Origin: Paraoerskovia marina DSM 21750
Lineage (GTDB): Bacteria > Actinomycetota > Actinomycetes > Actinomycetales > Cellulomonadaceae
DNA length: 64,000 nt
NCBI RefSeq assembly: GCF_000701465.1
Contig: NZ_JNIY01000003.1
Location: 496,001 to 560,000, forward strand
Direction of reading: 5' to 3'
Under the pieces are notes generated by a model. It was not told where the DNA came from, ran no database searches, and saw nothing but the letters and a program-made list of their open reading frames with translations. Each line of letters begins with the position of its first letter. Position 1 is the stretch's first letter. Positions 1 to 64,000 of this stretch are shown piece after piece. The translations under genes and the position numbers were made by a program.

Positions 1-113
1 GCGCGACCACCGGCTGCGGCGGCTGCACGGAGGCGGTCTGCGGCATCCTCGAGTGGGCGGCGGCCACGCAGCCGTCGGCCACGGACCTCACGGCGGGGAC
101 GAGACGACCGTGA
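1..113 (+). CDS. C-terminal end of a probable assimilatory nitrate reductase (partial)
   Basis: Only the last 36 codons are in the window, ending at the TGA at 111-113. The visible peptide begins ATTGCGGCTEAVCGILEW. Its Cys-x-x-Cys pair fits the second half of a BFD-like [2Fe-2S] domain, the kind found at the C-terminus of assimilatory nitrate reductases and in NirB. Lying directly before nirBD on the same strand, it is most simply the catalytic nitrate reductase or its electron-transfer subunit. The body of the gene is outside the window, so the family call rests on this tail and on context. Confidence 0.55.
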   Translation, partial: ATTGCGGCTEAVCGILEWAAATQPSATDLTAGTRRP

Positions 114-120
114 GAAAACT

Positions 121-158
121 GTTACGGCCCCGGAACGGCGGGAGCACCGGGGTGAAAT
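121..158 (+). promoter_or_regulatory. GlnR-like operator upstream of nirB
   Basis: Four pentamers sit at exact six-base spacing: GTTAC (121-125), GGAAC (132-136), AGCAC (143-147) and GAAAT (154-158). The published actinomycete GlnR box is gTnAc-n6-GaAAc repeated twice. Three of the four half-sites here fit well and AGCAC fits poorly. The box ends 22 bases before the nirB ATG. GlnR is the global nitrogen regulator that activates nitrate and nitrite assimilation in Streptomyces and mycobacteria, so its presence here makes sense. Binding itself is inferred. Confidence 0.5.
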
Positions 159-180
159 CCGGCCCGCCTAGTTTCGGGGC

Positions 181-2817
181 ATGACAGCAGCCACCGAAAC
201 CCAGCGCCTCGTCGTCGTCGGCGGCGGCATGGTTGCGCAGCGACTGGTCGAGGCCCTGCTCGAGCGCGAGACCGGGGGCTGGCACGTCTCCGTCTTCGCC
301 GAGGAGCCGCGGCTCCCGTACGACCGGGTGGCGCTCACGTCGTACTTCTCGGCACGGGACCCGGAAGAGCTCGTCCTCGGCGACCCGGCGATGTGGGACG
401 ACCCCCGGGTCACGCTCCACCGCGACTGCAAGGTCGAGGGGATCGACCGGGAGGCGAGGACCGTCACGGACCGCCTCGGTCGGGTGCACGCGTACGACGA
501 GCTGGTCCTGGCGACGGGGTCGTCGGCGTTCGTCCCGCCGATCCCGGGCGCGGACCTTCCCGGGGTGTTCGTCTACCGCACGGTCGACGACGTCGCGGCG
601 CTGCGCGGCTGGGTGGACCAGGTGCGGGCGGGGCGTGCGGACGACACCGTGGAGCGCCCCGTCCGTGGCGCGGTCATCGGCGGCGGGCTCCTGGGCCTCG
701 AGGCCGCCGGGGCGCTGCGGGCGCTGGGCGCCCAGGCCACGGTGGTCCAGTTCGGCACGCACCTGATGGACGTCCAGATCGACCTCGGTGGCGGCGAGGC
801 TCTCAAGCGGCTGATCAACGACAAGGGCATCGCGGTGCGCTGCTCGTCGGCGACCGAGCGGATGCGCGCGGACCGGACCTCGGGGCACGTCTCGCGCCTC
901 GACTTCGCGGACGGCGGCAGGCTCCCCGTCGACATCGTCGTGGTGGCGACGGGGGTACGTCCTCGCGACGAGCTCGCGCGGGCGGCCGACCTGCCGGTCG
1001 GCGAGCGGGGCGGCGCCGTGGTCGACCTCGCGTGCCGGACCGAGGACCCTCACGTCTCGGCGGTCGGGGAGGTCGCCTGCATCGAGGGGCGGTGCATCGG
1101 TCTGGTCGCTCCCGGGTACGCGATGGCGGAGGTCGTCGTCGACCGTCTGCTCGGCGGCCCGGCGACCTTCCCCGGCGCCGACACGGCCACGAAGCTCAAG
1201 CTGCAGGGGGTCGACGTCGCGAGCTTCGGCGACGCGTTCGCCCGCACCGAGGGCGCGATGGAGCTCGTCCACGCCGACCCGGTCGCGGGGGTGTACAAGA
1301 AGCTGGTGCTGGCCGACGACGCCCGCACCCTGCTCGGCGGTGTGTTCGTCGGCGACGCGGCCCCGTTCGCGTCGCTGCGCCCGATGCTGGGGGCCGAGCT
1401 CCCCGGCGACCCCGGGGCGTTCCTGCTCCCCGAGGGCGGAGGCGGGGGAGCGCCGCAGCTGGAGCTCCCCGACGGCGCGGGCGTGTGCTCGTGCAACAAC
1501 GTCTCGGCCGGCACGATCCGCGGGGCCGTGACCGAGCACGGGTGCACCGACCTCGCCGCCGTCAAGGCGTGCACCCGGGCGGGCACGAGCTGCGGGTCCT
1601 GCCTGCCGCTCGTCAAGAAGATCACGACGGCGGAGCTCGAACGGGCCGGGATCGAGGTCTCGAACGCGCTCTGTGAGCACTTCGAGCTCTCCCGCGCCCA
1701 GCTGTTCGACGCCGTGCGGGTGGCGGACCTGCACACGTTCAGCGAGATCATCGAGCGGTTCGGTCGGGTCCCGGAGGCGGCGGCCGACGACCTGCCCGTC
1801 GGTCCCGGGCGGGGCTGCGACATCTGCAAGCCGACGATCGCGTCGATCCTGGCGTCGCTCGGCAACGGCCACATCCTCTCCGGCGAGCAGGCCTCGCTCC
1901 AGGACACGAACGACCACGTGATGGCCAACATGCAGAAGGACGGCACGTACTCCGTGGTCCCGCGGATCCCCGGCGGGGAGATCACGCCGGACGGTCTGCT
2001 CGTGATCGGTCAGGTGGCCAAGGACTTCGGTCTCTACACCAAGATCACGGGCGGTCAGCGCATCGACATGTTCGGCGCACGGATCGAGCAGCTCCCGGAC
2101 ATCTGGCGGCGGCTCGTCGAGCACGGCTTCGAGTCCGGGCACGCCTACGGCAAGTCGCTGCGGACCGTGAAGTCCTGCGTGGGGTCGACGTGGTGCCGGT
2201 ACGGCGTGCAGGACGCGGTCGGCATGGCGGTCGAGCTCGAGCTGCGCTACCGGGGCCTGCGGAGCCCGCACAAGATCAAGCTCGGCGTCTCGGGCTGCGC
2301 CCGGGAGTGCGCGGAGGCCCGCGGCAAGGACGTCGGCGTGATCGCGACGGACAACGGGTGGAACGTGTACGTCGGGGGCAACGGCGGGTTCACACCGCGG
2401 CACGCCCGGCTGCTCGCCGAGGACCTGAGCAGCGAGGAGCTGCTGCGCACGATCGACCGGTACCTCATGTACTACATCCGTACCGCGGACCGCCTGCAGC
2501 GGACGGCGGCGTGGATGGAGGACGTCGAGGGCGGCCTCGACGGCGTGCGCGCCGTGATCATGGAGGACTCGCTCGGGATCTGCGCGGACCTCGACGCCGC
2601 CATGGCGCGGCACGTGGGCGAGTACGAGGACGAGTGGCGTGCCGTCCTCGAGGACCGCGAGAAGCTGCGGCGGTTCGGCTCGTTCGTCAACGCGCCGACC
2701 ACGCCCGACCCCGACCTGGCCTACGTCGCCGAGCGCGGCCAGCGCCGGCCCGCGACGGCCGACGAGCGTGCTGATGCCCCGGTGATCGCCGGGCCTGTCC
2801 TGGAGGTGCGGGTATGA
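181..2817 (+). CDS. nirB: Assimilatory nitrite reductase [NAD(P)H], large subunit
   Basis: Reduces nitrite to ammonium with six electrons from NAD(P)H in the cytoplasm. The 878 residues show the full NirB order: an N-terminal FAD/NAD(P) disulfide-reductase module (dinucleotide motif VVVGGG near residues 11-16, second motif VIGGGLLGLE near 165), a BFD-like [2Fe-2S] domain with Cys near 435, 437, 468 and 473, then ferredoxin-like and haem-binding half domains. The siroheme/[4Fe-4S] ligands are Cys-x5-Cys near 665-671 and Cys-x3-Cys near 705-709 (GCAREC). Length is normal for the family. The ATG at 181 fits the family N-terminus. The stop overlaps the nirD start by four bases (ATGA), so the two subunits are probably translationally coupled. 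Confidence 0.97.
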   Translation: MTAATETQRLVVVGGGMVAQRLVEALLERETGGWHVSVFAEEPRLPYDRVALTSYFSARDPEELVLGDPAMWDDPRVTLHRDCKVEGIDREARTVTDRLGRVHAYDELVLATGSSAFVPPIPGADLPGVFVYRTVDDVAALRGWVDQVRAGRADDTVERPVRGAVIGGGLLGLEAAGALRALGAQATVVQFGTHLMDVQIDLGGGEALKRLINDKGIAVRCSSATERMRADRTSGHVSRLDFADGGRLPVDIVVVATGVRPRDELARAADLPVGERGGAVVDLACRTEDPHVSAVGEVACIEGRCIGLVAPGYAMAEVVVDRLLGGPATFPGADTATKLKLQGVDVASFGDAFARTEGAMELVHADPVAGVYKKLVLADDARTLLGGVFVGDAAPFASLRPMLGAELPGDPGAFLLPEGGGGGAPQLELPDGAGVCSCNNVSAGTIRGAVTEHGCTDLAAVKACTRAGTSCGSCLPLVKKITTAELERAGIEVSNALCEHFELSRAQLFDAVRVADLHTFSEIIERFGRVPEAAADDLPVGPGRGCDICKPTIASILASLGNGHILSGEQASLQDTNDHVMANMQKDGTYSVVPRIPGGEITPDGLLVIGQVAKDFGLYTKITGGQRIDMFGARIEQLPDIWRRLVEHGFESGHAYGKSLRTVKSCVGSTWCRYGVQDAVGMAVELELRYRGLRSPHKIKLGVSGCARECAEARGKDVGVIATDNGWNVYVGGNGGFTPRHARLLAEDLSSEELLRTIDRYLMYYIRTADRLQRTAAWMEDVEGGLDGVRAVIMEDSLGICADLDAAMARHVGEYEDEWRAVLEDREKLRRFGSFVNAPTTPDPDLAYVAERGQRRPATADERADAPVIAGPVLEVRV

Positions 2818-3182
2818 CCACGACGGCGGACACGACCTGGGTGGCGGTGTGCCCCCTGGCGGACCTGGCGGTCGAGCGCGGCGCGGCGGCGCTGCTCGGC
2901 GACGTGCAGGTCGCCCTCTTCCGGCTCGCGGACGGCACGGTGCACGCCGTTCAACAGCTCGACCCGTTCAGCGGCGCGAACGTGATGTCGCGGGGGATCG
3001 TGGGCACCCGCGGCGGCGAGCCGACGGTGGCGGGGCCGATGTACAAGCAGGTCTACTCGCTCCGCTCCGGGCTCTGCCTCGACCCGGTCGGGTACGAGCC
3101 GCGGCCCGGGCACGAGCCCGTCCTCGTGACGTACCCGGTCGACGTGCGCGGCGGCGTCGTGCACGTCGGGGCAGCACGATGA
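2814..3182 (+). CDS. nirD: Nitrite reductase small subunit
   Basis: Partner of NirB, 122 residues, a Rieske-fold protein. The segment YKQVYSLRSGLCLD is typical of NirD. As in other NirD proteins, the Cys-x-His and Cys-x2-His ligands of a true Rieske cluster are missing, so it should carry no iron-sulfur cluster. Its ATG overlaps the nirB stop and its own stop overlaps the next ATG, placing it tightly inside the operon. Confidence 0.93.
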   Translation: MTTTADTTWVAVCPLADLAVERGAAALLGDVQVALFRLADGTVHAVQQLDPFSGANVMSRGIVGTRGGEPTVAGPMYKQVYSLRSGLCLDPVGYEPRPGHEPVLVTYPVDVRGGVVHVGAAR

Positions 3183-4414
3183 CCACCCTGGTCGGGCTCG
3201 ACGTCGCGGGCCGGCTGGTCGTCGTCGCGGGTGGCGGGCCGGTGGCCGCCCGCCGCGGACGGGCGCTGCTCGCCGACGGCGCCCACGTGCGGTTCGTCGC
3301 GCCGTGGATCTGCGAGGACGTCACCGACCTGCTCGCGGGTGCGGCGGACGAGGAGTCGGTGATGTGGGTCCCGCGCGACGTCCGCCCGGGCGACCTGCGC
3401 GGGGCCTGGCTCGTGCACGCCGCCACCGACGACGCACGCGCCAACCGCGAGGTCGCGCGCTGGGCCGCGGAGAGCCGGATCTGGTGCGTCAACGCCGGGG
3501 AGGCGGACGCGGGCACCGCACGGACGCCGGCGACCACCCGAAGCGGGGACGTGCTGGTGGGCGTCGTGACCGACACGGCGGACGGGTCGGTGGCCGCCGA
3601 CCCGCGCCGTGTCCGGGAGGTGCGGGACTCGGTCGCCGAGCACCTGCGGTCGGGGGCGCGGGACCAGCGTCGGCGACGCCCCGGGGTCGGGCACGTGACC
3701 CTCGTCGGCGGGGGGCCGGGTGCGGTCGACCTGCTGACGATCCGTGGCCGGCGCGCGCTCGCCGAGGCCGACGTGGTCGTGACCGACCGGCTCGGACCCG
3801 TCGGCGTGCTCGACGAGCTGGCTCCCGGCGTCGAGGTGATCGACGTCGGCAAGACGCCCGGCAACCATCCCGTCCCCCAGCACGAGATCAACGCCATCCT
3901 GGTCGACCACGCCCGGCGCGGCCGCGCCGTCGTGCGCCTCAAGGGCGGCGACCCGTTCGTCTACGGACGTGGCGGCGAGGAGCTGGTGGCGTGCCGGGAG
4001 GCGGGCGTGAGCGCCGACGTCGTCCCCGGGGTCAGCAGCGCGCTCTCCGTCCCGGCGCTCGCGGGGATCCCGCTCACGCACCGCGGGGTGGTGGCGGCGT
4101 TCCACGTCGTCTCCGGCCACGCGGCCCTCGGCGCCGCGGCGACGACGGCCGTGCGGGACCGCTCGGCCACGCTCGTCGTCCTCATGGGGGTGGCCGCGCT
4201 GCCACGGATCGTCGACGAGCTCCTCGACGCGGGGGCGGACCCGCAGACGCCCGTCGCGGTCGTCGAGAACGGGTCGACGCCACGACAACGCCTGACTCGT
4301 GCGACGATCGGCACCGCGGTCGCACGTGCGGCCGCGGTGGGCGTCGGCAACCCGGCCGTCGTGGTGGTCGGCGACGTCGCCGCCGAGGAGATCTTGGAGG
4401 GTGCGAGTGACTGA
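3179..4414 (+). CDS. cysG: Siroheme synthase: precorrin-2 dehydrogenase / uroporphyrinogen-III C-methyltransferase
   Basis: Makes siroheme, the cofactor NirB needs. The N-terminal part (about residues 1-165) is a Met8/CysG-type NAD-binding domain with VVVAGGGPVAARRG near residues 14-27. The C-terminal part (from about 170) is a SAM-dependent uroporphyrinogen-III methyltransferase with the family motifs VTLVGGGPGAVDLLT, VVRLKGGDPFVYGRGGEE and VPGVSSALSVPALAGIPLTHRG. It is 411 residues, shorter than E. coli CysG, mainly in the N-terminal half, so ferrochelatase activity is uncertain. The ATG at 3179 overlaps the nirD stop; the same frame is open further upstream, but those codons lie within nirD. 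Confidence 0.88.
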   Translation: MTTLVGLDVAGRLVVVAGGGPVAARRGRALLADGAHVRFVAPWICEDVTDLLAGAADEESVMWVPRDVRPGDLRGAWLVHAATDDARANREVARWAAESRIWCVNAGEADAGTARTPATTRSGDVLVGVVTDTADGSVAADPRRVREVRDSVAEHLRSGARDQRRRRPGVGHVTLVGGGPGAVDLLTIRGRRALAEADVVVTDRLGPVGVLDELAPGVEVIDVGKTPGNHPVPQHEINAILVDHARRGRAVVRLKGGDPFVYGRGGEELVACREAGVSADVVPGVSSALSVPALAGIPLTHRGVVAAFHVVSGHAALGAAATTAVRDRSATLVVLMGVAALPRIVDELLDAGADPQTPVAVVENGSTPRQRLTRATIGTAVARAAAVGVGNPAVVVVGDVAAEEILEGASD

Positions 4415-5576
4415 CGGGCCGCAGGATGCGCAGGCCGCCGACGAGGGGACGACGGCGCGCCCCGCGCTCGGGCAGGTCATGGCCGGGTGCACCGTGCTCG
4501 TCACCGCGGACCGGCGCGCCTCGGAGCTCGCGTCCGCCCTCGAGCGCCGCGGGGCGACGGTCCGGCACGCGCCCGCGCTGACGATGGTCCCGCACGCCGA
4601 CGACGACGCCCTGGTCGACGGCACGCGCTCGCTGATCACGACCCCGCCCGACGTCGTCGTCGTCACCACCGGGATCGGGTTCCGCGCCTGGGTCGAGGCC
4701 GCGGACGCCCACGGCCTGGCCGACCACCTGCTCGACACCCTCGCCGACTGCCGGATCGTCGCGCGGGGACCCAAGGCGCGCGGGGCGATCCAGGCCGCGG
4801 GCCTGACCGCCGACTGGGTCGCGGAGTCGGAGACCTCGGGGGAGATCGCCGACGTCCTGCTCTCCGAGGGGGTCGACGGGCTGCGGATCGCCGTCCAGCA
4901 CCACGGTGCCGGCGCCGACGGCCTGGACGTCGTCTTCGGCGAGGCCGGGGCGGACGTCCTCAGCCTCGTCGTCTACCGCTGGGGCCCGCCCCCGGACCCG
5001 GCCGCGCTGCGGGCCTCCGTCGAGGCGGCGGCGAACGGCGAGATCGACGCCGTCGTCTTCACCTCCGCGCCGGGCTCCGAGGCCTGGCTCCGCGCCGTCG
5101 AGTCGGAGGGCGTCCTCCCGTCCGTCCGGGGCAGGTTCGGCAACGGCAGCATGGTGGCGGCCGCCGTCGGTCCCATCACGGCACGTCCGCTCGAGTCACG
5201 AGGAATCGAGACCCTGCAGCCCGAGCGCGGACGGCTCGGGGCCCTGGTCCGGACCCTTGTCGGGCACTACGAGCACGCGGAGACCCTCGCGATCGAGACG
5301 GTCGCCGGGCGGCTGCTGATCCGCTCGCGCAGCGCGGTGCTCGACGGCCGGGTGCTCCCGCTCTCGCCGAGCGGACTGGCCGTGCTCCGCGTGCTCGCCG
5401 TCGCCCGCGGGGACGTGGTCCGCCGCGACGACGTCCTCGCGGCGCTGCCCGGTGAGTCTCGTGACGCGCACGCCGCGGAGGTCGCGATCGCCCGCGTGCG
5501 GGACGCCGCCGGGGACCGCGCCCTCGTCAAGACCGTGGTCAAGCGGGGCTACCGGCTGGCGCTCGCCGCAGGGTGA
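4407..5576 (+). CDS. nnaR: Uroporphyrinogen-III synthase fused to a winged-helix regulator (NnaR type)
   Basis: A two-domain protein of 389 residues. Residues about 15-275 resemble HemD, which cyclises hydroxymethylbilane to uroporphyrinogen III. The last 95 residues or so are an OmpR-type DNA-binding winged helix (for example LPLSPSGLAVLRVLA and the terminal VKTVVKRGYRLAL). Streptomyces and Mycobacterium NnaR proteins have this fusion and act with GlnR to activate nitrate/nitrite assimilation genes. I chose the GTG at 4407 because TTGGAGG at 4394-4400 is six bases upstream; it overlaps the siroheme synthase gene by eight bases. Whether the HemD half is catalytically active cannot be judged here; a second, dedicated hemD may lie elsewhere. 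Confidence 0.88.
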   Translation: MTDGPQDAQAADEGTTARPALGQVMAGCTVLVTADRRASELASALERRGATVRHAPALTMVPHADDDALVDGTRSLITTPPDVVVVTTGIGFRAWVEAADAHGLADHLLDTLADCRIVARGPKARGAIQAAGLTADWVAESETSGEIADVLLSEGVDGLRIAVQHHGAGADGLDVVFGEAGADVLSLVVYRWGPPPDPAALRASVEAAANGEIDAVVFTSAPGSEAWLRAVESEGVLPSVRGRFGNGSMVAAAVGPITARPLESRGIETLQPERGRLGALVRTLVGHYEHAETLAIETVAGRLLIRSRSAVLDGRVLPLSPSGLAVLRVLAVARGDVVRRDDVLAALPGESRDAHAAEVAIARVRDAAGDRALVKTVVKRGYRLALAAG

Positions 5577-5593
5577 CCCCCGACGGGTGACGC

Positions 5594-6859
5594 TCAGCCC
5601 GCGAAGGCTGCTGCCACCGCCTGCCGCAGGTACCAGGGGTCCGCCACGGCGCAGAGCTCGCGCGCCGAGTGCATCGACAGGATCGGCACGCCCACGTCGA
5701 CCGTGCGGATGCCGAGGCGGGTCGCGGTGATCGGTCCGATCGTCGAGCCGCAGGGCATCGTGTTGTCGGAGACGAACTCCTGAACCGGGACGCCCGCCCG
5801 CTCGCACGCCCCGTTCCACAGCGCCGCGCCGACGGCGTCGGTGACGTACCGCTGGTTGGCGTTGATCTTCAGGATCGGGCCGCCCCCGGCGAGCGGCCGG
5901 TTCGCCGCGTCGTGACGTTCGCCGTAGTTCGGGTGGACCGAGTGCCCGACGTCCGAGGAGACGACGAGCGACGACGCGAGGGCACGACGGCGCTCCACGG
6001 CGTCGGCACCCAGCGAGCGCTGGACCCGTCCGAGCACGTCCTCGAGGAACGGGCCGCCGGCCCCGGACCGCGTGTCGGAGCCGATCTCCTCGTGGTCGAA
6101 CGCCGCGAGCACGGCCACCCGCTCGGCGTCGTCCGGGACGTCGAGCAGGGCGCAGAGCCCGGCGTGGACCGAGAGCAGGTTGTCGAGCCGCCCCGAGGCG
6201 AAGAGCGCCCCGCCCGCACCGAATGTGCGCGGCTGCTGGGTGTCGGCCACGACCACGTCGTACCCCGCCACGTCCTCGGGGGAGCAGGTGCCATCGACGA
6301 GCGTGGCGAGGACGTCGGCCTCGGAGAGGTCGCCCAGGCCCCACACCGGCTGGGTGTGGCGCTGCTTGTCGAGCTTGAGCCCGTCGTTGACCTGCCGGTC
6401 GAGGTGGATCGCGAGCTGCGGGATCCGCAGCATCGGGCCGGTCCGCACCAGGTGCTCGGTGCCGTCCCGGGTGACGACGCGGCCCGCGAGCTCGAGCTCG
6501 CGGTCCAGCCACGAGTTCAGCAGCGGTCCGCCGTAGACCTCGACGCCGGCCTGGAGCCAGCCCTCGCGGCCGGTCGTCGGCCGCGGCTTGAGCTTGAACC
6601 CGGGGGAGTCCGTGTGCGCGCCCAGGACCGTGAACGGCGTCAGCGGGCCGGCGCCCGTGGGCACGACCCAAGCGATCACGGCGCCGTCGCGCACGACGAC
6701 GTAGCGGCCGGGGCCCTGCGGCCACGCCTCGGTCTCGTGCACCCGGGTGAAGCCCGCGTCCTCGCAGCGTCGGGCCACCTCCGCGGCTGCATGGAACGAC
6801 GACGGTGCTGCTTCGACGAGGCGGGCGAGGTCTGCGATGTGCGTTTCGGCGTTCGTCAC
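5594..6859 (-). CDS. M18 family aminopeptidase
   Basis: Cytoplasmic dinuclear zinc aminopeptidase that removes N-terminal residues, usually acidic or neutral, from peptides. The 421 residues contain the M18 landmarks: LGAHTDSPGFKLKPRP (metal His and Asp), DHEEIGSDTRSGAGGPF (catalytic Glu and metal ligands), SSDVGHSVHPNY, and MHSARELCAVAD near the C-terminus (last metal His). The GTG at 6859 gives the usual N-terminus (TNAETHIADLARLVEAAPSSF). The open frame extends further upstream to 7111, but that part lies over the divergent TetR gene. It converges on nnaR with 17 bases between the stops. Confidence 0.93.
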   Translation of the reverse strand: MTNAETHIADLARLVEAAPSSFHAAAEVARRCEDAGFTRVHETEAWPQGPGRYVVVRDGAVIAWVVPTGAGPLTPFTVLGAHTDSPGFKLKPRPTTGREGWLQAGVEVYGGPLLNSWLDRELELAGRVVTRDGTEHLVRTGPMLRIPQLAIHLDRQVNDGLKLDKQRHTQPVWGLGDLSEADVLATLVDGTCSPEDVAGYDVVVADTQQPRTFGAGGALFASGRLDNLLSVHAGLCALLDVPDDAERVAVLAAFDHEEIGSDTRSGAGGPFLEDVLGRVQRSLGADAVERRRALASSLVVSSDVGHSVHPNYGERHDAANRPLAGGGPILKINANQRYVTDAVGAALWNGACERAGVPVQEFVSDNTMPCGSTIGPITATRLGIRTVDVGVPILSMHSARELCAVADPWYLRQAVAAAFAG

Positions 6860-6908
6860 CCGTCCATCTTCGCACCGGTGCCGCGTGGGGACATGCCACG
6901 ATGGGGCC

Positions 6909-7676
6909 GTGAATCCGTCCCGTGACCCCGCCCGCACGCTCGCGATGCTCTGGGGCGTCGAGGTGGGTGCGTCGCGCGGGCCGCGGCCGTCGCGCACGGT
7001 CGACGAGATCGGTGCCGCCGCGGTCGCGCTCGCGGACGCCGACGGCGTGGCCGGGCTGTCGATGCGCCGGCTCGCCTCCGCGTTGGGCGTCGGGACCATG
7101 TCGTTGTACACCTACGTGCAGAACAAGGACGACCTCGTGGACCTCGTCGTCGACCGTGCGTACGCGGAGATGTACCCCGACGACGTCGTGCCGGGCAACA
7201 TCTGGCGGGACCGGCTGCTCGCCGTGGGCTGGGAGAACTGGCGACTGCTCACGAGCCACCCGTGGCTGCTCGACGTGGATCTCTCACGCCCCGTGCTGGG
7301 CCCGGGGGAGACGCGCAGGTACGACCTGGAGCTCGGCGCGGCGGAGGAGGCCGGGCTCTCGGACGTGGCCCTCGACGCAGCCGTCACGCTCGTGGTCTCC
7401 ACCGCCACCCACGCGGTGCGGCGCCAGCGCGAGGCCGAGCAGGTCCGTGCTCTCGGAGGCCAGACCGACGAGGCGTGGTGGGAGCGCAACGCGGCACTGC
7501 TGGCCCTGGTCGGCGAGCGCAGCACCTACGCGCGCGCGGCCCGCGTCGGTGCGGCGGTGGGGGAGGCGCAGGCGGCCGGGTGGTCGGCGACGGCGGAGCT
7601 GGAGTTCGGGCTGACCCGCGTCGTCGACGGCATCGGCGCTCACCTCAGCGTTCCAGCCCCCACGTCCGGTCGGTGA
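6909..7676 (+). CDS. TetR family transcriptional regulator, TetR_C type
   Basis: A 255-residue repressor. The helix-turn-helix lies about residues 30-75 (DEIGAAAVALADADG, then LSMRRLASALGVGTMSLYTYV). The C-terminal region resembles the tetracycline-repressor ligand-binding domain. It diverges from the M18 aminopeptidase with only 49 bases between starts, so it may control that gene and itself. No clear palindrome is visible in that short gap. Its 3' end overlaps the convergent exporter gene by 32 bases. Confidence 0.85.
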   Translation: MNPSRDPARTLAMLWGVEVGASRGPRPSRTVDEIGAAAVALADADGVAGLSMRRLASALGVGTMSLYTYVQNKDDLVDLVVDRAYAEMYPDDVVPGNIWRDRLLAVGWENWRLLTSHPWLLDVDLSRPVLGPGETRRYDLELGAAEEAGLSDVALDAAVTLVVSTATHAVRRQREAEQVRALGGQTDEAWWERNAALLALVGERSTYARAARVGAAVGEAQAAGWSATAELEFGLTRVVDGIGAHLSVPAPTSGR

Positions 7677-8928
7677 CCATCCGTGCGACGGCCAGCCCGA
7701 TCGCGAGGGCGATGACGATCAGAGCGGCCTCGAAACCGTAGGCGAGCGCCGTCGTCGTGTCCCCCTCGGACATGTGGAAGACGGCACGGTACGCCGTGAC
7801 CCCGGGGACCATGATCACCACGGCGGGCACGGACGCCGTCGTGCGCGGGATGTTCAACCGGGGTGCGAGCCAGGCGGCGAGGAAGCCGATGATCAGCGCC
7901 CCCGCGGCGGCCGCTGCCTGGACGGGGACGTCGAGGTCGACCAGCGCGAGGCGGGCGACGTTCGCGATCATCCCGATGCCGCCGGCGCACAGCGCCATCC
8001 GCCACGGGCTGTTGAACATGAGCGCGAACCCGGCGGCCGCGCAGAAGCTGGCCACGAACCGCAGGCTCAGCTCGACGCCCGACCCGAGCACGGGAGCGGC
8101 GATCGGGTCCGGGGCGAGGCCGCCGATCACGGAGACGCCCCAGACGGACAGCGCGGCCGACGTCAGGATCATCAACGCATAGGTCAGTCGTGCGATGCCG
8201 GCGGAGAAGTCGAGCTTGGCGAGGTCGAGCGCGCCGGTCAGCAGCGGGAACCCGGGCACGAGGAACAGGACCGCCGAGACGTAGCCGGCCTCGTGGCTGA
8301 GCGACTCGACGCCCGCGGTCTCGAGGAGGGCGAGCGTGCCCACGTAGGCCAGGCAGGCGAGCGCCGCCGCGAGCATCGTGACACCGAACTGGTTCCACCC
8401 GCGGTGGACGAGCACGCGCCGCAGCGCCTGGCCGAGGCCGGCGCCGACGAAGGCGCCGATCACCTCGACGAGACCGCCCGAGTTGAGGAACGCGAACGCC
8501 GCGCACGCGATCGCGGCCCACAGGGCGTTGACCGCCACGGGGTAGAGGGGTGGCTTCGCGGCGATCCGGTCGAGCTCCGCGGTGGCCTGCTCGACGCTCA
8601 TCCGTTCGGCGCGGTCGGCTCGCTGGGCGAACCGTTCCAGCTCGGCGAGCCGGTCGGAGTTGATGCCGACCGTGCGGACCTCCGTGACCTCGGTGCGGAA
8701 GCTGCTGCCGCGGTGCGAGGTCGCGGTGATCTCGGTCAGGGTCACGTGCGCCTGGTGGTTCTCGATGCCCACCGCACGGGCCACGCGCGCCATCGAGGCC
8801 TTGACCCGGTACGAGCCGGTGCCGGCGGAGAGGCTGAGGCGGCCGGTGCGCAGCGCCACCCCCGAGCGGCGGATGAGCTCGAGCTCGTCGGCGACGGGAC
8901 CGCTGGACGGCGGAGGTTCGGTAGCCAC
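7645..8928 (-). CDS. Threonine/serine exporter family membrane protein (ThrE-like)
   Basis: A 427-residue inner-membrane protein with a soluble N-terminal half (DUF1212, about residues 20-150) and about ten hydrophobic segments filling the rest, ending in a DUF3815-like part. This is the fused ThrE layout of actinobacteria; Corynebacterium ThrE exports threonine and serine by proton antiport. The GTG at 8928 is chosen because the conserved N-terminus (ADELELIRRSGVALRTGRLS) starts just after it. The frame is open further upstream but runs into the VOC gene region on the other strand. Substrate is inferred from family. Confidence 0.88.
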   Translation of the reverse strand: MATEPPPSSGPVADELELIRRSGVALRTGRLSLSAGTGSYRVKASMARVARAVGIENHQAHVTLTEITATSHRGSSFRTEVTEVRTVGINSDRLAELERFAQRADRAERMSVEQATAELDRIAAKPPLYPVAVNALWAAIACAAFAFLNSGGLVEVIGAFVGAGLGQALRRVLVHRGWNQFGVTMLAAALACLAYVGTLALLETAGVESLSHEAGYVSAVLFLVPGFPLLTGALDLAKLDFSAGIARLTYALMILTSAALSVWGVSVIGGLAPDPIAAPVLGSGVELSLRFVASFCAAAGFALMFNSPWRMALCAGGIGMIANVARLALVDLDVPVQAAAAAGALIIGFLAAWLAPRLNIPRTTASVPAVVIMVPGVTAYRAVFHMSEGDTTTALAYGFEAALIVIALAIGLAVARMVTDRTWGLER

Positions 8929-9021
8929 CCGCCCATCATGGCGCGTCCCGGGGCCGATGTCGTACGACGGGCAGGACCGGGCCGTGGTGCGAGTCGGCCC
9001 GGACGGGGCCACGATCGACCC

Positions 9022-9405
9022 ATGGGACTGCGACTGAGAGAGATCGCCCTCGACTCGCCGGACCCCGACGCGTCGGCGAGGTTCTGGTCCGCCGCGCTCG
9101 GGTACCGCGAGGTCGAGCGGGACGACGAGGGCGTCGTCCTCGAGGGGGCGTCGGGCACCCCGACGCTCCTGCTGCTGCGCACGACCGACGTCAAGCGCGA
9201 CAAGACGCCGATCCACCTCGACCTCTCGCCGGTGCACGGCTCCTCGCGCGACGAGGAGGTGGCACGGCTCGAGGCGCTGGGCGCACGCCGCGTCGACATC
9301 GGGCAGGGGGAGGTCTCGTGGGTGGTGCTGGCCGACCCCGCGGGGCTCGAGTTCTGCGTGCTGTCCACGCCGCACCCGCCGGAGCCGGAGCCGTTCGACC
9401 CCTGA
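9022..9405 (+). CDS. VOC superfamily (glyoxalase-like) protein
   Basis: A 127-residue protein with the beta-alpha-beta-beta-beta halves of the vicinal oxygen chelate fold: LREIALDSPDPDASARFWSAALGY at the start and VVLADPAGLEFCVLSTP at the end. Small actinobacterial VOC proteins of this kind are usually of unknown substrate. The ATG at 9022 fits the fold's start; the open frame upstream of it lies over the ThrE-like gene. Confidence 0.85.
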   Translation: MGLRLREIALDSPDPDASARFWSAALGYREVERDDEGVVLEGASGTPTLLLLRTTDVKRDKTPIHLDLSPVHGSSRDEEVARLEALGARRVDIGQGEVSWVVLADPAGLEFCVLSTPHPPEPEPFDP

Positions 9406-9430
9406 GTCCACAGACCTCGACGATGGGGTA

Positions 9431-9457
9431 GTGACGCACGTCACCAACCCCTACACT
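9431..9457 (+). promoter_or_regulatory. CRP/GlxR-type palindrome and -10 element before hppA
   Basis: GTGACGCACGTCAC at 9431-9444 is a perfect GTGA-n6-TCAC palindrome, the form of the CRP/GlxR site. TACACT at 9452-9457 is a plausible -10 hexamer, which would put the palindrome over the -35 region. It lies 70 bases before the hppA start. Regulator identity is inferred from the motif only. Confidence 0.4.
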
Positions 9458-9513
9458 CGGGCCAACGCGTCGACGCAGGGGTCGGGGCGTTCCGGCACCG
9501 TCGAGGAGGACGC

Positions 9514-11799
9514 ATGCTTGAGCTCGGGTCGACCAGCACGACCGTCGTGGGAGTGATCGCCGTGATCGCGGCGCTCTCCCTGGTGTTCGCGATGGTCCTG
9601 CGCAGACAGGTGCTGGCCGAGCCCACGGGCACGCCCGCGATGAACGACATCGGCCAGGCGGTGCAGGAGGGCGCGTCCGCGTACCTCAGCCGCCAGTTCC
9701 GGACGCTCGCCCTCTTCGTCGTCATCGTCTTCGGGCTCCTGTTCCTGCTCCCCGGCGACTCGGGGGTGAAGGTCGGTCGGTCGATCGCCTTCGTCGTCGG
9801 CGCCGGTTTCTCGGCCGCGATCGGCTACCTGGGGATGTGGCTGGCGGTCCGGGCCAACGTGCGCGTCGCGTCCGCCGCCACGCGGCCGAACGGCAAGCTC
9901 GAGGGGGCGCGCATCGCGTTCCGCACCGGCGGCGTCGTCGGCATGTCCGTGGTCGGGCTCGGCCTTCTCGGCGCCGCGGGCGTCGTCCTGATCTACGAGG
10001 GGGACGCGCCCGCCGTCCTCGAGGGCTTCGGCTTCGGTGCCGCGCTGCTGGCGATGTTCATGCGCGTCGGCGGGGGCATCTTCACCAAGGCCGCCGACGT
10101 CGGCGCCGACCTGGTGGGCAAGGTCGAGCAGGGCATCCCGGAGGACGACCCGCGCAACGCGGCCACGATCGCCGACAACGTGGGCGACAACGTCGGCGAC
10201 TGCGCCGGCATGGCCGCGGACCTGTTCGAGTCCTACGCCGTGACCCTCGTCGCGGCGTTGATCCTCGGCAAGGCGGTGATGGGCGAGGAGGGGCTGGTCT
10301 TCCCGCTGATCGTCACGGCGATCGGCGCGCTCGTCGCCGTGCTCGGCGTCTACATCACGAAGGTCCGCGGCACCGAGAGCGGGCTGACGGCCATCTACCG
10401 CGGCTTCTACCTCTCGGCGCTCGTCGGTGCGATCCTCGCCGGTGTCGCCGCCTTCGTCTACCTCCCGTCGACGTTCGCCGAGCTGTCCGGGACCGCCGAC
10501 CTCGGCGACATCACCGCAGACCCCCGCGTCGTCGCGAGCCTCGCCGTCCTCGTCGGGATCGTGCTCGCCGGCGTGATCCTGTGGATCACCGGGTACTTCA
10601 CCGGGACGACGTCGAAGCCGACCCTCCACGTCGCCGCGACCTCCCGGACGGGTGCGGCCACCGTCGTGCTCTCCGGCATCGGGGTCGGGTTCGAGTCCGC
10701 CGTCTACACCGCGGGCATCATCGCCGCCGCGATCTGCGCGGTCTTCCTGATCTCGGGCGGCTCGGTCTGGCTCGCGATGTTCCTGATCGCGCTCGCCGGG
10801 TGCGGGCTGCTCACCACGGTCGGCGTCATCGTCGCGATGGACACCTTCGGCCCCGTCTCCGACAACGCGCAGGGAATCGCCGAGATGTCCGGGGACGTCG
10901 ACGAGGAGGGGGCGCAGATCCTCACCGACCTCGACGCCGTCGGCAACACCACCAAGGCCATCACCAAGGGGATCGCGATCGCGACGGCGGTCCTCGCGGC
11001 CACGGCACTGTTCGGCTCCTACGCCGGCGCGGTCCAGGAGGCGCTCGCAGACGTCGAGGAGATCGGCGGCGGGCTCGTCTCGTCGATGCTCTCCTACGAG
11101 ATCATCTCGCCGATCACGCTCGTCGGCGTGATCCTCGGTGCCGCCACCGTGTTCCTCTTCTCGGGCCTCGCCGTCGACGCGGTCACCCGCGCCGCCGGGG
11201 CGATCGTCTACGAGGTGCGCCGCCAGTTCCGCGAGCACCCGGGGATCATGACCTACGACGAGCGACCCGAGTACGGGCGGGTCGTCGACATCTGCACCCG
11301 CGACTCGCTGCGGGAGCTCGCGACGCCGGGACTGCTCGCGGCCTTCGCCCCGATCGCCGTCGGCTTCGGTCTCGGGGTCGGTCCGCTCGCCGGGTTCCTC
11401 GCCGGGGCGATCGCCTGCGGCGTCCTCATGGCGGTGTTCCTGGCGAACTCCGGCGGTGCCTGGGACAACGCGAAGAAGATCGTCGAGGACGGCGCACACG
11501 GCGGCAAGGGTTCGCCCGCCCACGAGGCGACGATCATCGGTGACACGGTCGGTGACCCGTTCAAGGACACGGCCGGCCCGGCCATCAACCCGCTGATCAA
11601 GGTGATGAACCTCGTCGCCGTCCTGATCGCACCGGCGGTCGTGGCGATGAGCGCTCCGGCCGATGCGAATCCGGCGGTCCGGATCGGCATCGCGCTCGTC
11701 GCCGCAGCCATCGCCTTCGGTGCTGTGATCGCCTCCCGTCTGCGGGCGGCCCGCGTGGACCGGGAGCAGACGGAGGCCGAGGAGGCGTCGGTCGCCTGA
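9514..11799 (+). CDS. hppA: K+-independent membrane-bound H+-translocating pyrophosphatase
   Basis: An integral membrane pump of 761 residues that couples pyrophosphate hydrolysis to proton export. Conserved active-site segments are DVGADLVGKVEQGIPEDDPRN (about 193-213), DNVGDNVGDCAGMAADLFE (about 220-238) and the C-terminal DTVGDPFKDTAGPAINPL. The motif GNTTKA carries Lys481 where potassium-dependent enzymes have Ala (GNTTAA); this Lys is the known marker of potassium-independent, proton-pumping members. The ATG at 9514 follows a strong GAGGAGG ribosome-binding site. Confidence 0.97.
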   Translation: MLELGSTSTTVVGVIAVIAALSLVFAMVLRRQVLAEPTGTPAMNDIGQAVQEGASAYLSRQFRTLALFVVIVFGLLFLLPGDSGVKVGRSIAFVVGAGFSAAIGYLGMWLAVRANVRVASAATRPNGKLEGARIAFRTGGVVGMSVVGLGLLGAAGVVLIYEGDAPAVLEGFGFGAALLAMFMRVGGGIFTKAADVGADLVGKVEQGIPEDDPRNAATIADNVGDNVGDCAGMAADLFESYAVTLVAALILGKAVMGEEGLVFPLIVTAIGALVAVLGVYITKVRGTESGLTAIYRGFYLSALVGAILAGVAAFVYLPSTFAELSGTADLGDITADPRVVASLAVLVGIVLAGVILWITGYFTGTTSKPTLHVAATSRTGAATVVLSGIGVGFESAVYTAGIIAAAICAVFLISGGSVWLAMFLIALAGCGLLTTVGVIVAMDTFGPVSDNAQGIAEMSGDVDEEGAQILTDLDAVGNTTKAITKGIAIATAVLAATALFGSYAGAVQEALADVEEIGGGLVSSMLSYEIISPITLVGVILGAATVFLFSGLAVDAVTRAAGAIVYEVRRQFREHPGIMTYDERPEYGRVVDICTRDSLRELATPGLLAAFAPIAVGFGLGVGPLAGFLAGAIACGVLMAVFLANSGGAWDNAKKIVEDGAHGGKGSPAHEATIIGDTVGDPFKDTAGPAINPLIKVMNLVAVLIAPAVVAMSAPADANPAVRIGIALVAAAIAFGAVIASRLRAARVDREQTEAEEASVA

Positions 11800-11811
11800 G
11801 CCGGGCTGCGG

Positions 11812-12414
11812 CTACCCGACGGCGTCGAGGTAGCGCGCGAGCACGGCGGCGGCGCGCCGGATCACCTGCTCCTCGCCGGTCGCCGCGGCGGTCAGGAGCG
11901 AGGCGTCGACGAGGTGCGCCACCAGGTCGACGTCGGTCACCGTCGCGTACCCCGACGCCTCGAGCGTCCGGCGCACTGACCGCAGCAGCCGGGGGCGGTG
12001 CTCGGCCATGAGCGGGCGCAGCGCGGGGTCGCGCAGCGCCGTGAGCATCGGGTCGAGGCGGGTGGCGACGACGCGGTCGTCGACCCGGGGCGCGAAGAGG
12101 GTCCGGATGACGAGCTCGGCCGCCTCGGGCGATGACCGCCGTCCAGGTTCGAGGGATCGGGCGAACGTCTCGGCCGACGCGGCGCGGAGACCCTCGGCGG
12201 CGCGGACGGAGGCTGCGACCAGCGCCGCGCGGGAGGGGAAGTAGTACGACGCAGAACCCTGGGGGACACCCGCGGCGTCGGCAACCCGGCGGTGGGTGAT
12301 CGCCTCGAAGCCCTCCTCGATCAGGAGGCGTCCGGCGGCGTCGGCCATCGCCCCCTGCCGGTCGCGGCTCCGTCGCTGCTGCGGCTCGCGCTGAGGGCTG
12401 GACTCGCTCGGCAC
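11812..12414 (-). CDS. TetR family transcriptional regulator
   Basis: A 200-residue TetR protein: N-terminal helix-turn-helix (GAMADAAGRLLIEEGFEAIT, then RRVADAAGVPQGSASYYFPS), followed by an all-helical ligand domain. I chose the GTG at 12414 because an AGGG lies at normal spacing; a GTG at 12420 is also possible. It diverges from the DUF981 gene, and a strong palindrome at 12456-12480 lies in the shared promoter region, so it probably represses that gene and itself. Confidence 0.87.
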   Translation of the reverse strand: MPSESSPQREPQQRRSRDRQGAMADAAGRLLIEEGFEAITHRRVADAAGVPQGSASYYFPSRAALVAASVRAAEGLRAASAETFARSLEPGRRSSPEAAELVIRTLFAPRVDDRVVATRLDPMLTALRDPALRPLMAEHRPRLLRSVRRTLEASGYATVTDVDLVAHLVDASLLTAAATGEEQVIRRAAAVLARYLDAVG

Positions 12415-12455
12415 CGTCACCCTGTCGAGTCTAGGCGGCCGCAGGGTCGTGCATC

Positions 12456-12480
12456 AGAACCAATACGCGCGTATGGTTCT
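12456..12480. promoter_or_regulatory. Probable TetR operator between tetR and the DUF981 gene
   Basis: A perfect 12-base palindrome ATACGCGCGTAT (12463-12474) is flanked by AGAACC on the left and GGTTCT on the right. The outer arms are complementary, with one extra base on the left. It sits in the 107-base gap between divergent starts, 42 bases before the DUF981 ATG, where a repressor could block both promoters. It is markedly more AT-rich than its surroundings. Confidence 0.6.
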
Positions 12481-12521
12481 TGCGCGCCCGACCCGCAGGC
12501 GCCTCGATCAAGGAGTTCTTC

Positions 12522-13256
12522 ATGAGCACGACCATCCCCGCACAGGGGCTCGTCATCGACTGGGCGCAGATGCCCACGTACAACACCGTCATGTCCGTGG
12601 CCGTCGGCGCCGGGCTGATCCTTCTCGTCGCGCTCGGCCGCGACCTGCTGCGCTCCCCGCGGACGGTCGTGACCACCGGATGGGCGCTTGCGTTCGGCGT
12701 GCTCGGGACGATCCTCACCGCCACGGGCCTGCACATGACGCTGACGTGGCCGCTCGCGGCCGGGGGCTTCCCGTTCGACAACATCATCTTCGGGGAGACG
12801 AGCCTCGCGTTCGGTGTCCTGCTCCTCGCGGCGTCGATCTTCCTCTGGCACCGGGGGGCCGCCGCTCTCGAGCGCGACGACGCCGTCGAGCACCTGCGGG
12901 AGACCGCACGCCCCGTCTCCGTCTTCGTCCTCGGCATGGGCCTCGGTCTCCTTGCGATCGCCGTCGCGGGAGTGACCTACCAGCTCTTCGCGGCACCCCC
13001 GGAAGAGCCGATCTCCGGCGCCTTTGCCGAGTACCCCCTCGTCGAGGCGATCTTCATGTCCGGCCTCATCGCGCTCGTCGGCCTCGGGGCGATCCTCTTC
13101 CCGCTCGCCGTGCGCCGGGGCGGCAGCAAGACCGCCCGTCACCGCGCCGTCGTCGTCATCGGTTGGGCATGGCTGCTGGCCGGGATCGCCTTCCTGCTGT
13201 TCGGTGCGATGAACTTCTTCACCCACATCGGGCTGATCGTCAACACGATGGGGTAG
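12522..13256 (+). CDS. DUF981 family integral membrane protein
   Basis: A 244-residue protein with about six hydrophobic segments: near residues 20-40, 50-72, 85-107, 130-155, 180-200 and 215-240. The sequence matches the DUF981 type of uncharacterised membrane protein. The ATG at 12522 follows AAGGAG at a good spacing. It is divergent from, and probably regulated by, the adjacent TetR gene, which suggests a stress- or compound-induced membrane function. No biochemical role is known to me. Confidence 0.8.
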   Translation: MSTTIPAQGLVIDWAQMPTYNTVMSVAVGAGLILLVALGRDLLRSPRTVVTTGWALAFGVLGTILTATGLHMTLTWPLAAGGFPFDNIIFGETSLAFGVLLLAASIFLWHRGAAALERDDAVEHLRETARPVSVFVLGMGLGLLAIAVAGVTYQLFAAPPEEPISGAFAEYPLVEAIFMSGLIALVGLGAILFPLAVRRGGSKTARHRAVVVIGWAWLLAGIAFLLFGAMNFFTHIGLIVNTMG

Positions 13257-13339
13257 CGGAGCGGCCCACCGGCCGGGTGTCTCCCGTCGCATCGTGAGAC
13301 GCGTGCGGTCGGCCCGAGCGCTAGTGGAAGGATCCCGGC

Positions 13340-13744
13340 ATGAAACGAATTGTCGCAAGTGTCGGCGTCCTCGCCGCCCTGACCGCCGTGAGCGGATGTT
13401 CCGAGCAGATCGACCTCGCCGCGTTCTGCACCTCGGGCGGAGGGATGGCCAGCGCGTTCAGCGACGTCGACCCGTCCGACATCGGTGCCACGGGTGAAGC
13501 CCTGGGCGCGCTCGCCACGGATCTGCGGTCCGTCGAGGCGCCCGAGGAGATCGCCGCCGACGTGGAGACCGTCGCCGGCGGGTTCGAGAGCGCCTCGGAG
13601 TCGTTCGCGTCGCTCGTCGACATGGACCCGGCGGACCCGGACTATGTCGAGACGGCACTCGCGGCGTCCGAGGGCCTGCAGTCCGACGACTTCAACGCCG
13701 CTGCGGAGCGCATCGAGGACTACACCGCCGAGAACTGCTCCTGA
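13340..13744 (+). CDS. Small secreted lipoprotein of unknown function
   Basis: A 134-residue protein with a lipoprotein signal: positively charged MKR, a hydrophobic stretch, then the lipobox AVSGC with Cys20 as the lipidated residue. The mature part is acidic and helical, with no enzyme motif visible. GGAAGGAT gives a ribosome-binding site. A strong hairpin follows the stop. Confidence 0.75.
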   Translation: MKRIVASVGVLAALTAVSGCSEQIDLAAFCTSGGGMASAFSDVDPSDIGATGEALGALATDLRSVEAPEEIAADVETVAGGFESASESFASLVDMDPADPDYVETALAASEGLQSDDFNAAAERIEDYTAENCS

Positions 13745-13750
13745 CCGTCC

Positions 13751-13789
13751 CGGCTCGGGGCTCACGCCGTCGGTGTGAGCCCCGAGCCG
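13751..13789. terminator. Bidirectional hairpin terminator
   Basis: Perfect 15-base arms (CGGCTCGGGGCTCAC at 13751-13765 and its complement at 13775-13789) enclose a nine-base loop. It fills the gap between the convergent lipoprotein and glycosidase-like genes. There is no T-tract, as is common in actinobacteria. Confidence 0.75.
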
Positions 13790-13790
13790 T

Positions 13791-16700
13791 CTAGATCCGT
13801 CGACGTCGCCGTGAGACGAGAACCCCCGCGGCCCAAAGGAGCGCGCCCGCTCCGGCGAGCACGCCACCGAGCGTGGCGACCGTCCAGGGGAGGTCGACGG
13901 GGATCCCCAGGTGCACGGTCAGGCCGAGGATCCGCGACAGGCCCCAGGGCAGGATCATCATCTGGTCGTTCCACGCGGTCAGCGTCGTCTCGAGTCCGAC
14001 CAGCCCCACCGCGACACCTCCGACGACGAGCGGCGCGGCGACGGCGAGCAGCACGCGGCCCACCGCCCCGGCGCGGCCGATACCCAGTCCCCGCATCGCC
14101 CACGCGGCGGCGAATAGCACCCAGCAGAACGCCGCGACCGCGACAGTGACGTACACGGTGCGCGCGACGGGCTCCGCCCACAGGCCGTACCAGTAGCCGC
14201 CCGGGCCGGTCGGGACGAGGGCGACCATCAGCACCACCGTGCGCAGGACGGCCGCGCCGCCCACGGCACCGGCGAGGGCGAAGGCGTCCCGCCCACGCAG
14301 GCTCGCCCACAGGACACCGACGAACAGCGCCCATGCACCGAGCACGAGGGCGAGGTGCACCCAGGACAGGGCCCACGTGTACGCGACGCGGCTGAGCACC
14401 AGGGCGGCCGCGGGCACGGCCCAGACCAGCACGCGGTCCGTGCGTCCGGCGTCGACGGCGAGCTCGTGCACCCGCCACGGGCGCGTGGTCCCGATCCACA
14501 GGGCGCGCAGGCCGACGCCGCCCGGCAGCCCCGTCCGTGCGAGCAGCCGCTGTCCACGTGAGGTGCCGAGTGCGAGGCTGAGCACGAGAAGGAGGCCCAG
14601 GACGCGGGCGACCCATGCCACCGCGTGGTCCCGCTCGGCCCGCTCGACCCCGAGGTCCGCGGCGTCGAACGTGTACGCGGGCAGGTAGACGTTCTCCCCG
14701 TACGTGTCGACGTGGTGCGCGCGCGAGACCTCGTACGCGTCCCGTGCCTGCGCCCAGGCGGCGCGGGCGTCGGGGTCGGCGGTGTCGAGCCACCGGCCGT
14801 GCTGCAGGAAGACGTCGCGGTAGTCCGCGAGGACCGTGAACAGGTCCACCTGGTAGTCGAGAGCGGCGAGGAACTCGTCCCTGAGCTCGGCGTCGCGCCA
14901 GGTGGCTGGGTCGGTGCCCGCGACCAGGTCTCGCATCTCCTCGGACGTGGCGACCGCCTGGTGCCCCTCGGCCAGCGCCTCGTCGAGGTCGTCGCCGACG
15001 ACGGAGGAGATCGAGTCGAGCGCCGCGGCGTCCCCGGAGAGGATGTCCCACTCGAAGATCCACATCATCGGTGGTGGTTCGAGCCCCAGCGCCTTGGTCT
15101 GGTACTGGGCGAACGGCCCGATGTAGAGCCCGTCCGTGATCGCGTCGCGCGACATCGCCATCGCCTCGCCGATCGCGGCGACCGTCTGCGGGTCCTCGGA
15201 GAACGTGCTGTAGGCCCAGGCGGCGGTGATCTCGCCGGGGTCGACCGTCGGGTCGGCGGCGACACGCGCGGACGCGTAGGTGTTGAGCTCGTAGAGCTCC
15301 CAGAACCCGGTCTTGCCGTCGAAGATCATCGGGCCCGCCTTGGTGGGGCCGCCGCTCTGCGGCCAGGCCCAGACCCCCTCGACGTTCGGGTTGGTCTCGA
15401 GGTAGTGCTGCATCGCCTCCGCGTAGGCCGAGCCGAGGTCGTTCGGCAGCGCACCGAAGCCCTCGAACTCCCGCCGGGACTGCATCTCGACGATGCGCCG
15501 CTGGTCGCCGATCTCCAGGGTCGGGTTCAGGGGCAGCCACGAGTAGAAGTCGCCCGCGACGTGCTTGGTGGAGACGACGAGCGCGGGGGAGTCGAGCCCG
15601 TCGAGCACCGCCGAGTAGGACTCGGGGTTCGTGTGCATGTCCCCGACGGCCCCGACGCCCACGGACCACGAGCGGAAGATGACGTCCTTGCCGTGCTCCT
15701 CGGCGACGTCGGTGAACGCCGTGAGCATCGCGCGGACCGACTCCTCGTCCGTGACGGCGAGCTCGGACCAGTAGTCCCAGCCGTCCTGGTCGTAGATGCT
15801 GCCGGCCTCGCCGATGCGCACCATGACGCCGTCGATCGCGGGCATCGAGGTGAAGAGCTCGTCGAGGCCTGCGGAGTACACGTCCCAGAACTCGGGGTCG
15901 GACGTGTCCCACCCGTTCTCGTCGAGGTACTCCTGGAGCGGGGTGGTCAGGACCAGCATGTCGGTCGCGAGGTAGACGTCCATCCCGATCTCGTCCGCGT
16001 CCTGCCACATCTGCCCGAAGGTGGCCTGCATGGCCTCGGCGCGGGCGACGTGCTCGTCGTCGGGCCCGTAGACGGCCGACCCGTCCTCGACGCCGGAGAA
16101 CGTCAGGTACTCGAGGAACCCGCCCGCGACGAACCCGGTGTAGCCCTGGGCGAGCCGCCGCTTGAGATAGGTGTCGAGCTCGTCGGCGTGGACCGCGAGC
16201 GCCTCGGTGTCGACGTACGGAGGGTCCGCCAGGACCGCGTCGGAGAATCCGCCCGCGTTGTGCGAGTAGGGGTCGCCCTCCATCCACGTCTCGGCGTCCG
16301 GGACGACGCCGGTGGCCCCGAGGGAGACGAGGCGCATGTCGAGCGTGGGGGTCTGGACGGTGCCGTCGACGTCCGCGGGGACGGGGTCGGTTCCGGTCCG
16401 TATGCGGTCGGCGAGGTCGTAGATGCCGCGGGCGGCCCCGGTGGCGTCGGCGGACTCGAGGAGCCAGCCGTCACCGACGGTCGTCAGGCGGTAGGCCTCG
16501 GTGGGGTCCGAGCTGTCGGGCGTACCGGTGACCAGGTCCTCGATCGGTGTCTCGGTACTGACGAGGAGGGTCCCGGCGCCGGGCGCGGCGTCGTCCGACG
16601 GCGTGCTGGTTCGGGTCGTCGCGGTGACGCCGCGCGCGTCGAGCACGGTGAGGAGCGTGTCGGCGGCGGTACGGACGTTCTCGTCGTCGGGGATCTCCAC

Positions 16701-16910
16701 CCGCTCGACCGCGGGAGCCGGGACCGCTGCGGTCACAGGGGCAGCCGTCGGGTCCTCGGGCGCGGGGCTGACCTCGGTGGTCTCGATGCCGAGGAAGCCG
16801 GAGAGCTGGACGGCGGTGGCCAGCCCGAGGGCGAGCAGGACGACCGCCGCGATCGCGGCGGTCCAGGGGCGTCGCCGGGTGCGGCGTGAGGCGTCGTCGG
16901 TCACGGGCAT
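13791..16910 (-). CDS. Large membrane-anchored glycoside-hydrolase-like protein
   Basis: A 1,039-residue protein. After a short basic tail, residues about 17-40 form one membrane segment (AAIAAVVLLALGLATAVQL). Residues about 60-180 resemble the small N-terminal domain of GH67/GH20 enzymes. About 185-650 look like a TIM-barrel region similar in style to alpha-glucuronidases: TLDMRLVSLGATGV, GYTGFVAGGFLEYL, DGVMVRIGEAG with a candidate catalytic Glu near 362, and VEGVWAWPQSGG. A helical region follows, then about seven membrane segments from about residue 735 to the end, finishing RRRRRI. The barrel should be outside the cell. I chose the ATG at 16910; a GTG at 16931 is also possible. No exact family or substrate can be named from sequence alone. 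Confidence 0.65.
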   Translation of the reverse strand: MPVTDDASRRTRRRPWTAAIAAVVLLALGLATAVQLSGFLGIETTEVSPAPEDPTAAPVTAAVPAPAVERVEIPDDENVRTAADTLLTVLDARGVTATTRTSTPSDDAAPGAGTLLVSTETPIEDLVTGTPDSSDPTEAYRLTTVGDGWLLESADATGAARGIYDLADRIRTGTDPVPADVDGTVQTPTLDMRLVSLGATGVVPDAETWMEGDPYSHNAGGFSDAVLADPPYVDTEALAVHADELDTYLKRRLAQGYTGFVAGGFLEYLTFSGVEDGSAVYGPDDEHVARAEAMQATFGQMWQDADEIGMDVYLATDMLVLTTPLQEYLDENGWDTSDPEFWDVYSAGLDELFTSMPAIDGVMVRIGEAGSIYDQDGWDYWSELAVTDEESVRAMLTAFTDVAEEHGKDVIFRSWSVGVGAVGDMHTNPESYSAVLDGLDSPALVVSTKHVAGDFYSWLPLNPTLEIGDQRRIVEMQSRREFEGFGALPNDLGSAYAEAMQHYLETNPNVEGVWAWPQSGGPTKAGPMIFDGKTGFWELYELNTYASARVAADPTVDPGEITAAWAYSTFSEDPQTVAAIGEAMAMSRDAITDGLYIGPFAQYQTKALGLEPPPMMWIFEWDILSGDAAALDSISSVVGDDLDEALAEGHQAVATSEEMRDLVAGTDPATWRDAELRDEFLAALDYQVDLFTVLADYRDVFLQHGRWLDTADPDARAAWAQARDAYEVSRAHHVDTYGENVYLPAYTFDAADLGVERAERDHAVAWVARVLGLLLVLSLALGTSRGQRLLARTGLPGGVGLRALWIGTTRPWRVHELAVDAGRTDRVLVWAVPAAALVLSRVAYTWALSWVHLALVLGAWALFVGVLWASLRGRDAFALAGAVGGAAVLRTVVLMVALVPTGPGGYWYGLWAEPVARTVYVTVAVAAFCWVLFAAAWAMRGLGIGRAGAVGRVLLAVAAPLVVGGVAVGLVGLETTLTAWNDQMMILPWGLSRILGLTVHLGIPVDLPWTVATLGGVLAGAGALLWAAGVLVSRRRRRI

Positions 16911-17040
16911 ATCGTAGGTGACCTGGATCACTGGTCAGGACCGGGTCTCGGGGTGGGGGATTCACGGCGCCTGCGGTCGGTAGGCAGGCCCGCTGTCGCG
17001 TCCGGGGGATGGTGCGGCCGTGCCGGGGCGGCCGGCCGGG

Positions 17041-17089
17041 CCTGTGAAAGATGTAAAGACCTGTGAAAGATGTAAAGACCTGTGAAAGA
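17041..17089. repeat. 19-base tandem direct repeats (iteron-like)
   Basis: CCTGTGAAAGATGTAAAGA occurs perfectly at 17041-17059 and 17060-17078, with a third partial copy (CCTGTGAAAGA) at 17079-17089. The array ends eight bases before the ATPase start codon and is strikingly AT-rich for this genome. It could be an operator or a binding site for the adjacent Orc1/Cdc6-like ATPase. The preceding 16932-17040 shows nothing else recognisable. Confidence 0.85.
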
Positions 17090-17097
17090 CCGGGCGC

Positions 17098-18220
17098 ATG
17101 GCCCCGAAGAATCCGTTCAAGCCCACCGCAGGCGCACGCCCGCCTGTCCTGGCCGGACGCCAGGACGACCTCGACCTGATCGACGAGTCCCTGGACAACG
17201 GCCCCGGCGCGCCCGGGCGCCTCGCGCTCGTGACCGGCGCACGTGGTGTCGGCAAGACGGCGATGCTCGCCGCCATTGCCGACCTCGTCGCCACCAAAGC
17301 GCAGTGGGTCACCATCACCGAGACCGCCCACCCCGGCCTGACCGAGCGACTGCGCGAGACCGCACTACGCCGTGACGCCGCGACCACCCACGATCCTGAC
17401 GTCGGACGCATCACCGGCATCACCCTGCCCGGGAACATCGGATTGCATCGCGAGGCGCCCAGGCAACCCGCCGAGACGATGCGCACCGCACTCGTGCGGC
17501 TCCTGGACACCCTCGACCGCTACGACACCGGCCTGATCGCGACCATCGACGAGGTCCAGGGCGGTCGCCTCGACGAACTACGCGAGGTCGCGGCCACGTT
17601 CCAGCACCTGACCGGCGAGGGTCGCAACCACGCACTGATCCTGGCCGGGCTGCCCTCCGCAGTCTCCGACGTGCTCAACGACTCCGTGCTGACCTTCCTG
17701 CGCCGAGCCGAGCCCATCACCTTCAGCGCGGTCTCGCCGGACGACGTACGCGCAGCCCTGGCCGACCCCATCGAAGCCTCCGGGCGCGCGATCGACGCCG
17801 ACGCCCTCGAACTCGCCGTCGAAGCCACCGGCGGCTACCCCTACCTGATCCAGCTCGTGGGCTACCAGGTCTGGCGGCGCGCGCGCGACGAGCACATCGA
17901 CGCCGACGCAGCGCGCGCGGGCATCGCCGCCGCGCTCACACGCCCGGGCGCGACCGTCCACGACGCCGCCCTGGCGGACCTGTCCAACGTCGACCGCTCG
18001 TTCCTGATAGCCATGGCCCGAGACGACGGCCCCTCCCGTGTCGGCGACGTGCGCGAACGCCTGGGCCGGGACTCGAACTACGTCACCGTGTACCGCAACC
18101 GCCTCATCGAGGCTGGGGTGATCGAGCCTGCCGGGTACGGACTTGTGACGTTCTCCCTGCCCTCCATGCGCGACCACCTGCGCCAGCACGCCGCGCACCA
18201 GCACAGCCCCTGGGGGCTGA
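17098..18220 (+). CDS. Orc1/Cdc6-like AAA ATPase with C-terminal winged helix; own stop codon missing
   Basis: Walker A GARGVGKT is at residues 47-54, Walker B IDE near 150-152, a sensor-like LILAGLPS near 178-186, and a lid and C-terminal winged helix about 275-365 (RVGDVRERLGRDSNYVTVYR, then GLVTFSLPSMRDHL). Homology-like sequence ends near 18205. The frame has no stop there: it stays open to 19077, running 775 bases over the methyltransferase gene as arginine/serine/proline-rich shadow sequence. A one-base shift would end it at the TGA at 18218-18220, the end given here. So the 3' end is either frameshifted, truncated, or read into its neighbour. The function is unknown; such ATPases occur scattered in actinobacteria. 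The adjacent direct repeats suggest DNA binding. Confidence 0.7.
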
Positions 18221-18302
18221 GAGTCGGCGCACCGCACCAGGACGAGATGGTCTCGGCTTCGGGTGACTTCTGGTGCGCGGCGTCGCGGGGGAGGATGGAG
18301 GC

Positions 18303-19931
18303 ATGGCCACCCCGGTTCCTGATCCCACCGTCCCCGTCAGCTCGGACGCCGCGCTCGTCGCGGCGCTGCGCGACGACCTCGGCTCGGCCGACTTCACGGT
18401 CGACGGCGTCGAGTCCCTGCTGGGTCCGCTCGCCGCCGCGGCGCTCGACCGGGAGCAGCCGTTGCCGGCGCGCCGGGTCACGCGCACCGTTCTCGACGGC
18501 GGCCGCGGGTCGGGGACCGAGCGGCAGGCGGCCCTCACCGCGCTGTTCCTCCTCGGCGACGACGTCGCGGCCGCCACGGTCGAGACGGCTCTGCCCTCGG
18601 TGGGGCTCGACGGTGCGGTGCGGCTCGGTCTGGTGGAGCGCGCAGGCGGCGGCCCGGAGGACGCGGTCCGCGCCCGCGTCGAGCTGCGCCCGTATGCCGC
18701 GACCGACGCCGAGGGCCCGGTGTCGTGGTGGCTCGCCTCTGACCTGCGCGAGCTCCAGACGGGGCGCCGTCTGCGCGCCGACCACGTGCTGGGCGCCGGC
18801 GGGGCGGCCGCGACGCTCGCGCAGGTCACGGTGCGCACTCCGGTCGACCGGGTCCTGGACCTCGGGACCGGTTCGGGGATCCAGGCGCTGCACGCCTCCC
18901 GGCACGCGTGCCACGTCGTCGGGACGGACATCTCGCGTCGCGCGCTCGGGTTCGCCCGGTTCAACGCGCTGCTCGACGGCGTCGACCCGGGGGTGGTCGA
19001 GCTCCGCGAGGGGTCGATGCTCGAGCCGGTCGCCGACGAGCTGTTCGACCTCGTGGTGTCCAACCCGCCCTTCGTGATCACGCCCCGCGCCGGCCGCGGG
19101 TCGGGAGCACAGGCCGTCCCTGACTACGAGTACCGCGACGGTGGCCAGGCGGGGGACGACGTCGTCCGCTCCCTGATCACGGGCGTCGGGTCGGTCCTGG
19201 CCCCGGGCGGCGTGGCGCAGATGCTCGGCAACTGGGAGCAGCGACGCGGCGAGGACTGGACCGAGCGGGTCGGTGCGTGGCTCGAGGAGTCGGGGCTGGA
19301 CGGCTGGGTGATCCAGCGCGAGGCGCTCGATCCCGCGGAGTACGCAGAGACCTGGATCCGCGACGGCGGCAGCTCGCGGGAGCGCGACCCTGCCGCGTGG
19401 GACGCCGCCTACGGCGCGTGGCTCGACGACTTCGCGGCCCGCGACGTCGAGTCGGTCGGCTTCGGGATCGTCACCCTGCGCCGTCCCTCCGAGGGTCGGA
19501 CCGGAGGGCGGCTGCGGCGACTGGAGCAGCACACGGGTTCGATCCGGCAGCCGCTCGGCGACCACATGGCGGCCTCGCTGGCCGCGCACGACTGGCTCGC
19601 CGCGCGCGACGACGCCGCGCTGGCGGCCGCGCACCTCGTCGTCGCGGGGGACGTCACGGAGGAGCGCTACCTGACCCCGGGCGCCCAGGACCCGAACATC
19701 GTGATCGTGCGGCAGGGCGACGGGCTCGGGCGCGGCATTCAGGCGTCGTCTCCGCTCGCCGCGCTGGTCGGGGTGTGCGACGGAGAGCTGGGTGTCGGGC
19801 AGATCGTCGCCGCGCTCGCCGCGCTCTTCGAGGTCCGCGCCGACGAGCTCGCCGCGGAGCTGCTGCCCGCCGTCCGGAACCTCGTCCGCGACGGCTTCCT
19901 GGCCCCGCTTCCGGCGGATCCCCGGGCCTGA
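18303..19931 (+). CDS. Class I SAM-dependent methyltransferase (NPPF type)
   Basis: A 542-residue protein. The central domain has the SAM-binding motif VLDLGTGSGIQALHAS (about residues 182-197) and the catalytic VVSNPPF (about 249-255), the motif of N-methyltransferases such as HemK/RlmG types that modify Gln side chains or rRNA bases. The N-terminal 150 residues and C-terminal 200 residues are extra domains seen in actinobacterial members. The ATG at 18303 follows GAGGATGGAGG. Substrate not determinable here. Confidence 0.85.
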   Translation: MATPVPDPTVPVSSDAALVAALRDDLGSADFTVDGVESLLGPLAAAALDREQPLPARRVTRTVLDGGRGSGTERQAALTALFLLGDDVAAATVETALPSVGLDGAVRLGLVERAGGGPEDAVRARVELRPYAATDAEGPVSWWLASDLRELQTGRRLRADHVLGAGGAAATLAQVTVRTPVDRVLDLGTGSGIQALHASRHACHVVGTDISRRALGFARFNALLDGVDPGVVELREGSMLEPVADELFDLVVSNPPFVITPRAGRGSGAQAVPDYEYRDGGQAGDDVVRSLITGVGSVLAPGGVAQMLGNWEQRRGEDWTERVGAWLEESGLDGWVIQREALDPAEYAETWIRDGGSSRERDPAAWDAAYGAWLDDFAARDVESVGFGIVTLRRPSEGRTGGRLRRLEQHTGSIRQPLGDHMAASLAAHDWLAARDDAALAAAHLVVAGDVTEERYLTPGAQDPNIVIVRQGDGLGRGIQASSPLAALVGVCDGELGVGQIVAALAALFEVRADELAAELLPAVRNLVRDGFLAPLPADPRA

Positions 19932-19959
19932 GCCCGGCGTCCTGCGCGTCCGTCCGGGA

Positions 19960-21486
19960 CTACGTCTGCGCGGGCAGGCGGACCTCGAACACGGTGCCGG
20001 TCTCGGCGCCCGGGTCGGCCACCGACGTCACACGGACCCGGCCGTGGTGCGCCTGCACGACCGCCTCGGCGATCGCGAGGCCGAGGCCCGTCGAGACGGT
20101 GGCCCCCGTGCGGCCGGCGTTGCCACGGCTGAAGCGCTGAAAGAGGTGCGGGATCTGCTCGGCGGGGATGCCCGGGCCGTCGTCCGTGACCGTCACGACG
20201 ACGTCGTCGCCCGCGGCGCGGAGCCCGACGACGACCCGGGTCCCGGCCGGCGTGTGCACGCGGGCGTTGCCGACGAGGTTGGTGAACACCTGGCGCAGGC
20301 GCATCTCGTCGCCGAGGACGACGAGGTCGGGGGCGTCGTCGGGGCCGCCGGGCAGGTCGAGCTCCCACTGGTGGTCCGCCCCGGCCGCGTGGGCGTCCGT
20401 GACGGCGTCGACGGCGAGGATGGAGAGGTCGACGGGCTCGCGGACGAGAGGGCGCCCTGCGTCCAGTCGGGCGAGCAGCAGCAGGTCTTCGACCAGGGAA
20501 CCCATGCGTGCCGCCTCGGACTCGATGCGGTCGAGCGCGCGCTGGGTGTCCGGGGCCACCTCGTCGGGCGAGCGCCGGACGAGCTCGGAGTACCCGCGGA
20601 TCGAGGCGAGCGGTGTGCGCAGCTCGTGGGAGGCGTCGGCGACGAACTGCCGGACCTGGGTCTCGGAGTCGTGGCGGGCGGTCAGCGACGTCTCGACGTG
20701 GTCGAGCATCCGGTTGAGCGCGGCGCCCACCTGACCGACCTCGGTCCGTTCGTCGGCGAGCGACTCGTCGACGCGGGGGATCTCGGCCACCTCGCCACGG
20801 TCCAGCGGAAGCTCGGAGACACGCGCCGCGGCGCCGGCGACGGCCTCGAGCGGACGCAGGTTGCGGCGGACGAGCCATGCCCCGACGAGGCCGGCGATCA
20901 CCACGCCGATCGCCGCGAGCAGGACCTCGACGAGGACGAACTGCGAGACGACGCTGCTGACGGTCGACGTGCTCATCGCGGTGACCACCGTCATGCCGTC
21001 CTGCGAGTCCTCGCCGGGGCCCGCTCCGTCCGGGGTGCCGACGGACTCGGCGACGGCGCGGTAGTCGCCGAGGTCGGGGACCGCGACGTCGTGCGCCGCG
21101 CCGTCGGTGCTCACCTCGGACAGTGCGTCGGCCTGCTCGTCGGTCAGGGCCACCCAGGTTCCGCTCGTGTTCACGTAGCCGCCGTTCGCGGTCCCGTCGA
21201 CGACGATCATGTTGATGGTCCCGGCGTTCTGTCCCGGGGGTGGTCCGAGTGTCCCGGCGCCGTCGCCCGTGCCGTCGCCGTTGCCGCCCCCGGCGTTGTC
21301 GAGCGGGAACCGTACGGCGCGCTCGCTCGCCGCGTGCAGCTCGCTGTCGAGCTGGCTGTAGAGGTTGTCGCGGATGGCGACCGCGGAGGCGAACGCCAGC
21401 GCTGCGGAGAACGCGAGCAGCAGGACGATCAGCACGCCGACCAGTCGGCGGCGCAACGTCACCGCACGACGGGAGCGCTCGGTCAC
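19960..21486 (-). CDS. Sensor histidine kinase
   Basis: A 508-residue membrane kinase: membrane segment about 14-36, an extracytoplasmic sensor region of about 140 residues with a Gly/Asp-rich stretch, second membrane segment about 185-207, HAMP linker, H-box FVADASHELRTPLASIRGYS (phospho-accepting His near 286), N-box NLVGNARVHTP, DDGPGIP, and STGLGLAI. The GTG start overlaps the response regulator stop by four bases, so the pair is co-translated. The signal sensed is unknown. Confidence 0.93.
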   Translation of the reverse strand: MTERSRRAVTLRRRLVGVLIVLLLAFSAALAFASAVAIRDNLYSQLDSELHAASERAVRFPLDNAGGGNGDGTGDGAGTLGPPPGQNAGTINMIVVDGTANGGYVNTSGTWVALTDEQADALSEVSTDGAAHDVAVPDLGDYRAVAESVGTPDGAGPGEDSQDGMTVVTAMSTSTVSSVVSQFVLVEVLLAAIGVVIAGLVGAWLVRRNLRPLEAVAGAAARVSELPLDRGEVAEIPRVDESLADERTEVGQVGAALNRMLDHVETSLTARHDSETQVRQFVADASHELRTPLASIRGYSELVRRSPDEVAPDTQRALDRIESEAARMGSLVEDLLLLARLDAGRPLVREPVDLSILAVDAVTDAHAAGADHQWELDLPGGPDDAPDLVVLGDEMRLRQVFTNLVGNARVHTPAGTRVVVGLRAAGDDVVVTVTDDGPGIPAEQIPHLFQRFSRGNAGRTGATVSTGLGLAIAEAVVQAHHGRVRVTSVADPGAETGTVFEVRLPAQT

Positions 21487-22214
21487 GGGGTGTCCGTCGC
21501 CGCGGGCTTGAGCACGTAGCCGACCCCTCGCAGCGTGTGGATCATCGGCTCGCGGCCCGCGTCGATCTTGCGCCGCAGGTAGGAGATGTAGAGCTCGACG
21601 ATGTTCGCCTGCCCGCCGAAGTCGTAGGCCCAGACGCGGTCGAGGATCTGTGCCTTCGACAGCGCGCGTCGTGGGTTGCGCATCAGGAAGCGCAGGAGCT
21701 CGAACTCGGTGGCCGTGAGGTGGATCTCCTCACCCCCGCGGGTGACCTCGTGGGAGTCCTCGTCCATCACGAGGTCGCCGACGACGACGGTCGCGTCCGA
21801 GCGGGCGGCGCTCGCCCCGGCCCGTCGCATGAGGGCGCGGAGGCGGGCGACGACCTCCTCGAGGCTGAACGGCTTGGTGACGTAGTCGTCCCCCCCGGCC
21901 GTCAGGCCCGCTACCCGGTCCTCCACCGAGTCGCGCGCCGTGAGGAAGAGCACGGGGACGTCGGGGGAGTGCGCGCGCATCCGCTGCAGCACCGTCAGCC
22001 CGTCGATGTCGGGCAGCGTCACGTCGAGCACGACGACGTCGGGGTCCACCTCGCGGGCCAGCCGCACCGCGGTCTGGCCGTCGAGCGCCGTCGAGATGTC
22101 CCACCCCTCGTAGCGCAGGGCCGAGGTGAGGAGCTCGGCGAGGTTCGGCTCGTCGTCGACGACGAGGACGCGCAGGGGGCTGCCGTCGGGGCGGGTGAGG
22201 TTTTCGATGGCCAC
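21483..22214 (-). CDS. OmpR family response regulator
   Basis: A receiver domain (RVLVVDDEPNLAELL; phospho-Asp in VVVLDVTLPD; Lys in VTKPF) is followed by a winged-helix DNA-binding domain (LTATEFELLRFLMRNPRRALSK, ending TLRGVGYVLKP). 243 residues from the GTG at 22214. An ATG at 22238 in the same frame would add eight residues, and the ribosome-binding sites do not clearly decide between them. It is partner to the downstream kinase and lies 20-44 bases after the TetR gene on the same strand. Confidence 0.92.
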   Translation of the reverse strand: MAIENLTRPDGSPLRVLVVDDEPNLAELLTSALRYEGWDISTALDGQTAVRLAREVDPDVVVLDVTLPDIDGLTVLQRMRAHSPDVPVLFLTARDSVEDRVAGLTAGGDDYVTKPFSLEEVVARLRALMRRAGASAARSDATVVVGDLVMDEDSHEVTRGGEEIHLTATEFELLRFLMRNPRRALSKAQILDRVWAYDFGGQANIVELYISYLRRKIDAGREPMIHTLRGVGYVLKPAATDTP

Positions 22215-22258
22215 GGATCCATCGTCGCCCCCCGACATCAGGTCCGCCTGTGCGGGGT

Positions 22259-22969
22259 CTATGAGTCCCCTGTGTGCTCTTCCGGTTGGGCGAGGGGGAG
22301 GGTCGCCCGTGCGCTGCCGGCAAGCGTCGCGCTCATGATCGCCTCGATGGCGAACGCGGTGCTGTCCGCGAGCCGGACGGCCTCCGGGTCGAGGAGCCAC
22401 TGGCTCTGCAGGCCGTCCATCACGCCGATGATGGCGCTCGCGGCGCGGTCGAGCGTCGCGCGGTCGAGGTCGACCTCGACGCTCCGCTCCGCCGCGACCT
22501 CGGACAGGGCGGTGCCGATCGACTCTCGAAGTACCCGGAACCGCTCCGTGACCCAGTCGGCCGCCGGATGCCCGTCGGTCACGGACTCGCCGGTGATCGC
22601 GGTGTACGCCTGGACGATACCCGGGCGGTCCTCGTTCATCCGCGCGGTGCGCACGAGGTGACGGAAGAGCTCCAGTCCCTCGGGAATGTGCTGCCCCTCG
22701 AGGTGCTCGACGTCGACGCGGTCGCGGAACTCGAGCACGGCGATGAGCAGGCGGTCCTTGGACCCGAAGTGGTGCAGGACGCCGGCATGGGTGATCCCGA
22801 CCTGTTCGGCGACCTCGGCGAGAGAGCCGTTGTGGTAGCCGCGAGACCCGAAGGTTCGCATGGCGGCGCTGAGGATCTCCTCCCGGCGTTCTGCGGTCGC
22901 AGCCCGCGGGCGCCGCGCGCGGGCTGTGCCTGAGGCGGGCCTCTCCTCGGCGGCTGTGGTCGATTCCAT
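22259..22969 (-). CDS. TetR family regulator of the GH3/oligosaccharide operon
   Basis: A 236-residue TetR protein: helix-turn-helix at about residues 30-75 (REEILSAAMRTFGSRGYHNG, then LAEVAEQVGITHAGVLHHFGSK), then a ligand domain. It is divergent from the GH3 gene, with two related operator-like sites between them. TetR regulators of this kind govern glycosidase genes in actinobacteria that lack a local LacI. The short gap to the two-component genes suggests they may share its transcript. Confidence 0.88.
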   Translation of the reverse strand: MESTTAAEERPASGTARARRPRAATAERREEILSAAMRTFGSRGYHNGSLAEVAEQVGITHAGVLHHFGSKDRLLIAVLEFRDRVDVEHLEGQHIPEGLELFRHLVRTARMNEDRPGIVQAYTAITGESVTDGHPAADWVTERFRVLRESIGTALSEVAAERSVEVDLDRATLDRAASAIIGVMDGLQSQWLLDPEAVRLADSTAFAIEAIMSATLAGSARATLPLAQPEEHTGDS

Positions 22970-22997
22970 GTCGCAACCATACTGTGATCTAGATCAA

Positions 22998-23061
22998 CTT
23001 ACTAACTCGTCAGTAAGTGTGGTTCTATGTGAGCACAGTCACTTACTGGGTAGTCAGCAAA
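22998..23061. promoter_or_regulatory. Twin TetR operator sites between tetR and the GH3 gene
   Basis: Site 1, CTTACTAACTCGTCAGTAAG (22998-23017), has arms CTTACT and AGTAAG. Site 2, CTTACTGGGTAGTCAGCAAA (23042-23061), resembles the reverse complement of site 1, sharing CTTACTG and AGT-AG. Their starts are 44 bases apart in the 135-base intergenic gap. The duplicated AT-rich half-sites strongly suggest binding of the divergent TetR protein. Confidence 0.6.
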
Positions 23062-23104
23062 TGCCCGGACGAAGCCGATGACAACGACGTCAAGGAGTAC
23101 ATGC

Positions 23105-25639
23105 GTGTCGACCCAGACGAGGCCCGAGACCGGCCTGCTTGCGCGATCGGTGCTCGGCGCCCTCACGCTCGAGGAGAAGATCTCCCTGGTCGTCGGCCGG
23201 GACATGTGGACCACCCGTGGCCTGCCGAGGGTCGGGCTCCGGCCGATCGCTCTCTCCGACGGTCCGGTCGGCGTGCGCGGGACCAGCCCGGACGAGTCGG
23301 TACGCTCCGCGATGCTCCCCGCGCCGAGCGCGCTGTCGGCGACGTGGGACCGAGAGCTCGCGTGGCGTGTCGGCGCGCTCTTCGCGTCCGAGGCGCGTCG
23401 TCACGGGGTCGACGTCGTCCTGGCACCCCAGGTCAACCTCCAACGGACCCCGGTCGGCGGCAGGCACTTCGAGTGCTACTCGGAGGATCCGCACCTGACC
23501 GCCGAGATCGCCGTCGCCGTCGTGAGCGCGGCACAGGAGCGCGGCGTGGGCATGTGCGTGAAGCACTTCGTCGCCAACGACTCGGAGACGGACCGGACCA
23601 AATACGTCGCGCGGGTCGAGGCGCGTGCCCTGCGCGAGGTGTATCTCCCGCCCTTCGAACGGCTCGTCCGTGAGGCGGGCGCGTGGTCCGTGATGGGGGC
23701 GTACTCCGGCGTCGACGTCGGCGGCGTCGCTGCACCCGCGCTCGAGCACCGCCCGCTGCTGACCGGCGTCCTCAAGGACGAGTGGGGCTTCGACGGCGTG
23801 GTCGTGAGCGACTGGGTCGCGACCAAGTCGGTCCTGCCCGCCGTCCGCGGCGGTCTCGATCTGCAGATGCCGGGCCCGGACGGTCCGTGGGGAGTCGGGT
23901 TGCGCGACGCGGTGGCGGCGGGCGAGGTCACCGAGGCCGAGCTCGACGAGAAGGTCTCCAGGATCCTGCTCCTCGCGGAGCGGGTCGGCGCGCTGGCCGG
24001 TGCCGACGCTGCGGCGGCACCGGCCGGCACTGCCTGGCCCGACGCGGTCGGCGAACGACCGTCCGACGCCGCGCCACCGGCGCAGAGCATCCTGAGGGAG
24101 GTCACCGCCCGCTCCGTCGTCGTGCTCAAGGACGACCCGCGGCTGATCCCGACGGGTGTGCGGAACGCGCGGAGGATCGCCCTGGTCGGACCGAACGCGG
24201 CCGAGCTCTTCCTCCAGGGCGGCGGGTCCTCCTTCGTCCGACCGGACCACGTGACGCACCTGCCGTCCGAGCTGCAGGCGGCGCTGCCGGCGACGCGGGT
24301 CGACGTCCATCCGGGAGCCAGGGCCCGGCAGAACCCGCCCGCGCTCGACGTCGGCGCTCGATGCACCGACCCCGAGAGCGGGCTGCCCGGCGTACGGATC
24401 GAGCTGCTCTCCGCCGACGGGCACGTCCTGTCGTCCGTCGTCCACGACGAATGGAACGGGTGGTTCGCCGAGGTCGTACCGGAGGCCCGCACCCTGCGAC
24501 TCACGACCTCCGTCCACCTGGCCGAGCCCGGACGCCACGAACTCGGCGCCGGCACCGTCGGGGTGCACCGTGTCCTCGTCGACGGCCAGCTCGTCTGTGC
24601 CGGAGACGTCGTCGTCGCCGAGGAGATCATCCTCAGCAGCGGTCACAACCACCCGGTCGCCACCACGGTGGTGTTCGACGTCGACGAGCCGACCGACGTG
24701 GTGCTGGCCGCCGAGCTCCAGGTGGTCCATCCGGTCGGATACGACTCGTTCGTCCGCGCTGCCCTCGTCCACCGGCTGCCAGGGCCGGGCGACGACGAGG
24801 TGATGGCGCAGGCGGTCGAGGCCGCGAGGGCCGCCGACCTGGCGGTCGTCGTCGTCGGCACCACCGAGGAGGTGGAGTCCGAGGGGTTCGACCGCACGTC
24901 GCTCGACCTGCCTGGAAACCAGGACGAGCTCGTCCGGCGGGTCGTCGCCGCGAATCCGCGCACCGTCGTCGTGGTCAACGCCGGGGCGCCCGTCCTGCTG
25001 CCGTGGCTCGATGGCGCGCCGTCCGTGCTGTGGGCCTGGCTGCCCGGCCAGGAAGGCGGTGCGGCGCTCGCTGACGTGCTGACCGGACAAACCGAACCGT
25101 CGGGCCGGCTTCCGTGGACGTTGCCCGCGCGAGCGTCGGACGTCCCCGTGCCCCACGCGACACCCGTCGACGGGATCGTCGAGTACATGGAGGGCGTCCA
25201 CGTCGGCTACCGCGCCTGGGAGCGCGACGGTCTGACACCGGCCGCCTGCTTCGGCCACGGACTGGGGTGGACCACCTGGTCGTACGACGGCGTCACGCTC
25301 GTCGTCGATCCGGATCACCCGGGCGACGTCACGGTGGACGTCACGATCCGCAACGACGGCGAGCGCTCGGGCCGAGAGGTCGTCCAGGTCTACGTCGAGC
25401 CCCCGCCGGGGTCGCAGGACGACCGCCCGCGGCGGTGGCTCGGCGGCTTCACGGTCGTCGACGTCGATCCGGGAGAGTCGGCGACGGCACGTGTCCGCGT
25501 TCCGCTCCGTGTGTTCCAGGTCTGGTCCGTCGACACCTGGGTCACGCCCGTCGGTCGTCACACGCTTCGTGTCGGTCGGTCGGTCCGAGACCTTCGCCTG
25601 ACGGTGGGTGTACCGCCCCTGTCCCCGAACAACCCGTAG
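23105..25639 (+). CDS. Glycoside hydrolase family 3 beta-glycosidase
   Basis: An 844-residue enzyme with no signal peptide, so probably cytoplasmic. The N-terminal GH3 barrel (about 10-300) has the substrate/acid-base loop VKHFVANDSE (about 155-165) and the nucleophile Asp in GVVVSDW near residue 236. The C-terminal GH3 domain appears interrupted by a PA14-like insert about 420-560 (LSADGHVLSSVVHDEWNGW onward). A fibronectin-III-like domain (GREVVQVYVEPP) closes the protein. I chose the GTG at 23105, seven bases after AAGGAG, over the ATG at 23078. It probably cleaves oligosaccharides or glycosides imported by the transporter encoded downstream. Confidence 0.92.
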   Translation: MSTQTRPETGLLARSVLGALTLEEKISLVVGRDMWTTRGLPRVGLRPIALSDGPVGVRGTSPDESVRSAMLPAPSALSATWDRELAWRVGALFASEARRHGVDVVLAPQVNLQRTPVGGRHFECYSEDPHLTAEIAVAVVSAAQERGVGMCVKHFVANDSETDRTKYVARVEARALREVYLPPFERLVREAGAWSVMGAYSGVDVGGVAAPALEHRPLLTGVLKDEWGFDGVVVSDWVATKSVLPAVRGGLDLQMPGPDGPWGVGLRDAVAAGEVTEAELDEKVSRILLLAERVGALAGADAAAAPAGTAWPDAVGERPSDAAPPAQSILREVTARSVVVLKDDPRLIPTGVRNARRIALVGPNAAELFLQGGGSSFVRPDHVTHLPSELQAALPATRVDVHPGARARQNPPALDVGARCTDPESGLPGVRIELLSADGHVLSSVVHDEWNGWFAEVVPEARTLRLTTSVHLAEPGRHELGAGTVGVHRVLVDGQLVCAGDVVVAEEIILSSGHNHPVATTVVFDVDEPTDVVLAAELQVVHPVGYDSFVRAALVHRLPGPGDDEVMAQAVEAARAADLAVVVVGTTEEVESEGFDRTSLDLPGNQDELVRRVVAANPRTVVVVNAGAPVLLPWLDGAPSVLWAWLPGQEGGAALADVLTGQTEPSGRLPWTLPARASDVPVPHATPVDGIVEYMEGVHVGYRAWERDGLTPAACFGHGLGWTTWSYDGVTLVVDPDHPGDVTVDVTIRNDGERSGREVVQVYVEPPPGSQDDRPRRWLGGFTVVDVDPGESATARVRVPLRVFQVWSVDTWVTPVGRHTLRVGRSVRDLRLTVGVPPLSPNNP

Positions 25640-25690
25640 GACCGCTCGCGGGGACGACCCCGTGGACGACATCAGTGCAAGGAGGCACTC

Positions 25691-27385
25691 GTGAAGAATC
25701 GCAAGCTCATGCCGCTCGTCGCCCTCGCTGCGGCGACCACCCTGTTCACCGTGACCGCATGCTCGGGAGGAGGTGACGAGTCGGCCGACGACACGACGAA
25801 CGCCGACGGCGCCGTCTCTCAGGGCGAGGTGCTCACGGTCGGCATGCCCAACGGCACACAGACGGAGAACCAGAGTCCCTTCGCCACGGGATCGTCCGCC
25901 CTGTCTCTCGGGTACGCCTTCGTCATCTACGAGCCGCTGATGATGGTCAACGACGCGATCCCGTCCGACGACCCGAAGCCCTGGCTCGCCGAGTCCGTCG
26001 ACTGGAACGAGGACTTCACCGAGGCGACGATCACCCCGCGCGAGGGAGTGACGTGGTCGGACGGCGAGGAGTTCACCGCGGACGACGTCGCCTTCTCGAT
26101 CAACCTGCGGAAGGAGTTCGAGGGGCTCAACACGGCGGCACTGCCGTACGAGGACGTCTCGACCGACGGATCGACGGTGACCGTGACCTTCTCGGCCCCG
26201 CAGTTCGTCAACCAGACCAAGCTCTACGACCTCCTGATCGTCCCTGAGCACCTGTGGAAGGACGTCGAGGACCCGACGACGTTCGAGAACACCGACCCCG
26301 TCGGAACAGGTCCTATGACATTGGAGTCGTGGACGCCGCAGGCCGCCACCGTCGTCGCGAACCCGGACTACTGGGGTGGGACCCCGGCCGTCCCGGAGAT
26401 CCGGTACTCCTCGTACAACGACAACAACGCGCTGACGACCGCGCTCACGACGGGCGAGGCGCAGTGGGGGTGGACGTTCATCGCCGACTACGAGAACGTC
26501 TACATCGCCCAGGACCCGGAGCACTACCACCAGTACGCGGCCGCCGGGCTCGGGATCGACGCGCTCTTCCTCAACAACGAGCAGAAGCCGTTCGACGACA
26601 TCGCCTTCCGCAGGGCGCTCAACATGGTGGTCGACCGCCAGCAGCTGGTCGACATCGCGACCTCCGGGGTGAACCCCGCGCTGACGAGCGTCTCGGGCAT
26701 GCCGATGCCGGCCGGCGAGGACTTCCTCGCGTCGGACCTCGAGGGGCAGGACTACGCCGTCGACGTCGAGGGGGCGAAGGCTCTCCTCGACGAGGCCGGC
26801 TACACCGGCGTCGGTGAGTCGCTCGTCGACCCCGACGGCGAGCCGGTCGCCTTCGAGCTGACGAACCCGGCCGGCTGGAACGACTACCTGACGGCGCTCG
26901 ACCTGATCAAGACAGCGGCGGCGGAGCTCGGTGCGGAGGCCACCGTCCAGCCGGCGAACCAGGACGGCTGGTTCGCCGACATCATCCCGCCGGGCAACTT
27001 CGACGCGAGCCTGCACTGGACCGACGGAGGTGCGACCCCGTGGGACATGTACGCCGACATCATGGACGGCGGCCAGTACGTGCCGCTCGGCGAACCCGCG
27101 AACTGGAACTTCGGGCGCTTCCAGAACGACGACGTGACGGCGGCGCTCGCCGACTACGCCAGCGCCACCGACGACGAGACCCGCAACGAGGCGATGGACA
27201 CCGTCCAGCAGGTCTTCGTCGACGAGGTGCCGGCGATCGCCATCTGGTCGCGGCCGGCGACGGCACAGTACTCGTCGCTCAACTACACCGGGTGGCCGTC
27301 GGAGGACGACCCGTACAACCAGGCGCAGCCCACGGGTCCGCAGGCCGCCGAGATCGTCATGAACCTCGAGGTCGCGACCGACTAG
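25691..27385 (+). CDS. ABC transporter family-5 solute-binding lipoprotein
   Basis: A 564-residue extracellular binding protein. A lipoprotein signal ends in TVTAC (Cys24). The SBP_bac_5 domain follows ([41 protein letters not shown] region split over about 96-140). Family-5 proteins bind peptides but in many actinobacteria bind cello- or other oligosaccharides; the upstream GH3 gene favours a sugar here. GTG start after AAGGAGG. The strong ribosome-binding site and the hairpin downstream fit the usual higher expression of a binding protein. Confidence 0.92.
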
Positions 27386-27392
27386 GGGTGTC

Positions 27393-27421
27393 GCGGTGCG
27401 ACGGCCCGGCCGTCGCACCGC
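27393..27421 (+). terminator. Intercistronic hairpin after the binding-protein gene
   Basis: Perfect 12-base arms (GCGGTGCGACGG at 27393-27404 and its complement at 27410-27421) with a five-base loop lie seven bases after the stop codon. Such hairpins commonly reduce read-through or protect the upstream mRNA, so that more binding protein than transporter is made. Confidence 0.65.
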
Positions 27422-27501
27422 ACCTCTCGACCACAGCCAGGGCGCCACGTGGTGCCGCTCCGTCGCCGGCTTTGCCGGCCGTCCCGATCAAGGTGATGTT
27501 C

Positions 27502-28569
27502 ATGCCCGCACCGTCCAGCGTCGACCCGCCTGCCCTGCGCGTCGTCGGCCTGCAGAAGCACTTCCCCGTCCGGGGCCTTCGATCGAAGAAGGTCGTGCAC
27601 GCGGTCGACGACGTCGACCTGGAGCTGCACGCGGGAAGCGTCGTCGCGCTGGTGGGGGAGTCCGGCTCGGGCAAGTCCACCGTCGCGCGTCTGCTCGCCC
27701 GGCTGATGCCCGCCACGGGGGGGACGATCGAGCTGCACGGCCGCGACGTCACCGGCGGTGGCCGTCGCGCGTTCCGCCGGTACGTCGGCCGGGTCCAGAT
27801 GATCTTTCAGGACCCGTTCGGCTCGCTGAACCCGGTCCACACGGTGCGCTACATCCTGACCCGGAGCCTGCGGATCCATCGAGGCAGGCTCCGGGGCGAG
27901 GCGCTCGAGGAGGCCCTCGCCGAGCTGCTCGAGCGGGTGCACCTTGCACCCGTGGAGCGGTACGTCGACAAGTACCCCCACGAGCTCTCAGGAGGTCAGC
28001 GGCAGCGCGTGGCCATCGCCAGGGCGCTCGCCGCGGACCCGGAGGTGCTGCTCGCCGACGAGCCGATCTCGATGCTGGACGTCTCGATCCGCCTGGGAAT
28101 CCTCAACCTCCTCCGGGACCTGCGTGACCGGATGGGGATCGCGATCCTCTACATCACGCACGACATCGCGTCGGCGCGCTACTTCGCCGACCGCACGATG
28201 GTGATGTACGCGGGACGCGTGGTCGAGGTCGGTGACTCGGAGTCCGTGACGCAGGACCCGAGGCATCCCTACACGCAGCTCCTCGTGGGCTCGGCCCCGG
28301 ACCCCGACGACATGAGCACGCGGGCGCGCGGGGCGCACGGCGAGGCTCCGAGCCTCGTCTCGCCGCCGCCCGGCTGCCGGTTCAACACCCGATGCCCGTT
28401 CGCGACCGACCTGTGCCGCGAGGAGGTCCCGGAGCTGCTCGACGTCGGTGACGGCCGGGCAGCGGCCTGCTGGGGCTACTCCGACCGCTCGGACCGGCCC
28501 CGCCTCGGCTCCGTGCTCGAGGCCTACGGCAGCCGGACGTCGTCGCCGGGAGAGGGGGCGGCGTCGTGA
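27502..28569 (+). CDS. Oligopeptide/oligosaccharide ABC transporter ATP-binding protein (OppF-like)
   Basis: A 355-residue ATPase with Walker [11 protein letters not shown]-loop [10 protein letters not shown], signature LSGGQRQR, Walker B VLLADEP and H-loop THD. The C-terminal region typical of Opp/Dpp ATPases carries four Cys ([15 protein letters not shown], then AACW), which in some DppD/DppF proteins bind a [4Fe-4S] cluster. ATG at 27502; ATG 27496 and GTG 27493 are alternatives. Its stop overlaps the next start. Confidence 0.9.
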
Positions 28570-29546
28570 AGTTCCTGACCCGGCGACTCGCCTTCTACGT
28601 CGTCACGGCGTGGGCCGCCGTCACGATCAACTTCCTGATTCCCCGGATGATGCCGGGGGACCCGGTCACCGCACTGATGGGACGCATGCAGGGTCGCATC
28701 GACTCGAGCGCCGAGAACTCGATCCGTGTGCTCTTCGGGCTCGACCAGGACACGAACGTCTGGCAGCAGTACGTCGAGTACTGGCGACTGCTCTTCCAGG
28801 GCGACCTGGGGCTCTCGTTCACGTTCTTCCCGACGCCCGTCGCCGACATCGTCCGGCAGTCGCTGCCCTGGACGGTCGGGCTGGTCGGTATCGCGACGAT
28901 CATCGCGTTCGTCCTGGGCACCGGCCTCGGCATGGCGATCGGCTGGCGCCGCGGTACGTGGGCGGACGCGCTGCTCCCCATCACGACGTTCTTCTCCGCG
29001 GTGCCCTACTTCTGGCTCGGGCTCATCGCCATCACGGTGTTCTCGGTGACCCTGGGCTGGTTTCCCTCGAGCGGGAGCTATGACCGGGGACTCATCCCGG
29101 GGTGGAGCTGGGAGTTCGTCGGGTCCGTCATCTACTACGGGTTCCTCCCCGCGCTGACCGTCGTCCTCGCGTCCGTGGCCGGGTGGATCCTCGGGATGCG
29201 GAACATGATGGTGACCGTCTCGTCGGAGGACTACGTCACCGTCGCCCACGCGAAGGGGCTCCCGGGCCGCAAGGTCATGTTCGGCTACGCGGCTCGCAAC
29301 GCGATCCTCCCGCAGATCTCCAGCTTCGCCCTGTCCCTCGGCTTCATCGTCGGGGGCACGCTGATCATGGAGATGGTCTTCTCGTACCAGGGGATCGGCT
29401 ACACCCTCTACCAGGCGGTATCCACGCAGGACTACCCGCTGATGCAGGGCTGCTTCCTGGTGATCACGCTCTCCGTGCTCGCGGCGAACATCGTCGCCGA
29501 CTTCGTCTACGCCGCACTCGACCCGCGCACCCGCCAGGAGGCATGA
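28566..29546 (+). CDS. ABC transporter permease, DppB/OppB type
   Basis: A 326-residue inner-membrane permease with about six membrane segments and the binding-protein-dependent transport motif near the C-terminal third ([21 protein letters not shown], about residues 220-240), where the ATPase docks. The GTG start overlaps the ATPase stop (GTGA). Confidence 0.9.
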
Positions 29547-29547
29547 G

Positions 29548-30543
29548 ATGACGACGGACACGACGCTCGTCGAGCAGATCCCGGATCTCGAGACCTCGGG
29601 ACGGCCGAAGAGAGCCCGACAGAAGAACCTGCTCTTCCTGCGCAACTCGAAGGCGATCACCGGACTGGCGATTCTCGGCTTCTTCGCCGTGCTCGCGATC
29701 GTCGGTCCCTGGATCGCCCCGTACGACCCCAACCAGATCTCGCCGGACCTCGTGCAACCGCCCTCGGGCTCCCACTGGCTGGGTACCGACCACCTCGGGC
29801 GTGACGTGCTGTCGCAGCTCGTCGTGGGGACCCGGAGCGTGCTGGTCGTCGGGTTCGTGGCCGGTGTCGCGGCGACCTTCATCGGCGTCGTCGTCGGGGT
29901 CACGGCCGGATTCGTGGGCGGGGTCGGCGACGAGACGCTCTCGGCGCTCGCGAACGTCTTCCTCGTCATCCCGCAGCTGCCCCTCATCATCATCATCGCC
30001 GGGCAGCTGCCGACGGCGGGCGGGCTGACCGTCGCACTCGTGATAGCCGCGACCGGGTGGGCGTGGGGAGCGAGGGTCCTGCGCGCCCAGACGCTCTCCC
30101 TGCGACGGCGCGACTTCATCGAGGCCGCACGGGCGAACGGCGAGCGGACGTGGCGGATCGTGCTGGCCGAGATCCTGCCGAACCTGACGGCGATCATCGC
30201 GGCCGGCTTCGTCGGGACCGTGACGTTCGCGGTGCTCTCGCAGATCACGCTCTCGTTCATCGGGATCCTCCCGCTCGACACCTGGAACTGGGGGACGGTG
30301 CTCTTCTGGGCCCAGAACAACCTCGCCCTCCAGCGGGGGGCCTGGTGGTGGTTCGTCCCGGCCGGCCTCTGCATCGCAGGACTCGGCATGGCGCTGACCT
30401 TGATCAACTTCGGCATCGACGAGTTCGTCAACCCCCGCCTTCGGAGCACCGGAATGCACGCCCGGTCGCTGCGACGTCGAAAGATCCGTCCGCGCGTCGG
30501 CTTCACGCCGGTCGTGCACGAGGCGCAGGAGGACCGCGCATGA
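29548..30543 (+). CDS. ABC transporter permease, DppC/OppC type
   Basis: A 331-residue permease. It has a cytoplasmic N-terminal extension, then a first membrane segment (AITGLAILGFFAVLAIVGPWIAPYD region), the GTDHLGRDVLSQLV signature of DppC proteins (about 75-88), and the ATPase-coupling EAARANGERTWRIVLAEILP loop. One base separates it from the previous gene. It pairs with the DppB-type permease to form the channel. Confidence 0.9.
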   Translation: MTTDTTLVEQIPDLETSGRPKRARQKNLLFLRNSKAITGLAILGFFAVLAIVGPWIAPYDPNQISPDLVQPPSGSHWLGTDHLGRDVLSQLVVGTRSVLVVGFVAGVAATFIGVVVGVTAGFVGGVGDETLSALANVFLVIPQLPLIIIIAGQLPTAGGLTVALVIAATGWAWGARVLRAQTLSLRRRDFIEAARANGERTWRIVLAEILPNLTAIIAAGFVGTVTFAVLSQITLSFIGILPLDTWNWGTVLFWAQNNLALQRGAWWWFVPAGLCIAGLGMALTLINFGIDEFVNPRLRSTGMHARSLRRRKIRPRVGFTPVVHEAQEDRA

Positions 30544-31646
30544 GCACGTCCGCAATCCCACGCACAGCCCCTCGCGAGGGGGGCGCCCGCACCGGCGCAC
30601 CGGTGCTCGAGATCAGGAACCTCTCGGTCGACTACGGGTACGGCTCCGACCCGACCCATGTGCTGCGTCAGGCCTCGCTGACCCTTCACCGGGGCGAGGT
30701 CCTCGGCCTCGCGGGAGAGTCCGGCTGCGGCAAGTCGACGCTCGCCTACGGAGCGACCCGGCTGCTGCCGCCGCCCGGTCTCGTGACGGGCGGGCAGGTG
30801 TGGTTCACGGACCGGGACGGCACGAGGTCGGACATCCTCGCGCTCGACGACGCCGCCCTGCGTGCCTCGAGATGGCGGGACATGGCGATCGTCTTCCAGG
30901 GAGCCATGAACTCCCTGAACCCCGTCTTCCGGATCGGACGACAGATCGCCGACGGGATCCTCGCCCACTCGCCGGGCATGAGCCGGGCCGACGCGACGGA
31001 GCGGGCTGCCGCGATGCTGGAGATGGTGGGCATCTCGCCCGACCGCCGTCGGGACTTTCCGCACCAGCTGTCGGGCGGCATGCGTCAGCGCGTGATGATC
31101 GCCATGGCGCTGTCCCTGGACCCGCAGGTCCTGATCATGGACGAGCCGACGACAGCCCTCGACGTGGTGATGCAGCGGCAGATCGTCGAGCAGATCGCCG
31201 AGCTGCGCGAACGTCTCGGCTTCGCCGTCATCTTCATCACCCACGACGTCTCCCTGCTGATCGAGATCGCCGACCGGATCGCGATCATGTACGCCGGGGA
31301 GGTCGTCGAGGAGGCAGCCGCCCAGGACGTCTACCGGCGGCCCCGTCACCCGTACACCGATGCGCTCCTGCACTCGTTCCCGCCGTTGCGGGGGCCTCGT
31401 CGTGAGCTGGGCGGGATCCCCGGGTCGCCGCCAGATCTCGCCCGCCTTCCCACGGGATGCCCGTTCCGCGCCCGGTGCGCCTTCGCGTTCGACGCCTGTG
31501 CTCACGTGGTCCCGGAACTGGCGGAGACCGGCGTTCCCGGGGACGCCCCGTTCCGACGCGTGGCCTGCCTGAGGCACGACACGCGCTCCGTCGTCGAGGC
31601 CGGGTTCGACCCGCAACCTCTCCCCGAGGAGCTCGCACGACGGTAG
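30540..31646 (+). CDS. ABC transporter ATP-binding protein (OppD/DppD-like)
   Basis: A 368-residue ATPase: Walker A GESGCGKST, Q-loop FQGAMNSLNP, signature LSGGMRQR, Walker B VLIMDEP, H-loop ITHD. The Opp/Dpp C-terminal tail has Cys residues (GCPFRARCAFAFDAC, then VACL). ATG overlaps the permease stop. Last gene of the operon starting at GH3; completes a two-ATPase, two-permease importer. Confidence 0.9.
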   Translation: MSTSAIPRTAPREGGARTGAPVLEIRNLSVDYGYGSDPTHVLRQASLTLHRGEVLGLAGESGCGKSTLAYGATRLLPPPGLVTGGQVWFTDRDGTRSDILALDDAALRASRWRDMAIVFQGAMNSLNPVFRIGRQIADGILAHSPGMSRADATERAAAMLEMVGISPDRRRDFPHQLSGGMRQRVMIAMALSLDPQVLIMDEPTTALDVVMQRQIVEQIAELRERLGFAVIFITHDVSLLIEIADRIAIMYAGEVVEEAAAQDVYRRPRHPYTDALLHSFPPLRGPRRELGGIPGSPPDLARLPTGCPFRARCAFAFDACAHVVPELAETGVPGDAPFRRVACLRHDTRSVVEAGFDPQPLPEELARR

Positions 31647-31692
31647 TCGCGTGTCCGAGCGACGGGTCAGCACGGTGGCCTACGGTGATCGC

Positions 31693-32718
31693 ATGACCAC
31701 ACCTTCCGGCACGTCCGGGTCGAACGGCATGCCCGGAGAGCTGCCGCCCACGGTTCCGCTGCCCGCGGCCAGGACCGCGCGTCCGCAGCGAGCCGCGTCG
31801 CCCTCGGGAAGCGTCCCGCTGCAACCCCTCGAGCCCGCCGCCGGAAGCGTCGCGGCGCGCGTCCTCGCCGGGGTGGCGGGGGTCGCGGCCGCCGTTCTCG
31901 TGTGGGTCGTGTGGAGGTATTTCGTCGGCACCTACGACGGTCAGCGCGCCGACTGGGCCGCGTTCGAGGGCGCGACGTACGGCCAGGGCAGGCTCTGGCG
32001 CGTCGCCGAGCCCGTCCTCGACGTCGTCTCGATCTCGTTCGTCGTCCTCGGCGTCGGAGCCGCGATGGGCATCGCGCTCGTCCGACGCCGGTGGGCGCTC
32101 GCGATCCAGGTCGCCTTCCTCGTGGCCGGGGCCAACGTGACGACGCAGCTCCTCAAGCACGTCGTCCTCGACCGCACGAACCTCCTCGGCACCTGGGACT
32201 CGGGCAACACCCTGCCGAGCGGGCACACCACCGTCGCGGCCTCGGTCGCCGTCGCGCTCCTCCTCGTCGTACCGCGCAGGGGCCGCCCGCTCACGGCGCT
32301 CCTCGGGGCCGGCTACACCGCCGCGACGGGCGTGTCGACGCTGGTGGGGCAGTGGCACCGGCCCAGCGACGTGATCGCCGCGGTGCTCGTCGTCCTCGCG
32401 TGGACGGGGATCGTCCTCGCCTTCACCCCCGCCTCGGGGCTGGACCGCGTCAGCCCCTCCGAGCCGACGGTCGGCGCCGGGTCGTGGACCACCGCCGTGC
32501 TGCTCTGGGTCGGTGGCGGCGCGGCGCTCGCGGGCGCCGGTCTCGCGCTCGAGCGGGTCCTCGCGGCTGCGCCGTGGCAGGAGCCGCAGACGGTGGCCTA
32601 CGTCGGGGGCGCGTTCGGGGTCATCGGGTGCACCGCGGTCGCGTTCGGCCTCATGCTGGTGCTGCGCCAGGCGACCGGACATCCGGGCGCGGCGGCACAG
32701 GTGGCTCGCCACCAGTAG
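31693..32718 (+). CDS. PAP2 superfamily membrane phosphatase
   Basis: A 341-residue protein with a Pro/Ala-rich cytoplasmic N-terminus (about 65 residues), then about seven to eight membrane segments. The PAP2 motifs are present: KHVVLDRTN, PSGHTT (about 175-180) and GQWHRPSDV with the catalytic His and supporting Asp. Such enzymes remove phosphate from lipid carriers or phosphatidic acid. The last three membrane segments, after residue 255, are beyond the core domain. The ATG at 31693 is favoured over an upstream in-frame start at 31651. Confidence 0.85.
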   Translation: MTTPSGTSGSNGMPGELPPTVPLPAARTARPQRAASPSGSVPLQPLEPAAGSVAARVLAGVAGVAAAVLVWVVWRYFVGTYDGQRADWAAFEGATYGQGRLWRVAEPVLDVVSISFVVLGVGAAMGIALVRRRWALAIQVAFLVAGANVTTQLLKHVVLDRTNLLGTWDSGNTLPSGHTTVAASVAVALLLVVPRRGRPLTALLGAGYTAATGVSTLVGQWHRPSDVIAAVLVVLAWTGIVLAFTPASGLDRVSPSEPTVGAGSWTTAVLLWVGGGAALAGAGLALERVLAAAPWQEPQTVAYVGGAFGVIGCTAVAFGLMLVLRQATGHPGAAAQVARHQ

Positions 32719-32834
32719 TGTGCAAGCCGTCCACGAACGGCAACACGGCCGGACCAGGTGGCGTACCGTCGGGTTCTGCCACAGCATGCGTACGGGCTCG
32801 ACGCCCGTCGCACAACCCAAGGGAGCAGGAACGG

Positions 32835-35642
32835 ATGCCCGCAGGACGCAAGCTCGTGATCGTCGAGTCGCCCGCCAAGGCCCGCAAGATCCAGGGCTAT
32901 CTCGGGGACGACTACGTCGTCGAGGCCAGCGTCGGCCATATCCGTGACCTTCCGCAGCCGTCGGAGATGCCGGCGGAGATGAAGAAGGGCCCGTACGGCA
33001 AGTTCGCCGTCGACGTCGACAACGGCTTCGACCCGTACTACTCCGTCTACGGCGACAAGAAGAAGAAGGTCGCCGAGCTCAAGCGCTACCTCAAGGACGC
33101 CGACGAGCTCTACCTCGCCACCGACGAGGACCGCGAGGGCGAGGCCATCGCGTGGCACCTGATCGAGGCGCTCAAGCCCAAGGTGCCGGTCAAGCGCATG
33201 GTGTTCCACGAGATCACCAAGGACGCGATCACCCGCGCGCTCGAGAACACCCGTGAGCTGGATACGGACCTGGTCGACGCCCAGGAGACCCGGCGGATCC
33301 TCGACCGGCTCTACGGCTACGAGGTCTCCCCGGTGCTGTGGCGCAAGGTCCGTCAGGGCCTCAGTGCGGGTCGCGTTCAGTCCGTCGCCACCCGCCTCGT
33401 GGTCGAGCGCGAGCGCGAGCGCATGGCGTTCGTCTCCGCGGAGTACTGGGACGTGACCGGGTCGTTCTCCCTCGCGGACACCACGCACGACGACGCGGGG
33501 ACGGCCTTCGGGGCACGTCTGGTCGAGCTCGACGGCACCCGGGTCGCGTCCGGTCGCGACTTCGACGACCGAGGCCGGCTCAAGTCGTCGGCCAAGGGTG
33601 TGAGCCACCTCGACGAGGCGACGGCCCGCGCCGTGGTGGCCGGGCTCGACGGGTCCTCGTTCACCGTCCGCAGCCTGGAGACCAAGCCGTACACGCGACG
33701 CCCGGCGGCACCGTTCACCACCTCGACCCTGCAGCAGGAGGCCAGCCGCAAGCTGCGGATGACCTCGCGCCAGGCGATGCGCACGGCGCAGGGCCTGTAC
33801 GAGAACGGGTACATCACCTACATGCGTACGGACTCGCCGGCGCTGTCCACCGAGGCCACGAACGCGGCCCGCGGTCAGGCCGCAGAGCTCTACGGCGCGG
33901 ACTTCGTGCCGCAGAAGCCGCGCACGTACGCCAACAAGTCCAAGGGTGCGCAGGAGGCCCACGAGGCGATCCGTCCCGCGGGCGACACGTTCCGGACGCC
34001 CGCGCAGGTCGCCTCCGAGATCAGCGGCGACCAGTTCCGGCTCTACGAGTTGATCTGGAAGCGCACGGTCGCCTCGCAGATGGCCGACGCCAAGGGTTCG
34101 ACGGCGTCCGTCCGGCTGGCGGCCGCGACGCCCGACCACGGGGACGCCGTGTTCGCGGCCTCAGGGACCGTCATCACGTTCCGCGGGTTCCTCGCGGCGT
34201 ACGAGGAGTCCTCCGACGTCGACCGGTACGCCGACGACTCCGTCGAGGCCGTGACGAGCGGCTCGGGCACGGGTGGCAAGAAGGCCGGCGAGGCGCGACT
34301 GCCCCAGATGTCCGAGGGCGACGCCCTGACCTGTGAGGACCTCACCGCCGACGGGCACTCGACGTCGGCCCCGCCCCGGTACACCGAGGCGAGCATCGTC
34401 AAGGCTCTCGAGGAGCTCGGCATCGGCCGACCCTCGACGTACGCCTCCACGATCTCCACGATCCAGGACCGCGGCTACGTCCTGTCCCGCGGCCAGGCGC
34501 TGGTCCCCAGCTGGGTCGCGTTCGCCGTCGTGCGTCTGCTCGAGGAGCACTTCGACCGGCTCGTCGACTACGACTTCACCGCCACGATGGAGGCGGGCCT
34601 CGACTCGATCGCCGCGGGTGAGCGGGACCGGGTCGCGTGGCTCGAGGAGTTCTACCGCGGCGACGGCAGCGGCTCGCGCGACTCCGGCGGACTGCGGGGC
34701 TTGATCGAGCAGCTCGGCGACATCGACGCGCGCGAGATCAACTCGATCCCGCTCGGCGAGGGCGTCCAGCTCCGTGTCGGCCGCTACGGTCCGTACGTCG
34801 AGGACCTGGCCGTCGAGGTGAAGGAGGGGGAGAACCCGCCGCGCGCCTCCGTGCCCGACGACGTCGCGCCCGACGAGCTCACGCTCGACATGGCGCGGGA
34901 GTTCCTCGCCGCGGGCGCCGACGACGGCAAGGAGCTCGGCACGCACCCGGAGAGCGGTCACCCGATCGTCGCGAAGTCCGGCCGCTACGGGCCGTACGTC
35001 ACCGAGGTGCTCCCGGAGCCCGAGATCGACCCGAGCCTGTCGGCCGCCGCGAAGAAGAAGGCGAAGGCCGCGGCCCCGAAGCCGCGGACCGGCTCGCTGC
35101 TGAAGAACATGACGCTCGAGTCCGTGACGCTCGAGGACGCGCTGCGCATCCTCTCCCTGCCCCGCGTCGTCGGCAAGGACCCGGAGACCGACGTCGAGAT
35201 CACGGCTCAGAACGGCCGCTACGGCCCGTACCTGAAGAAGGGGACGGACTCGCGCACGCTGCCCGACGAGGAGTCGATGTTCACGGTCACGCTCGAGGAG
35301 GCCCTGGAGCTGTACAAGCAGCCCAAGCGCGGGCGCGGCCGGACGGCGGCACCGCCGTTGCGCGAGATCGGCACCGACCCGGAGACCGAGAAGCCCGTCG
35401 TCATCAAGGACGGCCGGTTCGGCGCGTACATCACCGACGGCGAGACCAACCGGACCGTCCCGCGTGAGCTGACGGTCGAGTCGATCACGCCGGAGCGTGC
35501 GTTCGAGCTGCTGGCCGAGAAGCGGGCCCAGGGCCCCAAGAAGAAGCCTGCTGCGAAGAAGAAGGCTCCGGCCAAGAAGACGACCGCCAAGAAGCCCGCG
35601 GCCAAGAAGACGGCGACGACCAAGGCGGCGGCCAAGGAATAG
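32835..35642 (+). CDS. topA: DNA topoisomerase I (type IA)
   Basis: Relaxes negative supercoils. The 935 residues start with the TOPRIM domain (KLVIVESPAKARKIQGYLG; acidic DEDREGEAIAWH), then the type IA core with catalytic Tyr329 in YITYMRTDS. The C-terminal part has repeated topo-C domains (GRYGPYV/GRFGAYI repeats near 650-880) and a lysine/alanine tail (AAKKKAPAKKTTAKKP) instead of zinc fingers, as in other actinobacterial enzymes. ATG at 32835 after GGGAGCAGGAACGG. The frame is open upstream, but that part overlaps the PAP2 gene. Confidence 0.97.
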   Translation: MPAGRKLVIVESPAKARKIQGYLGDDYVVEASVGHIRDLPQPSEMPAEMKKGPYGKFAVDVDNGFDPYYSVYGDKKKKVAELKRYLKDADELYLATDEDREGEAIAWHLIEALKPKVPVKRMVFHEITKDAITRALENTRELDTDLVDAQETRRILDRLYGYEVSPVLWRKVRQGLSAGRVQSVATRLVVERERERMAFVSAEYWDVTGSFSLADTTHDDAGTAFGARLVELDGTRVASGRDFDDRGRLKSSAKGVSHLDEATARAVVAGLDGSSFTVRSLETKPYTRRPAAPFTTSTLQQEASRKLRMTSRQAMRTAQGLYENGYITYMRTDSPALSTEATNAARGQAAELYGADFVPQKPRTYANKSKGAQEAHEAIRPAGDTFRTPAQVASEISGDQFRLYELIWKRTVASQMADAKGSTASVRLAAATPDHGDAVFAASGTVITFRGFLAAYEESSDVDRYADDSVEAVTSGSGTGGKKAGEARLPQMSEGDALTCEDLTADGHSTSAPPRYTEASIVKALEELGIGRPSTYASTISTIQDRGYVLSRGQALVPSWVAFAVVRLLEEHFDRLVDYDFTATMEAGLDSIAAGERDRVAWLEEFYRGDGSGSRDSGGLRGLIEQLGDIDAREINSIPLGEGVQLRVGRYGPYVEDLAVEVKEGENPPRASVPDDVAPDELTLDMAREFLAAGADDGKELGTHPESGHPIVAKSGRYGPYVTEVLPEPEIDPSLSAAAKKKAKAAAPKPRTGSLLKNMTLESVTLEDALRILSLPRVVGKDPETDVEITAQNGRYGPYLKKGTDSRTLPDEESMFTVTLEEALELYKQPKRGRGRTAAPPLREIGTDPETEKPVVIKDGRFGAYITDGETNRTVPRELTVESITPERAFELLAEKRAQGPKKKPAAKKKAPAKKTTAKKPAAKKTATTKAAAKE

Positions 35643-35660
35643 CGCGGTCCCGTGGAGAAG

Positions 35661-36563
35661 ATGCACGCTGACGAGCTCGATGTCGACGAGGTCCTTGTCG
35701 CCTCTCTCGTCGCGGAGCAGTTCCCCGCGTGGGGACGGCGCCGGGTGGTCCGTGTCGCTTCGGCCGGCACGGACAACGCCATGTTCCGGCTCGGTGACGA
35801 TCTTGTCGTCAGGCTGCCTCGGGTCCCCGGTGCAGCGCATCAGGTCGCCAAGGAGCAACGGTGGCTGCCGTACCTCGCTCCCCACGTGCCGCTGCACCTG
35901 CCCGTGCCCGCAGGAGCTGGGGCCGCGACCGAGGCGTTCCCCCTGCCCTGGTCCGTCTACCGGTGGCTGGACGGAGACGACGCCCTCGTGGCACCGCCCG
36001 ACGACCTGGCGGTGGCCGCCGAGGATCTTGGCCGGTTCGTTCACGCGCTTCAGCGGGTTCCGGCGACGGGTGGACCCGCCTCGTTCCGGGGTGGCCCGCT
36101 GTCGACCAGGGATGTCAGCACGCGTGACGAGATCGGCTCGCTCGGGGATCGCGGCGCCATCGACGGTGAACTGGCTCTGGCGTACTGGGAGGGCGTTCTC
36201 GGACGTCCGCAGTGGCAGGGCGACCCCGTGTGGCTGCACAGCGACCTGCTGCCGGGGAACCTCCTGACGCTCGATGGTCGGCTGAGCGCGGTGATCGACT
36301 TCGGTGGCTGCGGCATCGGTGACCCTGCCTGCGACCTGATGGCCGGGTGGACGCTCTTCGATGCTGCGTCGAGGCCCGTGTTCCGGGCGGCCAGCGGCGT
36401 GGACGACGGGACGTGGGCGCGTGGCCGAGGGTGGGCGTTCTGCTTCGGAATCGGGGCATGGCACTACTACGAGGTGACAAACCCTGCGCTTGCTGCTGTC
36501 GGCCGGCGCGCCGCCCTCGAAGTTCTCAGCGAGCTCGACGGAACGGGACGGCGCGGCCTCTAG
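35661..36563 (+). CDS. Aminoglycoside-phosphotransferase-fold kinase
   Basis: A 300-residue protein with the APH/choline-kinase fold: nucleotide loop SAGTDNAMFRLGDDLVVRLPR, catalytic loop LHSDLLPGNLL (HxD...N) and metal-binding VIDFGGCGIGDPACDL. Chromosomal relatives in actinobacteria are usually of unknown substrate, so antibiotic resistance should not be assumed. The ATG at 35661 fits the family start; a GTG at 35652 is possible. Its stop overlaps the stop of the convergent permease gene. Confidence 0.85.
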   Translation: MHADELDVDEVLVASLVAEQFPAWGRRRVVRVASAGTDNAMFRLGDDLVVRLPRVPGAAHQVAKEQRWLPYLAPHVPLHLPVPAGAGAATEAFPLPWSVYRWLDGDDALVAPPDDLAVAAEDLGRFVHALQRVPATGGPASFRGGPLSTRDVSTRDEIGSLGDRGAIDGELALAYWEGVLGRPQWQGDPVWLHSDLLPGNLLTLDGRLSAVIDFGGCGIGDPACDLMAGWTLFDAASRPVFRAASGVDDGTWARGRGWAFCFGIGAWHYYEVTNPALAAVGRRAALEVLSELDGTGRRGL

Positions 36564-39133
36564 TCCACGGTGACCGCGTCGAGCACCGGCAGGCGTGCCG
36601 CCCGGATCGCGGGCCAGACGCTCGCGATCAGCCCGATCACCACCGCGGCGCCGAACACGCCCAGCACCTGGTCCCAGGGGATCGCCAGGGTCGAGAGGCC
36701 TTCGTCAGCGAGAACCCCCGGCAGCGCGGCGCCGATCGCGATGCCCACGGCCACGCCGAGGACGGTGCCGTAGAGGGAGATCATCACAGCCTCGATGGCG
36801 ATCACGCCCGCAAGCTGTAGTCGGCCGAGCCCCACCGCGCGCAGCAGCCCGATCTCCCGGGTCCGCTCGATGATCGACAGTGCGAGGGTGTTCACGATCC
36901 CGAGGAGCGCGATGACGATCGAGAGCGCGAGCAGCGCGTACAGGATCGCGAGCACCTGGGTCACCTGGTCGGCGAACGACGAGGCGAGCTCCTCGCTGTC
37001 GAGGACCGTGAGCACCACGAACGGCTCGACGGCGCTCTGCAGATCGGTCCGGAGCGTCGCGAGATCGGTCCCGTCTGCCGCCGTCACGTAGACCACGCGC
37101 ACCGTCTGCTGGCTGGGCGGCAGGAGGTCGTCGACCATGCTCTGGGGCAGCACGAGGTCGGTGGTCACGATCTGGCTGTCCACGACGGCCCCGACCGTGA
37201 CCTGCGTCGAGGCCTCCCGCCCGAGCGTGAGGGTGTCGCCGACCGCCCAGCCGCGCTCGCGTGCCGCGATCCGTCCTACCACGGCCTCTCCGGCGTCGAG
37301 GGCCCCGTCGGGGTCGCCGTCGTCGACGACGACGTCCAGCGCCGTCGAGAAGAACCCGGGCTCGACGCCCGCGAGGGTGACGTCGCCGTCGTCGGACGCG
37401 ACACCGCCGAGCCGCACGGGATCGGTGCGCTCGACGCCCGCGACGTTCTCGACCGCGGCGACGGCGTCCTCGGGCACGGTGAGGGTCGCGGAGTCGACGA
37501 CGTAGTCGGCGGCCACCTCGTTCTCGACGATGGAGCGCACCGAGGCCTGCGTGGAGGCCGCGATCACCCCGGTGACGCTGACCAGTGCCATGCCGATCAT
37601 CAGGGCCCCCGCGGTGCTGGCGGTGCGTCGGGGGTTGCGCGTGACGTTGCCGCGGGCGAGTCGGCCGAGCGGGCGCAGGGGGAGCAACGGCCACGCGAGC
37701 GTGGTCAGGACAGGGCGGGCGAGCGCGGGCGAGACGAGCAGCGCGCCGAGCAGGACCCCGGCGGCGCCGAGGCCGAGCAGCCACCGGGGATCGAGGTCGT
37801 CGAGGAACGAGACGCCGACGCCGTCGACGGACCGACCGAGTGCCGAGGCGAGCGCGAGCAGGCCGGCCCCCACCACGAGCACGAGCGTGCCGACGACGGT
37901 GAGGACGCGTGTCTGACGTTCCGGGGCGACCTCGTCGCGCATCGCCTGCACGGGCGGGATCGTGGCCGCGCGGCGTGCCGGCACCGCGGCCGCGGCGAGA
38001 CTGACCCCGACGCCCACGGCGACGGCCACGGTGATGTCGTCCGAGCCGAGACGGACGGTCCCGCCGAACTCCATACCCTGCGCGGCGAGCACCACCTGGA
38101 TGAGCCGTACCAGCCCGGCTCCGGCCACGATGCCGACCCCTGCGCCGAGCACGCCGACCACCAGCGCCTGCGTGAGGATCGACCGGAAGACCTGCTGCGG
38201 GGAGGCGCCCAGCGCGCGGAGCAGCGCGAGCTCGCGCATGCGCTCGCGCACGGACATCGAGAACGTGTTCGCGATGATGAAGGTGCTCACCACCAGGGAG
38301 ATCGCCGCGAACACGAGCAGGAACGTCTCGACGAACCCGAGGATCTGCTCGACGCCGGCGCTCGCCTCGGCGCGGGCCTCGTCGCCGGTCACGGCCTCGG
38401 CGCCGGACGGCAGCACCTCGGCCACCCGCGCGGTCAGTTCCTCCTCGCCGACCCCGTCCTCGGCGAAGACGCTGATCGTCGACACGACGCCGTCGGGGGC
38501 GAACGTCGCGAGCGCGGTCTCCTCGTCGATGCCGACGAGGATCGCCCCGGCGGCCGACGCCTCGATCGAGAACGTCCCGACGACGGTCACGTCCTGCGGT
38601 GCGTCGCCGAGCACCACCTGGGTGGCGTCCCCGACGGTGAGCCCGGCAGTCGCGGCGGCGGAGTCCTCGAGGACGATCTCGTCCGGACCCCGCGGCCACG
38701 TGCCGCCCGAGAGCGTCAGGGCAGGGTCGTCGTCGTACACGGGAAGCGCGGTGCTGGGCGGGCCGGTGGTGACCACCGGTGTCCCGTCGGCACCCACCAG
38801 GACGACAGGACCCGAGGCGTCGGCCGACGCGCGAGCCACCCCGTCGACCGCGGCGACGTCGTCGACCACCGAGAGCGGCACCGGCTCGCGCGGGTCCCCG
38901 AAACCGGTGACGGATCCGCCGCCGGCGGCCGGGGCCTGCGCAAGCGGCTCGGAGCCGCGCACGTAGGTGTCGGCGACGACGGTCGTGGCGATGATGTCCT
39001 CGAACGTCGCGGAGAGGACGGACCGGAACGCGAAGCTCCCGACGACGAACGCAACACCGAGCGTCACGGCGAGCACGGACAGGACGAACCGCACGAGGTG
39101 CGCCCGCACGCCGCGCAGCGCGACGCGGATCAT
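36560..39133 (-). CDS. ABC transporter permease, FtsX/MacB-like with duplicated FtsX domains
   Basis: An 857-residue protein. An N-terminal membrane anchor (about 18-40) precedes an extracytoplasmic domain (about 45-250). Then come three membrane segments with the FtsX core (about 255-390: LVVSTFIIANTFSMSVRERM), a middle pair of segments (about 400-470), a second extracytoplasmic domain, and a second FtsX core at the end (VIALLGIVNTLALSIIERTR). The stop-start overlap with the ATPase gene upstream shows they form one exporter, of the lipoprotein/macrolide-efflux or mechanotransmission class. Confidence 0.9.
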   Translation of the reverse strand: MIRVALRGVRAHLVRFVLSVLAVTLGVAFVVGSFAFRSVLSATFEDIIATTVVADTYVRGSEPLAQAPAAGGGSVTGFGDPREPVPLSVVDDVAAVDGVARASADASGPVVLVGADGTPVVTTGPPSTALPVYDDDPALTLSGGTWPRGPDEIVLEDSAAATAGLTVGDATQVVLGDAPQDVTVVGTFSIEASAAGAILVGIDEETALATFAPDGVVSTISVFAEDGVGEEELTARVAEVLPSGAEAVTGDEARAEASAGVEQILGFVETFLLVFAAISLVVSTFIIANTFSMSVRERMRELALLRALGASPQQVFRSILTQALVVGVLGAGVGIVAGAGLVRLIQVVLAAQGMEFGGTVRLGSDDITVAVAVGVGVSLAAAAVPARRAATIPPVQAMRDEVAPERQTRVLTVVGTLVLVVGAGLLALASALGRSVDGVGVSFLDDLDPRWLLGLGAAGVLLGALLVSPALARPVLTTLAWPLLPLRPLGRLARGNVTRNPRRTASTAGALMIGMALVSVTGVIAASTQASVRSIVENEVAADYVVDSATLTVPEDAVAAVENVAGVERTDPVRLGGVASDDGDVTLAGVEPGFFSTALDVVVDDGDPDGALDAGEAVVGRIAARERGWAVGDTLTLGREASTQVTVGAVVDSQIVTTDLVLPQSMVDDLLPPSQQTVRVVYVTAADGTDLATLRTDLQSAVEPFVVLTVLDSEELASSFADQVTQVLAILYALLALSIVIALLGIVNTLALSIIERTREIGLLRAVGLGRLQLAGVIAIEAVMISLYGTVLGVAVGIAIGAALPGVLADEGLSTLAIPWDQVLGVFGAAVVIGLIASVWPAIRAARLPVLDAVTVD

Positions 39134-39852
39134 GACGCCATCTCACCGAGCGCGTCGAGGACGGTCTGCTGCGTGGGGTCCATCAGGTCACCGGCGATCC
39201 GGCCGTCGGCGAGGAACAGGACCCGGTGGGCGTACGACGCCGCACGCGGGTCGTGCGTCACCATCACCACGGTCTGGCCGAGCTCGTCCACGGAGCGTCG
39301 GAGGAACCCGAGCACCTCGGCCGACGAGCGCGAGTCCAGGTTGCCCGTCGGCTCGTCCGCGAAGACCACCGACGGGCGGGAGACCAGCGCCCGTGCACAG
39401 GCGACGCGTTGCTGCTGACCGCCCGAGAGCTCGGCGGGTCGGTGGTGCAGGCGGTTCTCCAGCCCGACGGCGGCCACGACCTCGTCGAACCACGCGCGGT
39501 CGACGGTCGCCCGGGCGATGTCCAGGGGGAGGGTGATGTTCTCCTCGGCGGTGAGCGTGGGCACCAGGTTGTAGGACTGGAAGACGAACCCCACCCGGGT
39601 CCGGCGCAGCGCGGTCAGGCGCCGCTGGCTCATGCGCCCGATCTCGGTGCCGTCGACGACGATCGTCCCCGCGGTCGCACGGTCGAGCCCCGCGAGGCAG
39701 TGCATCAGCGTGGACTTGCCCGACCCGGAGGGGCCCATGACCGCGGTCAGATGGGCGCCGTCGAGGTCGACGTCGACCCCGTCGAGGGCGCGGACAAGCG
39801 TGTCGCCCTGGCCGTACACCTTGACCAGACCGCGGGCCGAGACCTTGCTCAT
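39130..39852 (-). CDS. ABC transporter ATP-binding protein, LolD/MacB type
   Basis: A 240-residue ATPase partner of the FtsX-like permease. Walker A MGPSGSGKST, Q-loop FQSYNLVPTL, signature LSGGQQQR, Walker B VVFADEPTGNLDS (the TGNLDS form is typical of the LolD/MacB/FtsE group), H-loop VTHD. First gene of the two-gene unit; the permease ATG overlaps its stop. Confidence 0.92.
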   Translation of the reverse strand: MSKVSARGLVKVYGQGDTLVRALDGVDVDLDGAHLTAVMGPSGSGKSTLMHCLAGLDRATAGTIVVDGTEIGRMSQRRLTALRRTRVGFVFQSYNLVPTLTAEENITLPLDIARATVDRAWFDEVVAAVGLENRLHHRPAELSGGQQQRVACARALVSRPSVVFADEPTGNLDSRSSAEVLGFLRRSVDELGQTVVMVTHDPRAASYAHRVLFLADGRIAGDLMDPTQQTVLDALGEMAS

Positions 39853-39924
39853 GGAGGACTCCTCGTCGTCGGGGCTCCATCCTCACCCCGGACGCCGCGG
39901 TTCGCCATGACCTACGGTGAACTG

Positions 39925-40941
39925 ATGATCTCCGTCCTGGACGCTGCCCCCGACCCGATGTCTGCTCCCGCGATCGGATGGGGGGTTCTTGGCGCGGGAC
40001 GGATCGCCGGCTCGTTCTCCGACGCGGTCGGCACGTCCACGCGGTCGCGCGTCGTCGCCGTCGGCTCCCGGGACGCGGGGCGCGGTCGAGAGTTCGCCGA
40101 CAAGCACGCGCCCGGCGCCCGGGTGGGGTCGTACGAGGAGCTGGTGGCCGACCCGGCCGTGGACGCGGTGTACGTCGCGACGCCGCACTCGCACCACCGC
40201 GACCACGCGCTCCTCGCGGTCGCCGCGGGCAAGCACGTGCTCGTCGAGAAGGCGTTCACCCGCAACGCCGCCGAGGCGGTCGAGGTGCTCAATGCCGCAC
40301 GGCGGGCGGGCGTGTTCGTGATGGAGGCGATGAAGACCCGTCACCTGCCGCACGTCGCCGCGATCCGCGCGCTCGTCGCCCGGGGCGAGATCGGCGACGT
40401 CGTCTCGGTCACCGGGAACTACCAGGTCGCGTTCCCGTATGACGAGACGTCGAGGATCTTCGACCCGGCGCTCGCCGGGGGCGCGCTCCTGGACATCGGC
40501 GTGTACCCGGTCGCGTTCGCGATGGACCTGCTCGGGGTGCCGGACGAGGTGCGCGCGACGGGTTTCCTCACGCGCACGGGGGTCGACGCGCAATCGGCGA
40601 TCGCGCTGCGGTTCGGCGAGCGGGCGGTGGCGTCGGTGACGACGTCGGTGCAGTCACCGTCGCCGACGTCCGTCACGATCGGCGGGACCGCGGGGAACAT
40701 CCAGATCGCCGGCCACGCGTTCGCCCCCACGGGGTTCGTCGTCGAGTGGGCGGACGGCGGGCGCAAGGAGTTCGACGGGTTCGTCGAGGACGGCAAGCAG
40801 TACGAGGCCGCCGAGGTGGCGCGGTGCATCGCCGCCGGGGCGGTCGAGAGCGCGCGGATGTCGTGGCAGGACACGCTGGACCTGATGGCCGTCCTCGACG
40901 CCGCGCGCGGTCAGCTCGGCGTGGTGTATCCCGGGGAGTAG
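39925..40941 (+). CDS. Gfo/Idh/MocA family oxidoreductase (copy 1)
   Basis: A 338-residue NAD(P)-dependent sugar or polyol oxidoreductase. N-terminal Rossmann domain with GVLGAGRIAGSFSDAV, then the EKAFTRN motif (the EKP-type substrate/cofactor loop, here EKA), and a C-terminal alpha/beta domain (GGALLDIGVYPV). The ATG at 39925 is favoured by a GGTGA just upstream; an ATG at 39907 is in frame. About half or more of its residues look identical to the next gene, so the pair is a tandem duplication. Confidence 0.88.
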   Translation: MISVLDAAPDPMSAPAIGWGVLGAGRIAGSFSDAVGTSTRSRVVAVGSRDAGRGREFADKHAPGARVGSYEELVADPAVDAVYVATPHSHHRDHALLAVAAGKHVLVEKAFTRNAAEAVEVLNAARRAGVFVMEAMKTRHLPHVAAIRALVARGEIGDVVSVTGNYQVAFPYDETSRIFDPALAGGALLDIGVYPVAFAMDLLGVPDEVRATGFLTRTGVDAQSAIALRFGERAVASVTTSVQSPSPTSVTIGGTAGNIQIAGHAFAPTGFVVEWADGGRKEFDGFVEDGKQYEAAEVARCIAAGAVESARMSWQDTLDLMAVLDAARGQLGVVYPGE

Positions 40942-41018
40942 CGCTGTTCGGACTCCGAACGGATCTCCACTCGTCGGATCGGTTCGATCGCACCGGTCCG
41001 GGTGTCTACCGTGACCCC

Positions 41019-42047
41019 ATGACCGACTCGCGACAGATCGCCGACCACGCCCGCGACCCGAAGAGCGCTCCGGCGATCCGGTGGGGGATCCTCGGCGCCG
41101 GCGGCATCGCCCAGACCTTCGCCCGCGCCGTCGACGAGCTCACCGTCTCGACCGTGACCGCCGTCGGTTCCCGCGATCTCGCGAGGGCCGAGGCCTTCGC
41201 CGCGGAGCACGCGAACGGTGCCCGCGCGCACGGGTCGTACGAGGAGCTCGTCGCGGACCCGGAGGTCGACGCGATCTACGTCGCGACGCCGCACTCGCAC
41301 CACCGCGACCACGCGCTCCTCGCCGTCGCCGCGGGCAAGCATCTGCTGGTGGAGAAGGCGTTTACCCGCAATGCGACGGAGGCGCAGGAGGTCTTCGACG
41401 CCGCGCGCGAGGCTGGGGTGTTCGTCATGGAGGCGATGTGGACCCGGCACCTGCCGCACGTCGCCGCGATGCGCGCCGTGATCGAGCGCGGCGACATCGG
41501 CGAGGTCGTCGCCGTGCACGCCGACCACGGGCAGCACTTCGACGCCGACCCGTCGCACCGGCTGTTCGCCCCCGAGCTCGCCGGCGGTGCGCTGCTCGAC
41601 CTCGGGGTCTACCCGGTCTCGTTCGCGATGGACGTGCTCGGGGTCCCCGACGAGGTGGTGGCGACCGGCACCCTCACCGACACCGGGGTGGACGGTCAGA
41701 TCAGCATCGCGCTGCGGTACGGGCAGCGGGCGCAGGCGACGCTGTCGACGACGCTCTGGGCCAAGACCCGCAACGGCGCCGTGATCGCCGGGACGACGGG
41801 TCGGATCGAGATCGACCCGTGGTTCTACACCCCGACGTCGTTCCGCGTCGTCCCGAACGACGGCGCCGAGGCGGTCTACACCAACGTCGCCGAGCAGGGC
41901 ATGCAGTACCAGGCCGCGGAGGTCGCGCGCTGCATCGCGGTGGGCCGGACCGAGAGCAGCCGCATGCCCTGGGACGAGACCCTCGCTGTCATGCGCACCA
42001 TGGACGAGATCCGACGCCAGGTCGGGGTCGTCTACCCGGGCGAGTGA
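41019..42047 (+). CDS. Gfo/Idh/MocA family oxidoreductase (copy 2)
   Basis: A 342-residue paralogue of the preceding gene, with the same GILGAGGIAQTFARAV dinucleotide motif, the shared YVATPHSHHRDHALLAVAAG and EKAFTRN segments, and the identical ending VVYPGE. The most visible divergence is around substrate-facing loops (HADHGQHFDADPSHRLF against NYQVAFPYDETSRIF), so substrates may differ. A small perfect hairpin (GTTCGG/CCGAAC, 40946-40960) lies just after copy 1. Confidence 0.88.
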   Translation: MTDSRQIADHARDPKSAPAIRWGILGAGGIAQTFARAVDELTVSTVTAVGSRDLARAEAFAAEHANGARAHGSYEELVADPEVDAIYVATPHSHHRDHALLAVAAGKHLLVEKAFTRNATEAQEVFDAAREAGVFVMEAMWTRHLPHVAAMRAVIERGDIGEVVAVHADHGQHFDADPSHRLFAPELAGGALLDLGVYPVSFAMDVLGVPDEVVATGTLTDTGVDGQISIALRYGQRAQATLSTTLWAKTRNGAVIAGTTGRIEIDPWFYTPTSFRVVPNDGAEAVYTNVAEQGMQYQAAEVARCIAVGRTESSRMPWDETLAVMRTMDEIRRQVGVVYPGE

Positions 42048-42066
42048 CCGGCGTAGCGTGAGCCGC

Positions 42067-42870
42067 ATGGCTCACATGCGCTGCGACTTCTTCTCCGACG
42101 TCCTCGAGATGGGGACGTCGGTCTCCGTGATCCTCCCGCAGGCCCCCCGCGAGCAGATCGGCGGCCCCGCGCCCGTGCACACGGCGCCGGACGCACCCCC
42201 GGTCCTGTACCTGCTGCACGGGCTCTCCGACGACGACACCGCCTGGACGCGGAACACCTCGATCGAGCGCTACGCAGCGGAGCACCAGGTCGCCGTGGTG
42301 ATGCCACGCGTGGAGCGGAGCTTTTATCACGACGAGGTCCACGGCCAGCGGTTCTGGACGTACCTGACCGAGGAGCTGCCCGCCGTCGTCGCCTCCTTCT
42401 TCCGCGTCTCGCAGGCCCGGGAGGACACCTTCGTCGCGGGACTGTCGATGGGCGGGTACGGCGCGCTCCGCTGGGCCCTGAGCGAGCCGGAGCGGTTCGC
42501 CGCCGCGGCCTCGTTCTCCGGCGTGCTCGACGTCGCCGAACCCGGCCTGCTCGAAGCCCGGGCGGATCTGTACGAGACGGTGTTCGGATCGCAGCCGACG
42601 GCCGGCACCGACTCGGACCTGCTGCACCTGCTGCGGACGCGCGTCGCCGCCGGGACGGACCTGCCGGCGCTGCGCGTGACCTGCGGGACCGAGGACGCGC
42701 TGTTTGCCGGGAACGAGCGCTTCCTCGCCGAGGCGCGGCGCCTCGAGGTCGACGTCGCGGTCGACCTCGGGCCGGGTGACCACGAGTGGGGCTACTGGGA
42801 CGCGCAGGTCCGAGCCGCTCTCGCGTGGCTCCCGCTCGCCGCGGACGGTGACGACGGGCGAGTCGCCTGA
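42067..42870 (+). CDS. Esterase D-like alpha/beta hydrolase
   Basis: A 267-residue cytoplasmic hydrolase of the putative esterase (EstA/FrmB/tributyrin esterase) family. VLYLLHGLSDD supplies the oxyanion region, GLSMGGYGA the nucleophile Ser (about residue 126), TCGTEDAL a candidate acid Asp, and GDHEWGYWD the catalytic His. The ATG at 42067 is taken; a GTG at 42058 and an ATG at 42076 are nearby. Confidence 0.87.
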   Translation: MAHMRCDFFSDVLEMGTSVSVILPQAPREQIGGPAPVHTAPDAPPVLYLLHGLSDDDTAWTRNTSIERYAAEHQVAVVMPRVERSFYHDEVHGQRFWTYLTEELPAVVASFFRVSQAREDTFVAGLSMGGYGALRWALSEPERFAAAASFSGVLDVAEPGLLEARADLYETVFGSQPTAGTDSDLLHLLRTRVAAGTDLPALRVTCGTEDALFAGNERFLAEARRLEVDVAVDLGPGDHEWGYWDAQVRAALAWLPLAADGDDGRVA

Positions 42871-42890
42871 GTGACACCTAGCGTGACGGC

Positions 42891-44057
42891 ATGCCCCCAC
42901 CCCCGAGCCTGACGCAGCGCCTCCGCGAGACCCGGGTCGGGCGCGCAGCACGCAGCGTCGACCGGATCTGGGCCCGACACCCGCGGTGGTCGCTGGCCGC
43001 GAAGGGCGCGCTGGCCGCCTCCGTCGCCTGGTTCGTCGCGACGCTCCTGCCGTCCCCGCTCTCGGACTATGCCTACTACGCGCCGCTCGGCGCCGTCGTC
43101 GCCACCGGCCGCACCGTCATGCGGTCCGCGCGCTCGGCGGCCCAGGCCGCGGGCGCCGTGGTCGTCGGGGCCGTGATCGCCAGGCTGACGGCGCTGCTCG
43201 ACCTTCCCGGGTTCGTCGCCATCGCGGTCGTCGTCGCGGTCGCGATCCTCGTCGCCGGGTGGCGCGGGTTCGGCCCCCTCGGTGACTGGGTGATCACGTC
43301 GGCCCTGATCGTGCTGATCATCGGCAGCAGCGACTCGCTCGGGTTCGTCGGGGCCTACGCCGGGCTCGTCGCGCTCGGGGCCGCGATCGGCGCGCTCGTC
43401 AACACGGCTCTGCCCCCGCTGCTGCTCGTCCCGTCGGCGATCGAGCTGGACCGGCTGCGAGACCAGCTCGCCGACCAGCTCGACGCCCTCGCCGACGGTC
43501 TTCACGGCGAGGAACCGCCGTCGCCGGAGGAGTGGGACGACCGGCGCCGTGAGATCCAGCCGATGCTCGAGCGTGCCACGGCCGCGGTCGAGGAGAGCAA
43601 GGAGTCGGTGCGGGCGAACGTCCGGGCTCGACGGCGGTCCCAGGAGGTCGAGCTGTTGCTCGCGCGGTCGGAGACCCTGCGTGTGACCGCCGAGATGGTG
43701 GAGGACATCAGTCGTCTCGTCATGCGCTGGGAGCGCGACGACGACCACGAGGTCGCGTTCGGTCCCCGCGTACGGCCCGTGGTCGCCGACGCCCTCGAGA
43801 CCTACGCCCGCGTCCTGCGTGCGAGCCAGGACGAGGAGTCCTCCGCGGAGGTGGACACGGTCGCGGCCGGGCTGCGCGACGTCGTGCGCTCAGAACGGCA
43901 GACGGGTGGTGAGGACTTCTTCGTCGCCGGCACGGTGGTGCTCGCGCTCGAACGGGGTGCCGGGGCCCTCCGCCTCCGCGAGGCGCACGGAGACGGTCGC
44001 GTCAGTGGTTCGGGGCGCGATCCAGGCACACCCGAGCTCCGTCGTCGGCCAGCGTGA
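42891..44057 (+). CDS. FUSC/aromatic-acid-exporter-like membrane protein
   Basis: A 388-residue protein with about six membrane segments between residues about 35 and 185, including the FUSC-type stretch YYAPLGAVVATGRTVMRSAR. A long charged, coiled-coil-prone cytoplasmic region follows (about 190-300), then a less structured tail. Transported compound unknown. Its 3' end overlaps the convergent HAD gene by 56 bases. Confidence 0.75.
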   Translation: MPPPPSLTQRLRETRVGRAARSVDRIWARHPRWSLAAKGALAASVAWFVATLLPSPLSDYAYYAPLGAVVATGRTVMRSARSAAQAAGAVVVGAVIARLTALLDLPGFVAIAVVVAVAILVAGWRGFGPLGDWVITSALIVLIIGSSDSLGFVGAYAGLVALGAAIGALVNTALPPLLLVPSAIELDRLRDQLADQLDALADGLHGEEPPSPEEWDDRRREIQPMLERATAAVEESKESVRANVRARRRSQEVELLLARSETLRVTAEMVEDISRLVMRWERDDDHEVAFGPRVRPVVADALETYARVLRASQDEESSAEVDTVAAGLRDVVRSERQTGGEDFFVAGTVVLALERGAGALRLREAHGDGRVSGSGRDPGTPELRRRPA

Positions 44058-44670
44058 ACTGCGCGAACGACAGGTCGGCGACCACCGCGTCGGCGTCGAG
44101 ATCGTCCCGTGCGTGGGTGCCGAGAACGGCGAGGGTCGCGCAGCCGGCCGCAAGGCCCGCGCGGAGCCCTGCCGGGGCGTCCTCGACGACGAGGCAGCGT
44201 GCGGGGTCCACGCCGAGGAGCTCGGCGCCGCGCCGATAGGGCTCCGGGTCGGGCTTGCCGTGCGTGACGTCGTCCGCCGTGACGACGACGGCGGGCGGAA
44301 CGAGCCCGGAGGCACGGAACCGCTGCGCGGCGAGCGCGTCCGTCGAGGAGGTGACGATCGCGCAGCGCCCGGCCAGCGCCGTCAGCGCCGCGGCCGCGCC
44401 GGGGAGCACGACGATGCCGTCCTCGTCGGCGAGCTCGAGCTCGGTGATGCGCGCGACGGCAGCATCCACCCGCTCCGGCTCCACGAGCCGAGACACGACG
44501 ACCCTCGCGGGCGTCCCGTGCGCGACCCGGAAGTCGGCGCCGTCGGGCAGACCCTCCTCCTGCGCCCAGGTGCGCCAGCTCCGCTCGACCGCCGGTACGG
44601 AGTCCACGAGCGTCCCGTCCAGGTCGAACAGGACGGCGTCGAACGTGAGGTCAGCAAGGTTCAGTGCCAT
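44002..44670 (-). CDS. HAD family hydrolase (sugar-phosphatase-like)
   Basis: A 222-residue HAD phosphatase with motif I DAVLFDLDGTLVDS, motif II IVTSSTDAL, the Lys in HGKPDPEPY, and motif IV VVEDAPAGLRAG. The cap is of the beta-phosphoglucomutase/sugar-phosphatase type. Probable role: dephosphorylation of small sugar phosphates. Convergent overlap with the FUSC gene. Confidence 0.9.
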   Translation of the reverse strand: MALNLADLTFDAVLFDLDGTLVDSVPAVERSWRTWAQEEGLPDGADFRVAHGTPARVVVSRLVEPERVDAAVARITELELADEDGIVVLPGAAAALTALAGRCAIVTSSTDALAAQRFRASGLVPPAVVVTADDVTHGKPDPEPYRRGAELLGVDPARCLVVEDAPAGLRAGLAAGCATLAVLGTHARDDLDADAVVADLSFAQFTLADDGARVCLDRAPNH

Positions 44671-44765
44671 CTGAGCACCCTACGGCGCTGCACCGACGGC
44701 GCACCCGGCGGAGCAGGTGTCACCAACCCGTTGTCGGGCCTGCCCAGGTATGCCACTATCGCGCC

Positions 44766-45668
44766 ATGCGACCTCGGACGAGCACCGCCACCCTCGTGCG
44801 CCCCCGCGGCGCGCGAGACCAGACGACGTGGGGCCCCTGGCACGGTCCCGACCGCGCCGTCGGCTGGGGGTCGGTGACCAAGGTCCTGACGGCCGGGCTC
44901 GTCCGCGCCCTCGTGGTCAACGGGTCGCTGGCGTGGTCGACGACGGCACCGGAGATCCTCGGCGGGCCTGCCGCACCGTCGCTCACCGTCGAGGCGCTCG
45001 TGCGGCACCGGTCGGGCCTCCCGCGCGTGCTGCCACGGTCCTACGGGGCACCGGTCGACAAGGACCCCTACGTGGCCTGGACGACGGAGGCCTTCGACCG
45101 CGACGTCGTCCCACACCTCGCCGAGCTCGTCACGGCCAGGTCCGTGGGCAGGGACAACTACTCCAACCTCGGATACGCCCTCCTGACCCGGATGGCGGAG
45201 ACGGTGACGGGAGAGTCCTGGCTGACGGCCCTGCGCGAGCGGGTGGTCGAACCCCTCGGCGGCGATCCCGACGCGTTCACCGTGACGCCGCCCGCCGGGG
45301 CGACCCTGGCGCTCGACCGCTCCGGGAAGCCGCTGGCCGACTGGGACCTGTCCACCGGTCCGTTCTGCGGTGTCGGGGGCCTCTGGGCGACGCTGCCGGC
45401 GCTCGCGGACGTGCTCGGAGCCAAAGGGGTGGGGGGCAAGCGCTCTCCGCTGGCGCCGCCGCCCGAGTCGGACCCGCCCTCGCCGCACGCCTGGCAGCGC
45501 GGCGGACTGGGGCGTGACGTCGCGTGGCACAACGGGATGACCCTGCGGCAGGGCGCGTGGGTGCAGACCAGCCACGACCGGCTCGTCCTCGCGCACCGGT
45601 GCGGCGGGGTCCCGGGCTTCACCGCCGGGGCGGCCCGCCGTGCGGCTCAGCGCGCGGCGGGCGGCTGA
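44766..45668 (+). CDS. Serine hydrolase, beta-lactamase/CubicO family
   Basis: A 300-residue protein with no signal peptide. The SxxK motif is GSVTKVLTAG (Ser about residue 40), and the Tyr-x-Asn motif is NYSNLGYALL. The family's third motif is not obvious; HNGM in the C-terminal part is a candidate. Members include esterases and D-aminopeptidases; a true beta-lactamase role is unlikely without export. ATG at 44766. Confidence 0.82.
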   Translation: MRPRTSTATLVRPRGARDQTTWGPWHGPDRAVGWGSVTKVLTAGLVRALVVNGSLAWSTTAPEILGGPAAPSLTVEALVRHRSGLPRVLPRSYGAPVDKDPYVAWTTEAFDRDVVPHLAELVTARSVGRDNYSNLGYALLTRMAETVTGESWLTALRERVVEPLGGDPDAFTVTPPAGATLALDRSGKPLADWDLSTGPFCGVGGLWATLPALADVLGAKGVGGKRSPLAPPPESDPPSPHAWQRGGLGRDVAWHNGMTLRQGAWVQTSHDRLVLAHRCGGVPGFTAGAARRAAQRAAGG

Positions 45669-45680
45669 GCACCGGTCCGG

Positions 45681-46118
45681 CTACCAGGCCTCGGGGTCGG
45701 TGCCCGTGCGGTAGATCCGTCGCCCCGACACGGCGTCGGGGCTGACGCGCACCCACGCCGACTTCCGGGTCGAGGACCAGGACTCCAGTCCGAGGCTCTC
45801 GGCGTGCAGGACGTCGCTCTCGTGGTCCAGCACCCGGGCGGTGCCGCGCGCGACCACGCTCCATGCGACGTCGTCGTCCCAGCCGTCCACCTCGAACACG
45901 ACGCGGGTGGAGACGGTGAGCTCGGCGAGCTTGGACCCGGGGGCCGTGGTGAACAGCACGTCCCCGTCGTCGAGGACGTGGTTCACCGGGAAGATGTCGA
46001 CCTCGCCGGCGATCGCCACGCCGAGCCGGCCGACGGGGCTCGCTCCGAGGAGCGCGGTGGCCTCCGACGTCGAGAGGTTCTCGACCGTGCCACGGACAGG
46101 GGCGGACTCGTGCGTCAT
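45681..46118 (-). CDS. Pyridoxamine 5'-phosphate oxidase family (FMN-binding split barrel) protein
   Basis: A 145-residue protein of the PPOX class, probably binding FMN or F420. LGASPVGRLGVAIAGEVDIFPVNHVLDDGDVLF covers the first strands (about residues 24-56) and VVARGTARVLD the central barrel. The ATG at 46118 follows CCGGAGG. Small stand-alone members often act as flavin reductase-like or haem-binding proteins; substrate unknown. It diverges from tmk. Confidence 0.85.
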   Translation of the reverse strand: MTHESAPVRGTVENLSTSEATALLGASPVGRLGVAIAGEVDIFPVNHVLDDGDVLFTTAPGSKLAELTVSTRVVFEVDGWDDDVAWSVVARGTARVLDHESDVLHAESLGLESWSSTRKSAWVRVSPDAVSGRRIYRTGTDPEAW

Positions 46119-46262
46119 GGGTGCCTCCGGTCTCCGGGCCGAGCGGCGCTCGGCCGATACCTCGATCATTCCACCGTCGGCCCGTCCCTTCCGGGCGAAT
46201 CCTGAGAGGTGCGTCACGTCGGACGCCGGGCGGTGGTGGACGTCGCGGCTATCGTGGACGCC

Positions 46263-46937
46263 GTGGACGCACCCGGGTACTTCATCTCCTTCGAGGGCGG
46301 CGACGGGGTCGGCAAGTCGACCCAGTTGCGCCTGCTGCGCGACTGGCTGGCCGAGGTCACCGGGCGCGACGTCGTCCTCACCCGCGAGCCGGGCGGGACC
46401 GAGCTCGGGGCGGTGCTGCGCCGGGCGATCCTCCACGGCGACGACATGGACCCGCGCACCGAGGCGCTGCTGTACGCGGCCGACCGGGCCCACCACGTCG
46501 CCTCGCTGATCCGGCCCGCCCTCGAGCGGGGCGCCGTCGTGCTCACCGACCGCTACCTCGACTCCTCCCTGGCGTACCAGGCCGTCGGGCGCGGGCTCGG
46601 CGACGACAGCGTCGAGGTCGTCAACCGCTGGGCCGTGCAGGACCTGATGCCCGACGCCACGGTGCTGCTCGACCTCGACCCGGTCGTCGCCGCACGGCGC
46701 CGCACCAGCACGCCCGACCGCCTGGAACGGGCGGGGGACGAGTTCCACCGGCGTACCCGCGAGGCGTTCCTCAGCCGCGCCGCCGCGGAGCCCGACCGGT
46801 GGATCGTGATCGACGCCGACGGGGAGGTCGACGACCTGCAGGCGCAGATCCGTGTCGCCCTGGCGGCACGGCTCGACCTGGCACCGCTCGTCGAGGAGGC
46901 CGCCTGGCTCGACGCGGAGGAGGTGACGAGCGAGTGA
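46263..46937 (+). CDS. tmk: Thymidylate kinase
   Basis: Phosphorylates dTMP to dTDP. P-loop FEGGDGVGKST, DR[YH] motif TDRYLDSSLAYQ, TREPGGT and the LID (RRRTSTPDRLE) are present. The start is uncertain: GTG codons at 46263, 46254 and 46209 are in frame. The family usually begins five to six residues before FISFEG, which favours 46263 (224 residues). Overlaps holB by four bases (GTGA). Confidence 0.93.
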   Translation: MDAPGYFISFEGGDGVGKSTQLRLLRDWLAEVTGRDVVLTREPGGTELGAVLRRAILHGDDMDPRTEALLYAADRAHHVASLIRPALERGAVVLTDRYLDSSLAYQAVGRGLGDDSVEVVNRWAVQDLMPDATVLLDLDPVVAARRRTSTPDRLERAGDEFHRRTREAFLSRAAAEPDRWIVIDADGEVDDLQAQIRVALAARLDLAPLVEEAAWLDAEEVTSE

Positions 46938-48073
46938 GCGTCTGGGACGACGTCGTCGGGCAGGAGCACGTCATCGACACCCTCCGGGCCGCCGTGGCCG
47001 AGCCGCGCTCGATGACGCACGCGTGGCTGTTCACGGGACCGCCCGGGTCGGGCCGTTCCAACGCCGCGCGGGCCTTCGCCGCGGCATTGCAGTGCGAGAA
47101 CCCCGACGAGCGCGGGTGCGGGCGCTGCCAGGCGTGCACGACGACGCTCGCGGGCACGCACGCCGACGTCACCGTCGTCGCGACCGAGCAGGTGACGATC
47201 AAGATCGACGAGGTCCGCGACCTCATCGGTCGCGCCGTGCGCAAGCCCTCGACGGGGCGCTGGCAGGTCATCGTCGTCGAGGACGCGGACCGCATGCTCG
47301 AGCGCACGACGAACGTGCTGCTGAAGTCGATCGAGGAGCCGCCCCCGCAGACCGTGTGGCTGCTGTGCGCCCCGAGCTCCCAGGACGTCCTGCCGACGAT
47401 CCGGTCGCGTTGCCGTGGCGTGGTGCTCCGGGTGCCTCCCGTCGAGTCCGTCGCCGCGCTGCTCGTCTCGCGGGACGGCGCCGAGCCCGAGGTGGCGCTC
47501 GAGGCCGCTCGTGCCGCGCAGAGCCACATCGGGCTGGCCCGACGGCTGGCGCGCGACGCAGGAGCCCGCGAGCGCCGCGACGAGGTGCTGAAGATCCCGG
47601 CCGAGGTCGCGTCCGTCGGTGAGGCCGTGATCGCCGCGGGCCGGCTGGTCGAGGTCGCGCAGGCGGAGGCGAGGTCGGCGACGGAGGAGCGTGACGCCGA
47701 GGAGAAGGGTGCGCTGCTCCGCGCGCTGGGCGCGGAGGCGGGCGAGACGGTCCCGCCGCGTCTGCGCTCGCAGGTCACCGAGCTCGAGAAGGACCAGAAG
47801 CGACGCGCCACCCGCTACCAGCGCGACGTCCTGGACCGGGCGATGCTGGACCTGCTCTCGCTGTACCGGGACGTCCTCGTCACCCAGCTCGGCGCGGAGG
47901 TCGAGCTCGTCAACACGGCCCACGGAGCGACCGTCCGCATGCTTGCCGGGCGCTCGACGTCCGTGCGGACCATCGAGCAGATGAACGCGATCTCGACGGC
48001 GCGCGAACGCCTCGGCACCAACGTCTCGCCGCTCCTGGCGACCGAGGCGATGCTCGTCGAGCTGCGTCCCTGA
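46934..48073 (+). CDS. holB: DNA polymerase III subunit delta'
   Basis: Clamp-loader subunit, 379 residues. It starts with the typical SVWDDVVGQEHVIDTLRAAV. The P-loop is GPPGSGRS, where Arg replaces the usual Lys, in line with delta' not hydrolysing ATP. The zinc-binding cysteines are near 54, 62, 65 and 68. NVLLKSIEEPPPQTVWLLCAPS and the SRC motif (IRSRC) follow. GTG start overlapping the tmk stop. Confidence 0.93.
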   Translation: MSVWDDVVGQEHVIDTLRAAVAEPRSMTHAWLFTGPPGSGRSNAARAFAAALQCENPDERGCGRCQACTTTLAGTHADVTVVATEQVTIKIDEVRDLIGRAVRKPSTGRWQVIVVEDADRMLERTTNVLLKSIEEPPPQTVWLLCAPSSQDVLPTIRSRCRGVVLRVPPVESVAALLVSRDGAEPEVALEAARAAQSHIGLARRLARDAGARERRDEVLKIPAEVASVGEAVIAAGRLVEVAQAEARSATEERDAEEKGALLRALGAEAGETVPPRLRSQVTELEKDQKRRATRYQRDVLDRAMLDLLSLYRDVLVTQLGAEVELVNTAHGATVRMLAGRSTSVRTIEQMNAISTARERLGTNVSPLLATEAMLVELRP

Positions 48074-48162
48074 GGTCTCGTCGCCGGTGAAGGTCGTGTG
48101 AAACCGGCTCGCGGAACGGTGCAGAACGTCGCGAAGGTGCCGTGACCCACTACCGTTGCGGC

Positions 48163-49686
48163 GTGAGAACTCGCCCCGTCCTTGTCGCGGCCACCGCCGC
48201 TGCCCTCGTCCTCGCCTCGTGCACTCCCTCCGACGGTGACGACCCGGCGCCGTCCGGGTCGACGTCGTCCGGCACCCCGGACGCGCAGAGCGCCCCGGAG
48301 GGCTTCGAGGACTACTACACCCAGGAGCTCGACTGGGAGCAGTGCGGTGCGGGCTACGAGTGCGCGACGGCGGAGGCTCCCGTCGACTGGGCCGACGCGG
48401 ACTCGGGCTCGATCGAGCTCGGCCTCAAGCGCCTGCCGGCCACCGGAGACAAGCAGGGGTCGCTGCTCGTGAACCCGGGTGGCCCCGGCGCCTCGGGCAT
48501 CACCTTCGTCACCGACGCCCGCAGCGTCTTCGGGCAGCCGCTGCAGGAGGCTTTCGACATCGTCGGGTTCGACCCGCGCGGCGTCGGGGAGTCGGCGCCG
48601 GTGGTCTGCCTCGACGACGCGGACAAGGACGCGGCGCTCAGCGAGGACTTCTCGGACGACCAGGCCGGGATCGACGCCCTCGAGGAGTCCCTGAAGGAGT
48701 GGGCGGACGCCTGCGAGGAGAACACCGGCGACCAGCTCGCCCACGTCGACACCCAGAGCGCCGCGCGCGACATGGACATGCTGCGCAGCGCGCTCGGCGA
48801 CGAGGAGCTGAACTACCTGGGGTTCTCCTACGGGACCCAGCTCGGGGCCACCTATGCGGGCCTCTTCCCGGAGACCGCGGGCCGGCTCGTCCTCGACGGG
48901 GCGATCGACACCACGCTGACGTCCGACGAGATCTCCGCCGAGCAGGCGGTGGGCTTCGAGAACGCGCTGCGCGCCTACGTCGAGGACTGCCAGAGCGGCG
49001 CCGACTGCCCGCTGACCGGCGACGTCGACGCGGGGATGGAGCAGATCCACGACCTGCTGGAGCGCGCCTACGACGACCCGCTGCCCACGGACAGCGACCG
49101 CGACCTGACGCAGACGCTGATGTTCTACGGCATCGCGCTCCCGCTCTACAGCCAGGGCAACTGGCCCCTGCTGACCGAGGCCGTCGACGAGGCCGTCACC
49201 CAGGGGACGGGGAGCACGTTCCTCTATCTCGCGGACTTCTACAACGACCGTGAGCCCGACGGGTCCTTCTCGACCAACTCCTCCGAGGCGTTCCGGGCGA
49301 TCAACTGCCTCGACGACGCCGGCAACCCCGACATGGACTTCATGGACGAGCAGGCCGCCGAGATCGAGGCCGCGGCGCCGACCATGGGCGAGTTCTTCAC
49401 GTACAACGGCCTGACCTGCTGGGACTGGCCATACGCCGCCGTCGACCAGGAGTTCGACCTCGCGGCCGCCGGTGCACCGCCGATCGTCGTCGTGGGAACC
49501 ACCAACGACCCCGCGACGCCGTACGTCTGGGCCGAGGGGCTGGCGGACACGCTCGACTCCGGCGTGCTGGTCACGTACGACGGCGAGGGGCACACCGCGT
49601 ACGGCAGCTCGAACTCGTGCGTGTCCGACGCGGTCGAGAGCTACCTCGTCGACGGAGACGTCCCGGAGGACGGCCTGACCTGCTGA
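48163..49686 (+). CDS. Secreted alpha/beta-hydrolase lipoprotein (tripeptidyl-aminopeptidase-like, S33)
   Basis: A 507-residue exported lipoprotein: MRTRP then a hydrophobic stretch ending in the lipobox LASC. The alpha/beta-hydrolase fold carries LVNPGGPGASG (oxyanion loop), GFSYGTQLGATYAG (nucleophile Ser), a candidate acid in VVVGTTNDPATPY and the His in DGEGHTAYG, with a TAP-like C-terminal domain (ending DGLTC). I chose the GTG at 48163 as it gives a compact signal peptide; the GTG at 48142 has a better ribosome-binding site. Position between holB and tRNA-Thr is common in actinobacteria. Confidence 0.9.
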   Translation: MRTRPVLVAATAAALVLASCTPSDGDDPAPSGSTSSGTPDAQSAPEGFEDYYTQELDWEQCGAGYECATAEAPVDWADADSGSIELGLKRLPATGDKQGSLLVNPGGPGASGITFVTDARSVFGQPLQEAFDIVGFDPRGVGESAPVVCLDDADKDAALSEDFSDDQAGIDALEESLKEWADACEENTGDQLAHVDTQSAARDMDMLRSALGDEELNYLGFSYGTQLGATYAGLFPETAGRLVLDGAIDTTLTSDEISAEQAVGFENALRAYVEDCQSGADCPLTGDVDAGMEQIHDLLERAYDDPLPTDSDRDLTQTLMFYGIALPLYSQGNWPLLTEAVDEAVTQGTGSTFLYLADFYNDREPDGSFSTNSSEAFRAINCLDDAGNPDMDFMDEQAAEIEAAAPTMGEFFTYNGLTCWDWPYAAVDQEFDLAAAGAPPIVVVGTTNDPATPYVWAEGLADTLDSGVLVTYDGEGHTAYGSSNSCVSDAVESYLVDGDVPEDGLTC

Positions 49687-49718
49687 GAGGCCGTCCGACG
49701 GCGGGCTCCCGGGCCGTT

Positions 49719-49748
49719 TTGGAGCGGGGGCCATCCGTTGGGTACAGT
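49719..49748 (+). promoter_or_regulatory. Promoter of tRNA-Thr
   Basis: TTGGAG (49719-49724) and TACAGT (49743-49748) are separated by 18 bases, a good housekeeping promoter. Transcription would begin near 49755, about 18 bases before the tRNA. Confidence 0.55.
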
Positions 49749-49772
49749 GGGTCCGCTCGCTCCTGCGAGTGC

Positions 49773-49848
49773 GCCGCCTTAGCTCAGTCGGTAGAGCGAT
49801 TCACTCGTAATGAATAGGTCACCAGTTCGATTCTGGTAGGCGGCTCCA
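49773..49848 (+). tRNA. tRNA-Thr (anticodon CGT)
   Basis: 76 bases including an encoded CCA. Acceptor arms GCCGCCT and AGGCGGC pair; the D arm is GCTC/GAGC; the anticodon arm ATTCA/TGAAT encloses the loop CTCGTAA with anticodon CGT (reads ACG); the T arm is ACCAG/CTGGT with TTCGATT. No integrase or mobile genes follow it, so it is not visibly used as an attachment site here. Confidence 0.95.
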
Positions 49849-49851
49849 CAG

Positions 49852-49887
49852 CGAAGGGCCCGACATCCGAGGATGTCGGGCCCTTCG
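49852..49887 (+). terminator. Terminator of tRNA-Thr
   Basis: Perfect 16-base arms (49852-49867 and 49872-49887) around a CGAG loop begin three bases after the tRNA CCA. No long T-tract. Confidence 0.8.
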
Positions 49888-49948
49888 TCGTTCCGGGCGA
49901 CAGGCCGCTCCGTCGCGTCGATGGCGTGCCGAGGTCGTCCGGTGACCC

Positions 49949-50779
49949 TCAGAGTCCTGAGCGCGGGTCCTTGAGCAGCCGGCTGAGGAAGATCCCGGCC
50001 CCTGCGCTGACGCCGAGAAGGCCCAGACTCGCTGCGAGGATCACGCCCATCGGTGCGGACGGCTCCGGGGTCGAGTCCGTCGCGCTCTCCGAGGCCTGCG
50101 CCGAACGCTCCGCGTAGATGTCACCCAGGTCCATCCCGCTGCTCACCAGGGTCGTGCCGGCGGGCAGGTCGTCGGCGGCGCCCGTGGCGGGTGAGTCGGT
50201 GTCCTCGGCGGGATCGCTCGGCTCGTCGCTCGCCTCCTCGGAGGGGGTCTCCTCCGGGTCGACGGTCGCGGTCGTCTGCGTCGCCTCGGCGGTCCCGTCG
50301 TCCGAGGCCACCTCGGCCGCATCCGTCTCGGCGGGATCCTCGGCTTCCGACTCGTCCTCCGTGGGCGCGGCGGCGCTCGGCACGGGGGCGGGCTCGGCGG
50401 TGGCGGAGGCCTCGGGGGTCGACTCGGGGGCAGCCGCCGATCCAGAGCTGGTGCACAGGGGGTTCTTGTAGAAGCCGGCGAAGTCCCACTGCACCGTCAC
50501 CCAGGTGACGCAGTAGCCGTCGGGGTAGTGGACGGTCCCGCCGAACGTCACATAGCCGCCGTCCTTGGGCAGCTTGGAGCTGTAGGTGCGCTCGCGCTGC
50601 CCGTCGAGACTGCGCAGGCCGTACCACATGCGGGCCGGGTTCCCGACGGGGCCGTCGAGCTGAACGCCCTCGATCGTGACCGAGAACGGCGGCGGTTCGA
50701 CGTAGTCGTCGGCCGCTGCGGGCTGCATCGTCGCGAGCGCGAGCAGTCCGCTCACGACGGCAATCAGTGCAGAGCGCAT
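49949..50779 (-). CDS. Surface protein with signal peptide, acidic low-complexity stalk and C-terminal anchor
   Basis: A 276-residue protein. The signal peptide (about 1-24, ending PAAADD) is followed by a folded head of about 85 residues with two Cys (CVTWVTVQWDF; NPLCTSS). A long Ala/Pro/Glu/Thr/Asp-rich stalk runs about 110-235. One membrane segment, MGVILAASLGLLGVSAGAG, lies near 245-263, and a short RLLKDPRSGL tail ends the protein. There is no LPxTG; a transmembrane anchor is likely. The ATG at 50779 follows GCGAGG. No family recognised. Confidence 0.7.
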   Translation of the reverse strand: MRSALIAVVSGLLALATMQPAAADDYVEPPPFSVTIEGVQLDGPVGNPARMWYGLRSLDGQRERTYSSKLPKDGGYVTFGGTVHYPDGYCVTWVTVQWDFAGFYKNPLCTSSGSAAAPESTPEASATAEPAPVPSAAAPTEDESEAEDPAETDAAEVASDDGTAEATQTTATVDPEETPSEEASDEPSDPAEDTDSPATGAADDLPAGTTLVSSGMDLGDIYAERSAQASESATDSTPEPSAPMGVILAASLGLLGVSAGAGIFLSRLLKDPRSGL

Positions 50780-50941
50780 GGGCACCTCGCTGGCGGGGAC
50801 TTTTCGTGCGGAGTCTACGGTCAGTACGGACTCCTTCGGAACGCCCGTCCAAAAGTAGTTTGGCGATCAAGAAGGAAATGTCTCCCATGGTGACACCGAC
50901 GTCCGCGAACCGGCCGGGCATCCGGCGGTAGCGTCGTCGTC

Positions 50942-51565
50942 GTGCCTCCGAACTCACCCCCGCGCGCTGCCCCCGGTTCCACCGTCCGCCACCACGACTG
51001 GGAGGGGGCCGACGTCGGCGGTGGGGAGTTCACGGACGTCACCTTCGTCGGCGCAGACCTGAGCGAGGTCACGACGACGGGCACCGTCTTCACGGGCTGC
51101 ACGTTCCAGGACGTCCGGTTCAACGCCTCGGCGCACACGACGACGGCGTTCATCAACTGCACCTTCCGCGGCGCGATCTTCTTCGACACGGTGTTCGACG
51201 ACTGCAAGCTCACCGGCTCGAGCTTCGACCGCTGCCGGTTCGAGCTGATGCGCGCCACGGGCGGCGACTGGTCGTTCGTCTCCCTGTCTCGTGCCGACCT
51301 CGACGGCACACGGTTCGAGCGCGTCCGGATGCGGGAGGCGGACCTGACGAGGAGCTGGCTCCGGGAGGCGGTCCTCGCGCAGGTCGACCTGTCGGGTGCC
51401 GACCTTGCAGGTGCCGATCTGAGCGGGGCGGACCTTCGCGGGAGCGTGCTCGGCAGCGTGGCCGGACTCGACCTCCCGGGCACCGTGCTGCGAGGTGCGC
51501 GCATCACGATCGACCAGGCCGTCGTCGTCGCCGAGGCGTTCGGGATGGACGTGCGGGCGGACTGA
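50942..51565 (+). CDS. Pentapeptide-repeat protein
   Basis: A 207-residue protein built of A(D/N)LXX-like repeats: for example FTDVTFVGADLSEV and LSGADLAGADLSGADLRGS near 145-165. These repeats form a right-handed quadrilateral beta-helix. Some pentapeptide proteins mimic DNA and bind gyrase, but this one has only a limited regular stretch. GTG start. The gene ends directly against a repeat array. Confidence 0.85.
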   Translation: MPPNSPPRAAPGSTVRHHDWEGADVGGGEFTDVTFVGADLSEVTTTGTVFTGCTFQDVRFNASAHTTTAFINCTFRGAIFFDTVFDDCKLTGSSFDRCRFELMRATGGDWSFVSLSRADLDGTRFERVRMREADLTRSWLREAVLAQVDLSGADLAGADLSGADLRGSVLGSVAGLDLPGTVLRGARITIDQAVVVAEAFGMDVRAD

Positions 51566-51817
51566 GGTCTCGACAGGCTCGACCTACGCCGGTTGAGGTT
51601 GTCGAAACCAGGCTCGCCCTACGGTGGTTGAGCTTGTCGAAACCAGGCTCGACGCACGCTGGTTGAGCTTGTCGAAACCGGTCTCGACCTTCGCCGGTTG
51701 GACGGGTCTCGACAGGCTCGACCTACGGTGGGTGGTTTGGTCTCGACAGGCTCGACCGACGTTGGTTGAGCTTGTCGAAACCAGCATCGATCCACGCCGG
51801 TCGAGCCTGTCGAGACC
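51566..51817. repeat. Array of about 19-base palindromic repeats
   Basis: The gap between two convergent stop codons is almost filled by copies of one family. GGTCTCGACAGGCTCGACC or close variants lie at 51566-51584, 51705-51723 and 51739-51757. The opposite orientation, GGTTGAGCTTGTCGAAACC or variants, lies at 51591-51609, 51626-51644, 51661-51679, 51764-51782 and 51799-51817, with a fragment at 51680-51689. Each contains TCGA on both sides of a short centre. Neighbouring opposite copies could pair into long hairpins and terminate both genes. Confidence 0.88.
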
Positions 51818-51825
51818 GGTCGACG

Positions 51826-52155
51826 TCAGGGCTTCGGGATGCTCGTGACGGTTGTGAGCAGGAAGACGCAGTCCTCGAGCGCCAGGACCGCGTGCCGCTC
51901 GTGCGTCAGGACGGAGAGCTCGCCGCGCGCCAGGTCTTCCTCGCCGCCGGGCGTCGTCACACGCACGCTGCCCTCGAGCACGAGGAGGCTCGCGGCGGGC
52001 GGGGCGTTGTGCTCACCCAGCTCGGTGCCCTTGACCAGGGCGAGGAGCGACTGTCGCAGCGGCCCGTCGTGCACCAGCATCTCGGAGCTGCGTCCGTTCT
52101 TCTCGGCCTGCGCGTAGGCCATGTGTGCAAGTGCGGCCTGCTGAAGGTTCGTCAT
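51826..52155 (-). CDS. Small cupin-like protein
   Basis: A 109-residue protein. The second half reads like a cupin beta-barrel: LGEHNAPPAASLLVLEGSVRV, then ELSVLTHERHAVLALEDCVFLLTTV. The metal-binding His set of classic cupins is only partly present, so it may bind ligand without metal. ATG at 52155 after CCGGAGG. Function unknown. Confidence 0.75.
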   Translation of the reverse strand: MTNLQQAALAHMAYAQAEKNGRSSEMLVHDGPLRQSLLALVKGTELGEHNAPPAASLLVLEGSVRVTTPGGEEDLARGELSVLTHERHAVLALEDCVFLLTTVTSIPKP

Positions 52156-52232
52156 CGGTCCTCCGGAGGTGGTGGGTGCCCACCATGGTGCCACCGGGGC
52201 ACCCCGAGCGCCGGTCGCGCCGGCACCGAGGG

Positions 52233-53996
52233 CTAGAGCGAGGCCCCGTGCATCCGCGCGTACGTCCCGCCGGCCGCGACGAGGTCGGCGTGCGTGCCCA
52301 CCTCGACGACACGCCCGTACTCCATCACGACGATGCGGTCCGCACCCTGGACCGTGGTGAGCCGGTGAGCGACGACGAACGTGGTGCGACCGTGCATGAG
52401 CCGGCCGAGGGCCTGCTGCACGAGGCGCTCGGAGGTGTTGTCGAGCGCGGAGGTCGCCTCGTCGAGCACCAGCACCCGGGGGTCGCGGACCAGCGCGCGT
52501 GCGATGGCGAGCCGCTGCCGCTGCCCGCCGGAGAGTCGTCCGCCCCGTTGCCCGATGACGGCGTCGAGCCCGCCCATCTCCTCGACGAAGTCCCAGGCGT
52601 TCGCGTCGACCAGGGCGGCGCGGACGGCGTCGTCGTCGAGGTCGTCGGAGCCGTACGTGACGTTGTCGCGGATCGAGCCCTCGAAGAGCACCGACTCCTG
52701 CGGGACGACGGCGAGGAACTTCCGGTACGAGCGCAGGTCGATGGCCGACATGTCGTGCCCGTCGACGGTCACGCGGCCGTGCTGGGGCTGGAGGAATCCG
52801 ATCACGATGTTCAGCACGGTCGACTTGCCGGACCCGGACGACCCGACCAGCGCGACGGTCTCGCCGGGGCGGGCCACGAGGTCGAGGTGGTCGACGGCGG
52901 GGGCGGCGGTCTCGCCGGGGCCGGCTGCGTCGTCGTAGGTGAACGTGACGTCGTGGAACTCGACCGTCCCGTCCACGTGGTCGAGCGTGGGCTTGCCGGC
53001 GTTCTCCTCGACGTCGTACTCCTCGAGCACCTCGCCCATCGAACGGATCGACTCCAGGCCCTTGGCGATGATCGGTGCGAGGGTCATCAGCTGCGTGACC
53101 GACCCGGTGAGGGTGACGAAGTAGGTCGAGAGCATGACGACGTCGCCGGCGGTGACGTCGAACGTCCCGGTCCACGCCACCCAGGCGGCACCGACGAGGC
53201 ACGCGACGGAGAGGAGCTGCAGGATCACCCACGCGATCGTCCCGAACCGGCCGTTGACGAGGTCGAGCCGAAGGCCTGCCTCACGGACGCGGCCGAGCGT
53301 CGTGTCCATGCGGTTGATCTCGCGGTCCTCGAGGGCGTGGGCGCGCGTGATCGGGATCAGGTGCGCCATCTCGGACACGCGCGCGGACATCGACTCGACC
53401 TCGCCGCGGAACTGGGCGTTGCGTGCCGCCATCCGCTTGCGCATGGCCATGACGAGCCAGGCCGCGAGCGGCACGGTGAGCGCGAAGATCGGCAGGAACT
53501 CCGGCACCTTGAGCCCGGTGAGGACGAGTGCGCCGGCGAGCGTCGTGATCGCCGCCATGCCGGAGTCGAACGTGGTGCGGGAGGCCTCGACCACGTTCTC
53601 GACGTCGCGCACGATCTTGGTCTGCAGCACCCCGGCGCTCGTGCGGCGGTGGTAGCCGATGGACAGCTCCTGGAGCCGGCGCGTCAGCGCCATGCGCAGT
53701 GTGGTCTCGACGCTGCGCACCGCCCGCGAGAGCGTGCGGATGTACAGCAGCGAGAGCGGGTAGTTCTGCAGGACGACGACGGCCATCACGGCCGCGATCA
53801 GCCACAGCTCGGAGAGGGGCCGGTGCTGCACGACGATGTCGATGACGGTGGCCGTCAGCGCGGGGATCAGCCAGACGGGGGAGTGCTTGATCGCGAAGAC
53901 GACCGCGGCCCCGACGAGGCGTGCGCGCTGGGGGCGGTACAGGTGCGCGACCGTGCGCAGGGGGTGCGTGCCGTCATAGGCGTCGAGGGGGTCCAC
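52233..53996 (-). CDS. ABC exporter, fused membrane and ATP-binding domains
   Basis: A 587-residue half-transporter: six membrane segments (about 25-320), then an ATPase domain with Walker A VGSSGSGKST (about 385-394), signature LSGGQRQR, Walker B VLVLDEATSALD and H-loop VAHRLT. Such MsbA/lipid-drug exporters act as homodimers or with a partner; no partner gene is adjacent, so a homodimer is likely. ATG at 53996. Confidence 0.93.
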   Translation of the reverse strand: MDPLDAYDGTHPLRTVAHLYRPQRARLVGAAVVFAIKHSPVWLIPALTATVIDIVVQHRPLSELWLIAAVMAVVVLQNYPLSLLYIRTLSRAVRSVETTLRMALTRRLQELSIGYHRRTSAGVLQTKIVRDVENVVEASRTTFDSGMAAITTLAGALVLTGLKVPEFLPIFALTVPLAAWLVMAMRKRMAARNAQFRGEVESMSARVSEMAHLIPITRAHALEDREINRMDTTLGRVREAGLRLDLVNGRFGTIAWVILQLLSVACLVGAAWVAWTGTFDVTAGDVVMLSTYFVTLTGSVTQLMTLAPIIAKGLESIRSMGEVLEEYDVEENAGKPTLDHVDGTVEFHDVTFTYDDAAGPGETAAPAVDHLDLVARPGETVALVGSSGSGKSTVLNIVIGFLQPQHGRVTVDGHDMSAIDLRSYRKFLAVVPQESVLFEGSIRDNVTYGSDDLDDDAVRAALVDANAWDFVEEMGGLDAVIGQRGGRLSGGQRQRLAIARALVRDPRVLVLDEATSALDNTSERLVQQALGRLMHGRTTFVVAHRLTTVQGADRIVVMEYGRVVEVGTHADLVAAGGTYARMHGASL

Positions 53997-54095
53997 GGAT
54001 CCATCCTGCCGGGGTTTGCGCCGCGGGTCGAATCGATTCGTGTCAGCGTTGACGTGAGCAGGTCCGTCCGACGTCGGAGAAGGTCGCCCGGGAGG

Positions 54096-54731
54096 CTAGA
54101 AGCGCGGCCCGTCCTCGTCGTGGAGGAGGTTCCGCAGCGGCCGCATCACGACGTCCACGCGCTCGACCAGGTCGGTCGGTCCGGTGACGAGCAGCGCCCG
54201 TTCGCCGACCTGCACGTACTGCGCGGTGATGCCGCGCGTCGTGATCCGCGCACCGGGTCCCACGCCGTCGACGACCGCGGGCGACGTGTCGATCCCCGCC
54301 CGCTCGACGTCGTCGAGCACGGCCCTCATCGCGCTGCGGTAGTCCTGGTACGCGTCCGCGAAGTCGTCGGAGCCGGCCGTGCCGCCGGGCTCTGTCGGCG
54401 GACGCACGTCGGTGTGCAGCGGCGCCGCGATCGCCGTCGTCAGAGCGGCGCGCAGGAGGTCCGGCAGCACCTCGTCGGTGACGGGGTGGCGCAGCGTCTC
54501 GACGCCGAACGGCTCCGCCTCGAAGGTCTCGTACCCGCGGCAGAACCGTTCCGCGGCAGGGTCGATCTCGTCGTCGGTCGAGTCGTCGACGACCGCGAGC
54601 GACTCCTCGCGCAGGTCCATCCCCCACAGGAGCGGGTCGGCGACCTCGCCCACCAGGCCGCTCATCTGGGCGAACCGCTCGGCGACCTGCTCCCAGGGCT
54701 CGCCGGTCTCGTTGGTCTCGCCGTCGTCCAT
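54096..54731 (-). CDS. Acidic protein of unknown function
   Basis: A 211-residue acidic, soluble protein with no signal peptide or membrane segment, and no family I recognise. The C-terminal part reads like a compact alpha/beta domain (GARITTRGITAQYVQVGERALLVTGPTDLVERVDVV, about 165-195). I chose the ATG at 54731, six bases after GGAG; a TTG further upstream (54743) is in frame. Codon use matches the neighbours, so it is probably a real gene. Confidence 0.65.
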   Translation of the reverse strand: MDDGETNETGEPWEQVAERFAQMSGLVGEVADPLLWGMDLREESLAVVDDSTDDEIDPAAERFCRGYETFEAEPFGVETLRHPVTDEVLPDLLRAALTTAIAAPLHTDVRPPTEPGGTAGSDDFADAYQDYRSAMRAVLDDVERAGIDTSPAVVDGVGPGARITTRGITAQYVQVGERALLVTGPTDLVERVDVVMRPLRNLLHDEDGPRF

Positions 54732-54864
54732 CGCGTTCTCCAACCGGTCGCCGTGGTACTCCGAGACTGCCCCCGTGCGCTCGCGAGGTCAACGGCAACC
54801 GCGCGTGTCGGCGCCGCGACGCCCGAAGCTGTTCTCTCTATCTGACGCAGATGGCTGATGTGTC

Positions 54865-55680
54865 ATGATGGGTGGCGTGGCGACGAAACCCGCACGACGG
54901 CGCACAGCCGGGTGGATCCCGGACCAGCACGGGGCCTGGGCGATGCTCGCCGTACCCCTGGTCGTCGGGGTCGTGCTCTCCGGGTTCGCGTGGACGCACC
55001 TGCTCCTCGCGCTGACCTGGTTCCTCGGGTACTTCGCGTTCTTCGCGATCGGTCGCTGGGTCAAGTCGCACCTCAAGACACGATTCCTGCATCCCGCGCG
55101 TGCCTACACCCTGGCCGTGCTGCCCCTGGGTGTTGCCCTCGTCGCGCTCGTGCCCGCACTCGCCTGGTGGGTTCCCGTCTACCTCCCGCTCGTCGCGGTC
55201 AGCCTCTGGTGCTCCTACCGCCGCAAGGACCGCTCGGTCCTGAACGACGGCGTGACCATCCTCGCGGCCTGCCTCATGATCCCGGTCTCGTTCGTCGTCG
55301 CGGACGTGGGGCGCGTCGCCGAACCGCCGTACCTCCTCGGCGCCGGGCAGGTCTGGGCGATCTTCGCCGTCGTGCTCGCCTACTTCCTCGGGACCGTCCC
55401 GTACGTCAAGAGCATGATCCGACGGCGCGGGGAGCCTGCCTACCGCCGCGCCTCGGTCCTCTTCCACGTCGGCGTCGGCGTGCTCGCCTGCACCGCCCTG
55501 GCGCTTGCCGGCCTCGCGGTGTGGCCGGCCGCCGTCGTGCTCCTCGTCGCCGCGGTGCGGGCCGACGTCGTCCCCCGGTTCACGACGGCGAGCCCCCCGC
55601 AGCTGGGCGTCGGCGAGCTCGCGATGAGCCTGGCCGTGACCGTCGTCGCGATCTGGCTGCCCGCCGCACCGATGCTCTGA
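54865..55680 (+). CDS. YwiC-like family membrane protein
   Basis: A 271-residue membrane protein with about eight hydrophobic segments. The WIPDQHGAWAML motif at residues 17-28 is the hallmark of the YwiC-like family, named from the Bacillus gene near the nitrate respiration genes. Function unknown. In-frame starts at 54865 and 54868 (ATG) and 54877 (GTG) are all possible. Confidence 0.85.
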   Translation: MMGGVATKPARRRTAGWIPDQHGAWAMLAVPLVVGVVLSGFAWTHLLLALTWFLGYFAFFAIGRWVKSHLKTRFLHPARAYTLAVLPLGVALVALVPALAWWVPVYLPLVAVSLWCSYRRKDRSVLNDGVTILAACLMIPVSFVVADVGRVAEPPYLLGAGQVWAIFAVVLAYFLGTVPYVKSMIRRRGEPAYRRASVLFHVGVGVLACTALALAGLAVWPAAVVLLVAAVRADVVPRFTTASPPQLGVGELAMSLAVTVVAIWLPAAPML

Positions 55681-55700
55681 ACGGCCGCCGCGACGTCGGA

Positions 55701-55733
55701 TCGGTATGCCGCTGGCGAACATCGGCATACCGA
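55701..55733. promoter_or_regulatory. Inverted repeat between the YwiC-like gene and clpC
   Basis: Perfect 11-base arms (TCGGTATGCCG at 55701-55711 and its complement at 55723-55733) flank an 11-base centre, 20 bases after the YwiC-like stop. It may be a terminator, or an operator for clpC. Further on, TATACA at 55757-55762 could be a -10 element, and TCAGGCCTGA (55773-55782) is a second perfect palindrome 38 bases before the clpC ATG. Confidence 0.55.
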
Positions 55734-55820
55734 GGGGGTGCGGGCCGTTGTGCCCCTATACAGTCGTTGCGGTCAGGCCTGATCAGCACTCAGGTGTAAG
55801 CCGCTCGTGAGGGAGCAGCC

Positions 55821-58388
55821 ATGTTCGAGAGATTCACGGACCGAGCCCGTCGGGTCGTCGTCCTCGCCCAAGAAGAGGCGCGGATGCTGAACCACAACTA
55901 CATCGGCACGGAGCACATTCTGCTCGGCCTGATCCACGAGGGAGAGGGAGTCGCCGCCAAGGCGCTCGAGTCCCTCGACATCTCGCTCGACGGCGTGCGC
56001 TCGCAGGTCACCGAGATCATCGGCGAGGGACAGCAGGCCCCCAGCGGCCACATCCCGTTCACGCCGCGCGCCAAGAAGGTGCTGGAGCTCTCGCTGCGCG
56101 AGGCCCTGCAGCTCGGCCACAACTACATCGGCACCGAGCACATCCTGCTCGGCCTCATCCGTGAGGGCGAGGGTGTCGCCGCGCAGGTGCTGACCAAGAT
56201 GGGCGCCGACCTGAACAAGGTCCGCCAGCAGGTCATCCAGCTGCTCTCGGGCTACCAGGGCAAGGAGCCTGCCGTCGCCGCAGGCGGCCCGCAGGAGGGG
56301 CAGCCCTCCGGGTCCGCGGTGCTCGACCAGTTCGGCCGCAACCTCACCCAGGCCGCGCGCGAGTCGAAGCTCGACCCCGTCGTCGGTCGCTCGCTCGAGA
56401 TCGAGCGCGTCATGCAGGTCCTGTCGCGCCGCACCAAGAACAACCCCGTCCTCATCGGCGAGCCCGGCGTCGGCAAGACCGCCGTCGTCGAGGGCCTCGC
56501 CCAGGACATCGTCCGCGGCGACGTCCCGGAGACGCTGAAGGACAAGCAGCTCTACACGCTCGACCTCGGCTCGCTCGTCGCCGGGTCCCGCTACCGCGGT
56601 GACTTCGAGGAGCGCCTCAAGAAGGTCCTCAAGGAGATCCGCACCCGCGGCGACATCATCCTGTTCATCGACGAGATCCACACCCTCGTCGGAGCAGGGG
56701 CCGCCGAGGGCGCGATCGACGCTGCGTCGATCCTCAAGCCGATGCTCGCCCGCGGTGAGCTCCAGACGATCGGTGCGACCACCCTCGAGGAGTACCGCAA
56801 GCACATCGAGAAGGACGCCGCGCTCGAGCGCCGCTTCCAGCCGATCCAGGTCAACGAGCCGACGCTGCCGCACACCATTGAGATCCTCAAGGGTCTGCGC
56901 GACCGCTACGAGGCGCACCACCGTGTCTCGATCACCGACGCGGCGCTCGTGGCCGCCGCGACGCTCGCCGACCGGTACATCAACGACCGGTTCCTGCCCG
57001 ACAAGGCGATCGACCTCGTCGACGAGGCGGGCGCGCGTCTGCGCATCCGTCGCATGACGGCGCCGCCGGAGCTCAAGGAGCTCGACGACCGCATCGCCGA
57101 CGCGCGTCGTGACAAGGAGTCCGCGATCGACGAGCAGGACTTCGAGCGTGCCGCGGGCCTCCGCGACACCGAGAAGCAGCTGACCGCGGAGCGTGCCGAC
57201 AAGGAGAAGGCCTGGAAGGCCGGCGACCTCGACACGATCTCCGAGGTCGACGAAGAGCTCATCGCCGAGGTGCTCGCGATGTCGACCGGCATCCCGGTCG
57301 TCAAGCTCACCGAGGAGGAGTCCTCGCGCCTGCTCCACATGGAGGACGAGCTGCACAAGCGCGTCGTCGGGCAGGAGGCCGCCATCAAGGGGCTCTCGCA
57401 GGCGATCCGCCGTACCCGCGCGGGCCTGAAGGACCCGAAGCGTCCGGGTGGGTCGTTCATCTTCGCCGGCCCGACCGGCGTCGGGAAGACGGAGCTCGCG
57501 AAGGCCCTCGCCGAGTTCCTCTTCGACGACGAGGACGCTCTCATCCAGCTCGACATGTCCGAGTTCTCGGAGAAGCACACGGTCTCGCGGCTCTTCGGCT
57601 CGCCCCCCGGCTACGTCGGCTACGACGAGGGTGGCCAGCTCACCGAGAAGGTGCGCCGCCGTCCGTTCTCCGTGGTCCTCTTCGACGAGGTGGAGAAGGC
57701 GCACGCCGACATCTTCAACTCGCTGCTGCAGATCCTCGAGGACGGTCGACTCACCGACTCCCAGGGCCGTGTCGTCGACTTCAAGAACACGGTCATCATC
57801 ATGACGACCAACCTCGGCACGCGGGACATCGCCAAGGGCGTCCAGACCGGCTTCAACGCCGGCGGCGACCTCTCGACGTCCTACGACCGGATGAAGTCGA
57901 AGGTGAACGAGGAGCTCAAGCAGCACTTCCGCCCCGAGTTCCTCAACCGTGTCGACGACGTGGTGGTCTTCCCGCAGCTCACGCAGCCCGAGATCGTCGA
58001 GATCGTCGACCTGATGGTCGCCAAGCTCGACAAGCGTCTGCAGGACAAGGACATGGGCATCGAGCTCACGCCCGCCGCCAAGACGCTGCTCGCCGAGAAG
58101 GGCTATGACCCGGTGCTCGGTGCCCGACCGCTGCGTCGTGCGCTCCAGCGGGACATCGAGGACGTGCTGTCCGAGAAGATCCTGTTCTCGGAGCTCAAGG
58201 CCGGCGAGGTCGTGATCGTCGACGCCGAGGGCGAGGGTCTGCTCGGAGAGTTCACCTTCCGCGGCATCCCGAAGTCCGACCACGAGTCCGGCCCGATCTC
58301 GGTCGGCGCGGCCGCCGCCCTCGATGCCCCCACGGGCGTGTCGACGAGCGACCTGCCGCCGACCGGCGAGATGGAAGCCGGCGCCTGA
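55821..58388 (+). CDS. clpC: ATP-dependent Clp protease ATPase subunit ClpC
   Basis: Unfolds proteins and feeds them to ClpP. The 855 residues have the double Clp N domain (about 1-145), first AAA+ domain with GEPGVGKT (about 213-220), the UVR/M-domain (about 420-465; [17 protein letters not shown]), second AAA+ domain with GPTGVGKT (about 551-558) and the C-terminal D2-small domain. Start ATG at 55821 after GAGGGAGC. Own promoter region upstream and a strong terminator after it suggest a single-gene transcript. Confidence 0.97.
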
Positions 58389-58422
58389 CCGGTCCCGCAC
58401 GACCCGGCGCCCTCGGGCGCCC

Positions 58423-58470
58423 ACGACGACGGCCCCGTTCCTCCTCACGGAGGGGCGGGGCCGTCGTCGT
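58423..58470 (+). terminator. Terminator of clpC
   Basis: Perfect 15-base arms (ACGACGACGGCCCCG at 58423-58437, complement at 58456-58470). The loop region contains a further short CCTCC/GGAGG pairing, so the whole structure is one long hairpin. It starts 35 bases after the clpC stop. Confidence 0.8.
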
Positions 58471-58655
58471 CCGTGAGCGGAGTCGTCGGCCGCTCGCGGG
58501 AGATCGCGGTGCCGTCGGTCATCGGGTGCGGCTGCGGTCCGCCACCGGGGTGCGGCCACCGTCCGTCAGCGGCCTGCGGTCCGCCACCGGGTGCGGCCGC
58601 GCTTCGCCTCCCCGGTGTCGAGCGGCTGCGGTGCGTCTGTCGTGCGTCTGCTGCT

Positions 58656-58716
58656 GCCGAGGGGCACGTTCTGGTCGTCTCGGCAGCGTCGTGACGACCC
58701 GAACGTGCCCCTCGGC
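58656..58716. repeat. Long palindromic hairpin element PE1
   Basis: 24-base arms (58656-58679 and 58693-58716) match at 23 of 24 positions around a 13-base loop. The left arm begins GCCGAGGGGCACGTTCTGG. A close relative, PE2, lies at 59776-59840 on the other side of the DUF559 gene. Confidence 0.85.
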
Positions 58717-58777
58717 GCTGCTGGGCGCTGCTGGGCGTTGCTCGGTGCCGGTTCGTGCTGCTCGGTGCGGGTCACGG

Positions 58778-59662
58778 TCACGGTCGCGGTGCGGCCGTCG
58801 CGAGCGCCGAGCGCACCATCGCGACCACCCGGTCGGGGTGCCGGAGCTGATGCCGGTCGACGACGAGCACGGTCCACCCCGCGAGCCTGAGCCGGTTGAG
58901 CCGGTCGCGGTCGCGCCGGATCCGCTCCGGGGTGTCGTGGTGCGCCCCGTCGTACTCGACGGCCACCCGGAGCTCGGGCCAGCCGAGATCGACACGTGCG
59001 ACGAACGATCCGCGGTGGGTGACGGCGACCTGCGTCTGCGGACGGGGAAGCCCGGCGAGCACCAGGAGCACGCGCAGGCGCGACTCCCGGGGCGACTCTG
59101 ACCCGGGGTCGACGAGGTCGAGGGCCTGACGCAGCATCCGGATTCCTCGCGCGCCGGGACGGGTCGCAGCCAGCGCCCGGGTCGCAGAGACAGCTGCGGG
59201 CTCGACGCGCGCCAACATGTCGAGAGCGGCGACGGCACGAGAGACCGGGAGGAGACGTCCGACGTCGAAGGCCGTCCGGGCTGGTGACGTCGTGCGGCCG
59301 AACGCCGTCCGGACGATCTCCCTCGGCGCGAGCGACGCCCGGCTGACCTCGATCTCCGCGCGTCGGCGGACCCGTCTCGCCAGGGTCATCTGCGCCGGAG
59401 ACGAGACCTCGGCGAGGTCGATGCCGTGTGCCCAGAGCGCGCTGAGCCCGGAGACGACCGCGTCCTCGCCGAGTGCGGCACGCGCGGCGCGGATCCGCGT
59501 GCCGTGGTCGAGCGGACTGCCGGCCTCGACGTAGATCCCGCGCGTCAGCGTCGTGAAGGCAGGGCCGCGCAGGTGTCCGGGCGTCGCGTGGTCGAGCGCG
59601 TCGCGTCGACTTCTGGGATGCAACCGCAGTGCGTGCGGGACCGGGCGCGGTGGGTGAGCCAT
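58778..59662 (-). CDS. DUF559 nuclease-fold protein with N-terminal AbiEi-like region
   Basis: A 294-residue protein. The N-terminal part (about 30-75: LRGPAFTTLTRGIYVEAG, GEDAVVSGLSALWAHG) resembles the AbiEi antitoxin-type winged domain common in such actinobacterial proteins. The C-terminal part (about 200-285) is DUF559, related to the very-short-patch-repair and restriction endonuclease fold, with ARVDLGWPELRVAVEYDG carrying the Asp...Glu-x-Asp-type acidic set, and a later VLVVDRHQL. DNA cleavage is plausible but unproven. It is bracketed by the two PE hairpins. Confidence 0.8.
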   Translation of the reverse strand: MAHPPRPVPHALRLHPRSRRDALDHATPGHLRGPAFTTLTRGIYVEAGSPLDHGTRIRAARAALGEDAVVSGLSALWAHGIDLAEVSSPAQMTLARRVRRRAEIEVSRASLAPREIVRTAFGRTTSPARTAFDVGRLLPVSRAVAALDMLARVEPAAVSATRALAATRPGARGIRMLRQALDLVDPGSESPRESRLRVLLVLAGLPRPQTQVAVTHRGSFVARVDLGWPELRVAVEYDGAHHDTPERIRRDRDRLNRLRLAGWTVLVVDRHQLRHPDRVVAMVRSALATAAPRP

Positions 59663-59775
59663 CGCACCAGGGTCGCGGGGTTCCCCGCCAGCCGACGGGC
59701 ATGGAGTCGATCTGTGGACGGCGGGCTCCGATTTGCAGCGTGGACCCGGGCCTGTGGACGGCGCGGTCCGCAGTG

Positions 59776-59840
59776 CTGCCGAGTGGCACGTTGTTGTCGC
59801 GATGGATCCGCTGAAGCGACCAGAACGTGCCGCTCGGCAG
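59776..59840. repeat. Long palindromic hairpin element PE2
   Basis: 25-base arms (59776-59800 and 59816-59840) match at 22 of 25 positions around a 15-base loop. The left arm begins CTGCCGAGTGGCACGTT, clearly the same family as PE1. It ends 13 bases before the stop codon of the kinase gene. Confidence 0.85.
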
Positions 59841-59852
59841 GCAGCGGCGACG

Positions 59853-60653
59853 CTAGGCAGACAGGAGCGCGCGGAGGTCAGCCTCGGCCCGCGTCGGAGT
59901 GCACGGCCGGCAGCCCAGCGCGGTCCACTCGCGCACGAGACGCGGTTCGTCGCGCATCAGGCCCCAGCCGCGGCGCACCAGCGTCAACGGTGGCTTGCGG
60001 CGCTCGCCGAGGTCCCGCAAGAGGCGGAACCAGGCGGTGACGACGGCGGGTCGGGCCAGGCAGATCGCATCCGCCAGCACGTCCTCGGAGCGCAGACGGT
60101 CGACGATGTGCGCAGCGAAGATCCCCTCTGCGAGCACGAGCGGCGCCTCGCTGACGTCCAACCGGGTCGTCCCGGTACGGCGCGAGCTCGGGATGTCGTA
60201 GATCGGAATGTCGGCCTCGCCTGTTGTGCACAGTTCGACGAGCGCCGCCACGGCCGCGTCGGCGTCCCAGCTCTGCGGGTCGTCCCAGTCGACGATCCCG
60301 AACCGCTTCGGCATGTCCGGATGGTCCTGGTCCCGGTAAAACTCGTCGAGCTCCATGACGGGGATGCCGAGGCGACGCGTCAGAGACGTCTTGCCCGACC
60401 CGGAGGCGCCCGTCATCAGGACGACGCGTGCACGAGGACGGCGGACGTGCTCGGGGAGGTCGAAGAGCGTCTCGACGGGCTCGACGGGCGTCTCGACGGG
60501 CTCGACGGGCGCGCTGGTCGAGCTTGTCGAGACCTGGCGTGGCGCCTCGACGGGCGTCTCGACGGGCTCGACGGGCGCGCTGGTCGAGCTTGTCGAGACC
60601 TTGCGTGGCGTCTCGACGGGCGTCTCGTCGGGACCGGTCGGTGTGGTCGACAT
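59853..60653 (-). CDS. Uridine-kinase-like P-loop kinase with repeat-derived N-terminus
   Basis: A 266-residue protein. The kinase core begins around residue 73, with P-loop GASGSGKT at 82-89, ELDEFYRDQDHPD, WDDPQSWD and an LAEGIFAAH Walker-B-like strand, all typical of uridine/phosphoribulokinase family enzymes. Residues 1-62 are unlike the family: two 22-residue units starting VSTSSTSAPVEPVETPVE occupy 19-40 and 41-62. They are encoded by sequence akin to the intergenic palindromic repeats at 51.6 kb. The ATG at 60653 may therefore be a late extension of an older start; no good internal ATG lies between the repeats and the core. Confidence 0.82.
   Translation of the reverse strand: MSTTPTGPDETPVETPRKVSTSSTSAPVEPVETPVEAPRQVSTSSTSAPVEPVETPVEPVETLFDLPEHVRRPRARVVLMTGASGSGKTSLTRRLGIPVMELDEFYRDQDHPDMPKRFGIVDWDDPQSWDADAAVAALVELCTTGEADIPIYDIPSSRRTGTTRLDVSEAPLVLAEGIFAAHIVDRLRSEDVLADAICLARPAVVTAWFRLLRDLGERRKPPLTLVRRGWGLMRDEPRLVREWTALGCRPCTPTRAEADLRALLSA
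60468..60599 (-). repeat. 66-base tandem repeat inside the kinase gene
   Basis: Two units of 66 bases (60534-60599 and 60468-60533) each contain GGTCGAGCTTGTCGAGACC on the plus strand (60582-60600 and 60516-60534) and GTCGAGCCCGTCGAGACG-type sequence on the minus strand. Both parts match the family seen at 51566-51817. The length is a multiple of three, so the reading frame is kept. Confidence 0.85.
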
Positions 60654-60661
60654 CGCGCGGC

Positions 60662-61435
60662 CTACCGAAAGCGCTGGACCGCGCGCGGCGCGGCCTCGGC
60701 CAGGTCTCGCACGGCCGGGTGCTCGGGTGCGGCGAGGATGTCGCGCATCGACCCTGACGCGACGAACGTCCCGTCGGCCAGGACGTGCACGGTGGGGCAG
60801 AGACGCTCGACGAGCTCGAGGTCGTGGGTCGCGAGGAGCACGGCGATCCCGTCGTCCTCGACCACGGAGCTGAGCAGACGTGCGATCTCGCCGCGCATCG
60901 CCGGGTCGACCGCCGAGAGGGGTTCGTCGAGCACGAGGATCTCCGGGCGGGTGGCCAGCGCGAGCGCGAGGGCGAGCCGTTGCTGCTCGCCGCCGGAGAG
61001 CGTCGCGATGGGCCGGGAGTCGTGCTGGGGCCCGAGCAGGACGAGGTCCATGAGGTCCTCGACGGTCGCGGAGCTGGAGCGGCCGGTCCGCCGCGCCGTG
61101 GCCAGCGCACGCGTGAGCTCGCGGGACGCGGTGGAGCGCCGGTCGGCCACCGGGATGCCGTTCTGGGAGACGCGGCGGACCGCGGCGCCGAACTGCTTCT
61201 TCCTGCTCCCGCGCAGGCGGTGCACGGTGGATCCGCCCCACGTGACCGTCCCGCCGCGGGGCTTCGTGAGTCCGAGCATCGCGAAGAGGAGGCTCGACTT
61301 CCCGGACCCCATCGGCCCGATCAGCCCGACGGGTGACTGCCCGGGGGTGAGGTCGAGCGAGACACCGCGGACGACGTCGGACGACTCACCGGCCCACAGG
61401 TCGCGGGCGCTGAGCGTGGTCTGGGGGTGGGGCAT
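60662..61435 (-). CDS. Orphan ABC transporter ATP-binding protein
   Basis: A 257-residue ATPase: Walker A GPMGSGKSS, signature LSGGEQQR, Walker B ILVLDEPLSAVD, H-loop ATHD. No permease is beside it; the next gene on the strand is the kinase, eight bases away. The layout could be a remnant of an ECF-type or nucleobase/vitamin uptake unit, or the ATPase may serve permeases elsewhere. Confidence 0.88.
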   Translation of the reverse strand: MPHPQTTLSARDLWAGESSDVVRGVSLDLTPGQSPVGLIGPMGSGKSSLLFAMLGLTKPRGGTVTWGGSTVHRLRGSRKKQFGAAVRRVSQNGIPVADRRSTASRELTRALATARRTGRSSSATVEDLMDLVLLGPQHDSRPIATLSGGEQQRLALALALATRPEILVLDEPLSAVDPAMRGEIARLLSSVVEDDGIAVLLATHDLELVERLCPTVHVLADGTFVASGSMRDILAAPEHPAVRDLAEAAPRAVQRFR

Positions 61436-61567
61436 GCGGCGTCTTCCCTCGGGGTCGGTGCAAGCGGTAGGTCAAACGGTACCCAGGAATCCTGAGAGGT
61501 GGTCGCCGGTCGCTCGCGGACGTGAGCAGCACGGCGCCGGACGTCGGTGCTCGCGTACCGTGCGGGC

Positions 61568-62221
61568 ATGAGCACCAGCCACGGACCCGACGAGTCCCGT
61601 TCGCGCGAGGCAGCCGCGGCCAAGGAGGAACGGGCCGGGCGCGCCGGTCTGTCGTTCGTCGGCGAGTGGCTGCTCGTCGCGCTCCTGACGTTCCTCGGCA
61701 GCCTCCTGCTGGTGACGTTCCCCGCGGCGCTCGCGGCGGGCGTCGCACACCTCCGCCGGCACGTGACGGGCCGCGACACGCGCCTGGCGCTGTACTGGCG
61801 GGACCTCGGCCGGAGCCTGCGGGTGCTGTGGCCCGCGGGTCTGGTGCTGCCGGCTCTGGTGGTCGTCGTGAACCTGAACCTCCTGATGGCACGGTCGGGC
61901 TCCCTGCCGGGCGCGGGCGTCGTGGTGGTGGCGACGCTGGTCCTCGCCCTCGGGGTCGCCGTCGTCGTGGTCCGCTCCGCGGCGGCGTGGTCGCGCGCGA
62001 CGGGCCTGCGGCGCGAACCGTCGCCCCGCTTCGCCGAGCTCTCCCGTCTCGCCTGGGACCGTACCGGCGCGGACTGGTCGGGCTCGCTCCTGGTCGCACT
62101 TGCCGTCGTCGGGTGCGTCGGTCTGGTCTACGCCTACCGGCCGCTGGTCGTGCTCGTCGGTGCCGTGCTCGCGGTCGTGCTCCTCGGGGTGGAGGCGCGG
62201 CGCGCGCGTCGGGGGATCTAG
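61568..62221 (+). CDS. Small membrane protein, possibly DUF624/YesL-like
   Basis: A 217-residue protein with about five hydrophobic segments and a polar, charged N-terminus. The stretch VALLTFLGSLLLVTFPAALA followed by a conserved-looking RDTRLALYWRDLGRSL loop recalls DUF624 (YesL) proteins that accompany carbohydrate genes. The match is judged by eye only. Its stop overlaps the lutC stop by four bases (convergent). Confidence 0.65.
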   Translation: MSTSHGPDESRSREAAAAKEERAGRAGLSFVGEWLLVALLTFLGSLLLVTFPAALAAGVAHLRRHVTGRDTRLALYWRDLGRSLRVLWPAGLVLPALVVVVNLNLLMARSGSLPGAGVVVVATLVLALGVAVVVVRSAAAWSRATGLRREPSPRFAELSRLAWDRTGADWSGSLLVALAVVGCVGLVYAYRPLVVLVGAVLAVVLLGVEARRARRGI

Positions 62222-62853
62222 CGGACGATCACCACGTGCAGGGTCCGGGGTCCGTGCACTCCCTCGACGCGGCTGAGCTCGATGTCGCTGGTCGCGCTCG
62301 GCCCGGAGATCCAGGTGATCGGGCGTGCAGGGTGGGGTGCGAGCATCCGGATCGCCTCGGGCAGGAGATGGACCACCTGGTCGGCCCGCAGCACGCAGAC
62401 GTGCACGTCCGGCACGAGGGTGATCGCCCGGCGTCCCTGGTCGGGCTCTCCGTCCAGCAGGATCGTCCCGGTGTCGGCGCAGGCCACGCGGGCGGCGGTC
62501 ACGACGGCGCCCGCCGCGTCGAGCGTGGCGACGTCGAGGGGTTCCTCGCGAGAGTCTTCGAGCACCTCCGGCACCCAGTCGGCCCGCCAGGCGACGTCGA
62601 GCCCGGTGGGCACGACGACGGTCCGCGCGTCGGCGATCAACGCAGCGACGGTCTCGGCGACGGTCGGGGTCGTCGCGTGGTGGACGGTCGCGCGGTAGTC
62701 CACGAGGCGGTCGACGAGCAGGTCGACGACGTCGTCGGACCCCGGCGCGAGGTCGCCCGTGACCCGGTACTCGCGGGGGACGGGTACGTCGAGCTCGTCG
62801 GCCCCCAGCGCCTCGCGGGCCCTCCCGAGGATCTGCGTCCGTGCGTCGCTCAT
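62218..62853 (-). CDS. lutC: Lactate utilization protein C (LUD domain)
   Basis: A 211-residue LUD-domain protein, third subunit of the LutABC L-lactate oxidase complex. VVVPTGLDVAWRADW, AACADTGTILLDG-type region (here VACADTGTILLDGE) and ITWISGPSATSDIEL with the ending GVHGPRTLHVVIV are typical. The ATG at 62853 overlaps the lutB stop by four bases. Confidence 0.92.
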   Translation of the reverse strand: MSDARTQILGRAREALGADELDVPVPREYRVTGDLAPGSDDVVDLLVDRLVDYRATVHHATTPTVAETVAALIADARTVVVPTGLDVAWRADWVPEVLEDSREEPLDVATLDAAGAVVTAARVACADTGTILLDGEPDQGRRAITLVPDVHVCVLRADQVVHLLPEAIRMLAPHPARPITWISGPSATSDIELSRVEGVHGPRTLHVVIVR

Positions 62854-64000
62854 GCGTTCTCCTCCGCTGCGCCGTCTCCGTCGTTCCCGTCGTGCTCGTC
62901 CGCCCACCAGTCCCGGAAGCTCTGCCGCGGTGGCGCGGGAAGGTCGCGCGATGCCGTCCACGCCGACATCGGCGGCGGGAGCGTGCCGACGTACCCCTTG
63001 CGGCCTGCCAGCACGCGCAGCGCCGCGGTGCCCTTCTCTGCCCGGCCGAGCCGCGCGCCGTCGGACATCACCCAGCTCGCGGCCTTCATCGCACCGTCCC
63101 AGCCGGTCGGCACCGTGCGCTCGCGGCGGGAGTCGACGTCGCGGGCCCGCAGGTGCACGAGCAGGGACGGGATGTCGATCTTGACGGGGCACGCGTCGAA
63201 GCAGGCCCCGCACAGCGTCGAGGCGTAGGGCAGGGAGGCGTTGGCGTCGCCGTGCGGCGCGTCCTCGGTCCCGGCGCCGGTCAGGAGCGGTGTCAGCACC
63301 GCGCCGATCGGGCCCGGGTAGACCGAGCCGTAGGCGTGCCCGCCGACCCGCTCGTAGACCGGGCAGACGTTCAGGCATGCCGAGCAGCGGATGCAGTGCA
63401 GCGCCGCGCGGCCCACGTCGTCGGCGAGGGCGCGGGTGCGCCCGTTGTCGAGCAGGATCAGGTGAAAGTCCTGCGGGCCGTCGCCCGGCGTCACGCCGGT
63501 CCACAGCGACGTGTACGGGTTCATCCGCTCGCCCGTGGACGATCGGGGCAGCAGCTGGCCGAAGACCTCGAGGTCCGTGAACGTCGGCACGACCTTCTCG
63601 ATCCCCATCACGGTCACGAGCGTCTCGGGCAGCGTCAGGCACATCCGGCCGTTGCCCTCGGACTCGACGACGGTCAGCGTCCCCGAGTCGGCGACCCCGA
63701 AGTTCGCGCCCGAGACGGCCATCCGCGCCGAGAGGAACTTGCGTCGCAGATGTACCCGCGCGGCCTCCGCGAGCTCGCGGGGAGCGTCGCCGAGGTCGTC
63801 GGGCGCGCCCTCCATGCGGGCCAGGAACAACCGGCGGATCTCCTCGCGGTTGCGATGGATGGCGGGGACGAGGATGTGCGAGGGCATGTCCTCGGAGAGC
63901 TGCACGATCAGCTCGGCGAGGTCCGTCTCGACGGCCGCGATCCCCGCCTCGGCGAGCGCCTCGTTGAGGCCGATCTCCTGCGTGGCCATGGACTTGACCT
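62850..64000 (-). CDS. lutB: Lactate utilization iron-sulfur protein B (5' end beyond window)
   Basis: At least 383 residues are visible. The LUD domain comes first, followed by two Fe-S motifs: CIRCSACLNVCPVY and CGACFDACPVKI, which bind two [4Fe-4S] clusters, then the DUF3390-like tail. LutB proteins are about 480-500 residues, and the peptide VKSMATQEIGLNEAL at the edge normally sits about 100 residues in. So the ATG at 63989 is internal and the gene continues past 64000. lutA is expected further on. Together they oxidise L-lactate to pyruvate. Confidence 0.93.
   Translation of the reverse strand, partial: VKSMATQEIGLNEALAEAGIAAVETDLAELIVQLSEDMPSHILVPAIHRNREEIRRLFLARMEGAPDDLGDAPRELAEAARVHLRRKFLSARMAVSGANFGVADSGTLTVVESEGNGRMCLTLPETLVTVMGIEKVVPTFTDLEVFGQLLPRSSTGERMNPYTSLWTGVTPGDGPQDFHLILLDNGRTRALADDVGRAALHCIRCSACLNVCPVYERVGGHAYGSVYPGPIGAVLTPLLTGAGTEDAPHGDANASLPYASTLCGACFDACPVKIDIPSLLVHLRARDVDSRRERTVPTGWDGAMKAASWVMSDGARLGRAEKGTAALRVLAGRKGYVGTLPPPMSAWTASRDLPAPPRQSFRDWWADEHDGNDGDGAAEENA

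Follow-up and report, generated by a model that had tools for sequence, protein, structure and literature searches.

BldC, a winged helix-turn-helix (wHTH) regulator of Streptomyces, binds head to tail and cooperatively to 9-bp direct repeats that occur in variable number in promoters, with one protomer on each 9-bp repeat, according to the report on it (PMC5859096). A second report (PMC11963761) counts RdfS, Xis and Cox among the wHTH proteins that form filaments. Among ATPases that carry a winged helix, the archaeal Orc1/Cdc6 initiators bind origin DNA. Here we describe a gene in which a direct-repeat array of the 9-bp type directly precedes the reading frame of an ATPase with a predicted C-terminal winged helix. 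The gene lies in a 64-kb stretch of DNA that we refer to as the window. We propose, with a probability of about 0.62, that the array serves this gene as its operator and that the encoded ATPase binds there to regulate its own expression. The features on which the argument turns are as follows.

17041-17089, forward strand: direct-repeat array and proposed operator, a 19-bp repeat present 2.6 times (repeat scan and unit alignment).
17098-18220, forward strand: AAA_16/STAND-like ATPase with a C-terminal winged helix (Pfam, structure prediction and the list of open reading frames).
17236-17259, forward strand: Walker A motif GARGVGKT, residues 47-54, with G47, G50, G52 and K53 invariant in 78 aligned sequences.
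17533-17553, forward strand: Walker B motif, residues 146-152, with D151 and E152 invariant in the 78 aligned sequences.
17833-17841, forward strand: GxP motif, G246-x-P248, both residues conserved in at least 90% of sequences.
18073-18111, forward strand: residues 326-338, which the predicted structure marks as the recognition helix of the winged helix.
18218-18220, forward strand: TGA earlier taken as the stop codon of the ATPase gene, out of frame.

The tandem repeat has a period of 19 and 100% matches between copies, and it ends 8 bases before the ATG at 17098. Its unit has a G+C content of 7/19, against roughly 71% in the surrounding region. No further copy of the 19-mer is found in the window with up to three mismatches (none is expected from 100 shuffles) or in the 2.95-Mb genome with up to two. 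A preliminary description of this DNA had reported an AT-rich 19-base repeat in 2.6 copies eight bases ahead of the ATG and had remarked that it stands out in the genome; period, copy number, gap and AT-richness were all confirmed. A better reading of the 19-base repeat is nevertheless a row of five TGT(G)AAAGA units, which, when aligned on TGT, start at 17043, 17052, 17062, 17071 and 17081 and thus follow one another in steps of 9, 10, 9 and 10 bp; the opening units are TGTGAAAGA and TGTAAAGACC. In a chain scan the window array gives p 0.001 for 19/20-bp steps and p 0.087 for 9/10-bp steps, and it falls short in the latter test since a single base distinguishes one half-unit from the other. 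From its position we infer that the array overlaps the promoter; a simple scan of 16850-17250 returned no sigma-70-like promoter. Elsewhere in the window, tandem blocks with interspersed palindrome-like units at 51566-51824 and 60480-60632 (GGTTGAGCTTGTCGAAACC; 66-bp repeat, 96% matches) resemble REP-type elements.

The protein encoded behind the array matches AAA_16 in Pfam (E 5e-11), and every one of the 78 sequences in the alignment does so too. The archaeal-ATPase profile PF01637 is matched at E 0.001 by 16 of the 78 members, the window protein not being among them, and nSTAND1 scores 24.5 bits with the window protein, under its cut-off of 27.1. NCBIfam gave no match for the protein and PHROGs a single matching family, of unknown function. 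The PADLOC models of anti-phage defence gave weak matches only (best E 0.0027), none of them convincing, and lend no support to a defence system. The AlphaFold2 model, built on the 78-row alignment (pLDDT 91.8), places a winged helix at the C-terminus. Its top full-length fold is 2QEN (Z 24.4, 3.5 Å, 311 residues), followed by 2FNA (Z 23.5, 3.2 Å, 303 residues), by the Orc2 structure 1w5t (Z 22.1, 339 residues) and then by NB-ARC domains of NLR proteins; ranking by Foldseek E-value places Cdc6/Orc1 at ranks 1-4. The conservation of G246 and P248 points to STAND, whose signature is a GxP motif. Members of the Orc1/Cdc6 family carry the Orc-type lid motif rather than the STAND GxP. Given the invariant Walker A and B residues and the conserved GxP motif, the protein is best called a STAND/Orc-like ATPase. 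It is encoded as a solo gene, and its fold, AAA+/STAND-like with a winged helix at the C-terminal end, is predicted with confidence. The AAA_16 match and the predicted structure agree with the preliminary description, which had seen an AAA ATPase ending in a winged helix. Its label 'Orc1/Cdc6-like' holds for the combination of AAA+ domain and winged helix and for the match to 1w5t, but not for the best full-length folds, which are 2QEN and 2FNA.

The same description had the gene end at 18220. The TGA found there is out of frame, and the ATPase frame stays open to 19077, overrunning the methyltransferase gene (start at 18303) and extending ~285 codons past the end of homology, which stops near residue 367-374. 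As the TGA comes directly after a run of five G (18212-18216), the lack of an in-frame stop in the window gene may reflect either a true frameshift or an assembly error, both of which are possible.

We compared the upstream regions of 166 homologous loci with a resolvable start, which were reduced to 142 non-redundant ones by removing, before any counts, short upstream regions, a locus at a contig end (L033), upstream regions that were nearly the same as another (below 25 differences in 84) and proteins shorter than 200 aa. Partial matches beginning past query residue 30 were left out, and doubtful start assignments (e.g., L144, L155, L156 and L166) were kept in the set. Significant arrays with 9/10-bp steps were found for 80 of the 142 homologues (chain search, p 0.02, 140 bases upstream), and the same search returned no significant array for 62. 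The control steps 7/8, 11/12, 12/13 and 13/14 gave 6, 4, 4 and 3 arrays among the 142, and control upstream regions carried arrays in 1 of 19 cases for the methyltransferase and 1 of 62 for the window ORFs. The letters of the repeats differ, as in the AT-rich arrays TTTACGAAA (L084), GACTCACAA (L074), GTTTCACC (L139), GCTATTTCT (L044), AATAAGAAAG (L095) and TACTTAGAA (L106). The preliminary description had suggested looking for the 19-mer in relatives; of 200 family genomes searched, the 199 besides the source genome lack a 16-base core of it (at most one mismatch), and a common 19-mer motif in relatives was dropped. A lack of any repeat upstream of homologues, which would have spoken against that description, was not what we found; repeats are present there, but the 19-mer is not shared. 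The letters of the repeat thus mostly vary between homologues, and the 9/10-bp spacing and the place before the start are kept.

Over dinucleotide shuffles (n=142), the 4-mer repeat signal before the start has a mean z of 2.79 at each of lags 9 and 10, of 1.37 (lag 18), 2.20 (lag 19) and 1.21 (lag 20), and of a weak 0.3-0.5 at lags 27-30; for lags 5-8, 11-17 and 21-26 the value is close to zero. By position, the mean z for lags 9 and 10 is 3.0 at -60 to 0, 2.6 at -120 to -60 and 0.65 at -180 to -120; elsewhere, the first coding bases and the region after the stop included, it is 0.1-0.6. The 281 links of 78 arrays have a mean step of 9.55 bp. A regular alternation of 9- and 10-bp steps was considered and dropped, as 110 of 203 neighbouring steps are equal, which is about chance. 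Direct arrays were found in 2 of 15 distant homologues (<33% identity) versus 78 of 127 nearer ones, and inverted repeats (p cut 0.03) in 5 of 15 versus 11 of 127, all of these being small numbers. At six loci (L014, L022, L023, L024, L027 and L132), most of them in the distant subfamily, long inverted repeats take the place of direct arrays ahead of the start.

If the ATPase binds its array, its recognition helix might be expected to follow the letters of the repeat. We compared the two over all arrays that passed p 0.02 with at least three units, the window array being added by hand. Given ATPase-domain similarity, the similarity of recognition helices (residues 326-337) correlates with that of repeats (partial r 0.133, permutation p 0.003, with permutations that ignore phylogeny). 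Repeat similarity exceeds 0.7 in 46% of the 54 pairs of helices with 9-12 of 12 identical residues, pairs that are also closer overall, and 1-6% of pairs share repeats in the other helix-identity bins. In an unbiased segment scan the helix came second to residues 29-40 and was insignificant scan-wide, and the winged helix as a whole shows no correlation with the repeats (p 0.74). This weak correlation is no more than suggestive of an ATPase that reads its own repeats through the recognition helix. Its weakness leaves some room for a different reading, by which another host factor binds the arrays, or the arrays act as RNA or curved DNA, and the ATPase is not the binder. We consider this unlikely. 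Each copy has repeats with letters of its own, a variation that a shared host factor would hardly tolerate, and the ATPase has a predicted winged helix of its own. Moreover, A-tract curvature is at odds with a signal that is absent at lag 11 and equally strong at lag 9.

Each of four array-bearing genomes that we checked has its array at the ATPase gene it belongs to and nowhere else. Close matches to the array patterns of three genomes (G344, G783 and G930) occur only ahead of their own ATPase genes, and the five extra matches with two mismatches in G344 equal the control count. In another genome, three TACTTAGA units in 10-bp steps lie between other genes (G793:C2:73931-73959; L194, from 1532) with no ATPase nearby. 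The same unit also stands ahead of the ATPase in a related genome (L106), and the orphan array is possibly a remnant. Pairs of paralogues within a genome that both have arrays (n=11) show a mean array similarity of 0.51, against 0.41 for all pairs, with 1 of the 11 above 0.7. Orthogonality between paralogues was dropped, since their arrays differ no more than those of random pairs and show no avoidance.

At E 1e-3, 40 of 150 family genomes have a homologue; at the stricter E 1e-40 the count is 86 of 396 for the order and 17 of 396 for the phylum, with up to four copies in one genome. They are solo genes on chromosomes, where many of them lie, and in varied plasmid contexts. The source genome has two more relatives, one distant and one broken; the broken copy, at G000:C3:85900-88500 (L131), consists of pieces that are 37-47% identical, has an internal stop codon and shows no visible array upstream. 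The window gene is located on a 1.27-Mb contig amid ordinary genes, including those for an H+-pyrophosphatase and the methyltransferase. At the methyltransferase loci of 18 relatives, neither the ATPase nor its left neighbour is seen in the stretch compared (0 of 18), which places the window gene in a variable stretch. That neighbour, at 13791-16931 on the reverse strand, encodes a large membrane protein with a weak, below-cut-off match to the glycoside hydrolase 67 C-terminus. Only two relatives were found in the viral collection IMG/VR. The sole phage match, MT837995.1 (L191, labelled 'Bacteriophage sp.'), is a distant homologue amid helicase- and phosphatase-like genes that look bacterial by eye; it reads as a bacterial contig, and a phage origin was dropped.

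Matches were also found in 101 of 72,556 plasmid records. In the ten plasmid copies viewed, the ATPase gene has differing neighbours, except that a Brevibacterium plasmid (L072, NZ_CP093444.1) and a plasmid filed under Bacillus subtilis (L073, CP123774.1) share their downstream gene order; the latter is possibly mis-assigned, from a mixed culture source. In principle, the array could be a centromere-like or incompatibility-like site, with a solo ATPase that regulates itself and also segregates or counts its DNA. ParR/parC arrays serve in the segregation or counting of the DNA that carries them. Several direct repeats adjoining an ATPase gene, repeat sequences that diversify between copies, homologues on plasmids as well as chromosomes, and the orphan array without an ATPase gene would all suit such a site. 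We nonetheless hold it to be quite improbable. The repeat signal is confined to the 120 bases before the start, as in an operator, and does not recur after the gene, and many copies are chromosomal solo genes. Furthermore, ParA/ParB or ParA genes are present in the same stretch on two of the ten plasmids viewed, and those plasmids have no obvious need of the array for segregation.

The preliminary description had likened the pairing of repeats and ATPase to an iteron-type origin of a plasmid or integrative element, with an Orc1/Cdc6-like initiator. Repeats do adjoin the ATPase gene, and Orc1/Cdc6 proteins are among its best folds, as noted above. An iteron plasmid origin, however, has initiator and iterons on the replicon that they drive, and the long contig and ordinary surroundings of the window gene do not fit that arrangement. 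Neither a replication gene nor an integrase or transfer gene is conserved beside the ten plasmid copies; the few viral relatives, the presence of up to four copies per genome, several with different arrays, and a GC-skew with no clear turn at 17 kb point the same way. We therefore regard an origin as highly improbable. The autoregulatory operator, which the earlier account had offered as an equal possibility, is supported by the conserved spacing and pre-start position and by the restriction of the arrays checked to their own gene.

For the operator we envisage the following mechanism. A 9-10-bp grid of direct repeats is what head-to-tail packing of winged helices would need, and on this basis ATPase subunits are proposed to dock through their winged helices on successive units 9-10 bp apart and so to form a head-to-tail row that keeps to roughly one side of the double helix. 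The assembled, presumably cooperative ATPase would cover the promoter and start region and set, most likely by repression, its own expression, and its ATP state may control assembly. Recognition helix and repeat letters would drift together, so that each copy acquires a private sequence at a fixed packing distance. As to the wider cellular role of the ATPase, a sensor or stress switch is a guess. A bolder extension, which we think doubtful, is that the whole family forms ATP-controlled head-to-tail filaments in which 9-10-bp packing is fixed and the code is free. Each gene would then move about as a self-contained unit, ATPase together with private address, co-resident paralogues would work without cross-talk, the unit may also serve in solo segregation, immunity or copy control, and the distant subfamily would appear to have shifted to inverted-repeat operators in the same place.

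Should binding be confirmed, every genome would provide a protein together with the site that it binds. Dozens of such protein-DNA pairs would make up a natural library that could serve in decoding how winged helices choose their sequences and possibly as orthogonal regulators. The operator reading also offers a testable role for a solo ATPase that is common in Actinomycetota, is annotated only as 'ATP-binding protein' and appears to be unstudied; the window gene is a member of this family. Our search found no literature on arrays before this gene family, with thin coverage of subscription papers and preprints, and within the literature searched an operator of fixed spacing and free sequence appears to be new.

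How does this locus compare with the systems known? IniR, a mycobacterial STAND regulator, has an SSO1545-like ATPase domain and is likewise an actinobacterial DNA-binding regulator, but it has 818 residues with MalT-like and LuxR-like domains and regulates iniBAC; the term 'direct repeat' has no occurrence in the text searched (PMC5760070). The closest full-length folds, SSO1545 (2FNA) and PABY2304 (2QEN), have the same order of ATPase, lid and winged helix at 12-20% identity to the window protein, and we found no literature on repeats or autoregulation for either. Archaeal Orc1/Cdc6 proteins (1w5t, 2qby, 1fnn and 2v1u) share the AAA+ domain plus C-terminal winged helix, whereas the window family has a GxP-type lid motif, an array only before its own start and no origin context. 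In DNA geometry the nearest likeness is to BldC, with a winged helix and direct repeats of the 9-bp type in both cases, binding by the ATPase being our conjecture. BldC is a 68-residue, MerR-like, wHTH-only protein with no ATPase; the window protein is an AAA_16 protein of at least 374 aa in which the winged helix is fused to the ATPase, and here, unlike for BldC, the repeat sequence differs from one homologue to the next.

Follow-up and report, generated by a model that had tools for sequence, protein, structure and literature searches.

The Rickettsia palindromic elements (RPEs) were reportedly described by Ogata in 2000 and 2002. In actinobacteria, the mycobacterial MIRUs lie at gene junctions, where they can lengthen reading frames. 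They are tandem minisatellites of greater length, and among them we know of neither a palindromic 23-nt unit nor a wide spread within genes. RPEs are palindromic repeats of ~150 bp which are dispersed and sit in the reading frame of many unrelated protein genes (PMC10969869). The GTAG/CGTC REPs are short multi-copy stem-loops, arranged as dimers or clusters between genes and showing alternative complementary stem residues (Di Nocera 2013, PMC3733652). Their definition includes an end tag and a stem of ~5-13 bp (GTAG) or 8-9 bp (CGTC), and some copies fall within ORFs, among them genes for repair and tRNA synthetases (PMC3733652). Actinobacteria are not named as carriers of GTAG or CGTC REPs in that survey (PMC3733652). 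In-frame palindromic inserts have so far been highlighted as a Rickettsia oddity, alongside sporadic REP examples elsewhere among bacteria.

We analyzed a 64,000-nt stretch of the Paraoerskovia marina DSM 21750 genome (the window), in which a kinase gene contains palindromic repeats near its start. We consider it likely that a cluster of REP-like hairpins entered or grew in the 5' end of this gene, that it was kept as a frame-safe flexible peptide, and that the element spreads in bursts. Among the papers listed by open-literature searches, there was no bacterial repeat report for the DNA words of the element; searches with its peptides gave no papers, and those combining REP with actinobacteria gave nothing relevant.

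Sequence and structure of the repeat unit

The repeat unit is 23 nt long and has the form N4-TCGACNRGCTC-N4'-NNCG, that is, a 4-nt arm, an 11-nt loop, the complementary arm, and a tail. On the opposite strand, it reads as CGNN followed by the hairpin. The 19-mer that the preliminary description proposed to search for belongs to a genome-wide family, and the element runs 4 nt further, through NNCG. Core copies in the retrieved stretches were defined by the fixed 11-nt loop TCGACNRGCTC, so the invariance of the loop is imposed by the search pattern. Fully complementary 4-nt arms are present in 189 of the 272 core copies. The arm types among these perfect-arm copies include GGTC/GACC (113), GGTT/AACC (33), CGTC/GACG (23), GATC/GATC (12), and GGCT/AGCC (7). 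Two bases after the stem, C is found in 188/189 of them and G follows in 175/189, in intergenic and in-gene copies alike, and the NNCG tail is missing from core sequences without complementary arms.

For the covariation analysis, we used 96 distinct copies chosen by loop and tail only, with arm complementarity not required. All four arm pairs vary on both sides in this set. Two-sided changes occupied 48 stem cells compared with a shuffled mean of 11.8, and 90.1% of the stem cells were paired, compared with 4-48% (maximum 47.7%) in the slid controls. Shuffles can be beaten by the mere relatedness of the copies, but the slid control preserves relatedness and was still clearly exceeded. Stem pairing outside the 4-bp arms was looked for, and none was found. 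The Rfam search of the element gave no family at the gathering score; its sub-threshold matches, mostly to microRNA models, were judged to be chance matches to hairpins.

An 18-nt core of the element has 266 matches in the P. marina genome (at most one mismatch) and 0 for the reversed pattern, indicating that the family is not due to chance. About none were found in three congeners. The copies in the window are confined to the kinase block and one gap between genes:

51566..51817, both orientations: intergenic array of eight element copies with GGTC/GACC and GGTT/AACC stems; no called gene

A repeat family common to this gap and the kinase start had been proposed before, and it is borne out by the eight copies in the gap and five in the kinase. 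Since intergenic copies have the same stem and NNCG tail, and copies occur in either orientation and in several reading frames, the element is a dispersed DNA family and not a convergent peptide.

The kinase gene and its repeat block

The features around the kinase start are as follows:

59853..60653, minus strand: P-loop kinase of the uridine kinase / phosphoribulokinase type, 266 aa, with repeats near the N-terminus; starts at ATG 60653
60618..60653, minus strand: codons 1-12 of the kinase (MSTTPTGPDETP), the likely ancestral N-terminus; a congener has the similar VSDSTPAGPDAPTETDALFD
60468..60617, minus strand: inserted repeat block, kinase codons 13-62 (VETPRKVSTSSTSAPVEPVET...VEPVETPVEPVET); all aligned orthologues are without it
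60582..60600, minus strand: element copy GGTC-TCGACAAGCTC-GACC, then AGCG; the kinase reads VSTSST
60555..60573, plus strand: element copy CGTC-TCGACGGGCTC-GACG, then GGCG; its complement is read VEPVET by the kinase
60516..60534, minus strand: element copy GGTC-TCGACAAGCTC-GACC, then AGCG; the kinase reads VSTSST
60489..60507, plus strand: element copy CGTC-TCGACGGGCTC-GACG, then GGCG; its complement is read VEPVET by the kinase
60468..60486, plus strand: element copy CGTC-TCGACGGGCTC-GACG, then GGCG; its complement is read VEPVET by the kinase
60662..61435, minus strand: ABC transporter ATPase gene (ABC_tran PF00005), directly upstream of the kinase; its stop is 8 nt before the kinase ATG

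The Pfam model PRK (PF00485) scores above its cut-off at residues 79-188 of the kinase, and NCBIfam uridine kinase models match below theirs. The best matches of the predicted structure are uridine-cytidine kinases (top E 7.5e-11). The ABC ATPase gene and the kinase gene probably form an operon. In the gene downstream of the kinase (58778-59623, minus strand), a C-terminal stretch looks by eye like a DUF559/Vsr-type nuclease domain.

All five copies in the block have fully complementary 4-nt arms, and their spacing keeps the frame. The minus-strand copies at 60582-60600 and 60516-60534 are exact copies of GGTCTCGACAAGCTCGACC, 66 nt apart. The two 66-nt units of the preliminary description are right in this respect; as whole units, they share 56/66 and their 3' ends diverge. 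Similarly, the repeat origin it gave to the first 62 residues applies to residues 13-62, but not to residues 1-12. In an alignment of kinase orthologues from 27 other genomes, including the three congeners, none has the repeat block, which agrees with the earlier proposal that the repeat entered or grew at the 5' end and left the frame intact.

We checked codons 1-90 for ATG, GTG, and TTG. The only possible starts are ATG1 and ATG80, with none in frame between them, which argues against a start downstream of the repeats, a concern raised with the first report of this locus. ATG80 is inside the ATP-binding strand, ahead of the P-loop. Because there is no other start, the repeat block must be translated if the kinase works, and we infer from the sequence that the repeat peptides are actually translated in the cell. 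The block is predicted to be disordered, with block means of pLDDT at 50-66, whereas most of the kinase body reaches at least 90; confidence is low over about the first 70 residues and high in the body. Judging from this model, the insert is most likely a flexible tail at the N-terminus.

The 251 nt around the kinase start are predicted to fold more stably than 200 of 200 shuffles (z -3.8), and this fold of the mRNA could possibly affect kinase translation. The folding would fit recruitment of the element as an RNA hairpin controlling expression, its translation being incidental, and the covarying stems suit a structure in RNA as well as in single-stranded DNA. We regard such recruitment as unlikely: many copies are located deep within genes and near C-termini, Rfam has no family for the element at the gathering score, and a hairpin of 4 bp around an 11-nt loop has little strength on its own.

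Copies in frame inside genes

To survey in-gene copies, genes were called from codon usage in the window and in 27 retrieved stretches (~300 kb). Some of these stretches had been chosen for a peptide match, and the main counts were repeated without them. In this sampled part of the genome, at least 26 ORFs have in-frame copies (at most one mismatch). The preliminary description had one such gene, and the pattern is also seen in a second genus. By NCBIfam equivalog models, the element-bearing ORFs include isoleucyl-tRNA synthetase (ileS) and Mfd (mfd). A DHFR (folA) is recognized by several sub-threshold models, and by sequence reading there are a cobalamin-independent methionine synthase (metE), a serine dehydratase, an HrpA-type helicase (hrpA), and a MoeB-type protein. 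The element is inside at least two dozen proteins, essential enzymes among them, and is read as a flexible linker.

The copies are retained in frame. Spacing between in-gene copies of the same orientation is a multiple of three in 41/41 pairs, compared with 12/30 intergenic pairs (at most three mismatches; Fisher P 2.8e-9), and in 23/24 in-gene cases when perfect-arm copies are taken and the peptide-selected stretches are left out. The frames are also biased, with 44 of the 54 exact in-gene copies in the VST[SG]ST or VEPVET/VELVET frames. The GGTC form is stop-free in all frames, yet mainly two frames are used in genes. In VST-frame copies, 33/38 departures from the consensus affect the third position of a codon; this excess was not relied on, as it arises in part because the variable centre and the arm ends fall there.

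A DHFR-like (folA-type) protein (L116:10207-10935, plus strand) has, close to its C-terminus, a repeat insert of 67 residues in a loop which is short in congeners. This insert is read as GLDKLD and SSSLSRR rather than in the usual two frames, and the predicted-structure confidence of residues 153-208 is below 50. In the HrpA-type helicase (L121:2633-7096, plus strand), the element is found at several separate sites, one of which is also occupied in the orthologues of G012 and G036.

Both patterns recur in a second genus. G036 belongs to another genus; in 400 kb of its sequence, 19 ORFs have in-frame copies, and 44 of the 46 in-gene copies are in the VST[SG]ST/VEPVET frames. Spacing is a multiple of three in 17/17 in-gene cases, compared with 21/61 intergenic ones (Fisher P 4.6e-7). 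The GGTT form is dominant in G036 and a stop closes one of its six frames, but the frame bias is still extreme against a 2/5 null. The density of the element is higher between genes than inside them, ~8-fold in P. marina and ~23-fold in G036.

DNA uptake sequences such as the DUS of Neisseria and the USS of Haemophilus have a high copy number, inverted intergenic pairs, and preferred reading frames in genes. The element matches these habits, and its loop recurs hundreds of times, although the search imposed the loop's invariance. An uptake or recognition word accumulating by biased uptake and point mutation is nevertheless quite improbable here. The in-gene copies are whole added blocks missing in orthologues rather than substitutions, the copies form dense arrays, and a plain recognition word has no need of stem covariation. 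It is hardly credible that VEPVET-like linkers were selected at the protein level and resemble each other in DNA through codon bias. The GC-rich codons of all kinase copies and the hydrophilic linker reading of most in-gene copies would fit this, but non-coding gaps are filled with the same DNA, stem and NNCG tail included, which largely refutes it, and some genes use other frames (e.g., GLDKLD and SSLSR in folA).

Orthologous sites and distribution across genomes

We compared 22 insertion sites with the congeners G001-G003. At most of these sites, the congeners have nothing or a non-repeat linker of variable length, and their sequences have diverged at these linkers. No orthologue was aligned for the hexosaminidase, the CcdA-type, anti-sigma-type, and signal-peptidase-type proteins, and one secreted protein. 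The linkers occupied in Mfd and the HrpA-type helicase also contain copies in G012 and G036, and so does the IleRS linker in G012; these copies are the genomes' own and have GGTT stems. Because closer relatives are without copies, separate entry into the same tolerant linkers (mfd, hrpA, ileS) would be the simplest reading of these alignments. Loss in the congeners may also account for the shared sites.

Across the family (121 genomes), most genomes show the element at background level and a few have it in abundance, with counts of 532 (G036), 191 (G489), 188 (G000), 186 (G012), 165 (G517), 159 (G522), and 134 (G462). The same genus holds element-poor and element-rich species, and copy number within a genus spans background to hundreds (G009/G033 and G036/G465). 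This range would permit a search for a co-occurring gene. In a phylum-wide sample, the element is found in scattered genomes only. The 754-kb plasmid NZ_CP012477.1 of Arthrobacter sp. ERGS1:01 has an intergenic array at 122804-122939. Its copies share the loop and the NNCG tail, and their arms covary (GATC and GGTT stems). Given this array, plasmids could carry the element between hosts.

The Y1 transposase model PF01797 has no match in the repeat-rich genomes G000, G009, G012, G036, and G041 and was found in controls such as E. coli. The source genome also gives no match to the reverse transcriptase or IS110 families. As mobilizers, Y1, reverse transcriptase, and IS110 were rejected for being absent or not following copy number.

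Origin and meaning of the insertions

In the reading we prefer, a dispersed REP-like hairpin would have entered the kinase 5' end or expanded there from a seed copy, and the block would have been retained with the frame unbroken and a flexible, hydrophilic peptide as its product. The element would multiply in bursts within single genomes and be densest between genes. In-gene copies would be kept where extra residues are tolerated, such as linkers, loops, and termini, and mainly in two of the six frames, VST[SG]ST or VEPVET. The blocks would then grow by local duplications whose lengths are multiples of three. The element presumably spreads through an enzyme that copies the hairpin, probably in the form of single-stranded DNA, and the effect of the inserts on the host proteins is presumably neutral or nearly so. 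A broader proposal, toward which we lean slightly less than against, is that self-spreading actinobacterial REP-like hairpins with non-Y1 copying independently invade the same linkers of essential proteins across genera and are a standing source of disordered segments.

The family described here does in actinobacteria what was highlighted in Rickettsia, with a unit that is far smaller and follows a clear structural grammar, and with parallel cases in two genera. The uninvaded congeners serve as controls, which makes this a tractable system for the spread of repeats without a known transposase, and the element lets the origin of new protein segments from mobile DNA be studied. For annotation, the VEPVET and VST[SG]ST stretches in these proteins should be treated as repeat-derived and not as conserved domains.

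Comparison with known systems

The element resembles RPEs in being palindromic and in frame in at least 26 ORFs here and 19 in G036, with orthologues that are without the block. It differs in its 23-nt unit compared with ~150 bp, its 4-bp covarying stem, 11-nt loop, and NNCG tail, its actinobacterial host, and the clustering of its copies in arrays. The likeness to RPEs drawn in the preliminary description therefore holds for the way the element acts, by inserting in frame in protein genes, but does not make it a member of that family. Like the GTAG/CGTC REPs, the element is a short stem-loop that is dispersed and has alternative complementary bases in its stem. However, it has no GTAG tag, CGTC is merely one of several CGNN forms, and its stem is 4 bp with an 11-nt loop, whereas REP stems are mostly 6-9 bp. 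The CGNN 5' of the hairpin resembles the tag at the hairpin foot of REP elements (PMC6006769). The high copy number, inverted pairs, and patchy expansion among related genomes are shared with REPINs (PMC3116915, PMC6006769). Unlike the REPIN/RAYT (TnpA-REP) system, there is no Y1_Tnp match in G000, G009, G012, G036, or G041. Without the RPE length, the GTAG/CGTC tag and long stem, or a RAYT partner, the element lacks defining features of each, while its mode of action resembles that of RPEs and of the intragenic REPs in the Di Nocera survey.
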